From assembly GCF_018873765.1 (NCBI RefSeq), contig NC_057920.1, forward strand, positions 9,685,307 through 9,749,306: a stretch of 64,000 bases of DNA, given 5' to 3'. The DNA is from Telopea speciosissima. Its lineage: Eukaryota; Streptophyta; Magnoliopsida; Proteales; Proteaceae. The notes beneath the pieces were generated by a model. That model was not told the origin of the DNA. It searched no databases and saw only the letters and a program-made list of their open reading frames with translations. Position numbers and translations under genes: made by a program. Positions 1-64,000 of this stretch are shown piece by piece (position 1 is the stretch's first letter; each line of letters starts with the position of its first letter).

Positions 1-234
1 GCAGGACATATGGTTTCTATCTATGAGGAAGATAGAGACTTGCAGTGATGAAGATCGCACAGGGACGAGAGTAGAGGCAATGTGCTTCCAATGGATTCTC
101 GACCAGTAGTAAAAGACAACAAGCACTCAAGTTTTAGTCGTGATTGCAAGAGTGAAGGTAGATTTCATCGGGTTTTTGAGGACCACAATTTCTTGAATTT
201 GGTCTTGGGAGTGAGAATACTGAATACCCATGTT

Positions 235-375
235 TCTTCACAGCCATCCCCAGACGGGTTTTGAGACCTGGTCCGTTCTTGGGCACAAAAACGAGAACCA
301 CTTTTGCCAAACGTTTTATTCCCTTTTCTGATCCCAAATGGAATAAAGAACGGAAAAATGGTTCTCAGGAGCGTT
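235..375. mobile_element. MITE-like inverted repeat, fragment
   Basis: The stretch has partly complementary halves: 'gagaaccacttttgccaaacg' on the left and 'tggttctcaggagcgttacc' on the right, with a 'ggaataaa' core. This is the look of a small non-autonomous DNA transposon. Target duplications were not found and the superfamily is not assigned. Confidence 0.3.
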
Positions 376-379
376 ACCA

Positions 380-660
380 AACGCAGTCTAAGCAGCTCAG
401 GGATCCACTGGTGAATCCAAGTCAAGTGCCACCGCTGGAGCTATCATCCAGGATATTAAGCAACTAAGCTCAAGTTTTGTAAATTGTCAATTGATTGCTA
501 GTATTCCCAGATGTATTAACCATGTTGCTAGTTTTGTAAATTGTCAATTTACTAGAGTGTGTGACCACATGGCCTATTCCTGCTCCTGGCTTGTCCATCT
601 CTGTTCTAAGGACACCATGAGCCTCTTACACTCTTACTGGAAGATACGGATCGGGAGAGT
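380..660 (+). mobile_element. LINE 3' tail relic (RNase H-like end)
   Basis: A conceptual reading around 430-640 gives a pattern like the end of a plant LINE RNase H domain: Ala-Ile-Ile-x-Asp-Ile, then Ile-Pro-Arg-x-Ile-Asn-His-Val-Ala. The same Arg-x-x-Asn-x-Val-Ala signature is clearer in the LINE tail at 29302-29580. A short direct duplication (tttgtaaattgtcaatt near 474-491 and 533-550) lies inside. No poly(A) tail or target duplication was found, so the ends are approximate. Confidence 0.35.
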
Positions 661-2303
661 GAAACATACGAACACAAGAAGGAAGACATCGCAACAGGTT
701 TAACGTGACTCTTCAAGGACACGAAAAAATTACAACTTTTCAAGGATGCAACGTAACTCTCCAGGATTATGGGATAGAACACTACAAGGTTCCAAAATAC
801 TCAACGGAGTAATATTTCATTAGTTCATTCTTTACCCCTTCTCCATGAGCATAGCTCTTACATTTATAAGAAATCAAAATAAAATCTAGTTCTAATCTTT
901 AAGCCTATTAAATCCTACGGCTAAGATTAATTGTAACTTAAATCACAAAAAGAAGAGAGAAAATAAATAAATAAATAAGGTACCTAACTCGTGGATGGGG
1001 TCCAAGGAACATAAAATCCCAAAAAGAAAAGAAAATAACATATAAAATTCGTCCCAATGACGGAGAACTCTCAAAACCGTCTCTCTCTCTAAATCCCACA
1101 ACTTCTTAAAATATAGCAAGGTAGATAAATAAACAAAGAGATCATGTTTAATATTCCTTCCAAAACTTCAATTTCTTGGACAACTCTCCAAATCCTAAAA
1201 TTTAGGAAGAGAAAAAATAAAGCACTCCCAATATCCCAGAATAATTAGGAAATTGTTGATGTTATAGCACTCGGTTGAGGGGAGGAAGCCATTCATACGT
1301 CGTCTTTGGGTTCTTCTTAAAAAAACTCAATCTTGTTTGCTTGGCTCGGTTTGACATGCAAGTTTGGGCCTGCATCATTATCCTCCAGTTTACGTTTATG
1401 CCCTTCCTCATCTTCCACATTCTTATGTTTCTTCTGTGTTTTTTTTTTCCTCCACAACCATTTTTGTCTCCACTTTCACCGCAACCAGTTCACCAGCAGC
1501 AACAAGACCTGCAACCATAGCATCTTCTCTTGCTAGGAGAACCACGTTCCTCAGCCACTCTGGGGGTGTTCTCATTAGGTTTTCCATGCTTATCCAACTG
1601 GCCTGCTGCAACCAATTTCTTCTTCATCTAAGCCTTAGTTTCCCTTTGCTTGTGGTTTGTATAATCATTTAAAAAAGAGGTTGAAAGTACCCAAATTCAT
1701 CAAACAAGGGGTTGAGAGTACGAAAGAAAATATTTTTATATTGTTATAGAAAAGACACTTACTTTGTTTATCAATTTCCTCCACCATCTCATTGCTAATT
1801 TGAATATCTTCTCATCTATCTTTCAAGAAAATGAAAATAAATTTTCAGTAATTGAAAATTTGCAGCAGGTATCCATGGTCATAAATGAGAACTAATAGGA
1901 CTTTGCTCTTAGTCGAAGGTGGGGATTTACTATAGTTTTTGCCAATGGAATTTCCACTGATCTACTAATAGAGAAAGAGACTTAATATGCGGCAACTACC
2001 ATTCAAAAAATTGGTTTATCATTATAACACTAGAGGTCTGAGTTTCATTTAAATCCTTCAGGGAATTCATTTTAATTTTACTTTCCTATCATAGCAATTA
2101 CATTTACATGCACATGACAAAAAAAATGAGATGAAAAACAAAAGAAAGAGAAACACAGTTGTTAATGCAAGTTACATGATTCAAGGTTGTAATCCTGGTA
2201 TTTATTGTTTACAAATAAAATAAAAATAAAATAAAATAAAATAATATTAATAATAATAATAATAAATAATCTTGGGTATTTATTGCAATCATAAAAATAT
2301 TTT
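661..2303. other. Intergenic, no supported gene
   Basis: AT-rich sequence with short open frames only. A frame on the minus strand at 1423-1611 has coding-like composition (it reads Glu-Trp-Leu-Arg-Asn-Val-Val-Leu-Leu-Ala-Arg) but matches no family I recognise. It has no start context or neighbouring exon I can support. An AATAA/AAT-rich simple repeat lies at about 2216-2268. Confidence 0.4.
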
Positions 2304-2524
2304 GGGAAGTGCCTCTTGGCATGGTAGTGGCTTCCAACAGTGCAGTGGGTGCTGGCCTAAGTCCAAGGGAGAAGTCGCTGGTTCGACTCTTCACCCCATC
2401 GGATGTTAGACGTCTTTGTTCCCCCCCCCTCTCCTCTTGAAGCAGGGACGCCATCCTAGCTGTCTTCTTGGGCTGTCACCCCTAGTGGTCTATGGACCCT
2501 CGGTAGGTCTAATAAAAAAAATTT
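2304..2524 (+). mobile_element. tRNA-derived SINE
   Basis: A pol III-type head carries an A box (tggcatggtagtgg) and a B box (ggttcgactc) about 60 bases apart. The body ends in an A-rich tail (taataaaaaaaattt). The direct repeat aaatattt flanks it at 2295-2302 and 2525-2532, which fits a short target-site duplication. About 220 bp is normal for a plant SINE. The family name is not assigned. Confidence 0.7.
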
Positions 2525-2811
2525 AAATATTTCACTTAATATTATCTGAAGAGGGTTTAAGTTCATAGCCCGTCATCTTTTTTCTTAATTTCTTTCAGCT
2601 CCTTATTGAGTTTTTTCTTCCTAGTTGACAAGCAGTCGGGCAGTAACTAGAAGTGTTGCCCAAAGAAACCTATATAAAAAAAACTGGCTCTGTTAATTTT
2701 TTATTGGCACATGATAAAGCAAGTGAACTAAATTGAAATTATTTGAAAGTGTACAACTGTATTCCCTACCGATAAGTCAAGTAAGACCACAGAAGATGTG
2801 CTGATTATCAG

Positions 2812-2969
2812 GAGTCTCCATAGATACACATGGGCAGGATAAAGATTGAATTTGAGACTGGAATTTAACATGTAGCTAATCTAAATCATAGAGTGTCCAT
2901 AGCTATACGTGGGCCGGATAAAGATTGAATTTGAGATTGGAATTTAACATGTAGCTGATCTAAATCATG
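2812..2969. repeat. Two-copy tandem duplication, 79-bp unit
   Basis: Units 2812-2890 and 2891-2969 are nearly identical and share 'ggataaagattgaatttgag' and 'ggaatttaacatgtagct'. They differ at a handful of positions, so the duplication is not very recent. No open frame spans it. Confidence 0.8.
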
Positions 2970-3004
2970 TCCTAAGTATCAAACAATAAGACCAGTGCCG
3001 TTGC

Positions 3005-4180
3005 AATGAAGTTTAATGATCGTTGATGTGATTGTGTGGAGACGAAGCCCTCGCTCGCTCTCAGATTCTCTCCAAGTGTTGCATTCCGATGATGGAACAG
3101 ACGCCGTAAGCTAGATTCGTCTCATGGAAATCGAAGTATTTCCTAGGGTTTTGATAGATTCTGCTCCAATTGTGTGTGATTGCTAAACCACACATCGACA
3201 TCTTTCTCTCCAACTAGGGTTTTTGCGCCGTTGTCTCATTGAACCAGACAATCGTCCTAAGAGGATTGCGATTTGGCGTGTTTCATCTCCGCCGTTTGGT
3301 GCGTGTAGTTTTCTCCACTGTTTGTGCGTGTAATCCATTCTCCTCCTTCCTTCTCGGCACCTTCCACCATGATCCTTGGCACCGTCATCGATGATGATGC
3401 CGACGACCATTTCATCTTTTTGAGTCTGCAAGCCATCCGCCCTACTCCCACCATGGTTGTCACCACCATTACGTTCTGCCTTACCCCTTCCCCTCCCCCT
3501 CCCCCTCCCCTAAAGCTCCCGTTCTGTGGTTGATTATGGCTTTTAGCAATAGTCGACAAAACAAGGAAGGTTTTTCTGTTTTCTTTGTTTATGTGTTTTC
3601 AGGTGTTACCATCTATGGTGCTGATGGTACCACAGTTATCATCGGCTTCGTTGCTCCAGTCGTCGTTCAATCCTCAACAACCCTCTCCTGTCGCCAGATG
3701 AAGCTCCATTCGCCGGTCTAGCAGATCATTGCAGATCTGTTCGAAAGTAAGCTGTGGCAGCATTTTTGGAGGTCTTCTTGCTGTCAATCGAAGCTCCACT
3801 CGTCGATCCAATAGACTTTTGCCAACCCGACAAGTTTGTTTGAAAGTAGATTGTGGTAGCGTGTTGGCACTCATGGGCAGTGTGGCGTTGGACTGGTCGG
3901 CACGTATGGGGCCCCCTCTATTGGCACGTATGTGCATGCACTTCATTTTGGCTCTGTCTACAACCTTTTGTCTAGGGAAGTGGTTGTGACCCAACCCCTA
4001 GTCTGGATGACCTAGTCAATGGCATGTGAGCCCGGGTCAATTTTCAATCGTTGGTTTTGGATACCATATATCCATACCTTGTGTTTATCATGTCCTCTAT
4101 CTTTTTTTTGTATCTTGATTTCCTTTGCTTAACGTTGGACGCACATGAATGAATAACCTTTTTTTTTTATAAAACAAATA
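3005..4180 (+). mobile_element. LINE-derived element, 3' tail plus possible 5' leader
   Basis: The segment 3893-4175 matches 26640-26915, including 'atgtgcatgcactt', 'cctagtctggatga', 'gtcaatggcatgtgag', 'ttggataccatatatcca' and 'gcgttggacgcacat'-like motifs, and then ends in an A/T-rich tail. This looks like a LINE 3' end. The 3005-3600 part resembles a GC-richer LINE 5' leader, and no reverse-transcriptase frame lies between. That would fit an internally deleted copy, but joining the two parts is inference. Two diverged copies of 'gaagctccattcg...' occur at 3700 and 3790, with a third trace near 4725. Confidence 0.45.
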
Positions 4181-5800
4181 AATAAATAAAAAATATTATC
4201 TAGATCACCCTTCAATGTGGCACAATTAGGTGGGTGGATCAGACATTCTTTTCTGTGTTTTGATAAATGATAATAGGGAGAGGGATGGGCTAGCAAATAT
4301 GAACGTGTTCTTAGATATCGCAGGCTCCAATTAAGTAGATGTAGGAAATCAAAATTTAGGGGAACATTTTCCTTCAATCGCAGAATCTCATCATCACTAG
4401 TGTAAGCTTATCATTAATCCCATCCTTACTGATGATAAAGATCCCAAACAGCTTTTTTCAAATCCCCATGATGGAAAACTCATTGTCTGGAGTGGTTGGC
4501 CGGATTTTCATTATGAGCTTTTCCCATTATCATCTTCATCATCACCCCCAAGATCCGAAACAGCTTTTTTCACCATTCTATGAGTTCCATCCAAACACCC
4601 AGTTGAATTCTTGAGATTATCATTTTCCATAATAGTAATAGAGGGTGTAGGCTTGTGGGGACTGAGGATATGGTAATTGGGCTGGGGTAGAAAGGGAAAG
4701 AAGATGACAGATCCGTTAATCGAAGCTTCACTTGTCGATCTAATAGACTTTCACGTTGTCTTGTTCGTATATGTACTTTAATTTCTGCAACCAAATTAGG
4801 AGTTATAAGGGGATGGATTCAGGGGTAGGGGAAGAAGGGTAGGGAAGGGATGCCTTATCGCACAAATGTGAATAGGATAGTCAATCCCTTGACCTCTTGA
4901 AAGCATGCACTCCACTGGCAAGCAATCGACCATCTGACCAAGCAGCTGTTCACAAAGTAGTTGATCTTCTTGGTCGCAAGGGTTCGTTTTCCAATTCCTC
5001 ACTCAACATGTCATTTATGATCTTTTTTTTTTTTAATTTCAATTATTCAACTGTGACTACTGTAGTTTTCTGTTAGTTTGTTTTTGTTTCTTCATACCTT
5101 AAAAATTCTTGAAGGTTTAAATACCTGGAATCGAGATCAGGATTGATCCTAGTATCGTCATGGATCGGTCTGGATCAGCCCCAGGCCGAGCCATATCTAC
5201 AAGAAGGCCGTCCTGGATCGATCAATTTGATCCGATTTTTAAAACCCTAGTTATGGGCTGCTATCTCAAGGTCATCACAAAGGCTTTAAAACCCAGAATT
5301 GGGATCAGCCTTCACCGATTCCTACTTGAATAGGATCAAAATCAGTGGGGAATCGGTCAAAATCCTAGAAAATGAAATTGGGAAGAAGAAGCAAGCATTT
5401 CGATAAATCTTTTTTCTCATAAAAATCTGATTAATTAGAAGGTAAATCATAAATGGTTCTACAATAAGGTTATTTGAAGAAGTTCCTTCAAGGACTGAGC
5501 CATTTCTGATTCATGCGGATTATTAATTTCCAACACCAATTTTGGAATAATCATATGCACAAGAATTCAAAAGATATTAAATTTGGTTTTTATTAAATTT
5601 CACTTTCCTTTTGCTCAAAAAAATTCATTTTCTTTTACAATTAAATTCATTTGGTTTGAAAACTAAAATAAATTTATCTGAAATTTTTTTTATCAAATAT
5701 GATAAGAATTCAAGTTTGAAAAATTCCAATTTTTTTTTCTTTGACTATGACTCACTTTCCTTTACTTGCAAGGTGCAACAAAAGGGAGCACATATGTTAT
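4181..5800. other. Intergenic, no supported gene
   Basis: Two diverged copies of a 'gatcc(g/c)aaacagcttttttca' segment lie near 4440 and 4555. The stretch 5110-5360 is rich in GATC/GGATC-type words (gatcaggattgatcc, ggatcggtctggatc) like those at 22840-23280, and is probably a transposon relic. The rest is AT-rich without readable coding content. Confidence 0.4.
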
Positions 5801-5817
5801 TTATTTATTTATTTTGG

Positions 5818-5935
5818 ATAAAAGTGTAATCACACAAACTACACACCAATCCCAAAAGATTAAGCGATTTTTAGGATCGTGAATAGCGGATATATACAAC
5901 ACATACTACACTCACATACCCGATGTGGGACTAAA
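5818..5935 (-). mobile_element. SINE-like or snRNA-promoter-like repeat, copy 1
   Basis: On the minus strand this copy begins with gtcccacatcg (5921-5931), followed 24 bases later by tatata (5891-5896). The first word equals the plant snRNA upstream sequence element, RTCCCACATCG. It then runs through ccgctattc and cttttgggattggtgtgt to a short T run (5820-5823). The body matches copy 2 at about 5960-6066. Whether it is transcribed cannot be told from the sequence. Confidence 0.45.
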
Positions 5936-5950
5936 CCCACACACCTCTTT

Positions 5951-6066
5951 TTTTTTTTTTTGATGAAAGTTTAATCACACAAACCACACACCAATCCCAA
6001 AAGATTGCTCGACTTTTAGGACTGTGGAATGGCGGATATACACAACACACACCACACTCACACATA
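5951..6066 (-). mobile_element. SINE-like repeat, copy 2, with poly(A) end
   Basis: Read on the minus strand, this copy goes gtgtggtgtgtgttgtgtat, atatccgccattcc, cttttgggattggtgtgtgg, and then a run of about 14 A. The A tail suggests retroposition by a SINE-like route. It lacks the upstream gtcccacatcg word present in copy 1, so it is probably 5'-truncated. Confidence 0.45.
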
Positions 6067-6384
6067 TGTTATTGATCAAAATAGTAAACCTAGTAATAAT
6101 ATGAATGCTGATCAAAATTGTAAACATAGTAATAATATGAATACTAAGGATTGAACTAATTCTGATTAAACCTACTGGTTTAATTGATATGACTTCGCTG
6201 AATGGACTCGTTGATGCATTAGGAATCATGGTTAATTGATGGAAACGAATAAAATGGCCGAACCGTTTTTTACTGTTCAATGGTCATGAAATCTTTTTAA
6301 CAAAAAATAAATAAAATAAAACAAAATCTCTTTAATTATTGAATGTTCTCCAAAGAGTCCATAGCTTATAGAGAATTTTAGAGA

Positions 6385-6545
6385 ATGGATCATCTGCACG
6401 TAGTAGCACGTGAACGTACATCTCTGAGCCAATCACATTTTAATTTTGTTTCCATATAAACACCTCCTTCCCTTGTAAATGGCAAAAAAAAGGACAGGTG
6501 GTTGGCGCTCACATGTACGTTCACCTGTTGGTACTTCCTAATGCA
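6385..6545. mobile_element. MITE, inverted-repeat type
   Basis: The arms are complementary: 'gcacgtgaacgtacatctct' near 6408 and 'cacatgtacgttcacctg' near 6510. The internal part reads 'ttgtttccatataaacacc'. Related copies lie at about 10115-10285 and 16665-16830. These copies are in comparable flank positions of the UGT blocks, so some may be copies by segmental duplication. Confidence 0.5.
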
Positions 6546-6955
6546 CTAGGTTCTCACTACCGTAGGAGTTTTATTATATAAAGCTCCTCTTTTTTATCCA
6601 AAAGAATGAGAAATTATTTCAAATTGGAAAGTTATATTGGTTTTAAGTGTTCCATGAGAAATTAGAATTATTATTTTTTTAATAGAAAAGAGATTAAAAT
6701 TTAGTTGCTAAAAAATCAGTTTGCTCCTTGATTTTTACGAGGATAAAAGTGTATTTTTGCTCCCAAACTTTTACAAAGCAACCGTATTAAAATATGTATT
6801 AAACACGTATCATATCATTGCCATACACGATTTATTGTATCAGAATTTTTAAAATGTATTATTATCGTATAAATCGATTAATTGTCATACGTATCCGTTC
6901 CCATATATATTATTGTCATACCGAACTTACTTACTAGGGTCTTGAATGTTCATGA

Positions 6956-8464
6956 CTACTCATGAGCTATATCGATCTCTCCCTCTTGTGATGTTCTCTC
7001 CCCTGACTTTGCTTTGGCATAACCAATCTCCCACTGCTGCGCAACATGAGAGAGCCACTCCCGAGAAGACCCACCCTCACCCACCGCTCTCAACCCACTC
7101 TCCTTCACCTCCTTCACTTTACTCCTCAGTGCTTCCCCTTCGCCTTCCTTTTCCATCACCGATCTCACAAGCTTCTCTATCTCTTCCCTTCCCACCACTC
7201 TCTTTGTTGGCAACTCCTTCGTTCTCACCGCCACCCCTACTTCCTCCTCCAGCATCGTCGCATTCATCTTCTGCTCCGCGTACAGCGGCCAAGCGATCAT
7301 TGGCACTCCGTTCACTATGCTTTCCAGCGTTGAATTCCATCCACAATGTGATAAGAACCCTCCAATCGATGGATGGCTTAACACCTCCACCTGCGGGGCC
7401 CACATGGGGACTACCAACCCTACCTCTCGGTTCCGATTCAAGAACCCGTCCGGCAGGTACCTAGACAGCTCATCGTCTCCGTCTGTGCCCCCACCCAATA
7501 CGGTGAAGAAAGCCCCATCCTTCCCTGCCGGCGGACGCACCACCCAAAGAAATCGTTTCCCACTCAGCTCCAACCCGAATGCAAACTCAATGAGTTGCTC
7601 CTCCGACAGTGTTCCGGCGCTCCCCAACGATACGAAAATCACCGACTCCACGGGTTGTTCATCCAGCCACACCAGACATTCAGCACGTGATTGGACACAA
7701 GGTGGGCCCGCGGAATTCACTATTGGACCCACCGGATAAATCGGAAGGGGCAAGATCCGACGTAGGATTGGATCCTCTCGAAGGGCTCCGAGTGTTGTTG
7801 GCTCCAAATCCTCCCACGTGTTTATCAGTATCGCATCTGCCAAGGGGAAAGTGCACCCCATACATAGATAGTACTCGTACTGGTCGTCCTTCCGGTCCAT
7901 CATTGGGTCGACCAAGTCCTCCACCCGAATCGGCTTGCAACTTGGGATGCGAACCGGTTCTTGCATGTCCACGTACTCACCCTCTATCTCTTTATGCAGC
8001 GTGGGCACATACACCGTCAACGCCAAGAACGCTGCCGTTGTCGGAATGTAAAGGTATTTGGGGATGCCAAGCTCGTCTGCGATGGGGAAAGCGTAGGTGC
8101 CGAACAATTCGACAATCAGCACAATGGGCTGCGGTGACATGGCAGCAAGAGCAGCTCTTAAGGCTGGGATTGATTCTCTGACGGTGATACTAATACGGGT
8201 GCAGGTGGATGTTTGGTTAGTGACGAAGGCCGATATATCGGGCGGCGAGAGATGGACGATGCGGATGGCGGAGGGGAGGTGTAGCGAATGAAGAAGTTGT
8301 GATTGGGCAGTGGCAGTGTGGGCTTCGGCTGAGGCGAAGAAGATGGTGGAGTGGAAGCCGTGCAGGGAGAACAAGCGCTTCGAGAGAGCTACCAGAGGGA
8401 ATAAGTGGCCCATGCCTGGACTTACAAATAGTGCCACATGTGGATTTTGATTTTGCAATTCCAT
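6956..8464 (-). CDS. UGT-1: UDP-glycosyltransferase, UGT72-like (intact)
   Basis: Single-exon 502-residue GT-B glycosyltransferase predicted to move glucose from UDP-glucose to a small phenolic acceptor in the cytosol. The N-terminal acceptor half has Ser-Pro-Gly-Met-Gly-His with the catalytic-type His20. The 44-residue PSPG box at 355-398 starts Trp-Ala-Pro-Gln, contains His-Cys-Gly-Trp-Asn-Ser and ends in Gln, the residue associated with UDP-glucose use. The partner acid of the catalytic dyad (Asp117 in UGT72B1) aligns with Glu119. The start has a strong context (gccatgg) and matches the family N-terminus. Length fits the usual 470-510. A conserved TATA lies about 55 bases upstream. Group E / UGT72 placement rests on motifs (FGT-x-AF, Val-Tyr-Pro-Val-Gly-Pro-type) and is an inference; the acceptor cannot be told. 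Confidence 0.92.
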   Translation of the reverse strand: MELQNQNPHVALFVSPGMGHLFPLVALSKRLFSLHGFHSTIFFASAEAHTATAQSQLLHSLHLPSAIRIVHLSPPDISAFVTNQTSTCTRISITVRESIPALRAALAAMSPQPIVLIVELFGTYAFPIADELGIPKYLYIPTTAAFLALTVYVPTLHKEIEGEYVDMQEPVRIPSCKPIRVEDLVDPMMDRKDDQYEYYLCMGCTFPLADAILINTWEDLEPTTLGALREDPILRRILPLPIYPVGPIVNSAGPPCVQSRAECLVWLDEQPVESVIFVSLGSAGTLSEEQLIEFAFGLELSGKRFLWVVRPPAGKDGAFFTVLGGGTDGDDELSRYLPDGFLNRNREVGLVVPMWAPQVEVLSHPSIGGFLSHCGWNSTLESIVNGVPMIAWPLYAEQKMNATMLEEEVGVAVRTKELPTKRVVGREEIEKLVRSVMEKEGEGEALRSKVKEVKESGLRAVGEGGSSREWLSHVAQQWEIGYAKAKSGERTSQEGEIDIAHE

Positions 8465-8516
8465 GGCTCCTTTCTTGGTGCAGCTGAGATATGCAGCAAC
8501 TCTGGCTGGTTTTCCG

Positions 8517-8524
8517 TTCTATAA
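8517..8524 (-). promoter_or_regulatory. Putative TATA box of UGT-1
   Basis: Minus-strand ttatagaa within ctacttatagaacgg, about 55 bases upstream of the ATG. The same block stands at the same place before UGT-2, -3, -5, -6 and -8. It is followed by a conserved leader word, agagttgctgca. Confidence 0.6.
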
Positions 8525-8699
8525 GTAGAAGAAAGATGAAGGACTTGCATGGTCCCTTCTTCACCCATGGTGGAGGAGAAATTACTTTTTGACCATAAAG
8601 ATGGGTAACGTCAGATTCCAAGAGGAGGGGTAATTTCGACCTCAAACAGTTAAAAATGGGAGTTTGTGATAGGAACGAGAATCCCATCCCATTGCATGA

Positions 8700-10114
8700 T
8701 CACATCTCATCATTGGTGAAGGAAAGGTATAGATTCGCCTGAGAATTTTTCAAGTGACTTCTCTATTTAAAAATTCGATAAATAATCACTTTTTTTTTTT
8801 TTTCTTTTAGTAATGGAAAAAATAAATAGAATCACTTTTGGGTGCATATTTTTTAGTTAAATAATGCAAAGAAATTAGGTGGCTAATAAGCATCTTTTGT
8901 ATTAATGTTGAGTTTGATAAACCTTGAAAAATATATTAGTAGTGACTAGTGAGTGACCATTCAAAAGTGGAGCCCAATAATATTCAAACTAGTGATGCTT
9001 CATCAAGTGATCTGAACCATCACCTTGCCAATAAAGATTGACAGGTAGAATTTGGGATCGCATTTTACTTTCAAGACATTTATTTCTATAAGATTGTTGG
9101 ATCAACTTTATGTATGGGATTTTCTTATGGATCGGATTTCCCTTCACCTCCTTCACCTCCTTCACCGTGGGCAAGGGTAGTTTTGACTTTATAAATAAGT
9201 GGTGGGAATGTAGCGATGACACTAAAGAACTCTTCATTTTCTTTTGGTGAAGGAAAAAACTTTAGCCTTTTCTTATTGATATGCCTTGACGTTTTGTCAA
9301 ATAATTTATAGTCTTATATTTTGTCCTTCGTATAATGGATCGAGTTTCCCTCCATCCATGGGTTCATATTCACCGAGGGACGAGAGAGTTTGAGAATGGG
9401 TAGCAGGAGGGTATTTAAGAACAAGCAAAAACCCTAGGAGGGATTTGTAAACCCTAAGAAGGTGGGTGAACCGTTCTCTCTGGGTGGAGGAAAACTGTCC
9501 TTATATAAAATATATTTTTTTCAGTAAAAATAAATCTTGTCATTATACGTATAATTGAAAATGTTTAAAGACAATGATAAATAGCTTTTGAGAATAACAT
9601 ATTAATAAGTCACTTTCAAATAATTTTGGAAACCTTTTTTCATCCCAAATTAAGAAATTTTTAGGAATAAAAATATAGTCCTTTTTAGAATTTGTGTAGA
9701 ATTACGGTAGTAATATCTTAGTCCATTAGTCTAAGACTTGCTCATCTGTGGCCCATTTTTTTTTTTTTTTTTTTTCTAAAGGTCAATAAAGTATATATTG
9801 ATATAAAAATTGTGGCATTACACAGAAGAAGACTGGAAAGCTACCAAAATGCCTTCACCAAGATCCAACCATTCACTTTCGACAATGCCATCAGTAAAAG
9901 GCCTGTCCCAAGAAAAAACTAAAGCACATACATGAAATGGAATAAATCCCCAAGACTCAAAAGACTAGGCTAGCCAAGACTTATCCATGAGGGCATGAAC
10001 TTATTATTCATGTGCCTTTTAATATAATGCCAGAGAAATGACATTGATATCATACGAAGGGAAATGGTAACCATTAATTCATAATTGTTGAGAGCTAGTT
10101 TAAAGCCACTATCA
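8700..10114. repeat. Duplicated 5' flank of UGT-1 block
   Basis: No gene. The segment 8930-9240 (gagtgaccattcaaaagt, atcaccttgccaataaagatt, ggatcaactttatgtatggga) recurs at 14505-14710 and 23460-23640, and in inverted form at about 33960-34090. The segment 9520-9690 recurs at 16295-16440. These are paralogous upstream flanks of UGT-1, -2, -3 and -5. A T run lies at about 9759-9776. Confidence 0.7.
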
Positions 10115-10285
10115 CAACAAAATGGATCTACACGTACGTGTAGGTGAACAAACACGTGAGAGTTGACCATTTATCCTCTTTGTTTTCATTAATACCATTC
10201 TTTCCCTTGCAAAGGACAAAAATAAGGACAAATGGTTACCTCTCACATGGATGTGCACCTAAAAGGAACTAGACTCCCACCGCAA
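10115..10285. mobile_element. MITE, inverted-repeat type (copy 2)
   Basis: Related to the copy at 6385-6545. Arms near 10126-10170 (cacgtacgtgtaggtgaac) and 10235-10280 (ggttacctctcacatggatg) are roughly complementary. The closest relative is 16665-16830, sharing 'tttgttttcattaatacc'. Confidence 0.45.
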
Positions 10286-10826
10286 TAGCTTAATGGAGAA
10301 AAGACGGGATCAGGTTCTCATATGAGAATCTAAATTCTGAGTCTCGTACGCTCCTTAGCCAACGCATGGCTTTTCAAAAAATAGGAAACTCATGGTAAGG
10401 GTTTGTCATTGTTTAATATTTTTTAACTTTTAATACTATAACCCACCTCTATCTCTCTCTCTCCTTTTAATATTCAATTCCAATTCTCAGTTCCTCTCTC
10501 ATAAACCATTTATTTATTTATGAGATAAAGAATGCTAACCAGTTACGTGGTTTCAATGGTTAGATACAAATCAATGTTTTTGTGCGCGAAAAGATCGTTC
10601 AACCTCTAGTGAATCGTCTTGCATTCAAATCAATGCCTCTATGTGCACTTTCATTTGCTACCATACTAGTGCAAGGGCGTATGAGATTCCGAACTCAGGT
10701 ACGAAAATCAGACCAGAATCGCTAGCCCTAGAAAATAGATCAACATTGAAGCGTAAAAAGGCACGTCAGCCATCAACCTTTCTTAAGAATTTGGCCCGTG
10801 GGGATGGAATTAATGGGCTTTACACA

Positions 10827-10984
10827 GGAATCGTTATCCTCTCCTGTAACTGCACGGTGCAGTACTGCATCGTGGCATTGCAGAGGCCATGAGGCACAGC
10901 GCGCCCCACATAGTGCACATGGTCTCTGCAACCGACACACAATGCAGTACTGCACCGTGCAGTAACTGCATAGGATAAAAATTC
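10827..10984. mobile_element. Hairpin MITE with 9-bp target duplication
   Basis: A 158-bp near-palindrome. Its arms share ctgcacggtgcagtactgca and its ends read ggaatcgttatcct and, inverted, ggaatttttatcct. It is flanked by ctttacaca at 10818-10826 and 10985-10993. The paralogous flanks near 25730 and 40885 read gggctttacacagacctgatt without it, so they are empty sites. A 9-bp duplication fits Mutator-like transposition, and 8 bp (hAT) is possible if the shared c is excluded. Confidence 0.8.
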
Positions 10985-10993
10985 CTTTACACA

Positions 10994-11665
10994 CACCTGA
11001 TTTAAAGAGGTTTCAAAACAAAAAATGGAGGACAATTTCTGGGACCTAACGTTAAATTCTCTAAATAGAATTTCCGTATTGATATTTTCGCTTGGACCTA
11101 GTAGGTGTGGATTGATATGTATATTTTTAATGATTTTTTTCGTAATAAAATCTTTAGTTCCTAATTCTCAGTTTCAGGGGATTGTATTAACAATCAAATG
11201 CTCCCTCACGTCTACACTAGGAATAACAACAACTCTTCTCTTAATTCCCTAATTAAACCCCTCTCTTTATCATATGGGACTATGTAAATCATTGAATGTT
11301 CAAAGTTAATGTTTAAGATATGCAATATTCAGTTAGTGATTCAAAAATAAAAATTATTGGCAATTTTAATTTCCTTAATTTTAGTGTACACATGTAGTTT
11401 TTGAAATGACAGACTCAAGTTTCAAAGGCAACTAAAGTTAGTCTAGATTTAACAACGAGTTTAATTCATAATTGACCATAGGGTTGATTCTATAAAGTTT
11501 AAATTTACGATAAAAAAAAAAAATCATTTTGAAAATGACAATTCATCATGATACATGAAAAGAAGGATTTTTTTGTATGGACATGCATCACCATAATTCA
11601 TGAGTCGAAATTTTCATTTTGAATGTATAGTACTTTTTTAAGGGATTAAGTTCAATATGATCACA
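10994..11665. other. Intergenic, 3' flank of UGT-2
   Basis: No gene. The segments 10770-10826 and 10994-11250 match 25680-25830 and 29690-29890, the flanks beyond UGT-4 and UGT-5 (shared 'aaagaggtttcaaaacaaaa', 'caaatgctccctcac'). The rest is AT-rich. Confidence 0.5.
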
Positions 11666-11669
11666 TATA

Positions 11670-11838
11670 TTTAACAATCGCATTAAAACACGTATTAAAC
11701 ACGTACTGTATCACTGTCATATGTATTTTATTATGTCAGATTTTTTGGAAAAAATGTTATTGTCGTATAGTTCAATTAATTGACCGTACATATGATCTGT
11801 TTCCATATTACTGCCGTACCCAAACTTACTAACTATTG
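11670..11838. repeat. Shared immediate 3' flank of UGT-1, -2, -3
   Basis: A segment of 'cacgtattaaacacgta', 'ttattgtcgtat' and 'tccgtttccatatta' type words also lies at about 6780-6950 and 20930-21090. It directly follows the stop codons of the three genes, so it belongs to the duplicated unit. Confidence 0.65.
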
Positions 11839-13355
11839 TCATGATTGATGAGTATTTCTATCGATCTGTCCCTCTTGTGATGTTCTCTCCCTTGCCTTTG
11901 CTTTAGCATAACCAATTTCCCACTGCTGTGCAACATGAAAGAGCCACTCCCGAGAAGACCCACCCTCACCCACCGCTCTCAACCCACTCTCCTTCACCTC
12001 CTTCATTTTTCTCCTCAGTGCTTCCCCTTCCCCTTCCTTTTCCATGACCAATCTCACCAGTTTCTCTATCTCTTCCCTTCCCACAACCCTCTTCGTTGGC
12101 AACTCCTTCGTTCTCACCGCCACTCCTGCTTCCTCCTCGAACAACGCTGCATTCATCTTTTGCTCCGCGTACAGCGGCCAAGCAATCAATGGCACTCCGT
12201 TGACTATGCTTTCCAGCGTTGAATTCCATCCACAGTGTGATAAGAACCCTCCAATCGATGGATGGCTTAACACCTCCACCTGCGGAGCCCACATGGGGAC
12301 TACCAACCTACCTCTCTGGTCCGAATCAAGAACCCGTCCGGCAGATACCTTGACAGCTCACCATTTCCGTCTGGGCCCCCACCCAGTGGGGCGAAGAAAG
12401 CCCCAACCGTCCCTGCCGGTGGAAGCACCGCCCAAAAAATCGTTTCCCACTCAGCTCCAACCCTAAAGCCAACTCAGTGAGTTGCTCCTCCGACAGCGTT
12501 CCGCCGCACCCAAACGAAATGGCATCACCGATTCCACGGGTTGTTCATCCAGCCGCGCCACACACTCTACACTTGATTGGTCACAAGGTGGGTCCAATGA
12601 TCTCACTATTGGGCCGACCGGATAAACCGGCAGGGGCAAGATCCGACGTAGGATTGGATCCTCTCGAAGGGCTCCGAGTGTTTTTGGCTCCAAGTCCTCC
12701 AACGTGTTTATCAGTATCGCATCCGCAAAGGGTAGCGTACACCCTATATATACATAGAAGTCATACATGTCGTTATTCCGGTCCATCATTGGGTCGATCA
12801 AGTCCTTCACCCGAATCGGCTTACAACTTGGTATGCGAACCGGCTCATGCATATCCACGTACTCGCCCTCTATCTCTTCATGCAGCGTCGGCAAGTACAC
12901 CGTCAACGCCAAGAACGCTGCCGTCGTCGGAAAGCGTAGGTGCCAAACATTTTGGGATGCCAAGCTCTTCTGCGATGGGGAAAGCGTAGGTGCCAAACAT
13001 TTCGACGATCAGCACAGTGGGTTGCAGTGACATGGCAACAATAGCAGCTCTTAAGGCTGGGATTGATTCTCTGACTGATACTTATACGGGAGAAGTATAC
13101 TGTTTGGGCAGTGACGAAGGCGGAGATATCTGGTGGCGAGAGATAGATGATACGGATGGCAGAGGGAAGGTGTAGGGAATGAATGAGTTGGGATTGAGCA
13201 GTGGTAGTGAAGGCTTCGGCTGAGGCGAAAAAGATGGTGGAGTGGAAGCCGTGCAGGGAGAACAAACGCTTGGAGAGGGCTACCAGAGGGATGAGATGGC
13301 CCATTCCAGGGCTTGCAAATAGCGCCACGTGTGGATTTGAATTTTGTAATTCCAT
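11839..13355 (-). pseudogene. UGT-2: broken UDP-glycosyltransferase
   Basis: A full-length relative of UGT-1/-3/-5 with the same start (gccatgg at 13355), His motif and PSPG box (in the 11839-12306 frame), but no continuous frame. Against UGT-3/-5 I see small indels near 12307 (one base lost in taccaacctacc), near 12441 and 12515 (one base each), a 7-base net gain at about 12924-12948, and two bases lost near 13076. The 12924 change replaces local sequence with a copy of gaaagcgtaggtgccaaaca, which also lies at 12979-13001. The promoter TATA is retained. The dyad acid reads Glu. Non-functional unless the assembly is wrong. Confidence 0.88.
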
Positions 13356-13411
13356 GGCTCCTTTCTTGCTTGCCGCAGCTGGGATATGCAGCAACTCTGG
13401 TTGGTTTTCCG

Positions 13412-13419
13412 TTCTATAA
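13412..13419 (-). promoter_or_regulatory. Putative TATA box of UGT-2 pseudogene
   Basis: Minus-strand ttatagaa, 57 bases upstream of the former ATG, in the same block as UGT-1 and UGT-3. Promoter decay is not visible although the coding region is broken. Confidence 0.5.
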
Positions 13420-13687
13420 GTAGAAGAATAAAGAAGGAGTTGCCTGGTCAGTAACGTCAGATTCCAAAAGGAGTAATTTCGACCTCAAACAATAGAAAAT
13501 GGGGAGTGTTTTTAACCGATCCGATCCTGATCCGGAAAGGTTTCTCCCTGTTGAGGTGGCTGGTTGCTGAGAGAAAGGGACAAACTTCTCCTTCGGACAT
13601 GTGAGAGGACAAAGACAAATAATCACTTTTGGGTGTATAGTTTTTAATTAAAATAATGCAAAGAGATAAGAAGGTTAATAAGCTACT

Positions 13688-14495
13688 GAGGGATAAAGAT
13701 CCTCTCCAATTCTTTAATTTGGTAATTTCTGGCAACAATTCAGATCGTCTAGGGCTCGGCGGTCCGTAGCGGTCTGTACGGTGCAGACTAGGACGCGTGT
13801 GCAATGAACGCCTTACCCCCGCTTGGGCAAGGCGTTTGGGCAAGGGTAAGGCGGTCTTTGCACGCACGACTGAGTCTGTGTCACACAGGCCGCTATGGGC
13901 AACGCACCGTAGAAGATCTGGATCCTCCCGGCAATGCCACCTTCCCTGTGCAACATGTGGCATAAAAAGATCCTATGATGGGGAATAGTTTGCACCATTT
14001 CATGAACCACAATCCGATTTGAAATATGGATCATCCCAACCCGAATGGATTGTAAACCCAAAACGGGTTCCCTGGGAAAAAAAAAAATAGAGGAAGGGTA
14101 AACACTTTCAAACCGTGACTTTCCCTCTCCCCCTCTCTCTTTCTCTCGTTCATCTCCTTCCCTCCTTACCATCGTTGGAGAGCTTCAAGGTCTGAAACCA
14201 GGTATTGGATTTTGGTTTCAGACCTAGAAGCTCTCCAATGGTGGGAAGGAGAGAAGGAGATGAACACAGAGAGGGAAAGTCATGGTTTGAAACTAATCTT
14301 CACTTTTCTGCGTTGTTGTTGTTGGATTTTTTTTTTTTTTTTTTTTTTTTTCTCTAATTGCCAAAACTAAGAGGAAAACTTCCAAGGAATTAGTTCATGG
14401 AGAGATTAAGAACTTGAACTTGAACATGTATCACACAGGGAAGATGGCATTGCCAGGAATTGCCAGATTAAAGAATTGGAGAGGATCTTCATCCT
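13688..14495. mobile_element. Large inverted-repeat element, hosting a nested MITE
   Basis: Outer arms match in inverted form: 13691-13735 (aagatcctctccaattcttt) against 14458-14492 (aaagaattggagaggatctt). The next segment, 13930-13957 (ggcaatgccaccttccctgt), pairs with 14428-14455. The core 14115-14300 is itself a near-palindrome (gagagcttcaaggtctgaaa / tttcagacctagaagctctc). A different palindromic MITE (13736-13925) sits inside the left arm, so this element is older. A T run of about 27 lies at 14324-14350. A foldback or MULE-like DNA element is likely. Confidence 0.65.
13736..13925. mobile_element. Palindromic MULE-type MITE, family P, copy A
   Basis: A 190-bp near-palindrome with core 'cgccttacccccgcttggg' facing 'gggcaagggtaaggcg'. 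Its ends read caattcagatcgtcta and, inverted, ggatccagatcttcta. Flanks ttctggcaa (13727-13735) and tcccggcaa (13926-13934) agree at 7 of 9 positions. It interrupts the arm of a larger inverted repeat, which gives an insertion order. Confidence 0.75.
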
Positions 14496-14732
14496 CTTTG
14501 GATGAGATGTTGAGTGACCATTCAAAAGTAGAGCCCAAGACCAATCAAACTAGTGATGCCTCATCAAGTATGTGAACCATCACATTGCCAATAAAGATTT
14601 ATAGGTCATTTTATTTTCATTTCAAGCCACTGATTTCTATTAGATTGCTGGATCAACTTTATGTATGGGATATTCTAATGGACCGGGTTTCCCTTTACGT
14701 TTTTCACCATGGGCGTCGGTACCAATAGATTG

Positions 14733-15920
14733 GGATTTGGCTCTTGTCCTACCGTGGCGGGAGCTGGAGTGTCCAGCGCCTATTTAAGATTTTGCCACTT
14801 GGACAGGAGACCATCCAACGGCGAATTTATGGGTTTCCTTATTTTAACCCATTTGCTTCCTTCGTCCTCTCTCACCCGATTCTATGACGAACCCGATCCA
14901 TTTCCAATTTGAAATTTGAAAAGTAAAAACGAAACCAGATTTGTTTAACCGCTTTCCTCTTCCCCCCTTTCATTCTTCCCCCCTTTCTAACCCTAGCAGC
15001 GGCGACACCTCATCTCGTTGTGACAAATTCTATTCCAGAGCGACAGAGGGGAGCTCCACTGGCTGAGCGAGGAACGGCGGCGAGTTGTAAGCATAGCGAC
15101 TTCCATGTTCTTCTTCAATGTTCTGTCCCATTGCGACCTTTAAGGGCTCTTTGGTGGGTATTGCCGCTCTGATGCGAGTTGTAAGTACAGCGACTTCCAC
15201 ACTCTCTGCACCCACTTTCGTTGTTGTCGTCTTCACCACCTCCTTCCTCGCGCGCCTTGGAGCCATTCTTTCTCTTTTAGAAATCAAACAATCTTTATGA
15301 AATGGGAAAAACAGATCCCAAATTTTGCTTTTGAATTGATGGAAAACAAAATCAGAGTAGAGATGGAATTGGGGTTTTGAACAAGTGGTTCAAGTTCCCG
15401 TTGTTATCTGCCACTGGGCTCATCGTGGTTGCTTGAATCGACGTGGGGTATACTCAAAAGAACAAATTCCTGAAGCCAAAAGCCAAGCGATGAAGCAGAA
15501 CTAGTAAGCGAAAATGAGAAACAGAAGAGAGAAGAGATTTAAGAGAAACTACCCAACTGCAAGTTCAAGAGAGAGAGAGGGGTGCGTTGATGTGGGGTGA
15601 TCAGAAGTTTGCTGCCACTACTGGTATTACACAAGGATTGCTTAGACAAGTAGTTGGGTGGTCGGAGGTTGCAGCGGTGGTGGGGCGGCTGTGTGCACAG
15701 CGGAGCGGTGGTTGAAGAAGAAGAAAAAGAGAAAGAACCTGTGCAGTTTACGTTGTTTCGGGTCGGGTTTGTAGGGTGAAAGAGAGGAAGATGGGAGCCA
15801 AATTGATTAAAATGAGTATTAGTAATTAAGGCCGTTGGATGCTACTAAGGCCAGGTGGAGAGCTCTCAAGGGGGTGCTGGACGCTCCAGCTCCCGCCACT
15901 GCAGGATAGGAATCAAATCC
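14733..15920. mobile_element. MULE-like non-autonomous element, possible gene capture
   Basis: A 1188-bp insertion flanked by perfect 9-bp repeats aatagattg (14724-14732 and 15921-15929). Inverted ends of about 48 bp begin ggatttg and share gtggcgggagctggag, about four bases in five identical. The paralogous flank near 23643 (accactagattgctaaagg) lacks it. Nine-bp duplication and long inverted ends are the Mutator superfamily hallmark. The interior is GC-richer than its surroundings and has a minus-strand frame (15030-15287) beginning Met-Ala-Pro-Arg-Arg-Ala-Arg-Lys within it, which may be captured host sequence. No transposase is seen. Confidence 0.78.
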
Positions 15921-15929
15921 AATAGATTG

Positions 15930-16660
15930 TTATAGGGGAGGGTACTTTTGACTTTATCAATAAGTATTGGGAATGTAATAATGATTTAAGAATTCTTTAT
16001 TTTCTATTGGTGAAGGAAAAACTTTGGCCTTTTTTTATTTATATTCCATGAATTGAAGTGTCAAATAATTTGTAATTTTACTTTTTATCTTTTATATAAT
16101 GGATCGAGTTTTTCTCCACCTACAGGATTCCATTCACTGAGGGGCGAGAGAGGTTGGGAAAAGGTATCGGGATGGTATTTTGGAATACTAAAATCGTAGG
16201 AGGGATTTGTGAACCCTAGGATGGTGGGTGAATGGTCCTCTATTGGTGGAGGAAAATTTGTCCTTATATTATATGACATATACTATTTTCAATAAAAATA
16301 AATCTTGTCATTTTATACATATAATGGAAAAATGTGTAAAGATAATAGTTTTTGAGAATAACATATTAATAAGTCACTTTCAAATAATTTTGGAAACCCT
16401 TTTTTAATCCTATATTAAGAATTTTTTAAAAATAAAATTAAGGAGAAATCAAAAGAAGGTTACAAGTTCTAAATGCACATTCATAGGTTTCATATAGACA
16501 GCCCCTTTTAGAATAACTGGGCTAGCCAAAACTTATCCAGAGGGCATCAACTTATTATTCATGTGCCTTTTAATACAATGTCAGAAACATGGCATTGATA
16601 TCATAAAAAGAGTAATGGTAACCATTTCATACTTGTTGAGAGCTAGTCTAATGCCACCTC
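15930..16660. repeat. Duplicated 5' flank of UGT-2 block
   Basis: No gene. It matches the UGT-1 flank (9180-9690) and the UGT-3 flank (23655-23830): 'gggaatgtaataatgattt', 'ataacatattaataagtcac', 'caaataattttggaaac'. Confidence 0.6.
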
Positions 16661-16664
16661 CACA

Positions 16665-16830
16665 GGAGAATGGATCATTTGCATGTACGCGTAGGTCAAC
16701 GTACATGTAAGAGGTAACCATTTGTCCTTTTTGTTTTCATTAATACCCCTTCTTCCCTTGTTAATGGTAAAAATGGGAAATGTGGTTACCTCTCACACGT
16801 ATGTTGAGAGGAACTAGACTTCCATCACAA
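16665..16830. mobile_element. MITE, inverted-repeat type (copy 3)
   Basis: Related to 10115-10285 in arms and centre (ggtaaccatttgtcc facing ggttacctctcac). It lies in the duplicated flank. Confidence 0.45.
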
Positions 16831-16977
16831 TAGCATAATTGAGAATTGCAAAAACCGGATCAGGTTCTCGTATGAGAACTAAGTTCTGAGTCTCGTACGC
16901 TCCTTAACCAACACATGGTGGCTTTTCACAAAATCGGAAACTCATAATAAGGGTTTGTCATTGTTTTTATTTTTTTA

Positions 16978-17092
16978 GGGTGATTCTTCTCTGCCTGGGA
17001 GTGCAGGCTGTGCCCAGACACATGGGGCAATCATTTCGGCCACCCCATGTGTCTGAGCGCATCCTACGCCCCCGACACAGAGAAAATTTGAT
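16978..17092. mobile_element. Palindromic MITE, family Q, copy 1
   Basis: A near-palindrome in which cccagacacatggggcaatc faces ccaccccatgtgtctgagcg, between cttctctgcc and cacagagaaaa ends. The same core (acacatgggg with aatgatc/gatcatt words) is in the elements at 33174, 48596 and 60236, so they form a loose family distinct from family P. Confidence 0.55.
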
Positions 17093-17457
17093 TATTTTTT
17101 TCTTTGAGTAAATTACTTGTACACCCCATGTACTACGGTTTGATTGGTTTTTTTTTTTTTTTTTCATGAATTGGGTTTGATTGCTTTATACCTCCAAAGT
17201 ATGAAACTATTACTTGAACAATTGAATGTTCACGGATAAAAGTGCTACCTGCAAATAAAATAATCACGGGAAAGAAAAGGAGCCGTCAATCATCAAAATA
17301 ATAAATTAACTAACAATTTCTTTCTAATAATTCCAATTAAAACCGTAATAAGGGAAAACAAGACACTAGCTGGAACTTGGAAGGACCTGTACCGACCTTT
17401 ATCCTCCTTGGATGGAGTACGTATCAAGTTATGATGATATTCCCTCAGTGACTTGCA

Positions 17458-17668
17458 CCATATAAGAATAAGCTCTTTGAGAGAACTCATCCTAGAAATG
17501 CTGTTTGGGAGTCTTTTATTTCTGTATTTGACAAGTCAAGCTTGACTCGGCAACTTTTTTACCAATTACCATGATGTAAGAAGAAATTCTTTGAGAAAAC
17601 TCATTCTCGAAATAATGTTGTTTGGGACTTCTTCTATTTTTGCATATGACAAGTCGAGCTTGCCTAGG
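17458..17668. repeat. Two-copy local duplication
   Basis: The words 'ctttgagagaactcatcct', 'gctgtttggga' and 'tttgacaagtcaagcttg' at 17474-17550 recur as 'ctttgagaaaactcattct', 'gttgtttggga' and 'atgacaagtcgagcttg' at 17590-17662. The unit is roughly 115 bp and diverged. The function is unknown. Confidence 0.6.
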
Positions 17669-18055
17669 GATTTTAGATCACCCATTGACTCTGGCAACTT
17701 TGTTAGTGAGCAGCATGATATAAGAATGGAATGTGATCATTCTGCCCTACACATGATGGACAACGCCATAATTCATGAGTCAAAGTTTTCATTTTAAATG
17801 TATAGTACTTTTTAAAGGGTTAAGTTCAGTATGACCATACATTTAGTCAATAACTTACAACGTTGACTTGACATGTGGTAATTTAGGCAAAGTGGGGAAA
17901 AATAGTCAAAGCAGCGGACATAAGATGGTGGGTTGTGCTGATCCCTAATAGGGCATATTAGGTCCTCCAATGTTGGTCCCTCATAGGGAATGCTAGGTCC
18001 TCATTGATGGTAGTACTCTAGTTTTATTTTTGCATTAAAGTGAAAAACACTGTAT

Positions 18056-18175
18056 TTTATGAGAACCGGCCATATATAGAAGCCATGAGGCTGGCCCTAA
18101 GGGATAAGGGGAGTCATACTCAGGACGCATGTTGATTTAGGCATGTTCCCTTGCCAATTGAGCTACACTTTTGGG
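18056..18175 (-). mobile_element. Possible tRNA-derived SINE
   Basis: On the minus strand it starts with gtagctcaattggcaagg, a tRNA A-box-like head, followed about 35 bases on by tgagtatgactccc, a weak B-box-like word. It continues to ggccggttctcat and an AT-rich tail. No clear target duplication was found. A degraded tRNA or an unrelated repeat is possible. Confidence 0.35.
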
Positions 18176-18621
18176 GTTAAAAATACTGTCATGCAAAATA
18201 GATATAAAAGAAAAAATAAAATGTGAAAGCACTGCATGTCTACATTATATCATCTACAGCTTAAGTTCTAGGTGGTATGTTAGTTTACAGAAGCGCATAG
18301 TGCATACCACATAATCGTTATTTTTATTCATATATAGTTAATGGGATTTTCTCATCATTCTCACCCCTTAAGATGTCAAATAATTTGCAATTTTACTATT
18401 TTATCCTTTTAATATAATATAATTTTTGTTCTAAGGAGTAATTAATACTGTCATTTTATATGTATAACTTGAAAACATGCATGACAATGACATAATGATA
18501 TGTCACTTTCAACTTAATTTTGACAATTCTTTTATACCCCCACCTTAAAGTACTTTTGGGAATAAAAAAGAAAGTCCCTAATTCTAAATACAACTCTATA
18601 ATCTATGAAAGTGTCATTCAG

Positions 18622-19623
18622 GCAAAAGATTAAGGCCTTTCTATGGAGGGCATGTGTGGACGGTCTTCCAACAGGTGAAGGGTTTCAATCTAGAAAGAAT
18701 CCAGTAGATCTAGATTGTCGTAGATGCAGGGGTATGAAGGAGACGTCAGACCACATCCTTCTTAGCTGTTGTTTCGCAAAGGCCATTTGGTTTGGGAGTT
18801 TCATGTCATACATTCCTCCTACTGGCCAAGACCCCTCATTTCTGCTATGGCTACAGAGCTGGGAGGACCTTTTTAAGAGGGACAAAAAGTTAGCTAAAGA
18901 ATCATTAGCAAGAGTTGTATTTATATGTTGGTATATTTGGCGAGCACATAACGACTATGTCTTTGGCACAAAGGAATTTCTCAAGAAGTCATTTTGGTGG
19001 CGGAGAGTGCGTTCCTGAAATACGACAAAGCTTCAGCGAAAGGGTTGCAATACAATACGGCAACAACTCCTTTGCAGCCTCTACATGTCTCGCACTGGTT
19101 CCTGCCCCCAACGGGTTTTATAAAGGTAAATTGTGATGCGGCTTTGAAACAAGGTAGCTTGGAGGAACGCATTGGCTTGGTGTTTCGATCAGATGTGGGA
19201 AGGCCCTTACATGTATTATCTGCTCCTCTAAATTTCACTTCTACATTTCTAGGTGAAGCTCTTGCCATCAGAATGGTCATTGCCAAAGAGGCCACTCTGG
19301 GAATAACGCACCTTGTTGTGGAATCTGACTGCAGAGAGGCAATTCTCTACATTCAGGGTTCTCTTATGCATCCTCCCCTTGAAGCAGTTGTAATTATGGA
19401 TGATACAATGCGCCTATGTAATTCCTTTACTACTGTTTCGTTTTTTTCTGTTCCACGGGATCTGAATACTATTGCAGATACCCGACCCAGGAGGGCCCTG
19501 TCTAGCCTGTGTATGAAAGATTGGCCCATTTCCACTCCTTGGCTCCAAGACATGTTTGGAGTTCAAGGGCCCTCACATGATTATTAGTAAAGCTTCATGT
19601 TACACACAAAAAAAAAAAAAATA
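18622..19623 (+). mobile_element. 5'-truncated LINE (zinc-binding + RNase H-like end)
   Basis: The first frame carries the zinc-binding reverse-transcriptase-associated domain: Lys-Ile-Lys-Ala-Phe-Leu-Trp-Arg, Leu-Pro-Thr, Cys-Arg-Arg-Cys with a downstream His and Cys. The frame then shifts near 19000 into an RNase H-like domain with Val-Asn-Cys-Asp-Ala-Ala, Gly-Glu-Ala-Leu-Ala and Val-Glu-Ser-Asp-Cys. A poly(A) run ends the element. Direct repeats tcattcag lie at 18614-18621 and 19624-19631 and fit a target-site duplication. The reverse-transcriptase catalytic domain is missing, so the copy is dead on arrival. Confidence 0.8.
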
Positions 19624-19631
19624 TCATTCAG

Positions 19632-20925
19632 ACACTACCATAATAATGAGAGAGAGAGAAACCTTCAAATAATTACCCCTAGCACCAAAGGAAATATTCT
19701 TGTGATATCTAAGTCTCGACCATAGTAAGTAAGTTTGTGTATTAATTCCTATATTAATACATGTATCTGACCGTATAAATCAATAAGCTGACTATTACCA
19801 TATTTTATCAAGTAGTCTAATTTTATATGCGACTTTGAAGAAACACCATACTATACGTGTATTAATACAAATTTATGAGTTTTAATTAAACAAAATAAAA
19901 AACTAAACCTAAAAACCCAAAAGCTAGTGAGAAAACCCCCAAACATGAAAACGGAAGACTCTAGTTCTAACAAAACATCTACTCTCATAGTCAGGGAAAG
20001 CACTCTGGTTCTTTGATCAACCTCGAAGACTCTAGTTCTAGTCCATATTCATCAAATCGAAGTATCTTTCATCTTTGTGTGTGTGTGTGTGTGTGTTTAA
20101 TTGTGTTAGTTGTCATCAATTCATGGTTTTATCATTTCTTATTGGAGGGTTACACAGAAACATGGAATCCAGGCTTCCTAATTGAATCAAACTCCTTTAT
20201 TTTCTTCTTGATCTGGTATTCCCTGAGAGTGTAGCATCCTAAGGAACCATAAGAGCTTGTTCCAAATTTGTACTAGAGAATACCGAGAGTCCAACAATGT
20301 TTGGATTTCCACCATCACACATAACAAACAATCCGATCCTCTTGATCTTGGGTTCTACTGCAGCCCAATTATAATTTTGAAACTAAATCTAGATTCACCG
20401 TGAGAGAGAGCATAGGGTAGTAGGTCGTTCAAGTGCTAGCTATAACTTTCTGGATTCTGACCCTAGTGCCTAATCTATGATAATGGTGGATATTTACAGG
20501 CTGGCACCAATACCTACCTTGGCTCTTCCAAGTTGCCTTAGTTTGCAATCAATTGTTTGGTTAGGTAGTATAGTCAATAAGAAGTGGATTGGTTCTTGAC
20601 TTACAGAAATGAATGCAATCTATTTAGCTCTAGCAGGGGTTTTAGATCTCCAAAATCTCCTCCTTACCCTATCAAATACTGGTTAATCTCCAATCCAGAC
20701 AAAAAAAAAAAAAACCCAATGCACTAGGTTCCCACTACTATAGGAGTTTTATTAATCTAAAGCTCCTCCTCTTGATTTAAAAGAATGAGAAATGAGTTTA
20801 AATTGGAAAGCCATATTGGATTTAATTGTTCATGAAGGCATGAGAGATTAGAATTTAGTTGCAAAACAATCAGTTTGCTCCTTGATTTTTCGAGGATAAA
20901 CCTGTATTTTTGCTCCCAAACTTTT
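19632..20925. other. Intergenic, 3' flank of UGT-3
   Basis: No gene supported. A (TG)n run lies at 20076-20096. The segment 20720-20925 matches 6540-6780 (aatgcactaggttc, aggagttttattaat, atcagtttgctccttgattt), the 3' flank of UGT-1, so the UGT-1 and UGT-3 units share downstream sequence. Confidence 0.5.
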
Positions 20926-21095
20926 AGAGCACAACCATATTAAAACACGTATTAAGCACATATCGTATCATTGTCGTACACATTTTATTGCATCAGATTT
21001 TTGGAAACATATTATTGCCGTATGAATCAATTGATGGATGTACGTATCTGTTTCCGTATTATTATCATACCCGAACTTGCTAACTACGTCCATGA

Positions 21096-22619
21096 CTACT
21101 CATGAGATCGATACTCATGAGCTCTATCGATCTCTCCCTCTTGTGTTCTCCCCTCCCCTGCCTTTGCTTTAGCAGAACCAATCTCCCACTGCTGCGCAAC
21201 ATGAGAGAGGCAATTCCGAGAAGACCCACCGTCACCCACCGCTCTCAACCCACTCTCCTTCACTTCCTTCATTTTTCTCCTCAGTGCTTCCCCTTCCCCT
21301 TCCTTTTCCATCACCAATCTCACCAGCTTCTCTATCTCTTCCCTTCCCACGACCCTCTTCGTTGGCAACTCCTTCGTTCTCACCGCCACCCCTACTTCCT
21401 CCTCCAGCATCGTCGCATTCATCTTCTGCTCCGCATACAGTGGCCACGCGATCATTGGCACTCCGTTCACTATGCTTTCCAGCGTTGAATTCCATCCACA
21501 ATGTGATAAGAACCCTCCAATCGATGGATGGCTCAACACCTCCACCTGCGGGGCCCACATGGGGACTACCAACCCTACCTCTCGGGTCCGAGTCAAGAAC
21601 CCGTCCGGCAGATACCTTGACAGCCCATCGTTTCCGTCTGTGCCGCCACCCAATACGTTGAAGTAAGCCCCATCCTTCCCTGCCGGCGGACGCACCACCC
21701 AAAGAAATCGTTTCCCACTCAGCTCCAACCCGAATGCAAACTCAGTGAGTTGCTCCTCCGACATTGTTCCGGCGCTCCCCAACGATACGAAAATCACCGA
21801 CTCCACGGTTTGTTCATCCAGCCACACCAGACACTCTGCACGTGATTGTTCACAAGGTGGGTCCGATGAGTTCACTATTGGGCCCACCGGATAAATCGGA
21901 AGGGGTAAGATCCGACGTAGGATTGGATCCTCTCGAAGGGCTCTGAGTGTTGTTGGTTCCAAGTCTTCCCACGTGTTTATCAGTATCGCATCTGCCAAGG
22001 GTATCGTGCATCCTATATGTAGATAGTAGTCATACTGGTCGTCTTTCCGGTCCATCATTGGGTCAACCAAGTCCTCCACCCGAATCGGCTTGCAACCTGG
22101 GATGCGAACCGGCTCTTGCATGTCCACGTACTCACCCTCTATCTCCTTATGCAGCGTCGGCACATACACCGTCAACGCCAAAAGCGTTGCCGGCGGAGCA
22201 ATGTAAACGTATTTGGGGATGCCAAGCTCGTCTGCAATGGGGAACGCGTAGGTGCCGAATATTTCGACAACCAGCACAATGGGCTGCGGTGACATTGCAG
22301 CAAGAGCAGCTCGTAAGGCTGGGATTGATTCTCTGACGGTGATACTTATACGGGAGGCGAGGCCTGTTTGGTTAGTGACGAAGGCCGATATATCGGGCGG
22401 CGAGAGATGTACGATGCGGATGGCGGAGGGGAGGTGTAGGGAATTAAAGAGTTGTGATTGGGCAGTGGTAGTGTAGGCTTCGGCTGAGGCGACTAAGATG
22501 GTGGAGTGGAAGCCATGCAGGGAGAACAAGCGCTTGGAGAAGGCTATGAGAGGGATGAGGTGGCCCATACCTGGGCTTGCAAATAATGCCACGTGTGGAT
22601 TTGGATGTTGCAATTCCAT
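21096..22619 (-). CDS. UGT-3: UDP-glycosyltransferase, UGT72-like (intact)
   Basis: A 507-residue, single-exon glycosyltransferase, the closest full-length relative of UGT-1. His20 lies in Pro-Gly-Met-Gly-His. The dyad acid is Glu119 (Val-Val-Glu-Ile-Phe-Gly-Thr). The PSPG box at 355-398 is canonical with Trp-Asn-Ser and terminal Gln. The predicted role is cytosolic O-glucosylation of a phenolic or other small acceptor. A Trp conserved in the C-terminal helix of its relatives (Arg-x-Trp-Leu-Ser-His) is Cys here. The C-terminus is slightly longer because a gagctc/atcgat segment repeats at 21108-21128. The start is in gccatgg context and the TATA is 55 bases upstream. Acceptor specificity is unknown. 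Confidence 0.92.
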   Translation of the reverse strand: MELQHPNPHVALFASPGMGHLIPLIAFSKRLFSLHGFHSTILVASAEAYTTTAQSQLFNSLHLPSAIRIVHLSPPDISAFVTNQTGLASRISITVRESIPALRAALAAMSPQPIVLVVEIFGTYAFPIADELGIPKYVYIAPPATLLALTVYVPTLHKEIEGEYVDMQEPVRIPGCKPIRVEDLVDPMMDRKDDQYDYYLHIGCTIPLADAILINTWEDLEPTTLRALREDPILRRILPLPIYPVGPIVNSSDPPCEQSRAECLVWLDEQTVESVIFVSLGSAGTMSEEQLTEFAFGLELSGKRFLWVVRPPAGKDGAYFNVLGGGTDGNDGLSRYLPDGFLTRTREVGLVVPMWAPQVEVLSHPSIGGFLSHCGWNSTLESIVNGVPMIAWPLYAEQKMNATMLEEEVGVAVRTKELPTKRVVGREEIEKLVRLVMEKEGEGEALRRKMKEVKESGLRAVGDGGSSRNCLSHVAQQWEIGSAKAKAGEGRTQEGEIDRAHEYRSHE

Positions 22620-22673
22620 GGCTCCTTTCTTGCTTGCCGCAGCAGGGATGCAGCAACTCTTGCTGGTTTTCCG

Positions 22674-22681
22674 TTCTATAA
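22674..22681 (-). promoter_or_regulatory. Putative TATA box of UGT-3
   Basis: Minus-strand ttatagaa in ctacttatagaacgg, about 55 bases from the ATG, identical in block to UGT-1 and UGT-2. Confidence 0.6.
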
Positions 22682-22829
22682 GTAGAAGATAGAAGAAGCC
22701 GGACTTGCATGGTCAGTAACGTCAGATTCCAAAAGGAGTAATTTCGACATCAAACAGAACAAGAATCCCATCCCATTGCATGATCACATCACACCATTGG
22801 TGAGATTTTTTCAACTGGCGTCTCTATCT

Positions 22830-23290
22830 CATGGTTCGTAATCTTGGATCAGATCAGCCGATATCGATCGGATCAAATTGGTATCGATCAAAGCCAATTA
22901 GATCGATATGGCAAAGTTTGATTGGGTCGTTTTTTAGATCGGCCAATTCGATTGGATCGGCCGATCCTGACTGATGTAATTAAAGTTTTTTGGATTTTTT
23001 CAAAGTTTTTAAGTTTTTTTTTTTATATTATCTTGAACGATATTGATCAATACTGACTGATACCAATCGATATTGAGTGATTCGATCCAAATAATAGTGG
23101 CTGATCCGATCTTGAGATCACAATACCCATCAACTCTAACTGATACATGACTCAATCGGTAAAAAAATGATTTTCGGGTTCTTTTTTTTTTTTAAACGAT
23201 TCTAACTGATTTATACCGATTCGATTCCAATCCAAAAAGATTTCGACCATGATGGATACCGAATCTGATACCTGAATTTTGAGCCTTGAG
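22830..23290. repeat. ATCGAT/GATCGG-rich transposon relic
   Basis: Dense in words such as gatcggatcaaattggtatc, gatcggccgatcc and attgatcaatactgactg, with rough inverted symmetry. Similar wording lies at 24030-24200 and 5110-5360. It interrupts the otherwise shared 5' flank of UGT-3. The superfamily is not determined. Confidence 0.45.
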
Positions 23291-23299
23291 TCTATCTCC

Positions 23300-23880
23300 T
23301 CACCCGGTTGAGGTGGCTGGTTGCTGAGAGAAAGAGACAAACTTCTCCTTCTGACGAGTGAGAGGACAAAGACAAATAATCACTTTGGGTGTATAGTTTT
23401 TAATTAAAATAATGCAAAGAGATAAGATGGGCTAATAAGAATCTTTTTGAGACGTTGAGTGACCATTCAAACTAGTGATGCCCCATCAAATCTGAACCAT
23501 CACCTTGCCAATAAAGATTTGTAGGTCATTTTACTTTCATTTCAAGCCACCGATTTCTATTAGATTGCTGGATCAACTTTATGTATGGGATTTTTTCTAA
23601 TGGACCGGGTTTCTTTTCACCTTTTTTACCATGGACATGGTACCACTAGATTGCTAAAGGGTAGGGTATTTTTTATTCGGTCAATAAGCAGTGGGAACGT
23701 AATGATGGTTTAAGAATTCTTTATTTTCTATTGGCGAAGAAAAATTTTCTTTTTGTCTTTTATATAATGGACTCAGTTTTTCTTCACCCACGGGATCCAT
23801 TCACCAAGAGGTAAGAGACTAAGAGAAAAGGGGAACGGGTATTGCAAGGGTATTTTTAAGTATCGTTAATATATATATAG
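23300..23880. repeat. Duplicated 5' flank of UGT-3 block
   Basis: No gene. It matches 13540-13680 (ggctggttgctgagagaaa) and 14505-14730, and 9000-9250 of the UGT-1 block. The site near 23645 is the empty counterpart of the MULE-like insertion at 14733-15920. Confidence 0.65.
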
Positions 23881-24199
23881 TTTTTTTTGGTAAAAGTATC
23901 ATTAATATTAGTGTGGACAGATATCAATACAGTCTACTTCGTGTCGGGTTGATGTCCCTTATTGAACCACTATTAATGTTGGTGTTGGCCGAAAGTGATT
24001 TTCTATATGCATTCGATCAGTATCAAGAGCAGGGTTTTAGTAATCGGTATCGATATTATTTATTGTTGAAATCGTTCTAGAGTGATCGTATCGATTAGAT
24101 TGATCAATTCAGATTGGCCATATCGATCTATTTTTATAAAGATTAATGTTTTCTCATTTTTACCTTTGTTTGTACTGATCCACTAATATGGGATTGATC

Positions 24200-24900
24200 G
24201 ATCTGATAAAGATTCCTCCAACCATGAAAGAGAGTAAGAGAAAGAGGGTTTAACCAAAAAAGATGTTTTGTCACGGAAAAGAGGGGGAATAAAAAATTGT
24301 TAAAGAGAGAAGGAATTGAATATAAAAGGAAGAAATGTGGAGAAAGAGAAGAGAAGATGAGGAAAATTATTTGCTCCATTTCCCCAAATGCCTCTAATAA
24401 ATGGGGGTGAATTCCACCTGGACAGTGTGGTCGGGCAGGGGTCGGGTGGTCATTTCCACCTCCTATTTGAGGAACTTGGGGAAATGGAGCTGTCCAGGAC
24501 TAGAGCCGATAATGATCCAGAAGAATATGAGTCAGTTTTTTTATTAAAAAAATAAAAAGATAGAAAGCGGAGAAGATGGAGAAAATTGTCTCCTGCAATT
24601 TTCTGCCCGGTCCATTTCCCAAGCCTTTAATAAGGGGGTGGACCCCACCTAGGCAGTGTGCTCGGGTAGGGGGAAGGGTGGTTATTTCTCCCCTCCCCCC
24701 CCCCCCCCCAACTATGAGAGGAATTATAGGAAATGGACAGATAGGGAATTGTAGGGGATAAAGATCCAGAAGAGGGCGGCTTTTGTGTGTGTGTGTGAGA
24801 GAGAGAGATGTGAAAAATTATCTCCTCCAGTTCCCTACTTCCCAATGCCTCTAATAAGGGGGTTTTACTCATACCCAATTCCATTGTATCAAATAAATGA
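24200..24900. repeat. Cluster of related C/G-rich hairpin-like repeats
   Basis: Three diverged copies of a unit carry 'ttatctcctccagttccc', 'aatgcctctaataaggggg' and 'cacctgg/aggcagtgtg(g/c)tcggg(c/t)agggg' near 24360-24500, 24590-24780 and 24810-24880. The first two have complementary ends (ctccatttcccc / ggggaaatggag). A C run of about 18 lies near 24693-24711. No coding content is seen. Confidence 0.45.
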
Positions 24901-25990
24901 TGGGATACAAGGGAATAGGATATAGCATCTATTTATTTATAGAGCGGGGAATAGGATAGAATAGAATGAAATGGAATAGAGGACAAATTCCAATACTGGA
25001 ATAATGGAATCCAATTAAATGGATGGAATCGAATAAAGGGAATCCATCCAATCAAGAGGATCCATTAAAATGATATATGTACTCCTACGTATACCTTTCA
25101 TTCGATATTTATAACCCAAGTGCTTGAATAGTCATAGTAGAGGATTCTTGCCACTAGTATCACTAGACAGCCCTATCAATTGGAAGGAGCGGCAATAAAG
25201 AGGACACTATTCAAAGGAGGGTTCGACCAGGTAGGCATAGACAGGGAGCATGCCTACTAAAAGAAACCTACCCTACTGATTAGATGAATTGAAACTCAAG
25301 ATTTTGATCAGACTCTAATCATTTGATACTTAACCAAGCCATCTAATGGAATCATACCCAAAACCATCTTTCTTTCTAATAAGATCAATTTGGATATAAA
25401 AAATAATTCAAGGTAGAAGCGAACCAACTGATCCGCCTCACCATCTCTCCTCATTATCTTCTTTCTATGAAATGAGGGAATGTATCTAGGAATTCCCGAG
25501 CGATTAAGTGAGACGGAGAATGGAGACTAATAAATCAATCTGATTTGATGAATTACCATGAAATCGTTGGAGACAAACCGCACTAGACTTTATGTAAAAT
25601 GTGGTTCCCAACCATCCCAATCTGATCCAGACTTGCTAGAAATTATATCAACATTGAAGTGTAAAATGACACATCAGCCATCAACCTTCCTTGAGAATTT
25701 GGCCCTTGGCGATGGAATGGGCTTTACACAGACCTGATTCAAAGAGGTTTCAAAACAAAAAATGAGGAGACAATTTCCGGGACCAGCCGATAAAGTTTCT
25801 AAATAGAATTTCATTGAGTGTATAAATCATTGAGTGCTCAAAATTAAAGTTTAAGATACATTCAAAATTTTATTTTTTGTCATTTCCTTAATTTTAGTGT
25901 ACACATTTAGTTTTTGAAATGATAGATTCTCAAGTCTTGTGATATTTAAGTCTTGAGTCTTGACTGATCACGACTCATGAGCTTAAAATC
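24901..25990. other. Intergenic, 3' flank of UGT-4
   Basis: No gene. The segment 25660-25940 matches the UGT-2 3' flank (10730-11060, 11290-11420) without the hairpin MITE. The rest has ggaatagaatgg-type simple composition near 24940-25060. Confidence 0.5.
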
Positions 25991-25996
25991 GATCTC

Positions 25997-26632
25997 TCAC
26001 TCTTGTCTCCTATCCCCTGCTTTCGCTTTAGCATAACCAATCTTCCACTGCTGCGCAACATGAGAGAGCCAATCCCGAGGAGACCCACCCTCCCCGACCG
26101 CTCTCAACCCACTCTCCTTCACTTCTTTCATTTTTCTTCTCAGTACTGCTTCCCCTTCCCCCTTCTTTTCCATCACCAATCTCACCAGCTTCTCTATCTC
26201 TTCTCTTCTCACCACCCTCTTCGTTGGCAAGTCCTTCGTCTTCACCCCCACCCCTACTTCCTCCGCCACCATCGCTGCATTCATCCTCTGCTCCGCGTAC
26301 AGCGGCCACGCGATCATCGGCACTCCGTTCACTATGCTTTCCAGCGTCGAGTTCCACCCACAATGTGATTCTTAAGAACCCTCCAATCGATGGATGGCTC
26401 AATACCTCCACCTGCGGGGCCCACATGGGGACTACCAGCCCAACTTCTTGAGTCCGGATCAAGAACTCGTCCGGCAGGTACCTTGACAGCTCATCGTTTC
26501 CGTCTGTGCCCCCACCCAATGCGGTGAAGAAAGCCCCATCCTTCCCTGCCGGCGGACGCACCACCCAAAGAAATCGTTTCCCACTCCGCTCCAACCCGAA
26601 TTCAAACTTAGTGAGTTGCTCCTCCGACATTG
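25997..26632 (-). pseudogene. UGT-4: 5'-truncated, frameshifted UDP-glycosyltransferase
   Basis: Only the C-terminal half of the family fold remains, starting at the Ser-Glu-Glu-Gln-Leu-Thr region before the PSPG box. Homology ends at about 26632, and the next bases belong to a LINE 3' tail. Within the PSPG box a 4-base gain (gtgattcttaag versus gtgataag, near 26370) shifts the frame between Gly-Gly-Phe-Leu and Asn-Gly-Val-Pro. The acceptor-binding domain, catalytic His and promoter are missing. The closest intact relative is UGT-5 (shared Ala-Glu-Gln-Arg-Met-Asn and Gln-Gln-Trp-Lys-Ile). Confidence 0.88.
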
Positions 26633-26635
26633 ATT

Positions 26636-26920
26636 TTTTCGGCATGTATAGGGTCCATCTTTTGGCACACATGTGCATGCACTTAATTTTAGCTGTGTCT
26701 ACAGTTTTTTATCTACGGAAGCGATTATGTCCCATCCCCTAGTCTGGATGATCCAGTCAATGGCATGTGAGTCTGGATCAACTTCTACTTCTTGATTTTG
26801 GATACCGTATATCCATATCTTGTGTTTATCATACTCTCTATCTGTTTTATGTATCTTGGTTTCCTTTGCTTGGCGTTGGACGCACATAAATGAATTGCCT
26901 CATTTCTATCAGAAAAAAAA
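26636..26920 (+). mobile_element. LINE 3' tail joined to UGT-4
   Basis: It matches 3893-4175 over about 260 bp (gtgcatgcactta, ctagtctggatgatcc, gtcaatggcatgtgag, gcgttggacgcacata) and ends in an A-rich tail at 26910-26921. It lies exactly where the 5' half of UGT-4 should be. Beyond the tail the missing UGT half does not resume, so a simple insertion is not enough and a deletion must have followed or accompanied it. Confidence 0.6.
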
Positions 26921-26929
26921 AAGAAATTA

Positions 26930-27158
26930 ATGGCAACCGTTTTTCCATGCTATAGTCAATTATTACTATTTTTTGAGCGAGAGATCACTGCTTGGTCGTG
27001 TAGCCCTGAATTAGGGTACGAGGCATACATAGCTATCAATATGGGGTGGACGGTAATTTTGTGTGCTCCTATATCTACTTAGGAGTCACACAATCAAACA
27101 ATGTTCTTTTTTTTTTTGTTTAATATTAAAAAGAGAAGAATTACTTAGATCCACGACG
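26930..27158. other. Intergenic, short inverted repeat
   Basis: No gene. A small inverted repeat, gtgtgctcctatatctact / aggagtcacac, lies at about 27060-27092. Confidence 0.35.
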
Positions 27159-27160
27159 TA

Positions 27161-28006
27161 AGAATGAAAATTACAAGATAAGTAAGTTTCAAATTTGTTT
27201 TACATCCACTATTTTCTATTTTAAAAAGATTTACTCATGCCATTTTAGAATAAAATAAAGAAAAAATTATAAAAACCCCTTGTAGTTTGAAAAAATTATA
27301 TTGATTGCCTTAAAATTACATTCACCGCCCCTTTGGAGGGGGGTAAGCATAATTTTGAGGGGATCAATGTAATTTTTCAAACTACAGGAGAGGTAAACGT
27401 AATTTTCCCTAGAAAAGATAACTTCCAAAATTGCCTTAACAAAACTATGAATCTAATGAAAGTGCACGTTAGTTGTAGGAGTAGAAATCAAAATAATTAT
27501 TAATCCCTAAAAAAAATAAAAACAATACTATGGCATCTAATCTAAAGGGAAGTACATCTTAATTGTTGGAATAGAAAATAATAGAAACATATTTAAAAAA
27601 AAAGAGGATAGTTCACCCACCATTCTACGGTTCACCAATCCTTCCTAGGGATTTAGAATGTTCCAAAATACCCTCAACCCCTATTCCCACCCTCTCCCGC
27701 ATTGTGGTGCATGGGATCTCATTCATAGTTGGGGAAGTAAACTCAGTCCAGAAAAAAAAAAGGTGAGAGAAACAATAAAAAATAAAAAATAGATAGAGAA
27801 AGTTACGCGCCTCTTCCCTCTTATTTTCCCATGGTGGATTAAAATTAAAACAGATTTTTTAGGGCAATTTTGAAAGTTACTTTTACTTTATTCTTACTTG
27901 GTATGATTATTAACTAACTTTGGAGATTGAGTAAATCTTTTCAAAATGGACGATGGTGGATGTAAAACAAATTTGAAACCTACTTATCTTGTAATTTCCT
28001 TCTTAT
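27161..28006. mobile_element. Long inverted-repeat DNA element
   Basis: Arms of about 80 bp face each other at 27161-27240 and 27930-28006, sharing ttacaagataagta, tttcaaatttgttttacatc and aaaagatttactca. An inner palindrome at about 27275-27410 (gtagtttgaaaaattata / aatttttcaaactac) looks like a separate nested MITE. A 'ttcacccaccattct' segment near 27612 resembles the duplicated UGT flanks in reverse. A Mutator-like origin is plausible. No transposase is seen, and target duplications were not resolved. Confidence 0.6.
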
Positions 28007-28339
28007 CTAGTAAAATAAAGAAATTGTCCCTTAAAAACAAGTAAGACTAACAAACACCAAATCTTTCTCCTTGTTCCTGTGCATCTTTCACTTCTCCTCC
28101 TCCGCTTCCTCTTCAGTTACTCTGACTATAGGATTCTCTTCTAGATTTTGGTTTGCACTTCCGCTCAATTGCCTCACGTCCTCACCTCATTAAACTCCCT
28201 CTCCGCAATCTCAAACCCTCTGCTACCCTTACGTGAAGAGAACGATTGAATAACTGCTGAATTTGTGATCGGGACCATCGACTAAAATAAAGCAAAAACT
28301 GCGAGAGTCAAGGTATGACCTTTCTATAAAAACCACAAT

Positions 28340-28767
28340 TATTTCCTCTTCTTACGAATATAATTTGAAAAAAATGGAAATTTTTTTGCTGCTACCCGGA
28401 TTGCAAGAACTTTTTGACCACCTAGGCTTGTAGCCTGGAAAAAATGTGGTGGATGTTGAAAACGAATCCTAAAACGATGCAAAAAAGAATGGAAATCGCA
28501 AAAAACAATCACACAAATGAACAAAATGATGATTTACGTGGTTTGACAAGATTGCCTACGTCTACGATGAGATGAGATCTATTTCACTATCAAAGGAGAA
28601 TAGGTTATAGCTACTCGTCCTCACACCTCTCTCAGATTGCATTACAGAGAAAGAACCCTTGCTACATATTAATAGCGAAACCTTATATAGGAACTTTACC
28701 AAAATACCCATATAATCCTAAAAAAACCAAGCGATGGAGTACAAGTCATCGTACCCCGGACCCAACA
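28340..28767 (-). mobile_element. LTR fossil, Ty1/copia-like
   Basis: It contains the 'gatttacgtggtttgacaag' and 'gcctacgtctacga' words typical of copia-type LTRs read in reverse, and ends ...cccaaca. No internal coding region adjoins it, so it looks like a solo or partial LTR. The left end is uncertain (about 28340-28430) and the age cannot be given. Confidence 0.45.
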
Positions 28768-28778
28768 GTGGATTTGAT

Positions 28779-28799
28779 GAGAGAGAGAGAGAGAGAGAG
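28779..28799. repeat. (GA)n microsatellite
   Basis: About ten GA units, uninterrupted. Confidence 0.85.
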
Positions 28800-28813
28800 G
28801 GAAATGTTGTCGA

Positions 28814-29280
28814 TAGGGGTGCAAGTTTGGCCCTAATTGCATGAGGTCACCCTAACCCACCCTGAGCCCGAACAGGGCCTGAGTTGAGATATCTTGGCTC
28901 TGAGGGTGGGTCAGGGTTGGGAATTTCCGACCCTAAGTCAGGATCGGGTCGGGCCAAGGTTGAGGCCTCAGGCTGAGCCCAGCCCGGCCCAACCCGATCC
29001 TATCCTCTTCTTCATGTTCTTTCTTCTTTCTTCTTCTTCTTCATCGTCATCTTCTTCTTCTTCTTCTTCTTCCTAGCCTGGGCAGCCAGCTCATGCATCT
29101 CCCTTCCCTCCCTTGGTTAGGGTCAATCAGATTTAGCCCGGCCCGACCCTAAGGCGGACCAAAGTTAGATTTTTCTGGCCTTGAATTAGGGCCAAGCTAG
29201 GTTTGGGCCCAACTAAGGGGACTCAAGGTTGGGCTGGGGTTTTAAAAAGCCTGGCCCAACCCGACCCTGTTGCAACCCTA
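28814..29280. mobile_element. hAT-type non-autonomous element
   Basis: The ends taggggtgcaa and ttgcaacccta form 11-bp inverted repeats with one mismatch, followed inward by gggc/gccc-rich arms (ggcccaacccga). Flanks gttgtcga (28806-28813) and gttgccgg (29281-29288) agree at 6 of 8, consistent with an old hAT 8-bp duplication. A (TTC)n run lies inside at about 29018-29074. Confidence 0.6.
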
Positions 29281-29301
29281 GTTGCCGGTGAACGCAGGTA
29301 G

Positions 29302-29580
29302 CCTTTATCTCACCCAGATTCCCACCCTCCTATGGGCATTCTTCCGATCGTCAGGGATATCCAATATATTATTCTACACTTAAGAAGTTGTTCACTTACC
29401 TATGTTCCAAGAAACATCAACCAGGTTGCTGATGCGTTGGTCTGGAACGCTATACCATTGGCGTGTGTGACATTGTGGCCTATTCCTCTCTATGGATAGT
29501 CCATCTATGTAATAGTAACTCCATGTGTTCGTCACGCATTCGTCAATAAATCTCATTTTATCAAAAAACAAAAAAAAACA
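29302..29580 (+). mobile_element. 5'-truncated LINE tail
   Basis: The reading near 29360-29490 gives Tyr-Val-Pro-Arg-Asn-Ile-Asn-Gln-Val-Ala-Asp-Ala, the end of a LINE RNase H-like domain, followed by a short 3' UTR and an A-rich tail. Direct repeats caggtag lie at 29295-29301 and 29581-29587. About 280 bp survives. Confidence 0.65.
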
Positions 29581-29893
29581 CAGGTAGTCCATCTTTGTGT
29601 TGGCCATCCATTGCACACAGTTGGCTAAGGTCATATGAGAACCTAATCTGGACTCGCTAGAGAAAAAATATATTAACATTAAAGGGTAAAAGGACACACA
29701 ACCTCGACCTTCCTTAAGAATCTGGCCCATGGTGATCGAATGGGCTTTACACACATCTGATTCAAAGAGGTTTCAGAAAAGAAAAAAAGAGTATAATTTC
29801 GGGGACCTGGTGATAGCGTCTCTAATCTACAGTCAAATGCTCTCTCACATCTCCACTAGGAAAAGTACAACTCTTCAACTGAATTCCCTTATT

Positions 29894-30139
29894 TAGGGCC
29901 GTAAACGGATCGGATTCAGCTCGGATAGTGTTATATCCACATCCACATCTGATTAGCTATCAGACGGATTCGGATAGTTCTAAACGGACACGGATCAGAT
30001 ATTTTATCCATTTACATGTAAATATAGCTTTTCGGACAGCTATAGCCTATCCGTATCCGCATCCATTTAGCTTTCAGATGGATTCGGATAGTGCTAAACG
30101 GATACGGAAACGGATTTTGACTATTCATTTACACCCCTA
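29894..30139. mobile_element. hAT-type MITE with perfect 8-bp target duplication
   Basis: A 246-bp element beginning tagggccgtaaacgg and ending atttacacccta-like. It is flanked by perfect cccttatt at 29886-29893 and 30140-30147. Internally it is built from diverged 'ggattcggatag' and 'ctatccgtatccgcatcc' words. The same end type bounds the 60464-60866 element. Confidence 0.85.
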
Positions 30140-30189
30140 CCCTTATTACGGTGTCACTCAATTGGGGGGGTGTTTCAAGGTACAAAATT

Positions 30190-30660
30190 GTTGGTTTAGA
30201 CCCGTTGGCGCAGCAGAAACGGATCGGATAACATCGTTTTTGTATTCATATTCAGAAAAACACAATAAATCAAAATTTACACGGAAAGATTTTACTACCT
30301 TAGAGCCGCAATTATAACTTCTCCTCCGAATAATAGTTCTTCCACAACTTAGGCAATGGATGTCATTAACTTCTTCAACTCCTTAAAGTTTTAAATCCCG
30401 TCCAATATGGAAGAAGACCACCAATTTGAGTAGGGTTTCACAAAACCCTAGTCACCTGTAACGTCACACACAAGAGAGAGGGAGAATGAGGCTCCAAAAA
30501 ATTGTGAAGCTCTCTCCCCTCTCCTCCTTTTATATATATATAAAACCTATTTTGGGGTGTTACCTTGTGCAAGTTGGGTCTTGCATGCCACTTTGAAGAG
30601 AAGAGATTTTGTCTTTTTTTTTTCAAATTGTTCATCTGTTTTTTAAATAGAAAGATGTAG
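30190..30660 (-). mobile_element. Possible LTR fossil
   Basis: Read on the minus strand it has a tatatatataaaagg TATA-like word followed by a leader rich in agagagctt and then gttgaagaagtt. The other edge carries gcagcagaaacgg. This is the general layout of a plant LTR, but neither end nor a target duplication is clear. A different repeat class is possible. Confidence 0.3.
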
Positions 30661-31590
30661 AATCTAAAAAGGATTGCTATCTCTTAATTATGAATAATTA
30701 TGTAATCAAAAATATATTTTATTTATTGCCATAAACAAAAAGATAATTAATCAATTTAATATTTTCAAAAATTGTAATGCATAATTTCATAGACTGTGAT
30801 CATAATCGGACGTCGTAAAACATTTAAAAATAGATTTAAATATATAAATTATTATTATTAATATTACTAAACATTTTTGTAAATAGTTTACAAAAGCGAC
30901 ATTGGTACCAGATTTTTATCCGATCAACCATAGACTTTCTCTCTCATTGATATTCCTGAATTAACGACAGTAGATTCCTTGTTGAGCATCTCTTTCGTTA
31001 ATAATATAGGATCACATGTCCAGTATATTGATTTATAGTTTGTAGGGGACGTCAATCATTGGCTAACCAAAACAAATGACACAACATTGTAAAGAATAGG
31101 ATCTCTCATATGTCAAAGGTCAAATGATAGGTTCGAATCTTATCCTCTCACAACCGGTAGTAGCACATGCAAGATTGTCATCAGATTTTTTTGTATACAC
31201 ATATAATATATGTATTCACATTTATATACCGAAAACATGTTTCTACTAACATACAATGTGACGACCATATGAACGGAATGTCGGAATCTATCCATAATCG
31301 AGAACCGTTTTGAGTGAAAACCTATGAAACAACTTGTAAATCCAAAAAAAAAAAGGTTTTTTTTTTGCTAAAAATCATCAAAATATGTATTAAGAAAAAA
31401 AAAAAAGTGACGTTACATAAGAAACTAGCATTACATAAGAAACTAGCAACATGCTAGGTCGTCATGGAGGTTAAAACTGTAGTTTTATTCCCTTATTTTT
31501 TGCACTAAAGTTACGTCCACCGAATTGCATGAGAACCATAAAAACCGTGGGGGTGGCCCAAAGTAGTTTTAGGGGGAGTGCTTTGTCCAT
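30661..31590. other. Intergenic, 3' side of UGT-5
   Basis: AT-rich, no supported gene. A short direct duplication, acataagaaactagca, lies at 31416-31449. The usual C-terminal tail and 3' flank of the UGT family stop at about 31606, so a rearrangement joins UGT-5 to unrelated sequence here. Confidence 0.4.
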
Positions 31591-33069
31591 TTACACCCCT
31601 GCCTTTGCTTTAGCATAACCAATCTTCCACTGTTGCGCAACATGAGAGAGCCAATCCCGAGAAGACCCACCCTCCCCGACCGCTCTCAACCCACTCTCCT
31701 TCAGTTCTTTCATTTTTCTCCTCAGTACTGCTTCCCCTTCCCCCTCCTTTTCCATCACAAATCTCACCAGCTTCTCTATCTCTTCCCTTCCCACAACCCT
31801 CTTCGTTGGCAACTCTTTCGTTCTCACCCCCACCCCTACTTCCTCCTCTAGCATCGCCGCATTCATCCTCTGCTCCGCGTACAGCGGCCACGCGATCATC
31901 GGCACTCCGTTCACTATGCTTTCCAGCGTCGAGCTCCACCCACAATGTGATAAGAACCCTCCAATCGATGGATGGCTCAACACCTCCACCTGCGGGGCCC
32001 ACATGGGGACTACCAACCCAACTTCTCGGGTCCGGGTCAAGAACCCTTCCGGCAAATACCTTGACAGCTCATCGTTTCCATCTGCGCCTCCACCCAATGC
32101 GGTGAAGAAAGCCCCATCCTTCCCTGCCGGTGGACGCACCACCCAAAGAAATCGTTTCCCACTCAGCTCCAACCCTAAAGCCAACTCAGTGAGTTGGTCC
32201 TCTGACAGCGTTCCTCCGCTCCCCAACGATACGTAAATCACCGATTCCACGGATTTTTCATCCAGCCATGCCAAACACTCTACACGTGATTGGTCACAAG
32301 GTGGGCTCAATGATCTCACTATTGGGCCGACCGGATAAACAGACAGGGGCAAGATCCGACGTAGGATTGGATCCTCTCGAAGGGCTCCGAGTGTTTTTGG
32401 CTCCAAGTCCTCCCATGTGTTTATCAATATCGCATCCGCGAAGGGTAACGTGCACCCCATATATACATAGAAGTCATACATGTCATTATTCCGGTCCATC
32501 ATTGGGTCGACCAAGTCCTCCACCCGAATCGGCTTACAACTTGGGATACGAACCGGCTCCTGCATATCCACGTACTCGCCCTCTATCTCCTCATGCAGCG
32601 TGGGCACATACACCGTCAACGCCAAGAACGCTGCCGTCGTCGGAATGTAAACGTATTTGGGGATGCCAAGCTCGTCTGCGATGGGAAAAGCGTAGGTGCC
32701 AAACATTTCGACGACCAGAACAGTGGGCTGCGGTGACATGGCAACAATAGCAGCTCTTAAGGCTGGGATTGATTCTCTGACTGTGATACATATACGGGAG
32801 ACGAATTCTGTTTGGGCAGTGACGAAGGCGGAGATATCTGGCGGAGAGAGATAGACGATGCGGATGGTAGAGGGGAGGTATAGGGAATGAATGAGTTGGG
32901 ATTGAGCAGTGGTAGTGAAGGCTTCGGCTGAGGCGACGAAGATGGTGGAGTGGAAACCGTGCAGGGACAACAAGTGCTTGGAGAGGGCTACCAGAGGGAT
33001 GAGATGGCCCATGCCAGGGCTTGCAAATAGAGCTATATGTGGATTTTGATTTGTATTTGGCAAGTCCAT
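31591..33069 (-). CDS. UGT-5: UDP-glycosyltransferase, UGT72-like (intact frame)
   Basis: A 492-residue single-exon glycosyltransferase from the ATG at 33069, whose Met-Asp-Leu-Pro start matches UGT-6 and -8. An in-frame upstream ATG at 33114 would add 15 residues not seen in relatives. His22 and Glu121 take the dyad positions. The PSPG box (357-400) keeps His-Cys-Gly-Trp and terminal Gln, but the next residue, Asn in the family, is Ser379 (codon 31933-31935). That Asn normally contacts the UDP phosphate region, so activity could be altered. The C-terminus ends early at Ala-Lys-Ala-Gly-Val because downstream sequence has been replaced. The TATA lies 66 bases upstream. The acceptor is unknown. 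Confidence 0.88.
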   Translation of the reverse strand: MDLPNTNQNPHIALFASPGMGHLIPLVALSKHLLSLHGFHSTIFVASAEAFTTTAQSQLIHSLYLPSTIRIVYLSPPDISAFVTAQTEFVSRICITVRESIPALRAAIVAMSPQPTVLVVEMFGTYAFPIADELGIPKYVYIPTTAAFLALTVYVPTLHEEIEGEYVDMQEPVRIPSCKPIRVEDLVDPMMDRNNDMYDFYVYMGCTLPFADAILINTWEDLEPKTLGALREDPILRRILPLSVYPVGPIVRSLSPPCDQSRVECLAWLDEKSVESVIYVSLGSGGTLSEDQLTELALGLELSGKRFLWVVRPPAGKDGAFFTALGGGADGNDELSRYLPEGFLTRTREVGLVVPMWAPQVEVLSHPSIGGFLSHCGWSSTLESIVNGVPMIAWPLYAEQRMNAAMLEEEVGVGVRTKELPTKRVVGREEIEKLVRFVMEKEGEGEAVLRRKMKELKESGLRAVGEGGSSRDWLSHVAQQWKIGYAKAKAGV

Positions 33070-33133
33070 GGTTCCTTTCTCTCTTGCTTGCTTGCTTGGT
33101 TGATGCTGCAGCAAAACTCTCGCTGGGTTTCCA

Positions 33134-33141
33134 TTTTATAA
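33134..33141 (-). promoter_or_regulatory. Putative TATA box of UGT-5
   Basis: Minus-strand ttataaaa in ctacttataaaatgg, in the same position and block as the other copies. It is a better TATA match than the ttatagaa of UGT-1 to -3. Confidence 0.6.
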
Positions 33142-33173
33142 GTAGAAGAAAGAAGGACTATCAATGTAAAGGG

Positions 33174-33311
33174 GGCGTTGTTCTCTGTGCCCCAGCGTAG
33201 GTTACGCCCAGGCACATGGGGTGGGCACAATGATCACCCTGCCTCTTGAGTGGCAAGCTCATGTGTCTGGTCGCAGTCTACACTGCGGCTCAAAGAATAT
33301 TCTCCCCAAAA
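33174..33311. mobile_element. Palindromic MITE, family Q, copy 2, in UGT-5 promoter
   Basis: Ends gttctctgtgcc and ctcaaagaatattc, core cccaggcacatggggtgggc facing caagctcatgtgtctggtcg. It sits only about 35 bases upstream of the UGT-5 TATA box and so lies in its proximal promoter. Confidence 0.5.
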
Positions 33312-33459
33312 TATATTATTTCCTAGAGATTATTTCTAGTGGCGTGTTTAAGTTTCTAATCTCTCTATTGGGTGTTTGGTTGTTGAGAAAAAAGATACAT
33401 GATTTTTCTCCTTTGTATCGGACAAAGAGAGAAGACGAAGACAAATTAAGAGTCCAATA

Positions 33460-34090
33460 AATGAATCAAAATGAATAGGAAACTCACCACTAACCATGGG
33501 GTGTGGAGCATAAGAGTGCTTGATTAACGATTAAGTCACTAATTATGTACTAACTAGTGGGAAAATTGTAGAGAGGATACCAATTTTTTCAAGGGTTAAG
33601 TAGCTTTCAAAGGGTAGGGTTGCGTCTCTGAAGTTAAGATAAGACGAAATAATTGGACAAAAATTATCACGGGTGTGTAGTGTTTAATTAGTTAAATAAT
33701 GCAAAGATAAGATGGGTAATAAACATCTTTTGAGAAGTTAAGAGTCTCAGTTTGGTAAACCCTAGCTAGACAAAGTTAGCAGTAGTGGCTTTTCAAACAA
33801 AGATTAATAAATTAAGAATTTTCCTTCCACTCTTTAGACTTGCCCTCCATCTCTTCAATATGACCATAGAAAAAGAAGAATTCTTAAGTCATCATTACAT
33901 TTCTATCCCTTATTTGATCAAGTCAAAACTACCCTTCCCTTTAGTAATTTAATGGCACTAATGCCCATGGTGAAAGAGGTGAAGGGAGACTCGGTCTATA
34001 ACAAAATTCTATACACAAAGTTGATCCAACAATCTTCTAGAATCAGTATCTTGAAAGTAAATTGCTATCCCAAATTCTACTTTATTAATA
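33460..34090. repeat. 5' flank of UGT-5 with an inverted paralogous segment
   Basis: No gene. The segment 33950-34090 (ccatggtgaaagaggtgaag, cacaaagttgatccaacaat) is the reverse complement of the flank near 9060-9180. The nearer part, 33690-33780, runs in the normal orientation. One flank segment has therefore been inverted here. Confidence 0.5.
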
Positions 34091-35180
34091 ATTAATCTTT
34101 GTTTGAATATTCTCCTTCTCACCAACCTCTCTTTATGATCAGGATGAATCTATCTTTGGATAACTGTGATATGGACAACGAGACCTTGGTGAATGATATT
34201 TTGGATCAACCGGTCGATGATGTGACTCAAGTTGAAAATGTAGATAAGAACTCATTCCATGTGCGGCCAGTTTGGAATCTAATGAAGAAAATCATTTCTT
34301 CATATATCAGACCAGCATGTAACCTCCTTAGTTGATCTCTCTCAAGTGGAAGATCTAGGGTTGAAGTATACCGAGGAGGTGATCCACCATGTTGACATTC
34401 TAGAGGGAACACCAGAGTTGAAGCAAAAAAAGCGAAGGAGCTTCATTGGGATGGTACTCAAGTCTTTGCTTGGCACAGGAAGAAGAATAATCGTATAAAG
34501 TTCACCCCTTATTTTCTTTGCTCAACCGATTGAAAAATCTTGTCATTTCTTGCATGTATCCGAAAAATGTGCAAAGACAATGACATTTTTTATAAGGGAT
34601 TGTCTAAACCCACTTTAGAACTTGAGACCTTTTTTAATTGCTCCAGTGTTGTTCTAAAAAATTGTTTAAGATAGGGGGTATAAAAGGGTTTTAGAAAATA
34701 ATTTGAAAGTGGTATGTCATTATGTCATTGTCATGCATTTTTTCGAGTACACATGTAAAATGACACTATTATCCTCATTAGAAAAAAAATTGTGTCATAC
34801 TAAAAGGATAAAAAAGGAAGCTCCCAAATCATTTAACACTTTGAGGGGTGTCAATAAGAAATCCCTTTTGATAATGACATATTAATAAGACTTTCAAATT
34901 ATTTTCAAAACCCTTTTATCCCAAAAAAAAAAAAAAACTTGAAAATAATACAAGGGATAATCCCCAAATTATACCTTTTTCTTCCCTATTTTAGATAGGC
35001 TTCGAAAGGGATTACAATTATGGAAGAGTAAGATTATTTATTTTGCGAACTGGCTTGAACTCATTAGATCGGTAATGCAAAATTCATATATCTACTGGTT
35101 TGGTGTTTTTGTGCTTCTTGGTCTCTATCATTTCTAATATAAAGTCCATTATGTTTTCCTTTCTTTGGAAATATTAGGAA
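34091..35180. other. Unrecognised ORF fragments and duplicated flank
   Basis: A plus-strand frame at 34099-34335 continues in another frame to about 34500 with coding-like acidic composition (Asp-Val-Thr-Gln-Val-Glu-Asn-Val). I recognise no family; it may be an internal part of the LINE relic that follows. 'gaaagtggtatgtcatta' and 'tcaaattattttcaaaacccttttat' (34700-34920) are duplicated-flank pieces. Confidence 0.35.
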
Positions 35181-35189
35181 AACCCTAAT

Positions 35190-36180
35190 TTTCTTCATCA
35201 TATCAGTTGGGTAAGAGTTTGTCTCTCAACAAAGATGGACGAGGGCTTCGAAACGTAAAAGAATCTAACCTTGAAGGTATCACCAAACACATCTGGAAAC
35301 TAGTGTCTAGAAAGAAAAACATTTGGACTGACTAGGTATATTCAAGATACTTAAAGTTGGACTTCATTTAATTTGGACTGCCAGTTGCCCGAATGATCCA
35401 TCTTGGGCTTGGAAGGAAATTAGTAAATATAGACATCTCATTAGTGATGTCATTCGTTCTAGCATTGATGATGGTTGTGGAACATATCTTTAGCTTGATA
35501 TCTGACATCTTAATGGTGTGTTAATCTCCAAATAAGGTAATCATATAAGGTATGATGCTAGTTCTGATAGAATGGCCAAGGTCTTCCATTATCGGAGAAG
35601 GTATTCGGTGTCCAGGTCCTAGTACTTCCAGTAATCTAATTTGTGGTTTGATCTACTCTCGTGAGATCTCAGGCAGTGGAGATTTAGCTCCTTGGCTTCC
35701 AAATTCTTCAAAGAAACTAACCTCTACCTCAGCCTAGAACTTGATTCGTTCAAAATCTCCAAATTTTCATTGGCATAAGATTGTCTAGTTTAGTTTACAC
35801 ATTTCTAGACACAGTTTCATTGTTTGATGTACTTTGATCTTATTTCTCCCTACCCAAGAGTTCCTTCTTCAAGAAATTTGACTATCTCTAATTGTTGTCT
35901 ATGCTGGAGCTTTCAAGAAATTGTGGACCACCTCTTCTTTTCTTATCATTTTTCTAGATCTATTTGGAAATGGATCCTTAATAAGTGTTGGCCTCATCAG
36001 AGAACAATAATTCGCTTTCAAAGTGAAAGGAGCTGGATGTTAAAAAATTTCAATGTTAAGTCAATCTATGACTATATTGAAATGCTTGTTGTAGACACCT
36101 CATTTTGTCACCCTGGAAGTGGCTCTGATAATGATAAGTGTCCTTTGAGGCATGTTAGTCTTGAATCTATAGATTTGTGA
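35190..36180 (+). mobile_element. Degraded LINE (reverse-transcriptase C-terminal region)
   Basis: Frames in order read Cys-Leu-Ser-Thr-Lys-Met-Asp-Glu-Gly near 35222, Trp-Ala-Trp-Lys-Glu-Ile-Ser near 35408, Leu-Asp-Ile-x-His-Leu-Asn-Gly near 35495, then Cys-Leu-Cys-Trp with His-Leu-Phe-Phe and Ser-Ile-Trp-Lys-Trp near 35895-35970. This is the usual order after the reverse-transcriptase domain of plant LINEs, ending with the zinc-binding domain. Several stops and frame changes show it is old. No poly(A) end is identified. Confidence 0.55.
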
Positions 36181-38202
36181 GGTTTCCCGTATTTCCTAGT
36201 ATGTTTATAAACCATCCATGAAAAACTAAGATACCTTTGAAGAGGGAAAATCATTAAGAATAGTGTTTTGATCTGATAAGTTGCCGATATGTCCGAATGA
36301 CGGATTATTCGTCATATCCAATTTTGGTATGGAATTATGTTCATATACCCCCTTATTTGAGAAAAATACTCCAGTTTCTATTACTATCATTTATCCTAGA
36401 GGCAATTAGTATTGGCTAGTACTGTCACACCCCCATCCCTGAACCACGGGGAATGCAACAGGAGCGTATCAATACACTCTCTAACCACCAGAATCACTGA
36501 TGCAGTACCCAAGACTAACTCATTCACAACGACAAATAATAGGTAAAAGGAAAGGACTAATATTAATAACATCAGAGTTAGCAGAAACTAGGTGATAGCA
36601 TATAAAATATTGTCTATTCAAATTTACCCCTTCATATCAATAGGTTCTAATCAGGATCTATGTATTATCACTGTATAATAAATACACTTATCAAGAAAGG
36701 AATAAAAGAATACACCTTTGAATCAGAAAATTGTTTATCAATGTATAACAAAAGATGGCCACCAGCCAAGAATCACTGTTCCCTCGTGGAACACATCTCA
36801 CAGTAGCACTCCGGTCCAAGATCCTCATACTCCGAAGTCCACCACTCTTCATGACCTTCTTCAGGAGTCTTGAACTCCGTGCCGTCCTGCTCGAATGTAC
36901 CTGCATCAACTAAAAAATATGTTTCCTCGAGGAGTGAGCTCCAACTGAGCCCAATGAGTGGCTAAGCCACACAAGCATACACAATAATAATAATGAATGG
37001 GGTTGACTGCAAACCATACATGATGGATGGATACCAAGGTGTCCCATACTACCAAGGTAGACCGTACATCACATACAATTTACAATCATGCTACATGAAT
37101 GAATGATGATGTATAGTTTTATTGTTATCCACCTAACACACAACTAAGTCAGGTATATTACTATAGCAACACTTTAAGTAGCATCCCCGACATCGGTACC
37201 ATAAACGGATGGTATACCGGCGATGACAAACCCGAGTCGCTACTGAAGCCTCGCCGCATCGGTCTCTACCAAGAGATATACGCAAACCCCCAAGTCAAAT
37301 CCCGTCCTGGCGTTCGGCCCAAAATACGGTTGGTGCCCGAACTTCCCGGGTGGGTATACCCGAATAACGGTCGGAACCCACGGATTTGACCGACACCTAA
37401 CCCCCTGTCGGTAAGGGTCATAGTACTGGGTAAACATTTATCCTAGCCAGCATTCACCTATTGTATGAGTGAGGTACGCATGTGCATGGCCGAGGCCGAG
37501 TCCATAGATACCGAAATACGGTCGGCCGGCTATCCTCTCGCCCCTCTAGCCCATACGTACGTATACAAGTACGAGATGTGAATACCGAAGGCGATCGATC
37601 GGTCACCATCCGTTTCTACCTAATGCAATGGACAACTCTAATGCAATTTCAAGTACGGCAATCTCAAGCCCAAGACCCACCGCACTTGGATCCCGCTTCG
37701 AAGCCCTAGATCTACATGCCATGAGTGAGTCCATATTATGGAATCCCGTGTCCAAGACCAACCGCACCGAGTCCCATAACTAAATCCAACACCATTCGCA
37801 CCATAGTGCAGTAAAATAAATAATATCGCAAGACAAGAATGTAAAGTCCTATCAACATCTAAAAATTTATATTTTCCTATATCTTACCAATAATTATATA
37901 TTATAGCACACATGCATGAATGGCATTCGCAAGACACGACACACAAACATTCCATAAATTAAGACGTTTGCTTAACTCACTCACCTTGATTCTCAGTCAA
38001 TCGTCAGTACGGAGCTCTTCAAATCGGCGTTCGATGCCAAGTACACTGTCCCACGTACTAATACGCCCCCGAGCCGGGTCAGTCAACCTAAAGAGAGTGT
38101 ACAACGTGGGGAGAGATTAGTGCCTTAGGGCTAGAAGAGTTGGGCCCCATAAGTTATCAAACAAGGCTAAAATAGGGGACCGGCACATACAGCAAGGCTA
38201 TA

Positions 38203-38423
38203 TCATGTGCCTGTCCATGTGCATGTCCATGTGCCTGTCCCTCTCGAACTTTCCCACCGGCAGATCTAGGTTCTCAGGGACTGGCACTTGCATGTGCCTG
38301 TCCATGGGCCTGTCCCTCTCGGGCCTCCCACCGGCAGATCTTTCTCAGGGACTGGCACTTGCATGTGCCTGTCCCTCTCGGACTTCTCACCGGCAGATCT
38401 AGTTTCTCAGGGACTGGCACTTG
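38203..38423. repeat. Three-copy minisatellite, 62-85 bp unit
   Basis: Units share catgtgcctgtccctctcgg, caccggcagatct and tctcagggactggcacttg. The first unit has extra catgtgcctgtccatgtgc repeats. It lies inside the LTR-related region. Confidence 0.8.
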
Positions 38424-38924
38424 CTGTCCACATGCCAGTCTTGCTGTTCATGTCATTCCGAGAATGGTTTTGCAGCCCCAAAGTCATGGGCTAAAATGGG
38501 GTATTTTTAGGGGTTTTTAGGGGTCTCTTTGGCCATGAGAACAACCCCAACCAAGGTGCCATAGCACACACCCAACATGGGTTTGTAAACCCCATGATCG
38601 ATTAGGTTTTCCTCCATTCAAATGCATATGGAAAGGAGACTCATGGGTTTGGGTATTGGGATTTTGAAAGGGCCTTTAATCAATGTTATTTAACAACCCA
38701 CAAACCACACCTCTATGGTCTTCCATGAGGGTTGGTGAAACCCATAAATGGAGGTGAATCCCCAACTTAGGGTTCATAAATGGAGAAAGGGTCAAAGGGG
38801 GTTCAAGGTAGGATTAGGTGTCTTTATAACTAAGCTTCAAAAATTAGCCATTAATGGCCTTTCCATTAGGGTAGATGAAGCACTCATGGCTCATAAGTCC
38901 AAACCCTAGGTCTATAAATTAGGA

Positions 38925-38928
<4 letters not shown>

Positions 38929-38981
<53 letters not shown>
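38929..38981. repeat. (GA)n microsatellite, followed by a CTT-rich tract
   Basis: About 26 GA units. A (CTT)n-like tract follows at about 39026-39100; the Lys-rich open frame over it is only a by-product of the repeat. Confidence 0.9.
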
Positions 38982-38984
<3 letters not shown>

Positions 38985-40679
38985 CTCACTAATGTAGGAG
39001 AGCAAGCTTGGGTTCCACCTCTCTTCCTTCTTCTTCTTCTTCTTTTTCTTCTTCTTTTTCTTCTTCTTCTTTCTTCTTCCTTCTTTTCTTTCCTTCTCTC
39101 CTTTCCTCTCCACGATTTAGGTTTTCTATTGTGAGGTGAATAGTGGATTGACCCCTATTTACCTCACTTTAGTCTTAAGTCATGTTTGGTTGTCTTAGGT
39201 CTTTAGGTCCATTTTAAGTTATTGGGCCCATTATACTACTAGGCCCATAATATGATTAGAAGGAACATCAGGTCCTAAGCCCATTCTAGTATTTATACTC
39301 ATGAGTTATTAGGATATTAACTTACTCCCAATCATTTGTAAGTGGGAACTGGTACACCGGGCGAGGGCCGGGCGGATCCTCGAAATAAGAAAATGCTAGG
39401 AATGCACCCTCGAAGACAAACTTTCCCCTATCTCTGTCGATGTACCTATCCTCGACGACTTCTCCAGAGTCACGGTCAACAATCTTGTGGGATGGCTTGA
39501 GTATCATGGTCCACAGTTCACGAGCGTACTCCGCTCCCGGTTCTACATAAAAGGTTCAAACCAGACCGGTGGTCAGACCGAGTTTTAAACCGGGTTTTGG
39601 GCACGGATTTAACAAGTACAATTCCTGGTTCTTGTACCAAGTTAAAGTATGCAAAATATGTGGAAATATGAACTTTGAATGGTTCGATTCGGACAAACAT
39701 AGCCTAAGTTATAGGTGTTCCAAGGTCGTAAACTCATATTGGATATGTCTAGCCTAGCCTAGTTCATAAGTGAACTGGCTTAAGCAGGAAAATTTTATCA
39801 ATTTCTCAATATTTTTTCTAGGCTTGTTTTAGTCTTAGGGGTGTTTTGGTAATTTTCACTGTATTTTAGCACATATGAATTTTCATGATTATTTTGTCAC
39901 ATTTTCATCATAACAATTACGATTTTTATGGTCTCATTTGACCTCATATATTCCCATGATTTTCATTCATCACTCCATATATTCGCATATTTAGGATTTG
40001 GATTTGCATAACTAGGGTTTATATCCTAGGGTTTATATCCTCGATTGCATTGTCATATCATATTGCATCTTATGTTTTACATCATGTATACTAACATTTG
40101 TTTTGTAGCCGAACCATCGGGTATGCGTCTTCTAAACAATCTTTTTATGTTTGGTAGTTCGTGTATTATACCCAATTTGACCAAGTAATATGGAGACCGC
40201 CTTAACTGGGTGGACTAGGGTGTCTAACACCATCCTTGGACCCCGTAACTTAGACCCGTTCGTAAATCGTTGGTTAAACCAGTTATTGGATAGTCGTGGA
40301 GTCAATTTTATTTTGTAGGTCCTAGACCTAATTTAGTGGCGACTCTGATTTGACCCATGTCATTCTGTGATCCCAAACACTTTAAGAAATAGGCATTTAG
40401 CAACATGTTGGTATATTCCTCTTATCTCTCACTCCTCCACAAATTCTTGATGTATTATCGTTTTTATCTGTATCATCCTTCTATCGGTGTTTCATCCCCA
40501 CCCTGTCTTTTGATCATTTGATGTATCCGCCTTTGGTTATTTGTTTTTGACCTTTTGATTTGGGTCCCCTTTTGGCTTGGCTTTTAAGGCTTTTGTGTTG
40601 TATTTTTCTCTTTCCTTTTAATCTATTTTCCATTCATTCTAAAAATAAAAAACAATAAAAGAAGATTATTTATTAACCT

Positions 40680-40908
40680 CTAGGACTTTTGCTCAACCGT
40701 AGCCCATTAATTAACTAGACTAGCCAAGACTTACTGTTTTACCCGTGAGGGCATGAACTTATTATTATTATTCATACAAAGGGAAATAAATAGTAACCAT
40801 TTCATACAATGAAGCATTAAAGGGTACATCAGCCATCAAACTTCCTTAAGAATCTGGCATGTGGTGATCGAATGGGCTTTACACAGACCTGATTCAAAGT
40901 GTTATTGG
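40680..40908. repeat. Relic of a UGT-block flank
   Basis: The stretch 'gtgagggcatgaacttatta', 'atcagccatcaaacttcc' and 'gggctttacacagacctgatt' matches the flanks at 9985-10070 and 10760-11000. No UGT frame adjoins it, so it is a leftover from the duplication history. Confidence 0.55.
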
Positions 40909-40911
40909 TGA

Positions 40912-41225
40912 AGCCTGATCTCGGTCTAAAAAGTGTTGTGGTGACTTTTCGGTAGACCGTTTCGCCTTTGAAATCCGTCAGATTGGATGGGTCTCTAAGA
41001 CAGTTTTGTATTTTCTAGGTCAGGATTTTCTTATATATTGTAGTTATTTCTATGAGAAATGTGAGGGTTTGTATTTGCTCAATAGAAATAGTGGATTTGT
41101 TCTATCGCTCGATCATGGATGTAGCCTACCTTCTTGAGAATGAACCACGTAAATCTTATCTTGTATGTGCTTGCTTTATCTTTCTCTTTGCATTTCTTTT
41201 GCAAAATCTTCATTCTTCTAACAAA
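40912..41225 (+). mobile_element. LTR fossil, Ty1/copia-like
   Basis: Ends with the copia-LTR style sequence 'gatgtagcctaccttcttga', 'gaaccacgtaaatctta' and a T-rich tail. No internal coding region adjoins it. The start is approximate. It looks like a solo or partial LTR. Confidence 0.45.
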
Positions 41226-41574
41226 AAATGTTTTCAAAACAAAATTTTGAATCTAAACCAAACGTAGAGGCCTCAACCAATAATAAAGGGAGATGTTGAA
41301 CTTGCATACAATAAATAAATTTCCTTTCGATACACTATTATTAATGAATCGATCATTTTGTCCCCTGAGATTCTTCAAGCGGATCTCTGCAAGTCTCTCT
41401 ATTGGGTGGGTGGTCGCTGAGAAGAAGAAAGAGAAAGACGTCTCCTTTCAAAGAGTGAGGGGGAGAGAGAAAGATGGACAAAAACAAATTAAGAGTCCAA
41501 TAAATCCAAATGATTAGGAGCCCACCCACAGTTCCCCACGGGCCCCAGAGCACTCTTAGATGAATTTTTCTCCT

Positions 41575-41740
41575 CTCAGGTTCCTGCCCGGTCAGGTTCA
41601 TAAGTTCCTCTCATGGGGGACCAAAAATGACGACCTCATCCCCTGCCCGAACACACTATCCGGGTAGGGTGAGGTCGTCATTTCTGCCCTCCCTGTGAGA
41701 GGAACCTACGAACCTGACCGGGTAGGAACCTGAGAAGAGT
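41575..41740. mobile_element. Palindromic MITE-like element
   Basis: A near-palindrome in which ctctcaggttcctgcccggt faces accgggtaggaacctgagaa, and atgacgacctcatcccctgc faces gggtagggtgaggtcgtcat. Length is about 165 bp. Target duplications are not resolved. Confidence 0.55.
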
Positions 41741-41791
41741 TAAGTCCCTTAGATGGGTGCATGATTAGTGATTCACTCATTAATAATATTA

Positions 41792-42775
41792 GGCTAAAAT
41801 GTAGCAGTACGTGCGTAAAAATAGCTAGATAGCCCGTTCTTCAATTCATTATCGTTGATTTAAGTCCATCCAATCTCAGCCATTGAACTACTTACCAAAT
41901 ACCGGCTAGGACCGTACTCTCTCTGTCTATCATGCTCTCTCCCCTCTGCTACTCTACTAGTGCTAACCCCATCTTCTTCCCTCGCCCTATACCATTTCAG
42001 TTCCGTTCCCTGCCATCTCTCTCCCCTCTCCCGCCTCTCCATATGCCCCTTCCCTCCCCCCCCCCCCCACTCTTCTCCAGCGTCCCGGTCGGGTATTATG
42101 GCCCCCCACAGTTCTGTGGCGGCAACTACATCCGGCAGAGGCTCGGCGGTGGGGGAGAAGGCAGATCCGATGGGTTTGGAGTTGGCGAAAGTGGAAGCAA
42201 CATGTTGAGGTTTTACACGAACGACGCACCGAGCTTGAAGATCACTCCCATCGTCGTCCTCGTCATGAGCCTCTACTTCATCGGCTTCGTCACCGCTGTC
42301 CACGTCTTTGTCAAGCTCTATCGTTAGAGAAATGGTCCTAGAGCTTGATTTCTAATTTCAGCTCCCCGCCTCTTCCAATTCTCTCCATCTTCTTCAACTT
42401 TAGGCAGTTAATTTTCTTCCAACGGTCTTTAATGTTGTTTTCAACAATCTCATCTCCCTAGAGTATCAGTCGCCACTTCTTGTTTTTGCACGCAATTTTT
42501 AGGAAATCAATCGATCCAGTTTCACATTTCATTCAACCTTCTCTACACCGGGGAAGAGTCGTTGGTGGCTCATCGCCGCCTTCTTCCTCTTATCAGGTAA
42601 CCACACTCTGTTTCCGCAATTAGATCCCTTTAAAATGTTTTACCGTAACAGCCGAGAACCAATGTCTATGAAAATTCAAATAACGGAATAGATTAATCTT
42701 TTACTAAATCTACGGCTACAATTAAAGATAAGTGAGATTAGGTTGGCGGTTCATACGTTCTCCTATCACCCACCC
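41792..42775. mobile_element. Insertion carrying a SEC61-beta fragment, MULE-like
   Basis: A 984-bp insertion flanked by 9-bp repeats ataatatta (41783-41791 and 42776-42784). The paralogous flank near 54695-54725 (cattaataatagtatgacag) is continuous across the site. Both ends start with gg, and the words gtagcagtacgtgcg and (inverted) ataggagaacgtatg align weakly, so the terminal repeats are poor. No poly(A) tail follows the gene fragment, which argues against a plain retrocopy. An AT-rich 9-mer could match by chance. Confidence 0.5.
42098..42327 (+). pseudogene. SEC61B-like: SEC61-beta (ER translocon small subunit) pseudogene
   Basis: The last 41 residues (42202-42327) read [10 protein letters not shown] followed by a tail-anchor helix rich in Val, Leu and Phe, then His-Val-Phe-Val-Lys-Leu-Tyr-Arg and stop. 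This is the signature of Sec61-beta, the tail-anchored subunit of the ER Sec61 channel. An upstream ATG at 42098 opens [13 protein letters not shown], which fits the variable N-terminus, but it is out of frame with the conserved part. A frameshift lies between about 42160 and 42200. Changes at usually conserved spots (Gly to Ser after Ala-Pro; Gly to Val before Lys-Leu-Tyr) also suggest lost constraint. A C/T-rich leader precedes it. Confidence 0.7.
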
Positions 42776-43002
42776 ATAATATTATAATAGTATTACCTAT
42801 TGAGAAAATGCTGTGTTTCGTTGCCAAGAAAAAGAAATGGAAAAAATTCAATTTTTTTTTTAAATTTAATAATTAATTCAGTCTATAATTCTTACAAAAT
42901 AAATATATAAATCAATCATTGGGTCATCATGGTCTTTGTCTTATTCATTCACCCAAAAATTGATTTCTTCTTTTGAATTTTCTCAATAGTTAATTATTAA
43001 TG

Positions 43003-43149
43003 AGGATTCTCACACCACGAGCGTGGCTCTTGTACATGCATGGGGCATCAAGTGGGGCGTCATTTGCACATTTCATGACGAGTGGGACGGTCATTTCGCC
43101 CTCCATGTGTATAGGCACAAGACGTATGCTCTTAAACAGAGTTCTTTTC
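43003..43149. mobile_element. Palindromic repeat in duplicated flank (copy 1)
   Basis: 'gggcatcaagtggggcgtca' faces 'gtgggacggtcatttcgccc'. The same element and its surroundings recur at 56760-56910, so it predates duplication of the UGT-6 and UGT-8 blocks. Confidence 0.5.
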
Positions 43150-44460
43150 CCATATCTCAATTCCACAGTCAGTTTTAGAATTTCATTAATGTGGGTCAAC
43201 CTTTAGCTCACTTAAAAAATTGAGGGAGTCCTCTCTTATAGGGTGAATGAGTCTCTAACCTGAGAAGAAAGGCTGGAATGCCAACAGAACTCTATTATTG
43301 AATTCACCCAACCTGTCATTTTGGGAACGTCCAGTGAGCACCAAAGTTCATTGAATGGATAAGTCGTCAATCCCTAAAATGGACTATGTAATGCACTTTA
43401 TCAGCAGGGTTATGGGTGGACATTTTACCATAGGTTTTTAATGTATCAATCTACCCTTGTTTGATTCCTATTGAAGCATATACTTAGGGGGTGGGTGCAG
43501 GGTGAACGATTTAAAAAGCAGACTTTTCATTCATTAGATAGAGGAGATAGCTAAGATTCGTGATCCGTTGCCAAATTTATTCTAATTCCAACAGCTCGGA
43601 TTCGGATAGTGTATCCATCTATCATTTTATGTTCTTCGTATATGTGAGTCCATCATGCACGGTCTAGCCCAATGCGAAGAAGAGACCCATTTTATGTGGG
43701 CCTCGTAAAGAGAACAAATGGAAAAGTAGTGGAGCTTGGAGTTTCAAAAAAAGGGAGAGAGGATTTAGGAAGAACAGTCAGCTTGCTTGAGAAGCTAAGA
43801 ATATGGGTTTCTTGGAGAAGAAGCTTGAAGTTTGCAGCAGGGGTTCTCTCACTTCTCAAGCCATTCTCTCACTTCTCAGGCCATTCTAATCCAATGATCC
43901 TAACTGTCTGTTGTAGACACCAGTGAGATCAACTGGGTTATGAGCTCTTTGATCGGTTGATGCTTTTTCCTTACTCTCTCTCTCTCTCTCTCTCTCTCTT
44001 TTGATTTTGTTGTAAACTTCAAGTTATGGATAAAAACTTGAGAAGAAAACATTGTATTCCTCATCTGATTATACTGGATTCCTCTTGGATTTATCCCGTG
44101 GTTTTCCTTTTACCATGGCAGGGGTGGAATGGTCATTGCACCCCCTTGTTAGGGGCACTTGTAAACTTGTTTGGGCAGGGAACTGAAGGGGATAAAGATC
44201 CTATGCATATGAGGGCACAGAAGATATCATGGGTAACCACTGTGGAACTATTCTCCCAATATCATGCACCTTTGTCAACTTCCACTAAAAATTGGATAAT
44301 ATATATATATATTTAGTTTGGTAAGTAAAATTTGATCATATGGAGTAGATGAAAAAGAGAAAAAAGTGAAAGAACTGCATCTCTACAAACCCATAAGCTT
44401 CCCTTTTTATTTCACAAAAAGTTTTCTAGAACAGAGTTGAGCTTGGTAGTCATATTCAAT
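43150..44460. repeat. Shared 3' flank of UGT-6 and UGT-8
   Basis: No gene. The segments 43140-43210 and 43650-43790 (gtccatcatgcacggtctag, aatggaaaagtagtggagct, acagtcagcttgcttg) match 56890-57180 beyond UGT-8. A (CT)n run lies at about 43974-44000. A palindrome-like 'gggataaagatcc' segment lies near 44190. Confidence 0.6.
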
Positions 44461-44516
44461 GTATCATAAAACAAAACATGAAAGAAAATAACAATTTGTA
44501 TCCTCTACGTTGGAGC

Positions 44517-44711
44517 GGAAAAGACTTCTCTATTTTCTAGGCGGGCAGTACTTCCGTGCGCCCAACTTTGCCCCACATACAAGATGGCGGAAAGTACCGC
44601 CTTGCCCCTACCAGAGCGGGGGTAAGGCGGTACTTTCCGCCCGCCTTGTATGCTGGGCAAAGTTGGGCACAAGGAAGTACTGCCCGCCTTGGAAGTAGAG
44701 GAGTCGGATCC
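44517..44711. mobile_element. Palindromic MULE-type MITE, family P, copy D
   Basis: 195 bp. Core taccgccttgcccctaccag faces gagcgggggtaaggcggta. Ends ggaaaagacttctcta and, inverted, ggatccgactcctcta. Flanks cgttggagc (44508-44516) and cgttggaac (44712-44720) match at 8 of 9. The arms are among the best preserved in the window, which suggests a young insertion. Confidence 0.82.
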
Positions 44712-44723
44712 CGTTGGAACTGC

Positions 44724-44860
44724 ACGTACGGCCTCACACAGGTAGAGCATGGACCCCACCCAGACACGTTGTTCAGGCAGTAGGTGGGGCGGTCATTTTG
44801 CCCCTGCCCACTGCTTGTGTGAGGCCGCTCAGCTGCCCGGACATAGAGGATTAGAATCCG
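44724..44860. mobile_element. Palindromic MITE-like element next to copy D
   Basis: cggcctcacacaggtagagc faces cactgcttgtgtgaggccgc, and gaccccacccagacac faces caggtggggcggtc-like sequence. Its right end (gctgcccggacatagaggat) is also found at 50415-50440 in the UGT-7 flank. It may be a diverged family P relative. Confidence 0.5.
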
Positions 44861-44929
44861 AAAACTAAACCATATTGGATCAGCTAGAGCAGTAACCTGG
44901 GACCGGAGGATTGATCACAAAGTCAATGA

Positions 44930-46516
44930 TTACTTCAGCAATGAAACCTTCAAAGGATTACCCATAGCAAAGGAAAAACTATTATTAGGATCTAAGTTAG
45001 ACTGCCATGACATTTCATGAACTCCATCCTTCTCTCTCTCCTGACTCCTCTCCAATATTGGCTTCGCTCTAGTATAATTACCAATTTTCTTCCACTCCTG
45101 CGCAACATGAGAGAGCCAATCCCGAGATGACCCACCTTCACCCACCGCTCTCAACCCAGTCTCCTTCACTTCCTTCATTCTTTTCCTCATTCCTTCCCCT
45201 TCTTTTCCCATTGCAAACCTCACCAGCTTCTCTATCTCTTCCCTTCCCACCACCTTCTTCGTTGGCAATTCCTTCGTTCTCAAACCCACCCCTACATCCT
45301 CTGCCAGAATCGCCGCATTCATCCTCTGCTCCGCGTACAGCGGCCACGTGATCATCGGCACTCCGTTGACCACGCTTTCCAGCGTGGAGTTCCACCCGCA
45401 ATGAGATACGAAACCTCCAACCGATGGATGTCTCAACACCTCCACCTGCGGGGCCCACATGGGTACAACCAATCCCACTTCTCGGGTTCTGGTCAAGAAC
45501 CCGTCCGGCAAGTATTTTGACATCCCAACACCTTCGTCTCCGCCCTTCCTCCCGACGTTGAAGAAAGCCCCGTCATTCCCAGCGGGCGGACGCACCACCC
45601 AAAGGAATCGGCTCCCACTCATCTCCAAACCCAAAGCCAACTCAGTGAGTTGCTCCTCCGACAACGTTCCACCGCTTCCAAACGATACATAAATCACCGA
45701 TTCCACGGGCTGTTCGTCCAGCCAATCCAGACAATCTACACGTGAGGATTGGTCACAAGATAGGCCGAATGATCTCACTAATGGTCCAACCGGATAAACC
45801 GGCAGGGGCATGATCCGACATAGGATTGGATCCTCTCGAAGTGCTTTGAGTGTTGTTGGCTCTAAATCATCCCACGTGTTTATCAATATCGCATCTGCAC
45901 GGGGTAACGTGGACCCTACATAAACGCTGCAGTCGTACTGCTCTTTCTTCCGGTCCATCATTGGGTCGATCAAGTCCTCCACCCTAATCGGCTTGCAACC
46001 GGGTATCCGAACGGGCTCCTGCATGTCCATGTACTCGCCGTCTATCTCCTCATGCAGCGTTGGCACGTACACCGTCAACGCCAAGAACGCTGCCGTCGAC
46101 GGGATGTAAACGTATTTGGGGATGCCAAGCTCTTCTGCTATGAGGAAAGCGGGGGTGCCGAACATGTCGACGACTAGGACAATGGGCTGCGATGACATGG
46201 CAGCAATAGCAGCTCTTAAGCCTGAGATTGATTCTCTGACTGCGATGTAGATAAGGGGAAGGACGTCTGTTTGGGCAGTGACGAAGGCGGAGATATCGGG
46301 CGGCGAGAGGTGGACGATTTTGATGGCGGAGGGGAGCTCTAGGGAATCGAGTTTGGATCGGATAGCGTTAGAGGAGGGGGATGAGATTGAGGCAACGAAG
46401 ATGGTGGAGTGGAAGGCATGCAGGGAGAACAAGCGCTTGGAGAGTTCTACCAAAGGGATGAGATGGCCCATGCCAGGGCTTGCAAACAGTGCTATGTGTG
46501 GGTTTGGCAAGTCCAT
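44930..46516 (-). CDS. UGT-6: UDP-glycosyltransferase, UGT72-like (intact)
   Basis: A 528-residue single-exon glycosyltransferase and the best candidate in the array for a standard enzyme. His18 lies in Pro-Gly-Met-Gly-His. The partner acid is Asp117 (Val-Val-Asp-Met-Phe-Gly-Thr), as in characterised UGT72B1, whereas all other readable copies have Glu. The PSPG box at 354-397 is canonical with terminal Gln, predicting UDP-glucose. It groups with UGT-7 and -8 by the Ser-Lys-Leu-Asp-Ser-Leu loop and Ala-Glu-Asp-Val-Gly near the box. About 35 residues past the usual C-terminus form a Ser/Asn-rich tail ending Lys-Val-Ser-Leu-Leu-Lys, probably read-out of former 3' UTR. The start is in accatgg context and the TATA is 98 bases upstream. 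Confidence 0.92.
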   Translation of the reverse strand: MDLPNPHIALFASPGMGHLIPLVELSKRLFSLHAFHSTIFVASISSPSSNAIRSKLDSLELPSAIKIVHLSPPDISAFVTAQTDVLPLIYIAVRESISGLRAAIAAMSSQPIVLVVDMFGTPAFLIAEELGIPKYVYIPSTAAFLALTVYVPTLHEEIDGEYMDMQEPVRIPGCKPIRVEDLIDPMMDRKKEQYDCSVYVGSTLPRADAILINTWDDLEPTTLKALREDPILCRIMPLPVYPVGPLVRSFGLSCDQSSRVDCLDWLDEQPVESVIYVSFGSGGTLSEEQLTELALGLEMSGSRFLWVVRPPAGNDGAFFNVGRKGGDEGVGMSKYLPDGFLTRTREVGLVVPMWAPQVEVLRHPSVGGFVSHCGWNSTLESVVNGVPMITWPLYAEQRMNAAILAEDVGVGLRTKELPTKKVVGREEIEKLVRFAMGKEGEGMRKRMKEVKETGLRAVGEGGSSRDWLSHVAQEWKKIGNYTRAKPILERSQEREKDGVHEMSWQSNLDPNNSFSFAMGNPLKVSLLK

Positions 46517-46613
46517 GGTTGCCTATCTGCTGTTATTGTGGTTTGTGGGGGGACGACTTGAAGCCTGGAGGAGTAAGGTAGGTTGGGATGAAGCAACTCT
46601 GGCTCGGTTTCCA

Positions 46614-46621
46614 TTTTATAA
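46614..46621 (-). promoter_or_regulatory. Putative TATA box of UGT-6
   Basis: Minus-strand ttataaaa in ctacttataaaatgg, 98 bases upstream of the ATG. The leader is about 40 bases longer than in the UGT-1 group. Confidence 0.6.
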
Positions 46622-46946
46622 GTAGAAAGAAGAGAGGTTAATTTCCCTTCTTCTTCGTTGCACTATTGATTAATCTATCCAAGTATAAATGTATATTCTT
46701 TCAAGCGCCGCCTTTAGTCTCTCACACTCTCTCTCTCCAATTTTAGGATTTTCTTATAGAAATAAAAATTCATTTGACATTCCTTAATATATATATAGAT
46801 TACAAATCATTTTTTTTCTACCAAAAATAAAAATACGGTACACCCGTCACCACAACTGATGCTTGTATTAAGTTGTATACGAACCTCTCCATATATGATA
46901 TAATAATAAGTCATTTTCAAATTAGAGAGAAAGGAGTTTGTCCCAG

Positions 46947-47105
46947 CAATTCAATTCCTCTACGGTGGGCCGTAGTGGCCTGAGCAGCGTAGACTGAGCC
47001 ATGCACGCAAAGACCCCCGTACCCCTGCCAAAATGCTTTGCCCAAGCGGGGGTAAGGCAGTCATTGCACGAGCGGCCCAGTCTGCACCGTAGAAGATCTG
47101 GATCC
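46947..47105. mobile_element. Palindromic MULE-type MITE, family P, copy C
   Basis: 159 bp. Ends caattcaattcctctacggt and, inverted, ggatccagatcttctacggt. Flanked by perfect 9-bp ttgtcccag (46938-46946 and 47106-47114). Core cccctgccaaaatgctttgc faces caagcgggggtaaggc. It lies about 330 bases upstream of the UGT-6 TATA. Confidence 0.85.
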
Positions 47106-47300
47106 TTGTCCCAGAGTGTGGCCCCACACCCCATGGATGGTGTGTGGAAACATAACTTTAAGGGGAGTGTAGATTTTAGTGAATCGGTTTCCGATTTCGG
47201 GTTTTGGGTTTCGAATCCTAAGAACACATATAAGTACAAGAAGTTCAGACAATTACTTAAAAACACGCTGTAACGCCCATGTGCCAAACTAAGCAAACTA

Positions 47301-47490
47301 CAATTTTGGATCCTCTACTGTCGAGCCGCCCGAAAGGACTGTGCTGCCCAGACACGGCGAGGCGCATAATGACCGCCTCACCCCTGCCCGAATGCCTTGC
47401 CCGAGTGGGGATAAGACGGTCATTGCAAGCCTCACCATGTCTGGGCAGCACGGTCATGCCAGGCAGCTCGGTAGTAGAGGATCTGGATCG
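47301..47490. mobile_element. Palindromic MULE-type MITE, family P, copy B
   Basis: 190 bp, flanked by perfect 9-bp agcaaacta (47292-47300 and 47491-47499). Core gaccgcctcacccctgcccg faces gagtggggataagacggtc, with outer tgctgcccagacacggcgag facing catgtctgggcagcacggtc. Confidence 0.88.
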
Positions 47491-47510
47491 AGCAAACTAT
47501 GGATCCCATC

Positions 47511-48202
47511 TGTTGGTTTTAGCCTCCACATCACCAAACCAACATGTCCATGTACATTTCATCTCTCTATTTATGTGGGGCTGATATGTCACGAAACATC
47601 AACCAATAAGAAACTGGCACGTGTATCGTGGACGAGCTAAGAGCACGTAAGGCAAGCGTGAGCCGACTTGACCCATAAAAAGCGAGACCTGGATGCACAC
47701 CAGACCTTAAAGGGCACGCGCATAGGGCCAGACCTTGTCGTAGTGGTAAAGGGTCGCCAGTCAAGCTCTCCTATGAGGGTGACCTGACCAAGAACCTGGA
47801 CCACCCAGTAAGAAGAAGGGAGCGACCTTATCAGGACGACCCAAACACCACACTACACTAAAAGGAACACGCCACGAATCACTGTAGCCCGAGATTATTG
47901 CCCATATTGCGCCTAATAAGGCGCAAGGGGATCAAAGGATCAACACTATCCCTAAGACCTGTCCTAAAATCTCTCACTCCACTCCTAGGACTCTATATTC
48001 CAATTAGGGCACGACTCTGCCCGTCATCGTCTATAAATAATAGGTTAAAATCCTTCCATGATCATCTGATTTCAATTATCAGTAACTGTTGCTAAGAGTT
48101 CTGACTTAGGCATCGGAGTGGAGACACCGGCGCAGCCTGGCCCTCTCTTGTTAATTTTGTATTGCAGGAACAGATCGCTCCGGCATAGTTCTTGACGCAA
48201 CA
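47511..48202 (+). mobile_element. LTR fossil, Ty3-type, probably solo
   Basis: 692 bp beginning tgttggtttt and ending acgcaaca. The 3' part contains 'ctgacttaggcatcggagtg' and 'tattgcaggaacag', typical of plant Ty3-group LTRs. No internal region adjoins it. No matching 5-bp target duplication is seen at these ends. Age is not estimated. Confidence 0.65.
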
Positions 48203-48329
48203 GGGCTCTTTCTCAGTTTTATTTTTTATTTTTTATTTTTTTCGAATCTTCTAAAGCCCATTGTTCTTAAAGATCTCCATAAGATTAATTCTCATTTGTG
48301 ATTTGTAACTACCCATATTAATATGTTCT

Positions 48330-49960
48330 TATTTATAAAGTTAATTTTCCTACATCTACGGTTTTAATCAAGACAGGTTACAACTCTTGTCAACGATAAA
48401 CCTAATACTATATGTGTATAAGGAGTGTTAACCAAAGAAGGAGTATGTATAAGAGGTTGGTAATTATCAAAACAAAGTTGGTGGGGTCCACCACTGGTAT
48501 AAGAAGTTGAGGCCCTACTTGTAGACGATGATGGCATACAAAAGTTGGTGGGGGCTCACCACCTTAATAAGTTGACATCGAATAAAATATTAAGGAGAAA
48601 GAACGTTACTTGGTTGTGTGTGGTGTACTGTCCCTTTGTCCAAACACAGGGGTGCATGGAATGATAATCGTGCCCCATAGAAAGGCAAAAATTCCCAAGA
48701 TACAGCGATCATTTTGTACGCCCCTATGTCTGGGTGCAGGAGCAGCACATGCACCCAGTTAGTGTTCTCTTTTTTAAAAACATATAATAAACATGAACCA
48801 AACTTTGGGGCCACTTCATGGAATCCCTTTTTTAAGCGGACCATGGACCACCTATGTTTCTTAATAGAGGTGACGCCCTAAAAAAATAGTACGTGCCCAA
48901 AGAGTCAAACTCCGCCTTTCACTTTGAAATAGAAATGTTCAATGGAATTGAAATTAGGAGAAATGGTTTATGTAGAGAGTGTGACGCATGTGCTCACACA
49001 TAAAAGGCGTGAAATGATCGTTCCACCCCTATTAAAGGTAGACCTGCTCTATTGATGTTTTCACGCACACTTCTATTGGCCTTTGCACGTGCAAGGGCCA
49101 TTGCTCTTGAATGAAATTTTGCTACTACACTTATAGTAGAAATATTTCTGCTACAAGACTGGCAGCTAAGGAAATAAGATCGTAAAAGGTATTTTAGAAA
49201 ATACTAAAACATAAGAGAGTATTTATGAACCCAAAGAAGGAGTGAATTATTTCATTTCCTTGGCTGCCAACCTTGTAGCACGAACATTCCTGCTACACAC
49301 AAGTATAGCAACAAAATTTTTCCCATGCTTTCTCACAGAGAATTCTTTCAGTTAAAATTAATATGTTGGTACGATAACATAAATACGATATTCACAAAGT
49401 TTGGAAGCCAACAAATATAAATTGTTGATTCAAAGTTCTTCTACCTCACTCCCTTTGAATCATTTTCTTTCTTACCAACTCCATTTGTTTCAATGGAAAA
49501 AGATTTTTTCACCAAAAAAAAATAGAAAATAAATTTTATAAGAATAATATTTAAATCAAAAGAAAATGAGAAAGTGACGTACACACCGCCCCACTTTCTC
49601 TCTCCTTCTCAGGCTCTGTAACATTCTCTTTCTTTCTCGATCATATGAATTACTTTCCTTATATACGAATTGTGAGCACTCCCTTATATGCGCCCATTGG
49701 TTTGGTGAGAGAGATGCCAATTGATGCGAGGCAACAAGTAGATCTCCCCGATATTATAAAAGTGGAAAGAACTCTATTAGAGAGATTTTATTAAAATATG
49801 CTATAAATTTTGAAAATCATTTAATTATTTAGTTTTTATCTTTGAAAAAAAAATTGGAATGGGGGTGTCCTAGTCAGTTATATACAAAAAAAAATAAAAA
49901 CATTATAGTAATAATTTGATTGGAAAATGTTTTTCGTCTAGAAGTGTGGCCCAGGTATTG
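48330..49960. repeat. Duplicated segment upstream of UGT-6
   Basis: No gene. It matches 60110-62940 upstream of UGT-8 and, in part, 53170-53460 upstream of UGT-7 (tttaatcaagacaggttaca, ttgtcaacgataaac, aagttggtggg). It lacks the insertions at 60464-60866, 61591-62454 and 62667-62841, so it provides empty sites for all three. Confidence 0.75.
48596..48774. mobile_element. Palindromic MITE, family Q, copy 3
   Basis: 'gtccaaacacaggggtgcat' faces 'gtacgcccctatgtctgggt', with inner 'cgtgccccatagaaaggc'. It has the same location as the copy at 60236-60404, so the insertion predates the block duplication. Confidence 0.5.
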
Positions 49961-49966
49961 AAAGTA

Positions 49967-50156
49967 CAATTCGACTCCTCTACTTCTGCCTGCCCTTACT
50001 GCAGCGTGCGCCCCACACACAAGTAAAGCAGAATGTGCCGTCTTACCTCTACTCGAGCGCCTTGCCTGAGCGGGGGTAAGGTGGTACTTTCCATTGCGCT
50101 TGTGTGTGGGGGCACACGGCATTACCCGGCAAACGGAAATAGAGGAGTCGGATCTA
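49967..50156. mobile_element. Palindromic MULE-type MITE, family P, copy E
   Basis: 190 bp with ends caattcgactcctctacttc and, inverted, gatccgactcctctatttc. Flanks ttgaaagta (49958-49966) and ttgaaggta (50157-50165) match at 8 of 9. Core gagcgccttgcctgagcggg. Confidence 0.8.
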
Positions 50157-50517
50157 TTGAAGGTATGGTCTCTACCCATACCAATACGAACAGATCAAAA
50201 TCAGCCTTATCGCCCTGGATCGTCGGTTTTACCCCTACTTTTCTTTAAAAATCAAAATTTTTTTTTAATTTTACCCTTGATCTGTATAAGAATTCTTTTT
50301 GTTGTTAGTAATCCCACACGTTGCTTGTGGGTTTGCAGTTGTATTTATGATATGAGATAGTGGTTACATGAGAAAAGGACAAGGTAGAGTACATGTGAAG
50401 CCCAGGACTGGCCGCTCAGCTGCCCGGACATAGAGTATCAGAATCCGAAAAATAAACTATATTGGATTAGGTAGAGCAGGAAGCTCGGGACCGGAGGATT
50501 GATCACGGAGTCAATGA

Positions 50518-52293
50518 TTACTTCAACATTGAAACTTTTAAAGTGTTCAATCCAGATCCTTTAAGGCGAGCTGCCCCAACTGTGCCTTGTTGTGCAGAAA
50601 CAAGGTGGTGCATCTTGTTCGTCTTACTCTCATTTGGGTAAGGCGTTCGAACAAGGGTAAGATAGTCATTGCATGTGATCCTATGTCTATGCAGCACGAC
50701 CACTGGGGCAGCTCGCATCGTATAGGATCTGGATCCCAAAGTATTACCCTTAGCAAAGGAAAAACTATTAGGATATAAGTTTGACTGCCATGACCTTTCA
50801 TGAACTCCATCCTTCTCTCCCTCCTGACTCCTCTTCATTGCCTTTGCTTTAGTATAACCAATCTTCTTCCACTCCTGCGCAACATGAGAGAGCCAATCCC
50901 GAGAAGACCCACCTTCACCTACCGCTCTCAACCCACTCTCCTTCACTTCCTTCATTCTTTTCCTCATTCCTTCCCCTTCCTTTCCCATGACAAACCTCAC
51001 CAGCTTCTCTATCTCTTCCCTTCGCACCACCTTCTTCGTCGGCAACTCCTTCGTTCTCAAACCCCCCCCTACATCCTCCGCCAGCATCGCCGCATTCATC
51101 CTCTGCTCAGCGAACAACGGCCATGCGATTATCGGCACTCCGTTGACCATGCTTTCCAGCGTCGAGTTCCACCCGCAATGTGATACGAAACCTCCAACAG
51201 ATGGATGGCTCAACACCTCCACCTGCGGGGCCCACATAGGTACAACCAATCCCACTTCTCGGGTTCGGGTCAAGAACCCGTCCGGCAAGTACTTTGACAT
51301 CCCTACACCTTCATCTCCGCCGCTCCTCCCGACGTTGAAGAAAGCCCCGTCCTTCCCAGCTGGCGGACGCACCACCCAAAGGAATCGACTCCCACTCATC
51401 TCCAACCCCATAGCCAACTCAGTGAGTTGCTCCTCCGACAACGTTCCACCGCTTCCAAACGATACATAAATCACCGATTCCACGGGTTGTTTGTCCAGCC
51501 AATCCAGACAATCTACACGTGATGATTGATCACAAGGTAGACCGGATGATATCACTAATGGTCCAACCGGATAAACCGGCAGGGGAATGATCCGACTTAG
51601 GATTGGATCCTCTCGAAGGGCTTTGAGTGTGGTTGGCTCTAAATCCTCCCACGTGTTTATCAGTAACGCATCTGCAAGGGGCAACGTGGACCCCATATAT
51701 AAACAGCAGTCGTACTGCTCAATCTTCCGGTCCATCATGGATTCTACCAGATCCTCCACCCGAATCGGCTTGCAACCGGGTATTCGAACCGGCTCTTGCA
51801 TGTCCACGTACTCGCCCTTTATCTCGTTATGCAGCGTTGGCACGCACACCATCAACGCCGAGTATGCTGCCGTCGACGGGATGTAAACGTATTTGGGGAT
51901 GCCAAGCTCTTCTGCGATGGAGAAAGCGGCGGTGCCGAACGTTTCGACGACCAGGACAATGGGCTGCGGTGACATGGCAGTAATTGCAGCTCTTAAGGCT
52001 GAGATTGATTCTCTGACTGTGATGTGGATACGGGGGACGGCGGCTGTTTGGGCAGTGACGAGGGCGGAAATATCAGGCGGCGAGAGATGGATGACGTTGA
52101 TGGCGGAGGGAAGCTGTAGGGAATCGAGTTTGGATTGGATAGCTTTAGAGGAGGGGGCTGAGGTTGAGGCGACGAAGATGGTGGAGTGGAAGCCATGCAG
52201 GGAGAGCAAGCGCTCGGAGAGGGCTACCAGAGGGATGAGATGGCCCATGCCGGGGCTTGCAAACAGTGCTATGTGTGGGTTTGGCAACTCCAT
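50518..52293 (-). CDS. UGT-7: UDP-glycosyltransferase with MITE-derived C-terminal insert
   Basis: A 591-residue single-exon frame, about 90 longer than usual for the family. The catalytic half is intact: His18, Glu117 at the dyad acid (Val-Val-Glu-Thr-Phe-Gly-Thr) and a canonical PSPG box near 354-397 ending in Gln. After the normal end it has the same Ser/Asn-rich tail as UGT-6, but a family P MITE (50549-50737) is inserted in it. Element plus 9-bp duplication is 198 bp, or 66 codons, and contains no stop in this frame. The tail therefore resumes with Leu-Lys-Val-Ser-Met-Leu-Lys and the ancestral stop. The family TATA region is missing upstream (see promoter entry), so expression is doubtful. 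Core enzyme activity is plausible but unproven. Confidence 0.85.
   Translation of the reverse strand: MELPNPHIALFASPGMGHLIPLVALSERLLSLHGFHSTIFVASTSAPSSKAIQSKLDSLQLPSAINVIHLSPPDISALVTAQTAAVPRIHITVRESISALRAAITAMSPQPIVLVVETFGTAAFSIAEELGIPKYVYIPSTAAYSALMVCVPTLHNEIKGEYVDMQEPVRIPGCKPIRVEDLVESMMDRKIEQYDCCLYMGSTLPLADALLINTWEDLEPTTLKALREDPILSRIIPLPVYPVGPLVISSGLPCDQSSRVDCLDWLDKQPVESVIYVSFGSGGTLSEEQLTELAMGLEMSGSRFLWVVRPPAGKDGAFFNVGRSGGDEGVGMSKYLPDGFLTRTREVGLVVPMWAPQVEVLSHPSVGGFVSHCGWNSTLESMVNGVPIIAWPLFAEQRMNAAMLAEDVGGGLRTKELPTKKVVRREEIEKLVRFVMGKEGEGMRKRMKEVKESGLRAVGEGGSSRDWLSHVAQEWKKIGYTKAKAMKRSQEGEKDGVHERSWQSNLYPNSFSFAKGNTLGSRSYTMRAAPVVVLHRHRITCNDYLTLVRTPYPNESKTNKMHHLVSAQQGTVGAARLKGSGLNTLKVSMLK
50549..50737. 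mobile_element. Palindromic MULE-type MITE, family P, copy G, inside UGT-7 CDS
   Basis: 189 bp. Ends aatccagatccttta and, inverted, ggatccagatcctata, followed by gcgagctgcccca on both arms. Flanks aaagtgttc (50540-50548) and aaagtatta (50738-50746) match at 7 of 9. The UGT-6 counterpart (ccttcaaaggattacccata near 44946) lacks it. Confidence 0.82.
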
Positions 52294-52336
52294 GGCGGCC
52301 TGCCTGCTGTGGGGGTTGGGGGGACTTCAAGTCTGG

Positions 52337-52355
52337 AGGCTAAATATATATTCTT
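52337..52355 (-). promoter_or_regulatory. UGT-7 promoter: family TATA deleted, AT-rich substitute
   Basis: Relative to UGT-8, about 77 bases are missing between 'gctaa' and 'atatatattctttcaag' (compare 59050-59150). They include the ctacttataaaa block present in all other copies with a 5' end. The join creates minus-strand aatatatattta, which could act as a weak TATA. Whether it does is unknown. Confidence 0.5.
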
Positions 52356-52359
52356 TCAA

Positions 52360-53520
52360 GTGTCGTCTCGTCTTTTGTCTCTCACTCTTTCTATTGGGTT
52401 TAGAGAATTCAACGAGTCCGGATCCTTAAGCTATCAAATGATTTGTAATTTTTTTTTTTTTTTTTTGTTGAATAAATGATTTGTAATCTTGTTATATATA
52501 TTTTTGATAATATGATATAGCAAAAGGTTTTGTGCAGCCATGCATAATGCACGACTATGCATACACATGGATAGTACACATGGTTGGACTGAGGATGAGG
52601 GTCTACAGTGCGATCACCTGTCACTCCATCCGATGTTCGTACACATGGTTGTACACAAAGCCCCTCTACATATAATATAATAATAAGTCATTTTCAAATT
52701 AGGTAGAAAGAGCCTGTCCTTGGAGCCCGGATCCTCTTCAATGACATTTAACCCACTAGAGTCAATTTCCCATCATCCATGGGATGTGAGACGATGGTGG
52801 AAGATTGACTCTGATAGTTAAATATCATTGGAGAGGATTTCGATTCACGGCCCCCTGGGCCCAGATCCAGGATGAGGCGACATGATTTCCTCACCCCATG
52901 AAAAACAAAAATTCCTCTCCTGCTGATGCTTCTTCGTATGCTCTCAGTGACTTCCATGCTAGCACAGGAGCCACGGTCTCACACAAAAAACTTATTTCTC
53001 TCAAATTATTTTAAAAAACTCTTTTTATGCCTTTAACTTAAAGAACGTTCGAAAATAAGATAAATATAACAATTAAATGAAGAAATTATAAAATAAATAA
53101 GATGTTTTTTTTTTTTTTTGACACAAAATAAATAAGATGTTGGTGGTTATCTAGATACTCCCATTAATTTTCCTATATTTATGGTTTTAATCAAGACAGG
53201 TTACAACATACTTGTCAACGATAAACATAATATTGTATATGTAAAACAACTGTTTACAAAAAACCGGTATATGTATAACAGGTTGGTGGTTATTAAAAAA
53301 GAATTGGTGAGGTCCACCACCTGTATAAGAAGTTTTTTTTTTTTTTGTTTTTTTGATGAACCACCTGTATACGAAGTTGATGCCCTACTTGTAGACGTTG
53401 GCATACCAAAGTTGGTGGGCCCACCTCTTTAATAAGTTGACACCACGTAAGAAAATGAGGAGCACTAGAATATTCAAACAAAGATTAATAAAGTAGAATT
53501 TGGGATAGCAATTTACTTTC
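52360..53520. repeat. Duplicated 5' flank of UGT-7
   Basis: No gene. The segments 52490-52960 match 59370-59740 upstream of UGT-8 (gataatatgatat, gttggac(t/g)gaggatgaggg, tgacttccatgctagcacag). The segment 53170-53460 matches 48350-48570 and 60110-60230. A T run lies at 53104-53120. Confidence 0.65.
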
Positions 53521-53524
53521 AAGA

Positions 53525-54675
53525 GTAACAAAGATTTCCATGCTTCCTGCACATTTTTCATCCCAACTGCTAAATGTTAGTTTTACTAATTCTGATGACT
53601 GGTGGTACTCTCTGTCTAAAGATGGGAAGTTCAGGACTAAAATCGCTGCTGGATCTTTAACTCCTATCTCTGATTCTTCTAATATTTTTTTTTTTTCTTA
53701 GTGGAATATTTTTTGGAAGCTTAAGATTCACCCCAAGTTTAAATTTTTTTTTTGATGTGTGCTAAATGTAGGACTCCCGGTCAAGGCTTCCATTCCAAAA
53801 TGGCTTCAGATCGACCCCACCTGTGCTTTTTGTGAAAATTGTTCTGAATCCTATTGGCACTTATTTCTATCTTGCGATTGGGTCAAACACATCTGGGTAG
53901 CAGAACCCCTGGGATTAAGAACTAAGTTCCTGACTTATGCTTCCTTGAGTGACTTTTGTCTCAGATTTTTCTCTTCTCGTCAGTTAGACAAACCCTCTAT
54001 CATTTGGTTTTTTGAGGTTTTCATTATCACTTGTTATTTTATTTGGGCTGCTAGAAACAACATTGTCATTAATTCTGCTTCACCTGATGCCCAATGGGTG
54101 CTCAAACAGGTCTCTCACTAGATCATAGATCTGAATATTTCTCTCCGACCTCTTTCATCCCATTATGTAATTGAGGACTCTGATGTGCAATGCACCGTTT
54201 CTAGTTGGTACTCTCTTCCAAATCTTAAATTTCCTGTTTTAATTTGTGCAGGTTTCCAAACTCCAGGAGTAAATCTTGCAGGTTGGTCGAATATAATTTT
54301 GTTAGATGGGAGTTTTTTGTCCTTAATTGCAGGGTTTATTAATGTTTCATTGGCATGGGAGCCAGAACTTCACAGTACTAGGGTGGGTCTTGACCAAGCT
54401 CTCAACATAGGTTTGGAGATAAAAGAAATATGGTGTTCCAACCACGCGATCACTAACGTTCTTCTATCTCCATCTCGTAATCCCTGGCCATGGTACTTTA
54501 TTAAAGACTTATTACATATCAGTAGACTAGGTCCTAATATCTCGTAAGTTCTGCTAATGGATCGATTTTGCTTGAGTGTAGCACTTAACTTGGCCAACCA
54601 TGACCAAGCTAAAAATTTTGTACATATCTCTTTGGTTTAATATATTTGGTTTTTCTCCTATAAAAAAAAAAAAAA
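53525..54675 (+). mobile_element. LINE 3' part (zinc-binding and RNase H-like region)
   Basis: One frame (53759-54121) reads Cys-Ala-Phe-Cys-Glu-Asn-Cys, His-Leu-Phe-Leu-Ser-Cys-Asp-Trp and Trp-Ala-Ala-Arg-Asn-Asn, the zinc-binding domain after a LINE reverse transcriptase. The next (54185-54547) is a divergent RNase H-like region with Ala-Gly-Trp-Ser and Glu-Pro-Glu-Leu-His-Ser. A 3' UTR and a run of about 15 A end it at 54675. It is 5'-truncated with a few stops. The left boundary is uncertain. Confidence 0.7.
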
Positions 54676-55430
54676 GATGGGTGCATGTTTATTAATTCAC
54701 TCATTAATAATAGTATGACAGTATTAACTATTGAGAAAATGCCAACATAGAGGAGAAAAAAATTTTAATTTGAACATAAAAAACACATAAATCAATCATT
54801 ATGTTATGATGATTTTTATCTTTATTGTTGCCAAAAATGTTTCTTAGAAACGTGGACGATTTGTAAAAAAAATAAAAAAACATTGACAAGGCCTTGGAGC
54901 AAACTCCGAAGTAAGATTTTTCGATATTTAAGCCAGTCCAGTCCAGCGGACAGATAGATTTTGAAAAGAAGGGTACGAAGAGCAGTAAGAAAGTGAGTTG
55001 TCAAATGCCTTTACCAGGGTCCCTCCACCACCATTTATACATAGCGTGGTTCTCGAGGCTGTTGAGAATCTCTCTATCTCCTGTCTCTTGGCACATGGCA
55101 ATGGTGGAGTGGTTATCCTAATCTAGGGGCATGTTCCCTAGTCAGGAGCGGAACCTTCACTGACATGGTGGGTGGCCCCAACTGCCATCAACCGTCCTTG
55201 GTACGAGCCATGAGTCGATTTCTTGTCCCGCAAGCGAATCCCAATGTTGACGTGTCATGTTGTCCTTCTACTTAGTAGTCCTAGGAAATTCTAAGACGTG
55301 TCTCACACTCATTGGTTGGTTATTGTCTAAGGTGTATCAGTCTTATTCATTTCAACCCAAAAAACAAAGGTTTTATTTACTCACCCAAAAATTGGTATTT
55401 TCTTATGAATTTTCTAATAATTAATATAAG
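54676..55430. repeat. 3' flank of the UGT-8 block, paralogous to 41753-43000
   Basis: 'gatgggtgcatg', 'gattcactcattaataata' and 'aactattgagaaaatgcc' match the flank beyond UGT-6 and mark the empty site of the SEC61-beta insertion. Extra, unexplained sequence lies at about 54840-55345. Confidence 0.6.
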
Positions 55431-56757
55431 GGAAATTTTCACGTATCTCGCAGAGGTATCATGTAATTACAAAAATACTCATCAGTTTTGAAAAATTTTG
55501 CATGTCCCTATATTTTCTAAATAGTTAACACATGCCTTCATTTCGTTAGTGTAAAAATAACAATGTTAAAATCGTAACAAAAATATCCTTACAAAAATAC
55601 AAGAAAAAAACCTTGTAACTCATCTTCCGCAAATCGTTTAATGTTTGAAAAAAAAGAAAATGAATTGCAACAATGAGGATAGCGACAACGAAAGCCCTTG
55701 TCTGTCCACAACCCCTCCGATTTTGGTACTGATATTATCTCCTCCAACTCATGTGAACTACGAGTGATGAATTGAACTATCACCAAAAGCAGCTGTTGCT
55801 GCAACACCGGCGGATTGGAAAGTTGGCATGTGAGATGAAGAAGTGGGCTGAGTTGGGGGAGGAGATCGAAGGTGACCTTGGCTGTGGATTCATGAGGAAA
55901 AGTTGCATGACTGGAGCTGAATCCGCATTTATACCTGCTGGAATCTGATGATGAAGATGGTGAGCTATGCTGCTATTACTGTGTATCAACCGAGAGATCC
56001 TCTCTCTCTCCAAAATGATACTGTGACGGTCATTACTACTCGTCTGGTGATGCTTCCCATCTCCCAAATGACCCAACCGGCCAACCCCCCTACCATTCCT
56101 TGTGATCTGTTACCGTACCACTCGTTAGCCGCCGGTGATGGCCGTGACAGACGGTAACTAGATGCGATCTGATTGTCCCAAAGGTCGGCGGTAGTAGCTG
56201 TCCCAGGTGAGAAATTGAACAGCTCCGAAAACATCCCGCCGGTTTCGTAAACTGGAATTAAGGCTTAAGGATTGGAAAATGAAGTCAAGAAGGAGAATTG
56301 CAGAGAAAATTAGAGAATTGAAATGGGTCTTTCAAACTGATGGGTTTTTATGAATTCCTTTTTCTTTTTTTCTGTTTTTTTTTTGTTTTGTAATTTTGTG
56401 TAACTGGGCATTGGTTTGGTGTTTACCTGTTAGAGTTGTAGTGACCGAAAGGGTGTCTAGTTCTCAAATTAGGAAGGATATTTGAAACTCATCTTTCCTT
56501 TTTAAAATCCTAAACGATTTGAAGAAGATGAGTTGCAGGTTTTTTCTCTTTTGTTTTTGCAGAGGCATTTTTGTTACTTTACCCATTGATTTTAATGTTG
56601 TTAGTTCTGCATTAACGGAATGGAGGCATGTATGTGTTAATTTTATAGAAAAATAAGGGGCACACGAAATTTCTCAAAACTGACGGGTGTTTTTATAATT
56701 ACGTGATACGTAGCTCAGCCTCAAGGGAATTAAGTGAAAGTTTCCCTTAATATAATT
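55431..56757. mobile_element. Long-TIR DNA element, possible gene capture
   Basis: Arms of about 200 bp are inverted copies: 55433-55640 against 56510-56755, sharing aagggaaa, tcatgtaattac, cagttttga, ttaacaca and aactcatcttc words. The paralogous flank near 42990 (gttaattattaatgagg) lacks it. The 0.85-kb GC-richer interior has overlapping minus-strand frames (55780-56234) with coding-like composition but no recognised family. No transposase is seen. AT-rich flanking repeats could not be resolved to a clean 9-mer. A Mutator-like carrier is the best guess. Confidence 0.65.
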
Positions 56758-56759
56758 AT

Positions 56760-57440
56760 TAATGAGTATTCTGGGGACCAATGGTAAAGCGCATGAGGGC
56801 ATCAAGTGATATGTCATTTGCACATTTCATGATGGGTGGGATCGTCATTTTGCCTTTCATGTATCTAGGTGCATGGCGTACACTCCCAAATAGAATTCTT
56901 TTTCTCATATCTCAATTCCACATTGAAGTTAGGTTTAGAACTTCATTAATGTGGGTGAACCATAAGCTCCCCTTAAAAATTGAAGGATTCCTCTCTTATT
57001 GCATTGTATATTCTTATATGGGAGTCCATCATGCGCGGTCTAGCCCAATGGGAAGAAGAGACTCATTTTTATGTAGGCCTTGTAAAGAGACATAAATGGA
57101 AAAGTAGTGGAGCTTTGATTTTCAAAAAAAAAGATAAAGAGGATTGGGAAGGACAGTCAGCTTGCTTGTTTGCAGCAGGGGGGTTTCTCTCATTATAGGA
57201 GGTTCCTCATGGATTTACCCTGTGGTTTTTCTCTTTGTTTCCGTTTGTTTCGACTTAAAATAGTCGATAAAACAAATTTACGAGTAAAATTTCATTTTTA
57301 ATTATTTGTTTTGTACGTTGGCCTTAAAATTTTACAAGAGCCTCTCATTTTCAGGAAAAAAAACAGTGGAAATTAAATTTTTACGCCAAATTTATTATTA
57401 AAAATTTTCCCTTCACTGTACAGATCTACAAACCCATGAA
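56760..57440. repeat. Shared 3' flank of UGT-8 (copy of 43003-43800)
   Basis: No gene. It contains the palindromic repeat (gggcatcaagtgatatgtca facing gtgggatcgtcattttgcc) and the 'gtccatcatgcgcggtctag' segment also found beyond UGT-6. Confidence 0.6.
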
Positions 57441-57478
57441 TTGAAATCTTTTCATAGTGTTTCTTGTCCGTTTCATTC

Positions 57479-59023
57479 TTACTGAGCTTTTCTCTTGATC
57501 GCATGGGATTGAGATATGGCGGGAGAAAACTCTGTTTCATCCTTATCTCCCTCCCAACTCCTCTTCATTGCGTTTGCTTTATTATAACCAATCTTCTTCC
57601 ACTCCTGCGCAACATGAGACAACCAATCCCGAGAAGACCCACCTTCACCCACCGCTCTCAACCCACTCTCCTTCACTTCCTTTATTCTTTTCCTCATTCC
57701 TTCCCCTTCCTTCCCCATTACAAACCTCACCAGCTTCTCTATCTCTTCCATTCCCACCACCTTCTTCGTCGGCAGCTCCTTCGTTCTCAAACCCACCCCT
57801 ACATCCTCCGCCAGCATTGCCGCATTCATCCTCTGCTCCGCGTACAGCGGCCACGTGATCATCGGCACTCCGTTCATCATGCTTTCCAGCGTCGAGTTCC
57901 ACCCGCAATGAGATATGAAACCTCCAACCGATGGATGTCTCAACACCTCCACCTGTGGAGCCCACATGGGTACAACCAATCCCACTTCTCGGGTTCGGGT
58001 CAAGAACCCGTCCGGCAAGTATTTTGACATCCCAACACCTTCGTCTCCTCCCCTCCTCCCGATGTTGAAGAAAGCCCCGTCCTTACCAGCTGGCGGACGA
58101 ACCACCCAAAGGAATCGGCTCCCACTCATCTCCAAACCCAAAGCCAACTCAGTGAGTTGCTCCTCCGACAACGTTCCACCGCTTCCAAACGATACGTAAA
58201 TCACCGATTCCACGGGTTGTTCGTCCAGCCAATCCAGACAATCTACCCGTGATGATTGGTCACAAGGTAGACCGGATGATCTCACTAAAGGTCCAACCGG
58301 ATAAACCGGCAGGGGCATGATCCGACGTAGGATTGGATTCTCTCGAAGGGCTTTGAGTGTCCTTGGCTCGAAATCCTCCCACGTGTTTATCAATATCGCA
58401 TCTGCACGGGGCAACGTGGACCCCATTTATACGCTGCAGTCGTACTGCTCTTTCTTCCGGTCCATCAGGGAATCGAGCAGATCCTCCACCCGAATCGGCT
58501 TGCAACCGGGTATCCGAACCGGCTCCTGCATGTCCACGTACTCGCCCTCTCTCTCCTTATGCAGCGTTGGCACGTACACCATCAACGCCAAGTACGCTGC
58601 CGTCGACGGGATGTAAACGTATTTGGGGATGCCGAGCTCTTCTGCGATGGGGAAAGCGGCGGTGCCGAACATTTCGACGACCAGACCAATGGGTTGCGGT
58701 GACATGGCAGCAATAGCAGCTCATAAAGCTGAGATTGATTCTCTGACTGTGATGTGGATACGGGGGACGATGGCTGTTTGGGGAGTGACGAAGGCGGAGA
58801 CATCGGGCGGTGAGAGATGGACGACGTTGATGGCGGAGGGGAGTTGTAAGGAATCGAGTTTGGATTGGATAGCTTTAGAGGAGGGGGGTGAGGTTGAGAC
58901 GATGAAGATGGTGGAGTGGAAGCCGTGCAGGGAGAACAAGCGCTTGGAGAGGGCTACCAGAGGGATGAGATGGCCCATGCCGGGGCTTGCAAACAGTGCT
59001 ATGTGTGGGTTTGGCAAGTCCAT
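57479..59023 (-). pseudogene. UGT-8: UDP-glycosyltransferase with two in-frame stops
   Basis: A full-length member of the UGT-6/-7 group in one frame throughout, but with TGA at 58721-58723 (Arg codon in relatives, after Ser-Ile-Ser-Ala-Leu) and TAA at 58427-58429 (Tyr codon in relatives, after Tyr-Asp-Cys-Ser-Val). The His motif, Glu at the dyad position and a canonical PSPG box with Gln are all present, and the TATA is retained. The C-terminal tail differs from UGT-6/-7, ending in a short Lys-rich sequence. With only nonsense changes and no frameshift this looks like a recent pseudogene; an assembly or base-calling error should be excluded. Confidence 0.85.
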
Positions 59024-59062
59024 GGCTGCCTGCTCTTGAAGCCTGGAGAGCTAAGGTTTCCG

Positions 59063-59070
59063 TTTTATAA
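59063..59070 (-). promoter_or_regulatory. Putative TATA box of UGT-8 pseudogene
   Basis: Minus-strand ttataaaa in ctacttataaaacgg, about 40 bases upstream of the ATG. The leader is shorter than in UGT-6. Confidence 0.5.
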
Positions 59071-59099
59071 GTAGAAGAAATGTTAAGTTCCCTTTTTAT

Positions 59100-60235
59100 T
59101 CGTTGCATCATCGATTAATCTATCGAAGTATAAATATAAAATCTTTCAAGTGCCGTCTTTAGTCTCTGACTCTCTTTCTATTGGGTTGTGAGAAATCAAC
59201 TGTTCCTTGAGTAAATGACAAACTTCTACATTCTAATTTTTAAAATACAAGGAGAGAGAGAGAGAGAGTGAGAGAACTAAATCATATGAAAACGAAGACA
59301 TCTAATTTAAAAAAAAAATCATTTGACATTCCGTTACCTATCAAATAATTTGTAATCTTAACATATATATATATTTTTTTGATAATATGATATGGCAAAA
59401 GGTTTTGTCTATGCACACAACGGTTGGACGGAGGATGAGGGTCTATGTTGCACCCCGCACCCCATCAGATGCTTGTACATTTGGTCGTGCACATGTACAA
59501 AACCTCTCCGCATGTAATATAATAATAAGTCATTTTTAAATTAGGGAGAAAGGAGTCTCGCCAAAGTGTGGCCCACACCATATGGATGGTAGGAGATCAA
59601 CTCTGATGGTTAAATGTCATTGGAGAGTATCTAAATTCATGGCCCATGTGCCCAGATACAGAATGGGGTGAAAATCCCTCCCTTGAGATGCTTCCCCGCG
59701 TATTCTTAATGACTTCCATGCTAGCACAGGAGCCCCGATCTTGAACAAAAAACATGTTTTCCTCGATTTTTTTATTTTTAAAGATAGAAAAGAGCACTTT
59801 ATTGAAATCAATGTGTGGAGAACATATGGATGAACTAGAACACATGTCCACAATCTATGGATCGAAAACTAGCCAAATTATTGCACATGTTAACGATAGT
59901 ACCTTCCTTGTCAAAAAGTTAAACAAATAGAAAATATCATCCACGATCAACTTGATAACCATCAGAGAAGCAACAACTCCTCAAATTATTGAAAACCCTT
60001 TTTATACCTTTAACTTAAAGAATGTTTGAGAATACGACAAATATAACAATTAAATAAAAAATTTATAATATATATCAGAAGTTGGCGGTTATTAATTTCT
60101 ATATTTATGGTTTTAATCAAGACAGGTTACAACTCTTGTCAACGATAAACATAATACTATAAGAGGTTGGTGGTTATCAAAACAAAGTTGGTGGGGTCCA
60201 CCACCATAATAAGTTGACATCGTGTAAAAAAATAG
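59100..60235. repeat. Duplicated 5' flank of UGT-8
   Basis: No gene. It matches the UGT-7 flank at 52360-52960 and the UGT-6 flank at 46660-46940. A (GA)n run lies near 59251-59270. Confidence 0.65.
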
Positions 60236-60404
60236 AGAGAAAGAACCCTAACTGGTTGTGTGTGGTACACTGCCCTAGTGCCCAAACACAAGGATGCGCG
60301 GAATGATTGTCGTACCCCATGAAAAGGTAAAAATTTTTGGGATACGACAATCATTCTGCACGCGCCTATGTCTGGGCAGCACACTCCCTTAGTTAGCATT
60401 CTCT
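60236..60404. mobile_element. Palindromic MITE, family Q, copy 4
   Basis: Paralogue of 48596-48774. 'gcccaaacacaaggatgcgc' faces 'gcacgcgcctatgtctgggc'. Confidence 0.5.
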
Positions 60405-60463
60405 TTCCAAAAAAAAAAATAATAATAAACATGAACTAAACTTTGGGGGCCACTTCATGGAAT

Positions 60464-60866
60464 TAGGGCTGTAAATGGATAACTGAAAATCCAAATTCGA
60501 TCCGCATCCGTATCCGTTTAGGGGCATCCATATTCGATTAGAGATATCCGGAAAAAAATCCGAATAATCCGATAAAAATCCAAATCCGAATACTTAATTA
60601 AAAAAAATTAAGTAAATAATAATGTTGAAGGTTTTTGAAGATTCAACAGGTTCTAGAATATGAGGAGAAGAGAATCATGGTCTAAAACTATGGATTGAGA
60701 GTGAATTGTATCCACTAGGGGGAGGAAGGTTTGGGTTACACAAGGCAAATGTGTAAACGGATGGTCGAAAATCCGAATTCGATCCGCATCCGAATCCGTT
60801 TAGAGGTATCCATATTTGACCAAAAAATATCCGAATCCGATTACATCCGATCCGTTTACAGGCCTA
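60464..60866. mobile_element. hAT-type MITE with perfect 8-bp target duplication
   Basis: 403 bp from tagggctgtaaatgg to gtttacaggccta, flanked by perfect catggaat (60456-60463 and 60867-60874). The paralogous site at about 48818 reads cttcatggaatcccttttt, an empty site, so insertion followed the block duplication. The interior holds a diverged direct repeat of the 'aattcgatccgcatccg' segment. Confidence 0.88.
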
Positions 60867-60874
60867 CATGGAAT

Positions 60875-61590
60875 CCCTTTTTTATTCAGACCATGGATCA
60901 CCTATGTTTCTTACTAGAGGTGACGCCCTAAAAAAATACTACGCAGTCAATGAGTCAAACCCCTTCTTTTAACTTAGAAATAGAAATGTTCAATGGAATT
61001 GAAATTAGGGGAAATGGTTTCTGTTGAGAGTATGTAGCATGTGCTCAGACATAAAAGGGGTGAAATGATCGCGCTACCCCTATGAAAGGTAACCCTGTCC
61101 TATTATGTTTCCACGCATATTCCTATTAGCTTTTACACGTGCAAGGGTCATGCTCTCGAACGAAATTTTGCTGCTACATTTGTAGTGGGAATGTTCTAGC
61201 TACAAGACTGATAGCTAAGGAAATGGGATCTTAAAGGGTATTTTAGAAAATACTAAAACTTAGGAGGGTATTTATGAACCCAAAGGAGAAGTGAATTATT
61301 CCATTTCCTTGGCTGCCAGCCTTGTAGCAAGAAGATGCAGCAAAAAAATTTCCCATGCTCCACCACACAGAATTCTTCCTCTTAAAACTAATATGTTGGT
61401 ACGATAATATGAACACGATATTCACAAAATTTAGAAACCAACAAATATAGACCGTTGATTTTGGGTTCCTCTACGTCACTCCCTTAGAATCATTTTCTTC
61501 TTACCAATCCATTTGTTTCAATGGAAAAAAGATTTTATAGGAATCATCTTTAAACTAAAAAAAAAAAAATGGGAAATTGATGTACACCGT
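60875..61590. repeat. Duplicated flank (matches 48826-49590)
   Basis: No gene. It is collinear with the UGT-6 upstream segment: 'gaccatggatcacctatgtt', 'aggtgacgccctaaaaaa', 'cttggctgccagccttgtag'. Confidence 0.65.
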
Positions 61591-62454
61591 TGTTGCGTAT
61601 GGAAACCTCCGATGCTTGGTTCGCCCACAGATGAGCCTGCAAAGACCAAGTAATGAGCACAAGAGAGCCGGTGTGGCTCCGGCCTAGGACTCTCCGATGC
61701 TAAAGTTAGATCATCAGCGCAACAGTGTAACAGCTAGTAAAAAGTGAGATGATCAATAAAGTTCCATACCTTAGTATTTATAGAGGAAGATGAGGCGGTT
61801 GGAGGAGTCGTAGTATGGTAAGAGTCCTTGTTTGGTAAGGCTCTTCCTCGCGCAGCGGAGTGGAGTGGAGAGTTTCTTTCGAAGTCGGACTCTTGTTAAG
61901 GTAAGAGTCCTAATGGGAGTGTGATTCGGTATCGTGATGAGATCGTGACTCTATTCTTATCCCGTGATTCTCAGGTGGTGCTGATGTGGCGCTATGATCT
62001 CCGGTGGGGCGTTATGGTAGCCTTCATGGAGAGCTCGGCTTCAGAGCTCGGCCTCGGCCCGTATGACCTAAGGGTCATCATTAGTTGTGTGAGCTTGGCC
62101 GCGCTAGGGTGCTCCAATCGAGGCCGACCTGCGTAGGCTCGGACCATGGGGTCGGCGGGCGTGCAGCTCAGCCGTGATGGGGGATCTTTGGGTAGGTACT
62201 GATCTGCCATGCTGTGCCGTGCGGCCAGAGATCGGCCGAAGAGCTCGGCCTACTAGGTCGGCCTCGTCGGACCCGTACGAGTTCGGCTCAGCGTCCGGTT
62301 GACTTGGATGTGTCCGACGAGCTCGGCCAAGCAGTAAGGTTTGTCAAAGATCGGGTAGGCCCGATCTTCCGCTGAGCTCAGTTCGGTTCTTGGAATGACC
62401 TCGGCTCGGCCATGTGGCCTTCTTTTGATTGGTGGGGTGCTTTATGCCTTATCA
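61591..62454 (-). mobile_element. Solo LTR fossil, Ty3-type
   Basis: 864 bp, GC-rich, TG...CA bounded. In reverse orientation it ends with 'actttagcatcggagagtcc', 'tttgcaggctcatctg' and acgcaaca, the same LTR style as 47511-48202. The paralogous site near 49585 (gtacacaccgccccacttt) is empty, so the insertion is younger than the block duplication. No internal region adjoins it, and no perfect target duplication is seen. Confidence 0.7.
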
Positions 62455-62666
62455 ACCACCAATAATATATGTCTCCCCACTTTTTCTCTCCTTCCTCGGG
62501 CTCTCTCTAACACTCTCCTTCTTCCTTGATCATATGAATCCCTTCCCTTTTATACGAATCATGAGCTCTCCCTTATGTGCACCCATTGGTTTGGGGTGAG
62601 AGATGCCAATAGATGCGAGGCGACATGTAGATCTCACCTGATATTATAAAGGTGGAAAGAATTCTA

Positions 62667-62841
62667 GGATCCGAATCCTCTACTTCTGCCTGCTCAGTAT
62701 TGCCGTACGCCCCACACACAGCAAGGCAAAAAATACCGCCTTACCCCCGCTCAGGCAAGGGTAAGGCAGTACTTTCGCTGCCCTACTGTGTCTGGGGTGC
62801 ACACGACAGTACGGGCAGGCGGAAGTAGAGGATCTCGATTC
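62667..62841. mobile_element. Palindromic MULE-type MITE, family P, copy F
   Basis: 175 bp with ends ggatccgaatcctctacttc and, inverted, aatcgagatcctctacttcc. Flanks agaattcta (62658-62666) and aaaattctg (62842-62850) match at 7 of 9. The paralogous site near 49770 (gaaagaactctattagagag) is empty. Confidence 0.8.
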
Positions 62842-62850
62842 AAAATTCTG

Positions 62851-63202
62851 CAAGGGAGAGATGTTATTAAAATATTTTATAAATTTTGAAAACCATTTAA
62901 ATATTTAGTTTTTGGTGTCCTAGTCAATTATATACACAAAAAAAAAAATTTTATAGTTATAATTTGATGGGAAAATGGTTTATTCTGTGTACACCTTCCT
63001 TATACACCGTTCTATGTACATCGCTCTCTTTGTATGCACCACATCCCCTATGGCGCACATCCCTTTGAATGTAAAACCAAAAAAAAAAAAAAAAAAAAAA
63101 CAGGTAAAGAAGAGAAGAGAAAGGTCTAACTGATTCCATCCCTTATGGCCTTATTCCCTCTACTTTTTCTTCTTTTTTTTTAATGAAAAACAGTTTAAAT
63201 AG
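62851..63202. other. Intergenic
   Basis: No gene. The first part matches 49790-49920. A run of about 20 A lies at 63080-63100 and a T-rich run near 63170-63181. Confidence 0.4.
63186..63190 (-). terminator. Pol III terminator of tRNA-Ala
   Basis: Five T on the minus strand (ctgtttttca), 12 bases after the tRNA 3' end. A longer T-rich stretch follows. Confidence 0.7.
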
Positions 63203-63275
63203 TGGAGATGCAGGGGATCGAACCCTGTACCTCTCGCATGCAAAGCGAGCGCTCTACCATTTGAGCTACATCCCC
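63203..63275 (-). tRNA. tRNA-Ala (anticodon UGC)
   Basis: A full cloverleaf on the minus strand. The acceptor is GGGGATG with CATCTCC plus A. The D arm is GCTC...GAGC with an A box (TAGCTCAAATGG). The anticodon stem CTCGC/GCGAG encloses TTTGCAT, anticodon TGC. The T arm is CAGGG-TTCGATC-CCCTG. There is no intron and no encoded CCA. The gene is 73 nt including the discriminator and looks nuclear and functional. Confidence 0.95.
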
Positions 63276-63469
63276 TATACATTTAATAATCCCTTATTTA
63301 TCATTTTAATGACTATTGAACACTACTTTTCCTGGCTGGAATTAATTTCACTTAAATGGGCCATCAAATAGTGGGCTGGAGCTTTGTTAAGTGGGCATTG
63401 ATATACATTAATATATATCTAGTGGGCTATGATACCTTGATGGGCTTTGATAATTTCACTTAAATGGGC

Positions 63470-63605
63470 CATCAGAATCAATCAGGGTCGGGCTGGGCTT
63501 GAAAAAACCCTGCTAGAGTCGTCTAGGCTTGGGTTTAGGTTAAAGCTCCTAGGTTTGGGCTAGGGTTAAGGCCAAACCCAGTTCAGCCCAGCCCATTGAC
63601 ACCCC
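63470..63605. mobile_element. hAT-type MITE end fragment
   Basis: gggtcgggctgggctt on the left and cagttcagcccagcccattg followed by acaccccgtag on the right. This resembles the GGGC-rich hAT-type element at 28814-29280. The terminal repeat on the left is not clear. Confidence 0.4.
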
Positions 63606-63673
63606 GTAGTCGAATGGAATTATTCTTCAGAGTGTGAAGTCCTTGTTAAAGAGCACATTGCTATAATACCACT

Positions 63674-64000
63674 TGTTGGGACCAGTGGAAGCCTAAGAGG
63701 ATAGTAAATTAGATGATGCAGAATAACATAACAAATTAAAAACTTTCTATCCAAACAAACTTATGAATGCAATTGTTGTAAGGAAACTATTAGTACAGAA
63801 CAGAGAGAAAATGAAAGATTCAAAGATAGATACATCTAAGATTTAAAAGTAGTTCACAACCTTGCCTACATTCACTATCAAGTGATACGTACTTACACAT
63901 TTGAACTTTACACTAATAATCAATTTTTAAATGACATTGATCAAACCTTCCCATAATCACAATAAACCCAAATGTTTTTGGCTCACACTCAAACCTTCAT
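63674..64000. mobile_element. Possible LTR fossil, runs off the window
   Basis: Starts with tgttgggaccagtgg after 'ataccact', and contains 'agtagttcacaaccttgcct', words common at copia-type LTRs in reverse. It continues beyond the last base, so nothing can be said about its other end. Confidence 0.35.

Follow-up and report, generated by a model that had tools for sequence, protein, structure and literature searches.

The UDP-glycosyltransferase gene UGT-7 of Telopea speciosissima contains, within its open reading frame, a complete palindromic MITE of a multi-copy family (family P), and its tandem paralogue UGT-6 preserves the corresponding site without the element. Both genes lie in the window, the 64,000-nucleotide stretch of contig NC_057920.1 (positions 9,685,307 to 9,749,306) that was analyzed. 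The best explanation, to which a probability of about 0.8 is assigned, is a tolerated and near-neutral lengthening of the UGT-7 C-terminus by a non-autonomous Mutator-like MITE after the UGT-6/UGT-7 split. By this account, a Mutator-like MITE would have moved into UGT-7 at its 3′ end once the two genes had separated, and the insertion together with its 9-bp target duplication would have added 198 bp. Because the commonest family length is 189 bp and the GC-rich sequence is poor in stop codons in most frames, 66 codons would have been gained with the stop still in frame. The insertion would have been tolerated since it falls past the catalytic domain, in a C-terminal tail common to UGT-6 and UGT-7 only.

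Filled and empty sites in two sister genes

UGT-7 (50518–52293, minus strand) is an uninterrupted frame of 591 residues, assigned to the plant UDP-glycosyltransferases by Pfam and solved-structure matches, and UGT-6 (44930–46516, minus strand) is a frame of 528 residues. In a pairwise alignment, the two are separated by a single large insertion. It lies 21 bp from the common end of the open reading frame, a distance that covers six codons and the stop. The 189-bp element occupies 50548–50736 on the minus strand, begins at offset 1557 of the coding sequence in phase 0, and corresponds to residues 520–582; it was delimited from the UGT-6 alignment and the genomic copies. In the sense of the gene, the upstream copy of the target duplication is AATACTTTG (50737–50745, minus strand) and the downstream copy is AACACTTTA (50539–50547, minus strand). 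These are identical at 7 of 9 bases, and both differences, AAT/AAC and TTG/TTA, are synonymous. In UGT-6, the target site AATCCTTTG is present once (44951–44959, minus strand, by arithmetic from the alignment), in agreement with an earlier sequence-only reading that took this gene as the pre-insertion state. The register of the element is fixed by the family ends (GGATC… and CAATC…) and the 9-bp duplication. The limits proposed in that reading, 50549–50737, are thus right in length and place and wrong by one base.

The alignment gap, together with at least 39 other matching places in the genome, also bears out the claim that a complete element lies within the coding region. Element and duplication (189 + 9 = 198 bp) supply 66 codons that are free of stops in the frame used, through to the stop common with UGT-6, just as had been read from the letters. 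The final 21 bp (50518–50538, minus strand), which hold the old C-terminal codons and the stop codon, align with the end of UGT-6, so the original C-terminus was indeed kept. Among the titles and abstract openings listed by a full-text literature search, with most subscription journals outside its coverage, none describes this insertion; it is a clean but ordinary case of a kind of event that is already known.

By comparison of the two genes, the insertion is younger than their split. The UGT-6 and UGT-7 cores differ with a dS of 0.17 and a dN/dS of 0.38. If the two branches are equal, neutral changes since the insertion would amount to no more than about 0.09 per site, or some 16 over the element. 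When the core changes are polarized with the other paralogues in the window, 31 nonsynonymous and 23 synonymous changes fall on the UGT-7 branch and 29 and 26 on the UGT-6 branch, with 13 unresolved. These counts are alike (Fisher p = 0.70), which indicates no faster decay of UGT-7 than of its sister, and the encoded enzyme has probably retained its function.

The tandem array to which both genes belong spans 6956–59023 on the minus strand and includes five full-length open frames and two copies with internal stops (about 11845–12939 and 57533–59023, by arithmetic), as well as a fragmentary frame at 26028–26678. The position of residue 117 in UGT-7, which we take to be that of the catalytic-dyad aspartate of plant UGTs, is occupied by Asp in UGT-6 (VVDMFGT) and by Glu in the four other full-length UGTs of the window, a replacement that may alter activity. 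Separately, a repeat at 44723–44860, with at least 39 genomic matches (72–90% identical among the matches listed), starts right after the 3′ sequence common to UGT-6 and UGT-7. Repeats are thus found close to the 3′ ends of both sister genes. The family P profile weakly matches part of the 44723–44860 repeat (44738–44859; E = 0.0004).

Family P in the genome

A search of the 823-Mb genome of the species with the UGT-7 element returned 47 matches, including the element itself and seven opposite-strand duplicates, and thus at least 39 other places (best 40 of 92 candidates scored). Among the matches scored, the closest reaches 75% identity across most of the element. A profile of the family, whose model includes the same copy, matches the UGT-7 element with an nhmmer E-value of 4.4e-47. 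The 39 other copies are 168–196 bp long; 11 measure exactly 189 bp and 17 have a length divisible by three. The family consensus is 189 bp long with 70% GC, is a nearly end-to-end palindrome (86 predicted pairs, with the halves matching at 81 of 96 positions), and is open in four of six frames.

Perfect 9-bp duplications, with a slack of two bases at the ends, flank 11 of the 40 copies, compared with none of 40 in a control that exchanged flanks among the copies. Mean flank identity across the 40 copies is 0.59 at a length of 9, compared with 0.27–0.41 for the remaining lengths between 5 and 12. Given these duplications and the at least 39 matching places, the match of the element to a family is not due to chance. 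A target site duplication of 9 bp (8–11) is a criterion for a Mutator-like MITE. Family P has this duplication together with long terminal inverted repeats, and it is short and multi-copy. The family fits a non-autonomous Mutator-like MITE, with the type of transposase, presumably Mutator-like, deduced from the 9-bp duplication and the long inverted repeats. It resembles the Mutator-like (MULE) MITEs of plants, which are short, palindromic, without coding capacity of their own, flanked by 9-bp duplications and present in many diverged copies; the UGT-7 copy differs from these in lying within a coding frame. When a profile of the 40 copies is applied to the window, further diverged copies are found, the clearest at 47303–47490, 13736–13925, 46947–47105, 62667–62841 and 49967–50155, all outside the 40 scored candidates.

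Family P could be regarded as a ready-made in-frame coding insert, a plant counterpart of the palindromic elements of Rickettsia and a recurrent source of longer proteins in this genome, with the UGT-7 hairpin selectively dissolved while the frame was kept. Among 27 of the 39 other copies, examined with kilobase flanks, none lies within an open frame of at least 170 codons; this check considered stop-to-stop frames, and copies in short exons would be missed by it. The longest stop-to-stop frame at these copies has 169 codons, and four copies have no spanning frame at all. Within this sample of 27 other copies, UGT-7 is an isolated case of family P in a coding frame. This result, and the finding that open frames are not unusual for palindromes of such composition, weaken the ready-made insert proposal, which is considered very improbable.

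An open frame, a variable tail and a decayed hairpin

Of the 189 positions of the UGT-7 copy, 47 depart from the consensus, and the frame of the copy is nevertheless open. This openness could indicate that the insert was recruited, such that an extra basic tail alters the localization, stability or partners of UGT-7 and has been kept by selection. The computed pI of the insert with its duplications, 10.6, agrees with such a role, as do the synonymous nature of both duplication differences and the lengths of the three tail indels, all multiples of three. In the other copies, which are presumed to be non-coding, open frames are also frequent: 75 of 234 copy-frames are open and 36 of 234 are both open and of a length divisible by three. 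The frame used by UGT-7 is open in 6 of the 11 other 189-bp copies. In simulations, this frame stays open in 37% of cases when 47 changes are placed randomly on the consensus, and in 57% when 16 further random changes are made to the present UGT-7 copy. Since the consensus is GC-rich, 189 bp long and free of stops in four of six frames, selection is not required for an open in-frame insertion.

Of the differences from the consensus, 13/47 (0.28) are synonymous in the insert, a fraction not above the 581/1740 (0.33) pooled over the other copies. This comparison has low power, as it concerns one copy and pools changes from before and after the insertion, many of which predate it. By this measure, no signal of purifying selection on the inserted codons was found in this low-power test on one copy. 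Recruitment of the insert is accordingly judged quite unlikely, and the insert has so far given no sign of function. The sequence-only reading had pointed out the kept frame; that there is anything special about it is not supported, given the four open frames of the consensus, the commonest copy length of 189 bp, the lack of a synonymous excess and the unconserved tail.

A depletion of stop codons in the family as a whole was also considered and rejected. In random palindromes of the same dinucleotide make-up, at least two of the three sense frames are open in about 14%, and the consensus is therefore not unusual for its composition. For single copies, the proportion of open frames given above compares with 10% in mononucleotide shuffles, a comparison in which the copies have common ancestry.

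The position of the insertion is consistent with its tolerance. The Pfam UDPGT match of UGT-7 (2.1e-23) covers residues 246–411, and the best match to solved plant UGTs covers residues 5–477, with matches ending at about residue 470–482. The PDB matches include 6jtd (3.3e-138) and 2vce, a hydroquinone glucosyltransferase (2.1e-124), and UGT-7 is presumably UGT72-like. Beyond the conserved domain, the C-terminal tail varies among six of the UGT frames in the window, and for the last coding part of the UGT-6 3′ end, UGT-7 is the sole match (best 40 of 193 candidates scored). By homology, the insertion appears to sit in a dispensable-looking extension outside the catalytic domain. Structure prediction for six proteins of the window gave a mean pLDDT of 30, so it is homology that places the insert outside the fold.

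About 40 codons separate the end of the conserved domain from the element, and the tail is unconserved, as might be expected if the element were outside the mature coding sequence, with a transcript that ends or is spliced before it and an open frame that is coincidental. That an open frame would arise neutrally with substantial probability also accords with this possibility. However, the frame is common with UGT-6 to the same stop, and the three indels between the UGT-6 and UGT-7 tails are each of 3 bp, which suggests that the tail was coding before the insertion; an element outside the mature coding sequence is therefore considered unlikely. The contrast between these indels and the 1-bp indel in the common 3′ UTR is a hint that the tail is translated, and the 3-bp indels together with the synonymous duplication differences suggest that it may be under some coding constraint. 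The lengthened protein is probably produced. The origin of the tail by loss of a stop codon was also explored. The paralogues at 6956 and 21096 have TAG where UGT-6 has ATG and UGT-7 has AGG, and TCATG comes next in all four. In four comparisons, similarity beyond TCATG was no better than in shuffles (451, 605, 1061 and 1261 of 2000 reach the score).

The insert might instead act at the level of RNA or chromatin, with a hairpin, or family siRNAs and methylation, lowering the expression of UGT-7 or its sister genes. The predicted RNA fold of the UGT-7 element, at −77.2 kcal/mol, is stable relative to shuffles (z = −6.9). In addition, 34 of the 47 differences from the consensus are C-to-T or G-to-A changes, a pattern that methylation of the lineage, here or earlier, would be expected to leave. 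These changes are found in all contexts (CG 12/44, CHG 10/33, CHH 12/55) and may predate the insertion. The fold itself is branched with 64 pairs, and 64 of the 103 columns in an alignment of the two halves match; a hairpin with arms of about 90 bp, as had been proposed from the sequence, is not confirmed. The predicted fold energies of the other 39 copies range from −78.0 to −155.4, and that of the consensus is −184.6, so the UGT-7 copy has the weakest predicted hairpin of the 40. Given this weak and branched fold, a small-RNA role is less likely for the UGT-7 copy than for other copies, and the suggestion that its hairpin feeds small-RNA production is contradicted in degree. Overall, an effect through RNA or chromatin has a low probability.

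When the 40 copies are ranked by the consensus pairs that they keep, the UGT-7 copy is eighth from the bottom; by half-to-half identity, it is one of the lowest seven. Compared with the values that a regression across the 39 copies predicts from divergence and GC, it keeps fewer pairs (z = −2.7) and its energy is 1.7 SD weaker. With several measures tried on related copies, these values are suggestive only, a weak lead toward a selective loss of the hairpin in UGT-7.

Relation to known palindromic inserts

A MITE survey reports that, in the plant families analyzed for location, exons hold these elements least often, with few exceptions (PMC12550479). The Rickettsia palindromic elements are described as short (~150 bp) mobile palindromes found in frame within protein genes (PMC10969869). 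They share with the UGT-7 insert an in-frame palindromic mobile sequence in a protein gene; these elements are bacterial and recurrent in many genes, whereas family P provides one case. Reading frames have been reported for intragenic mobile repeats of enterobacteria (PMC2759123). Mariam is a miniature transposon-like element in a coding exon of a wheat 5-formyltetrahydrofolate gene (PMC6824096). This element is without terminal inverted repeats and shortens the frame by a stop codon, whereas the UGT-7 frame stays open. The mitochondria of Nematomorpha have long inverted repeats in protein-coding sequence (PMC6649704), with both arms encoding conserved protein under selection. In contrast, the UGT-7 palindrome is decayed and its residues are absent from every paralogue seen.

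The empty site in UGT-6 and the filled site in UGT-7 form a clean before-and-after pair within one tandem array, in which a MITE has lengthened a plant open reading frame without breaking it. A GC-rich palindrome whose length and duplication are divisible by three can lengthen an open reading frame without selection. The pair therefore supplies a null expectation for assessing claims of MITE exaptation.
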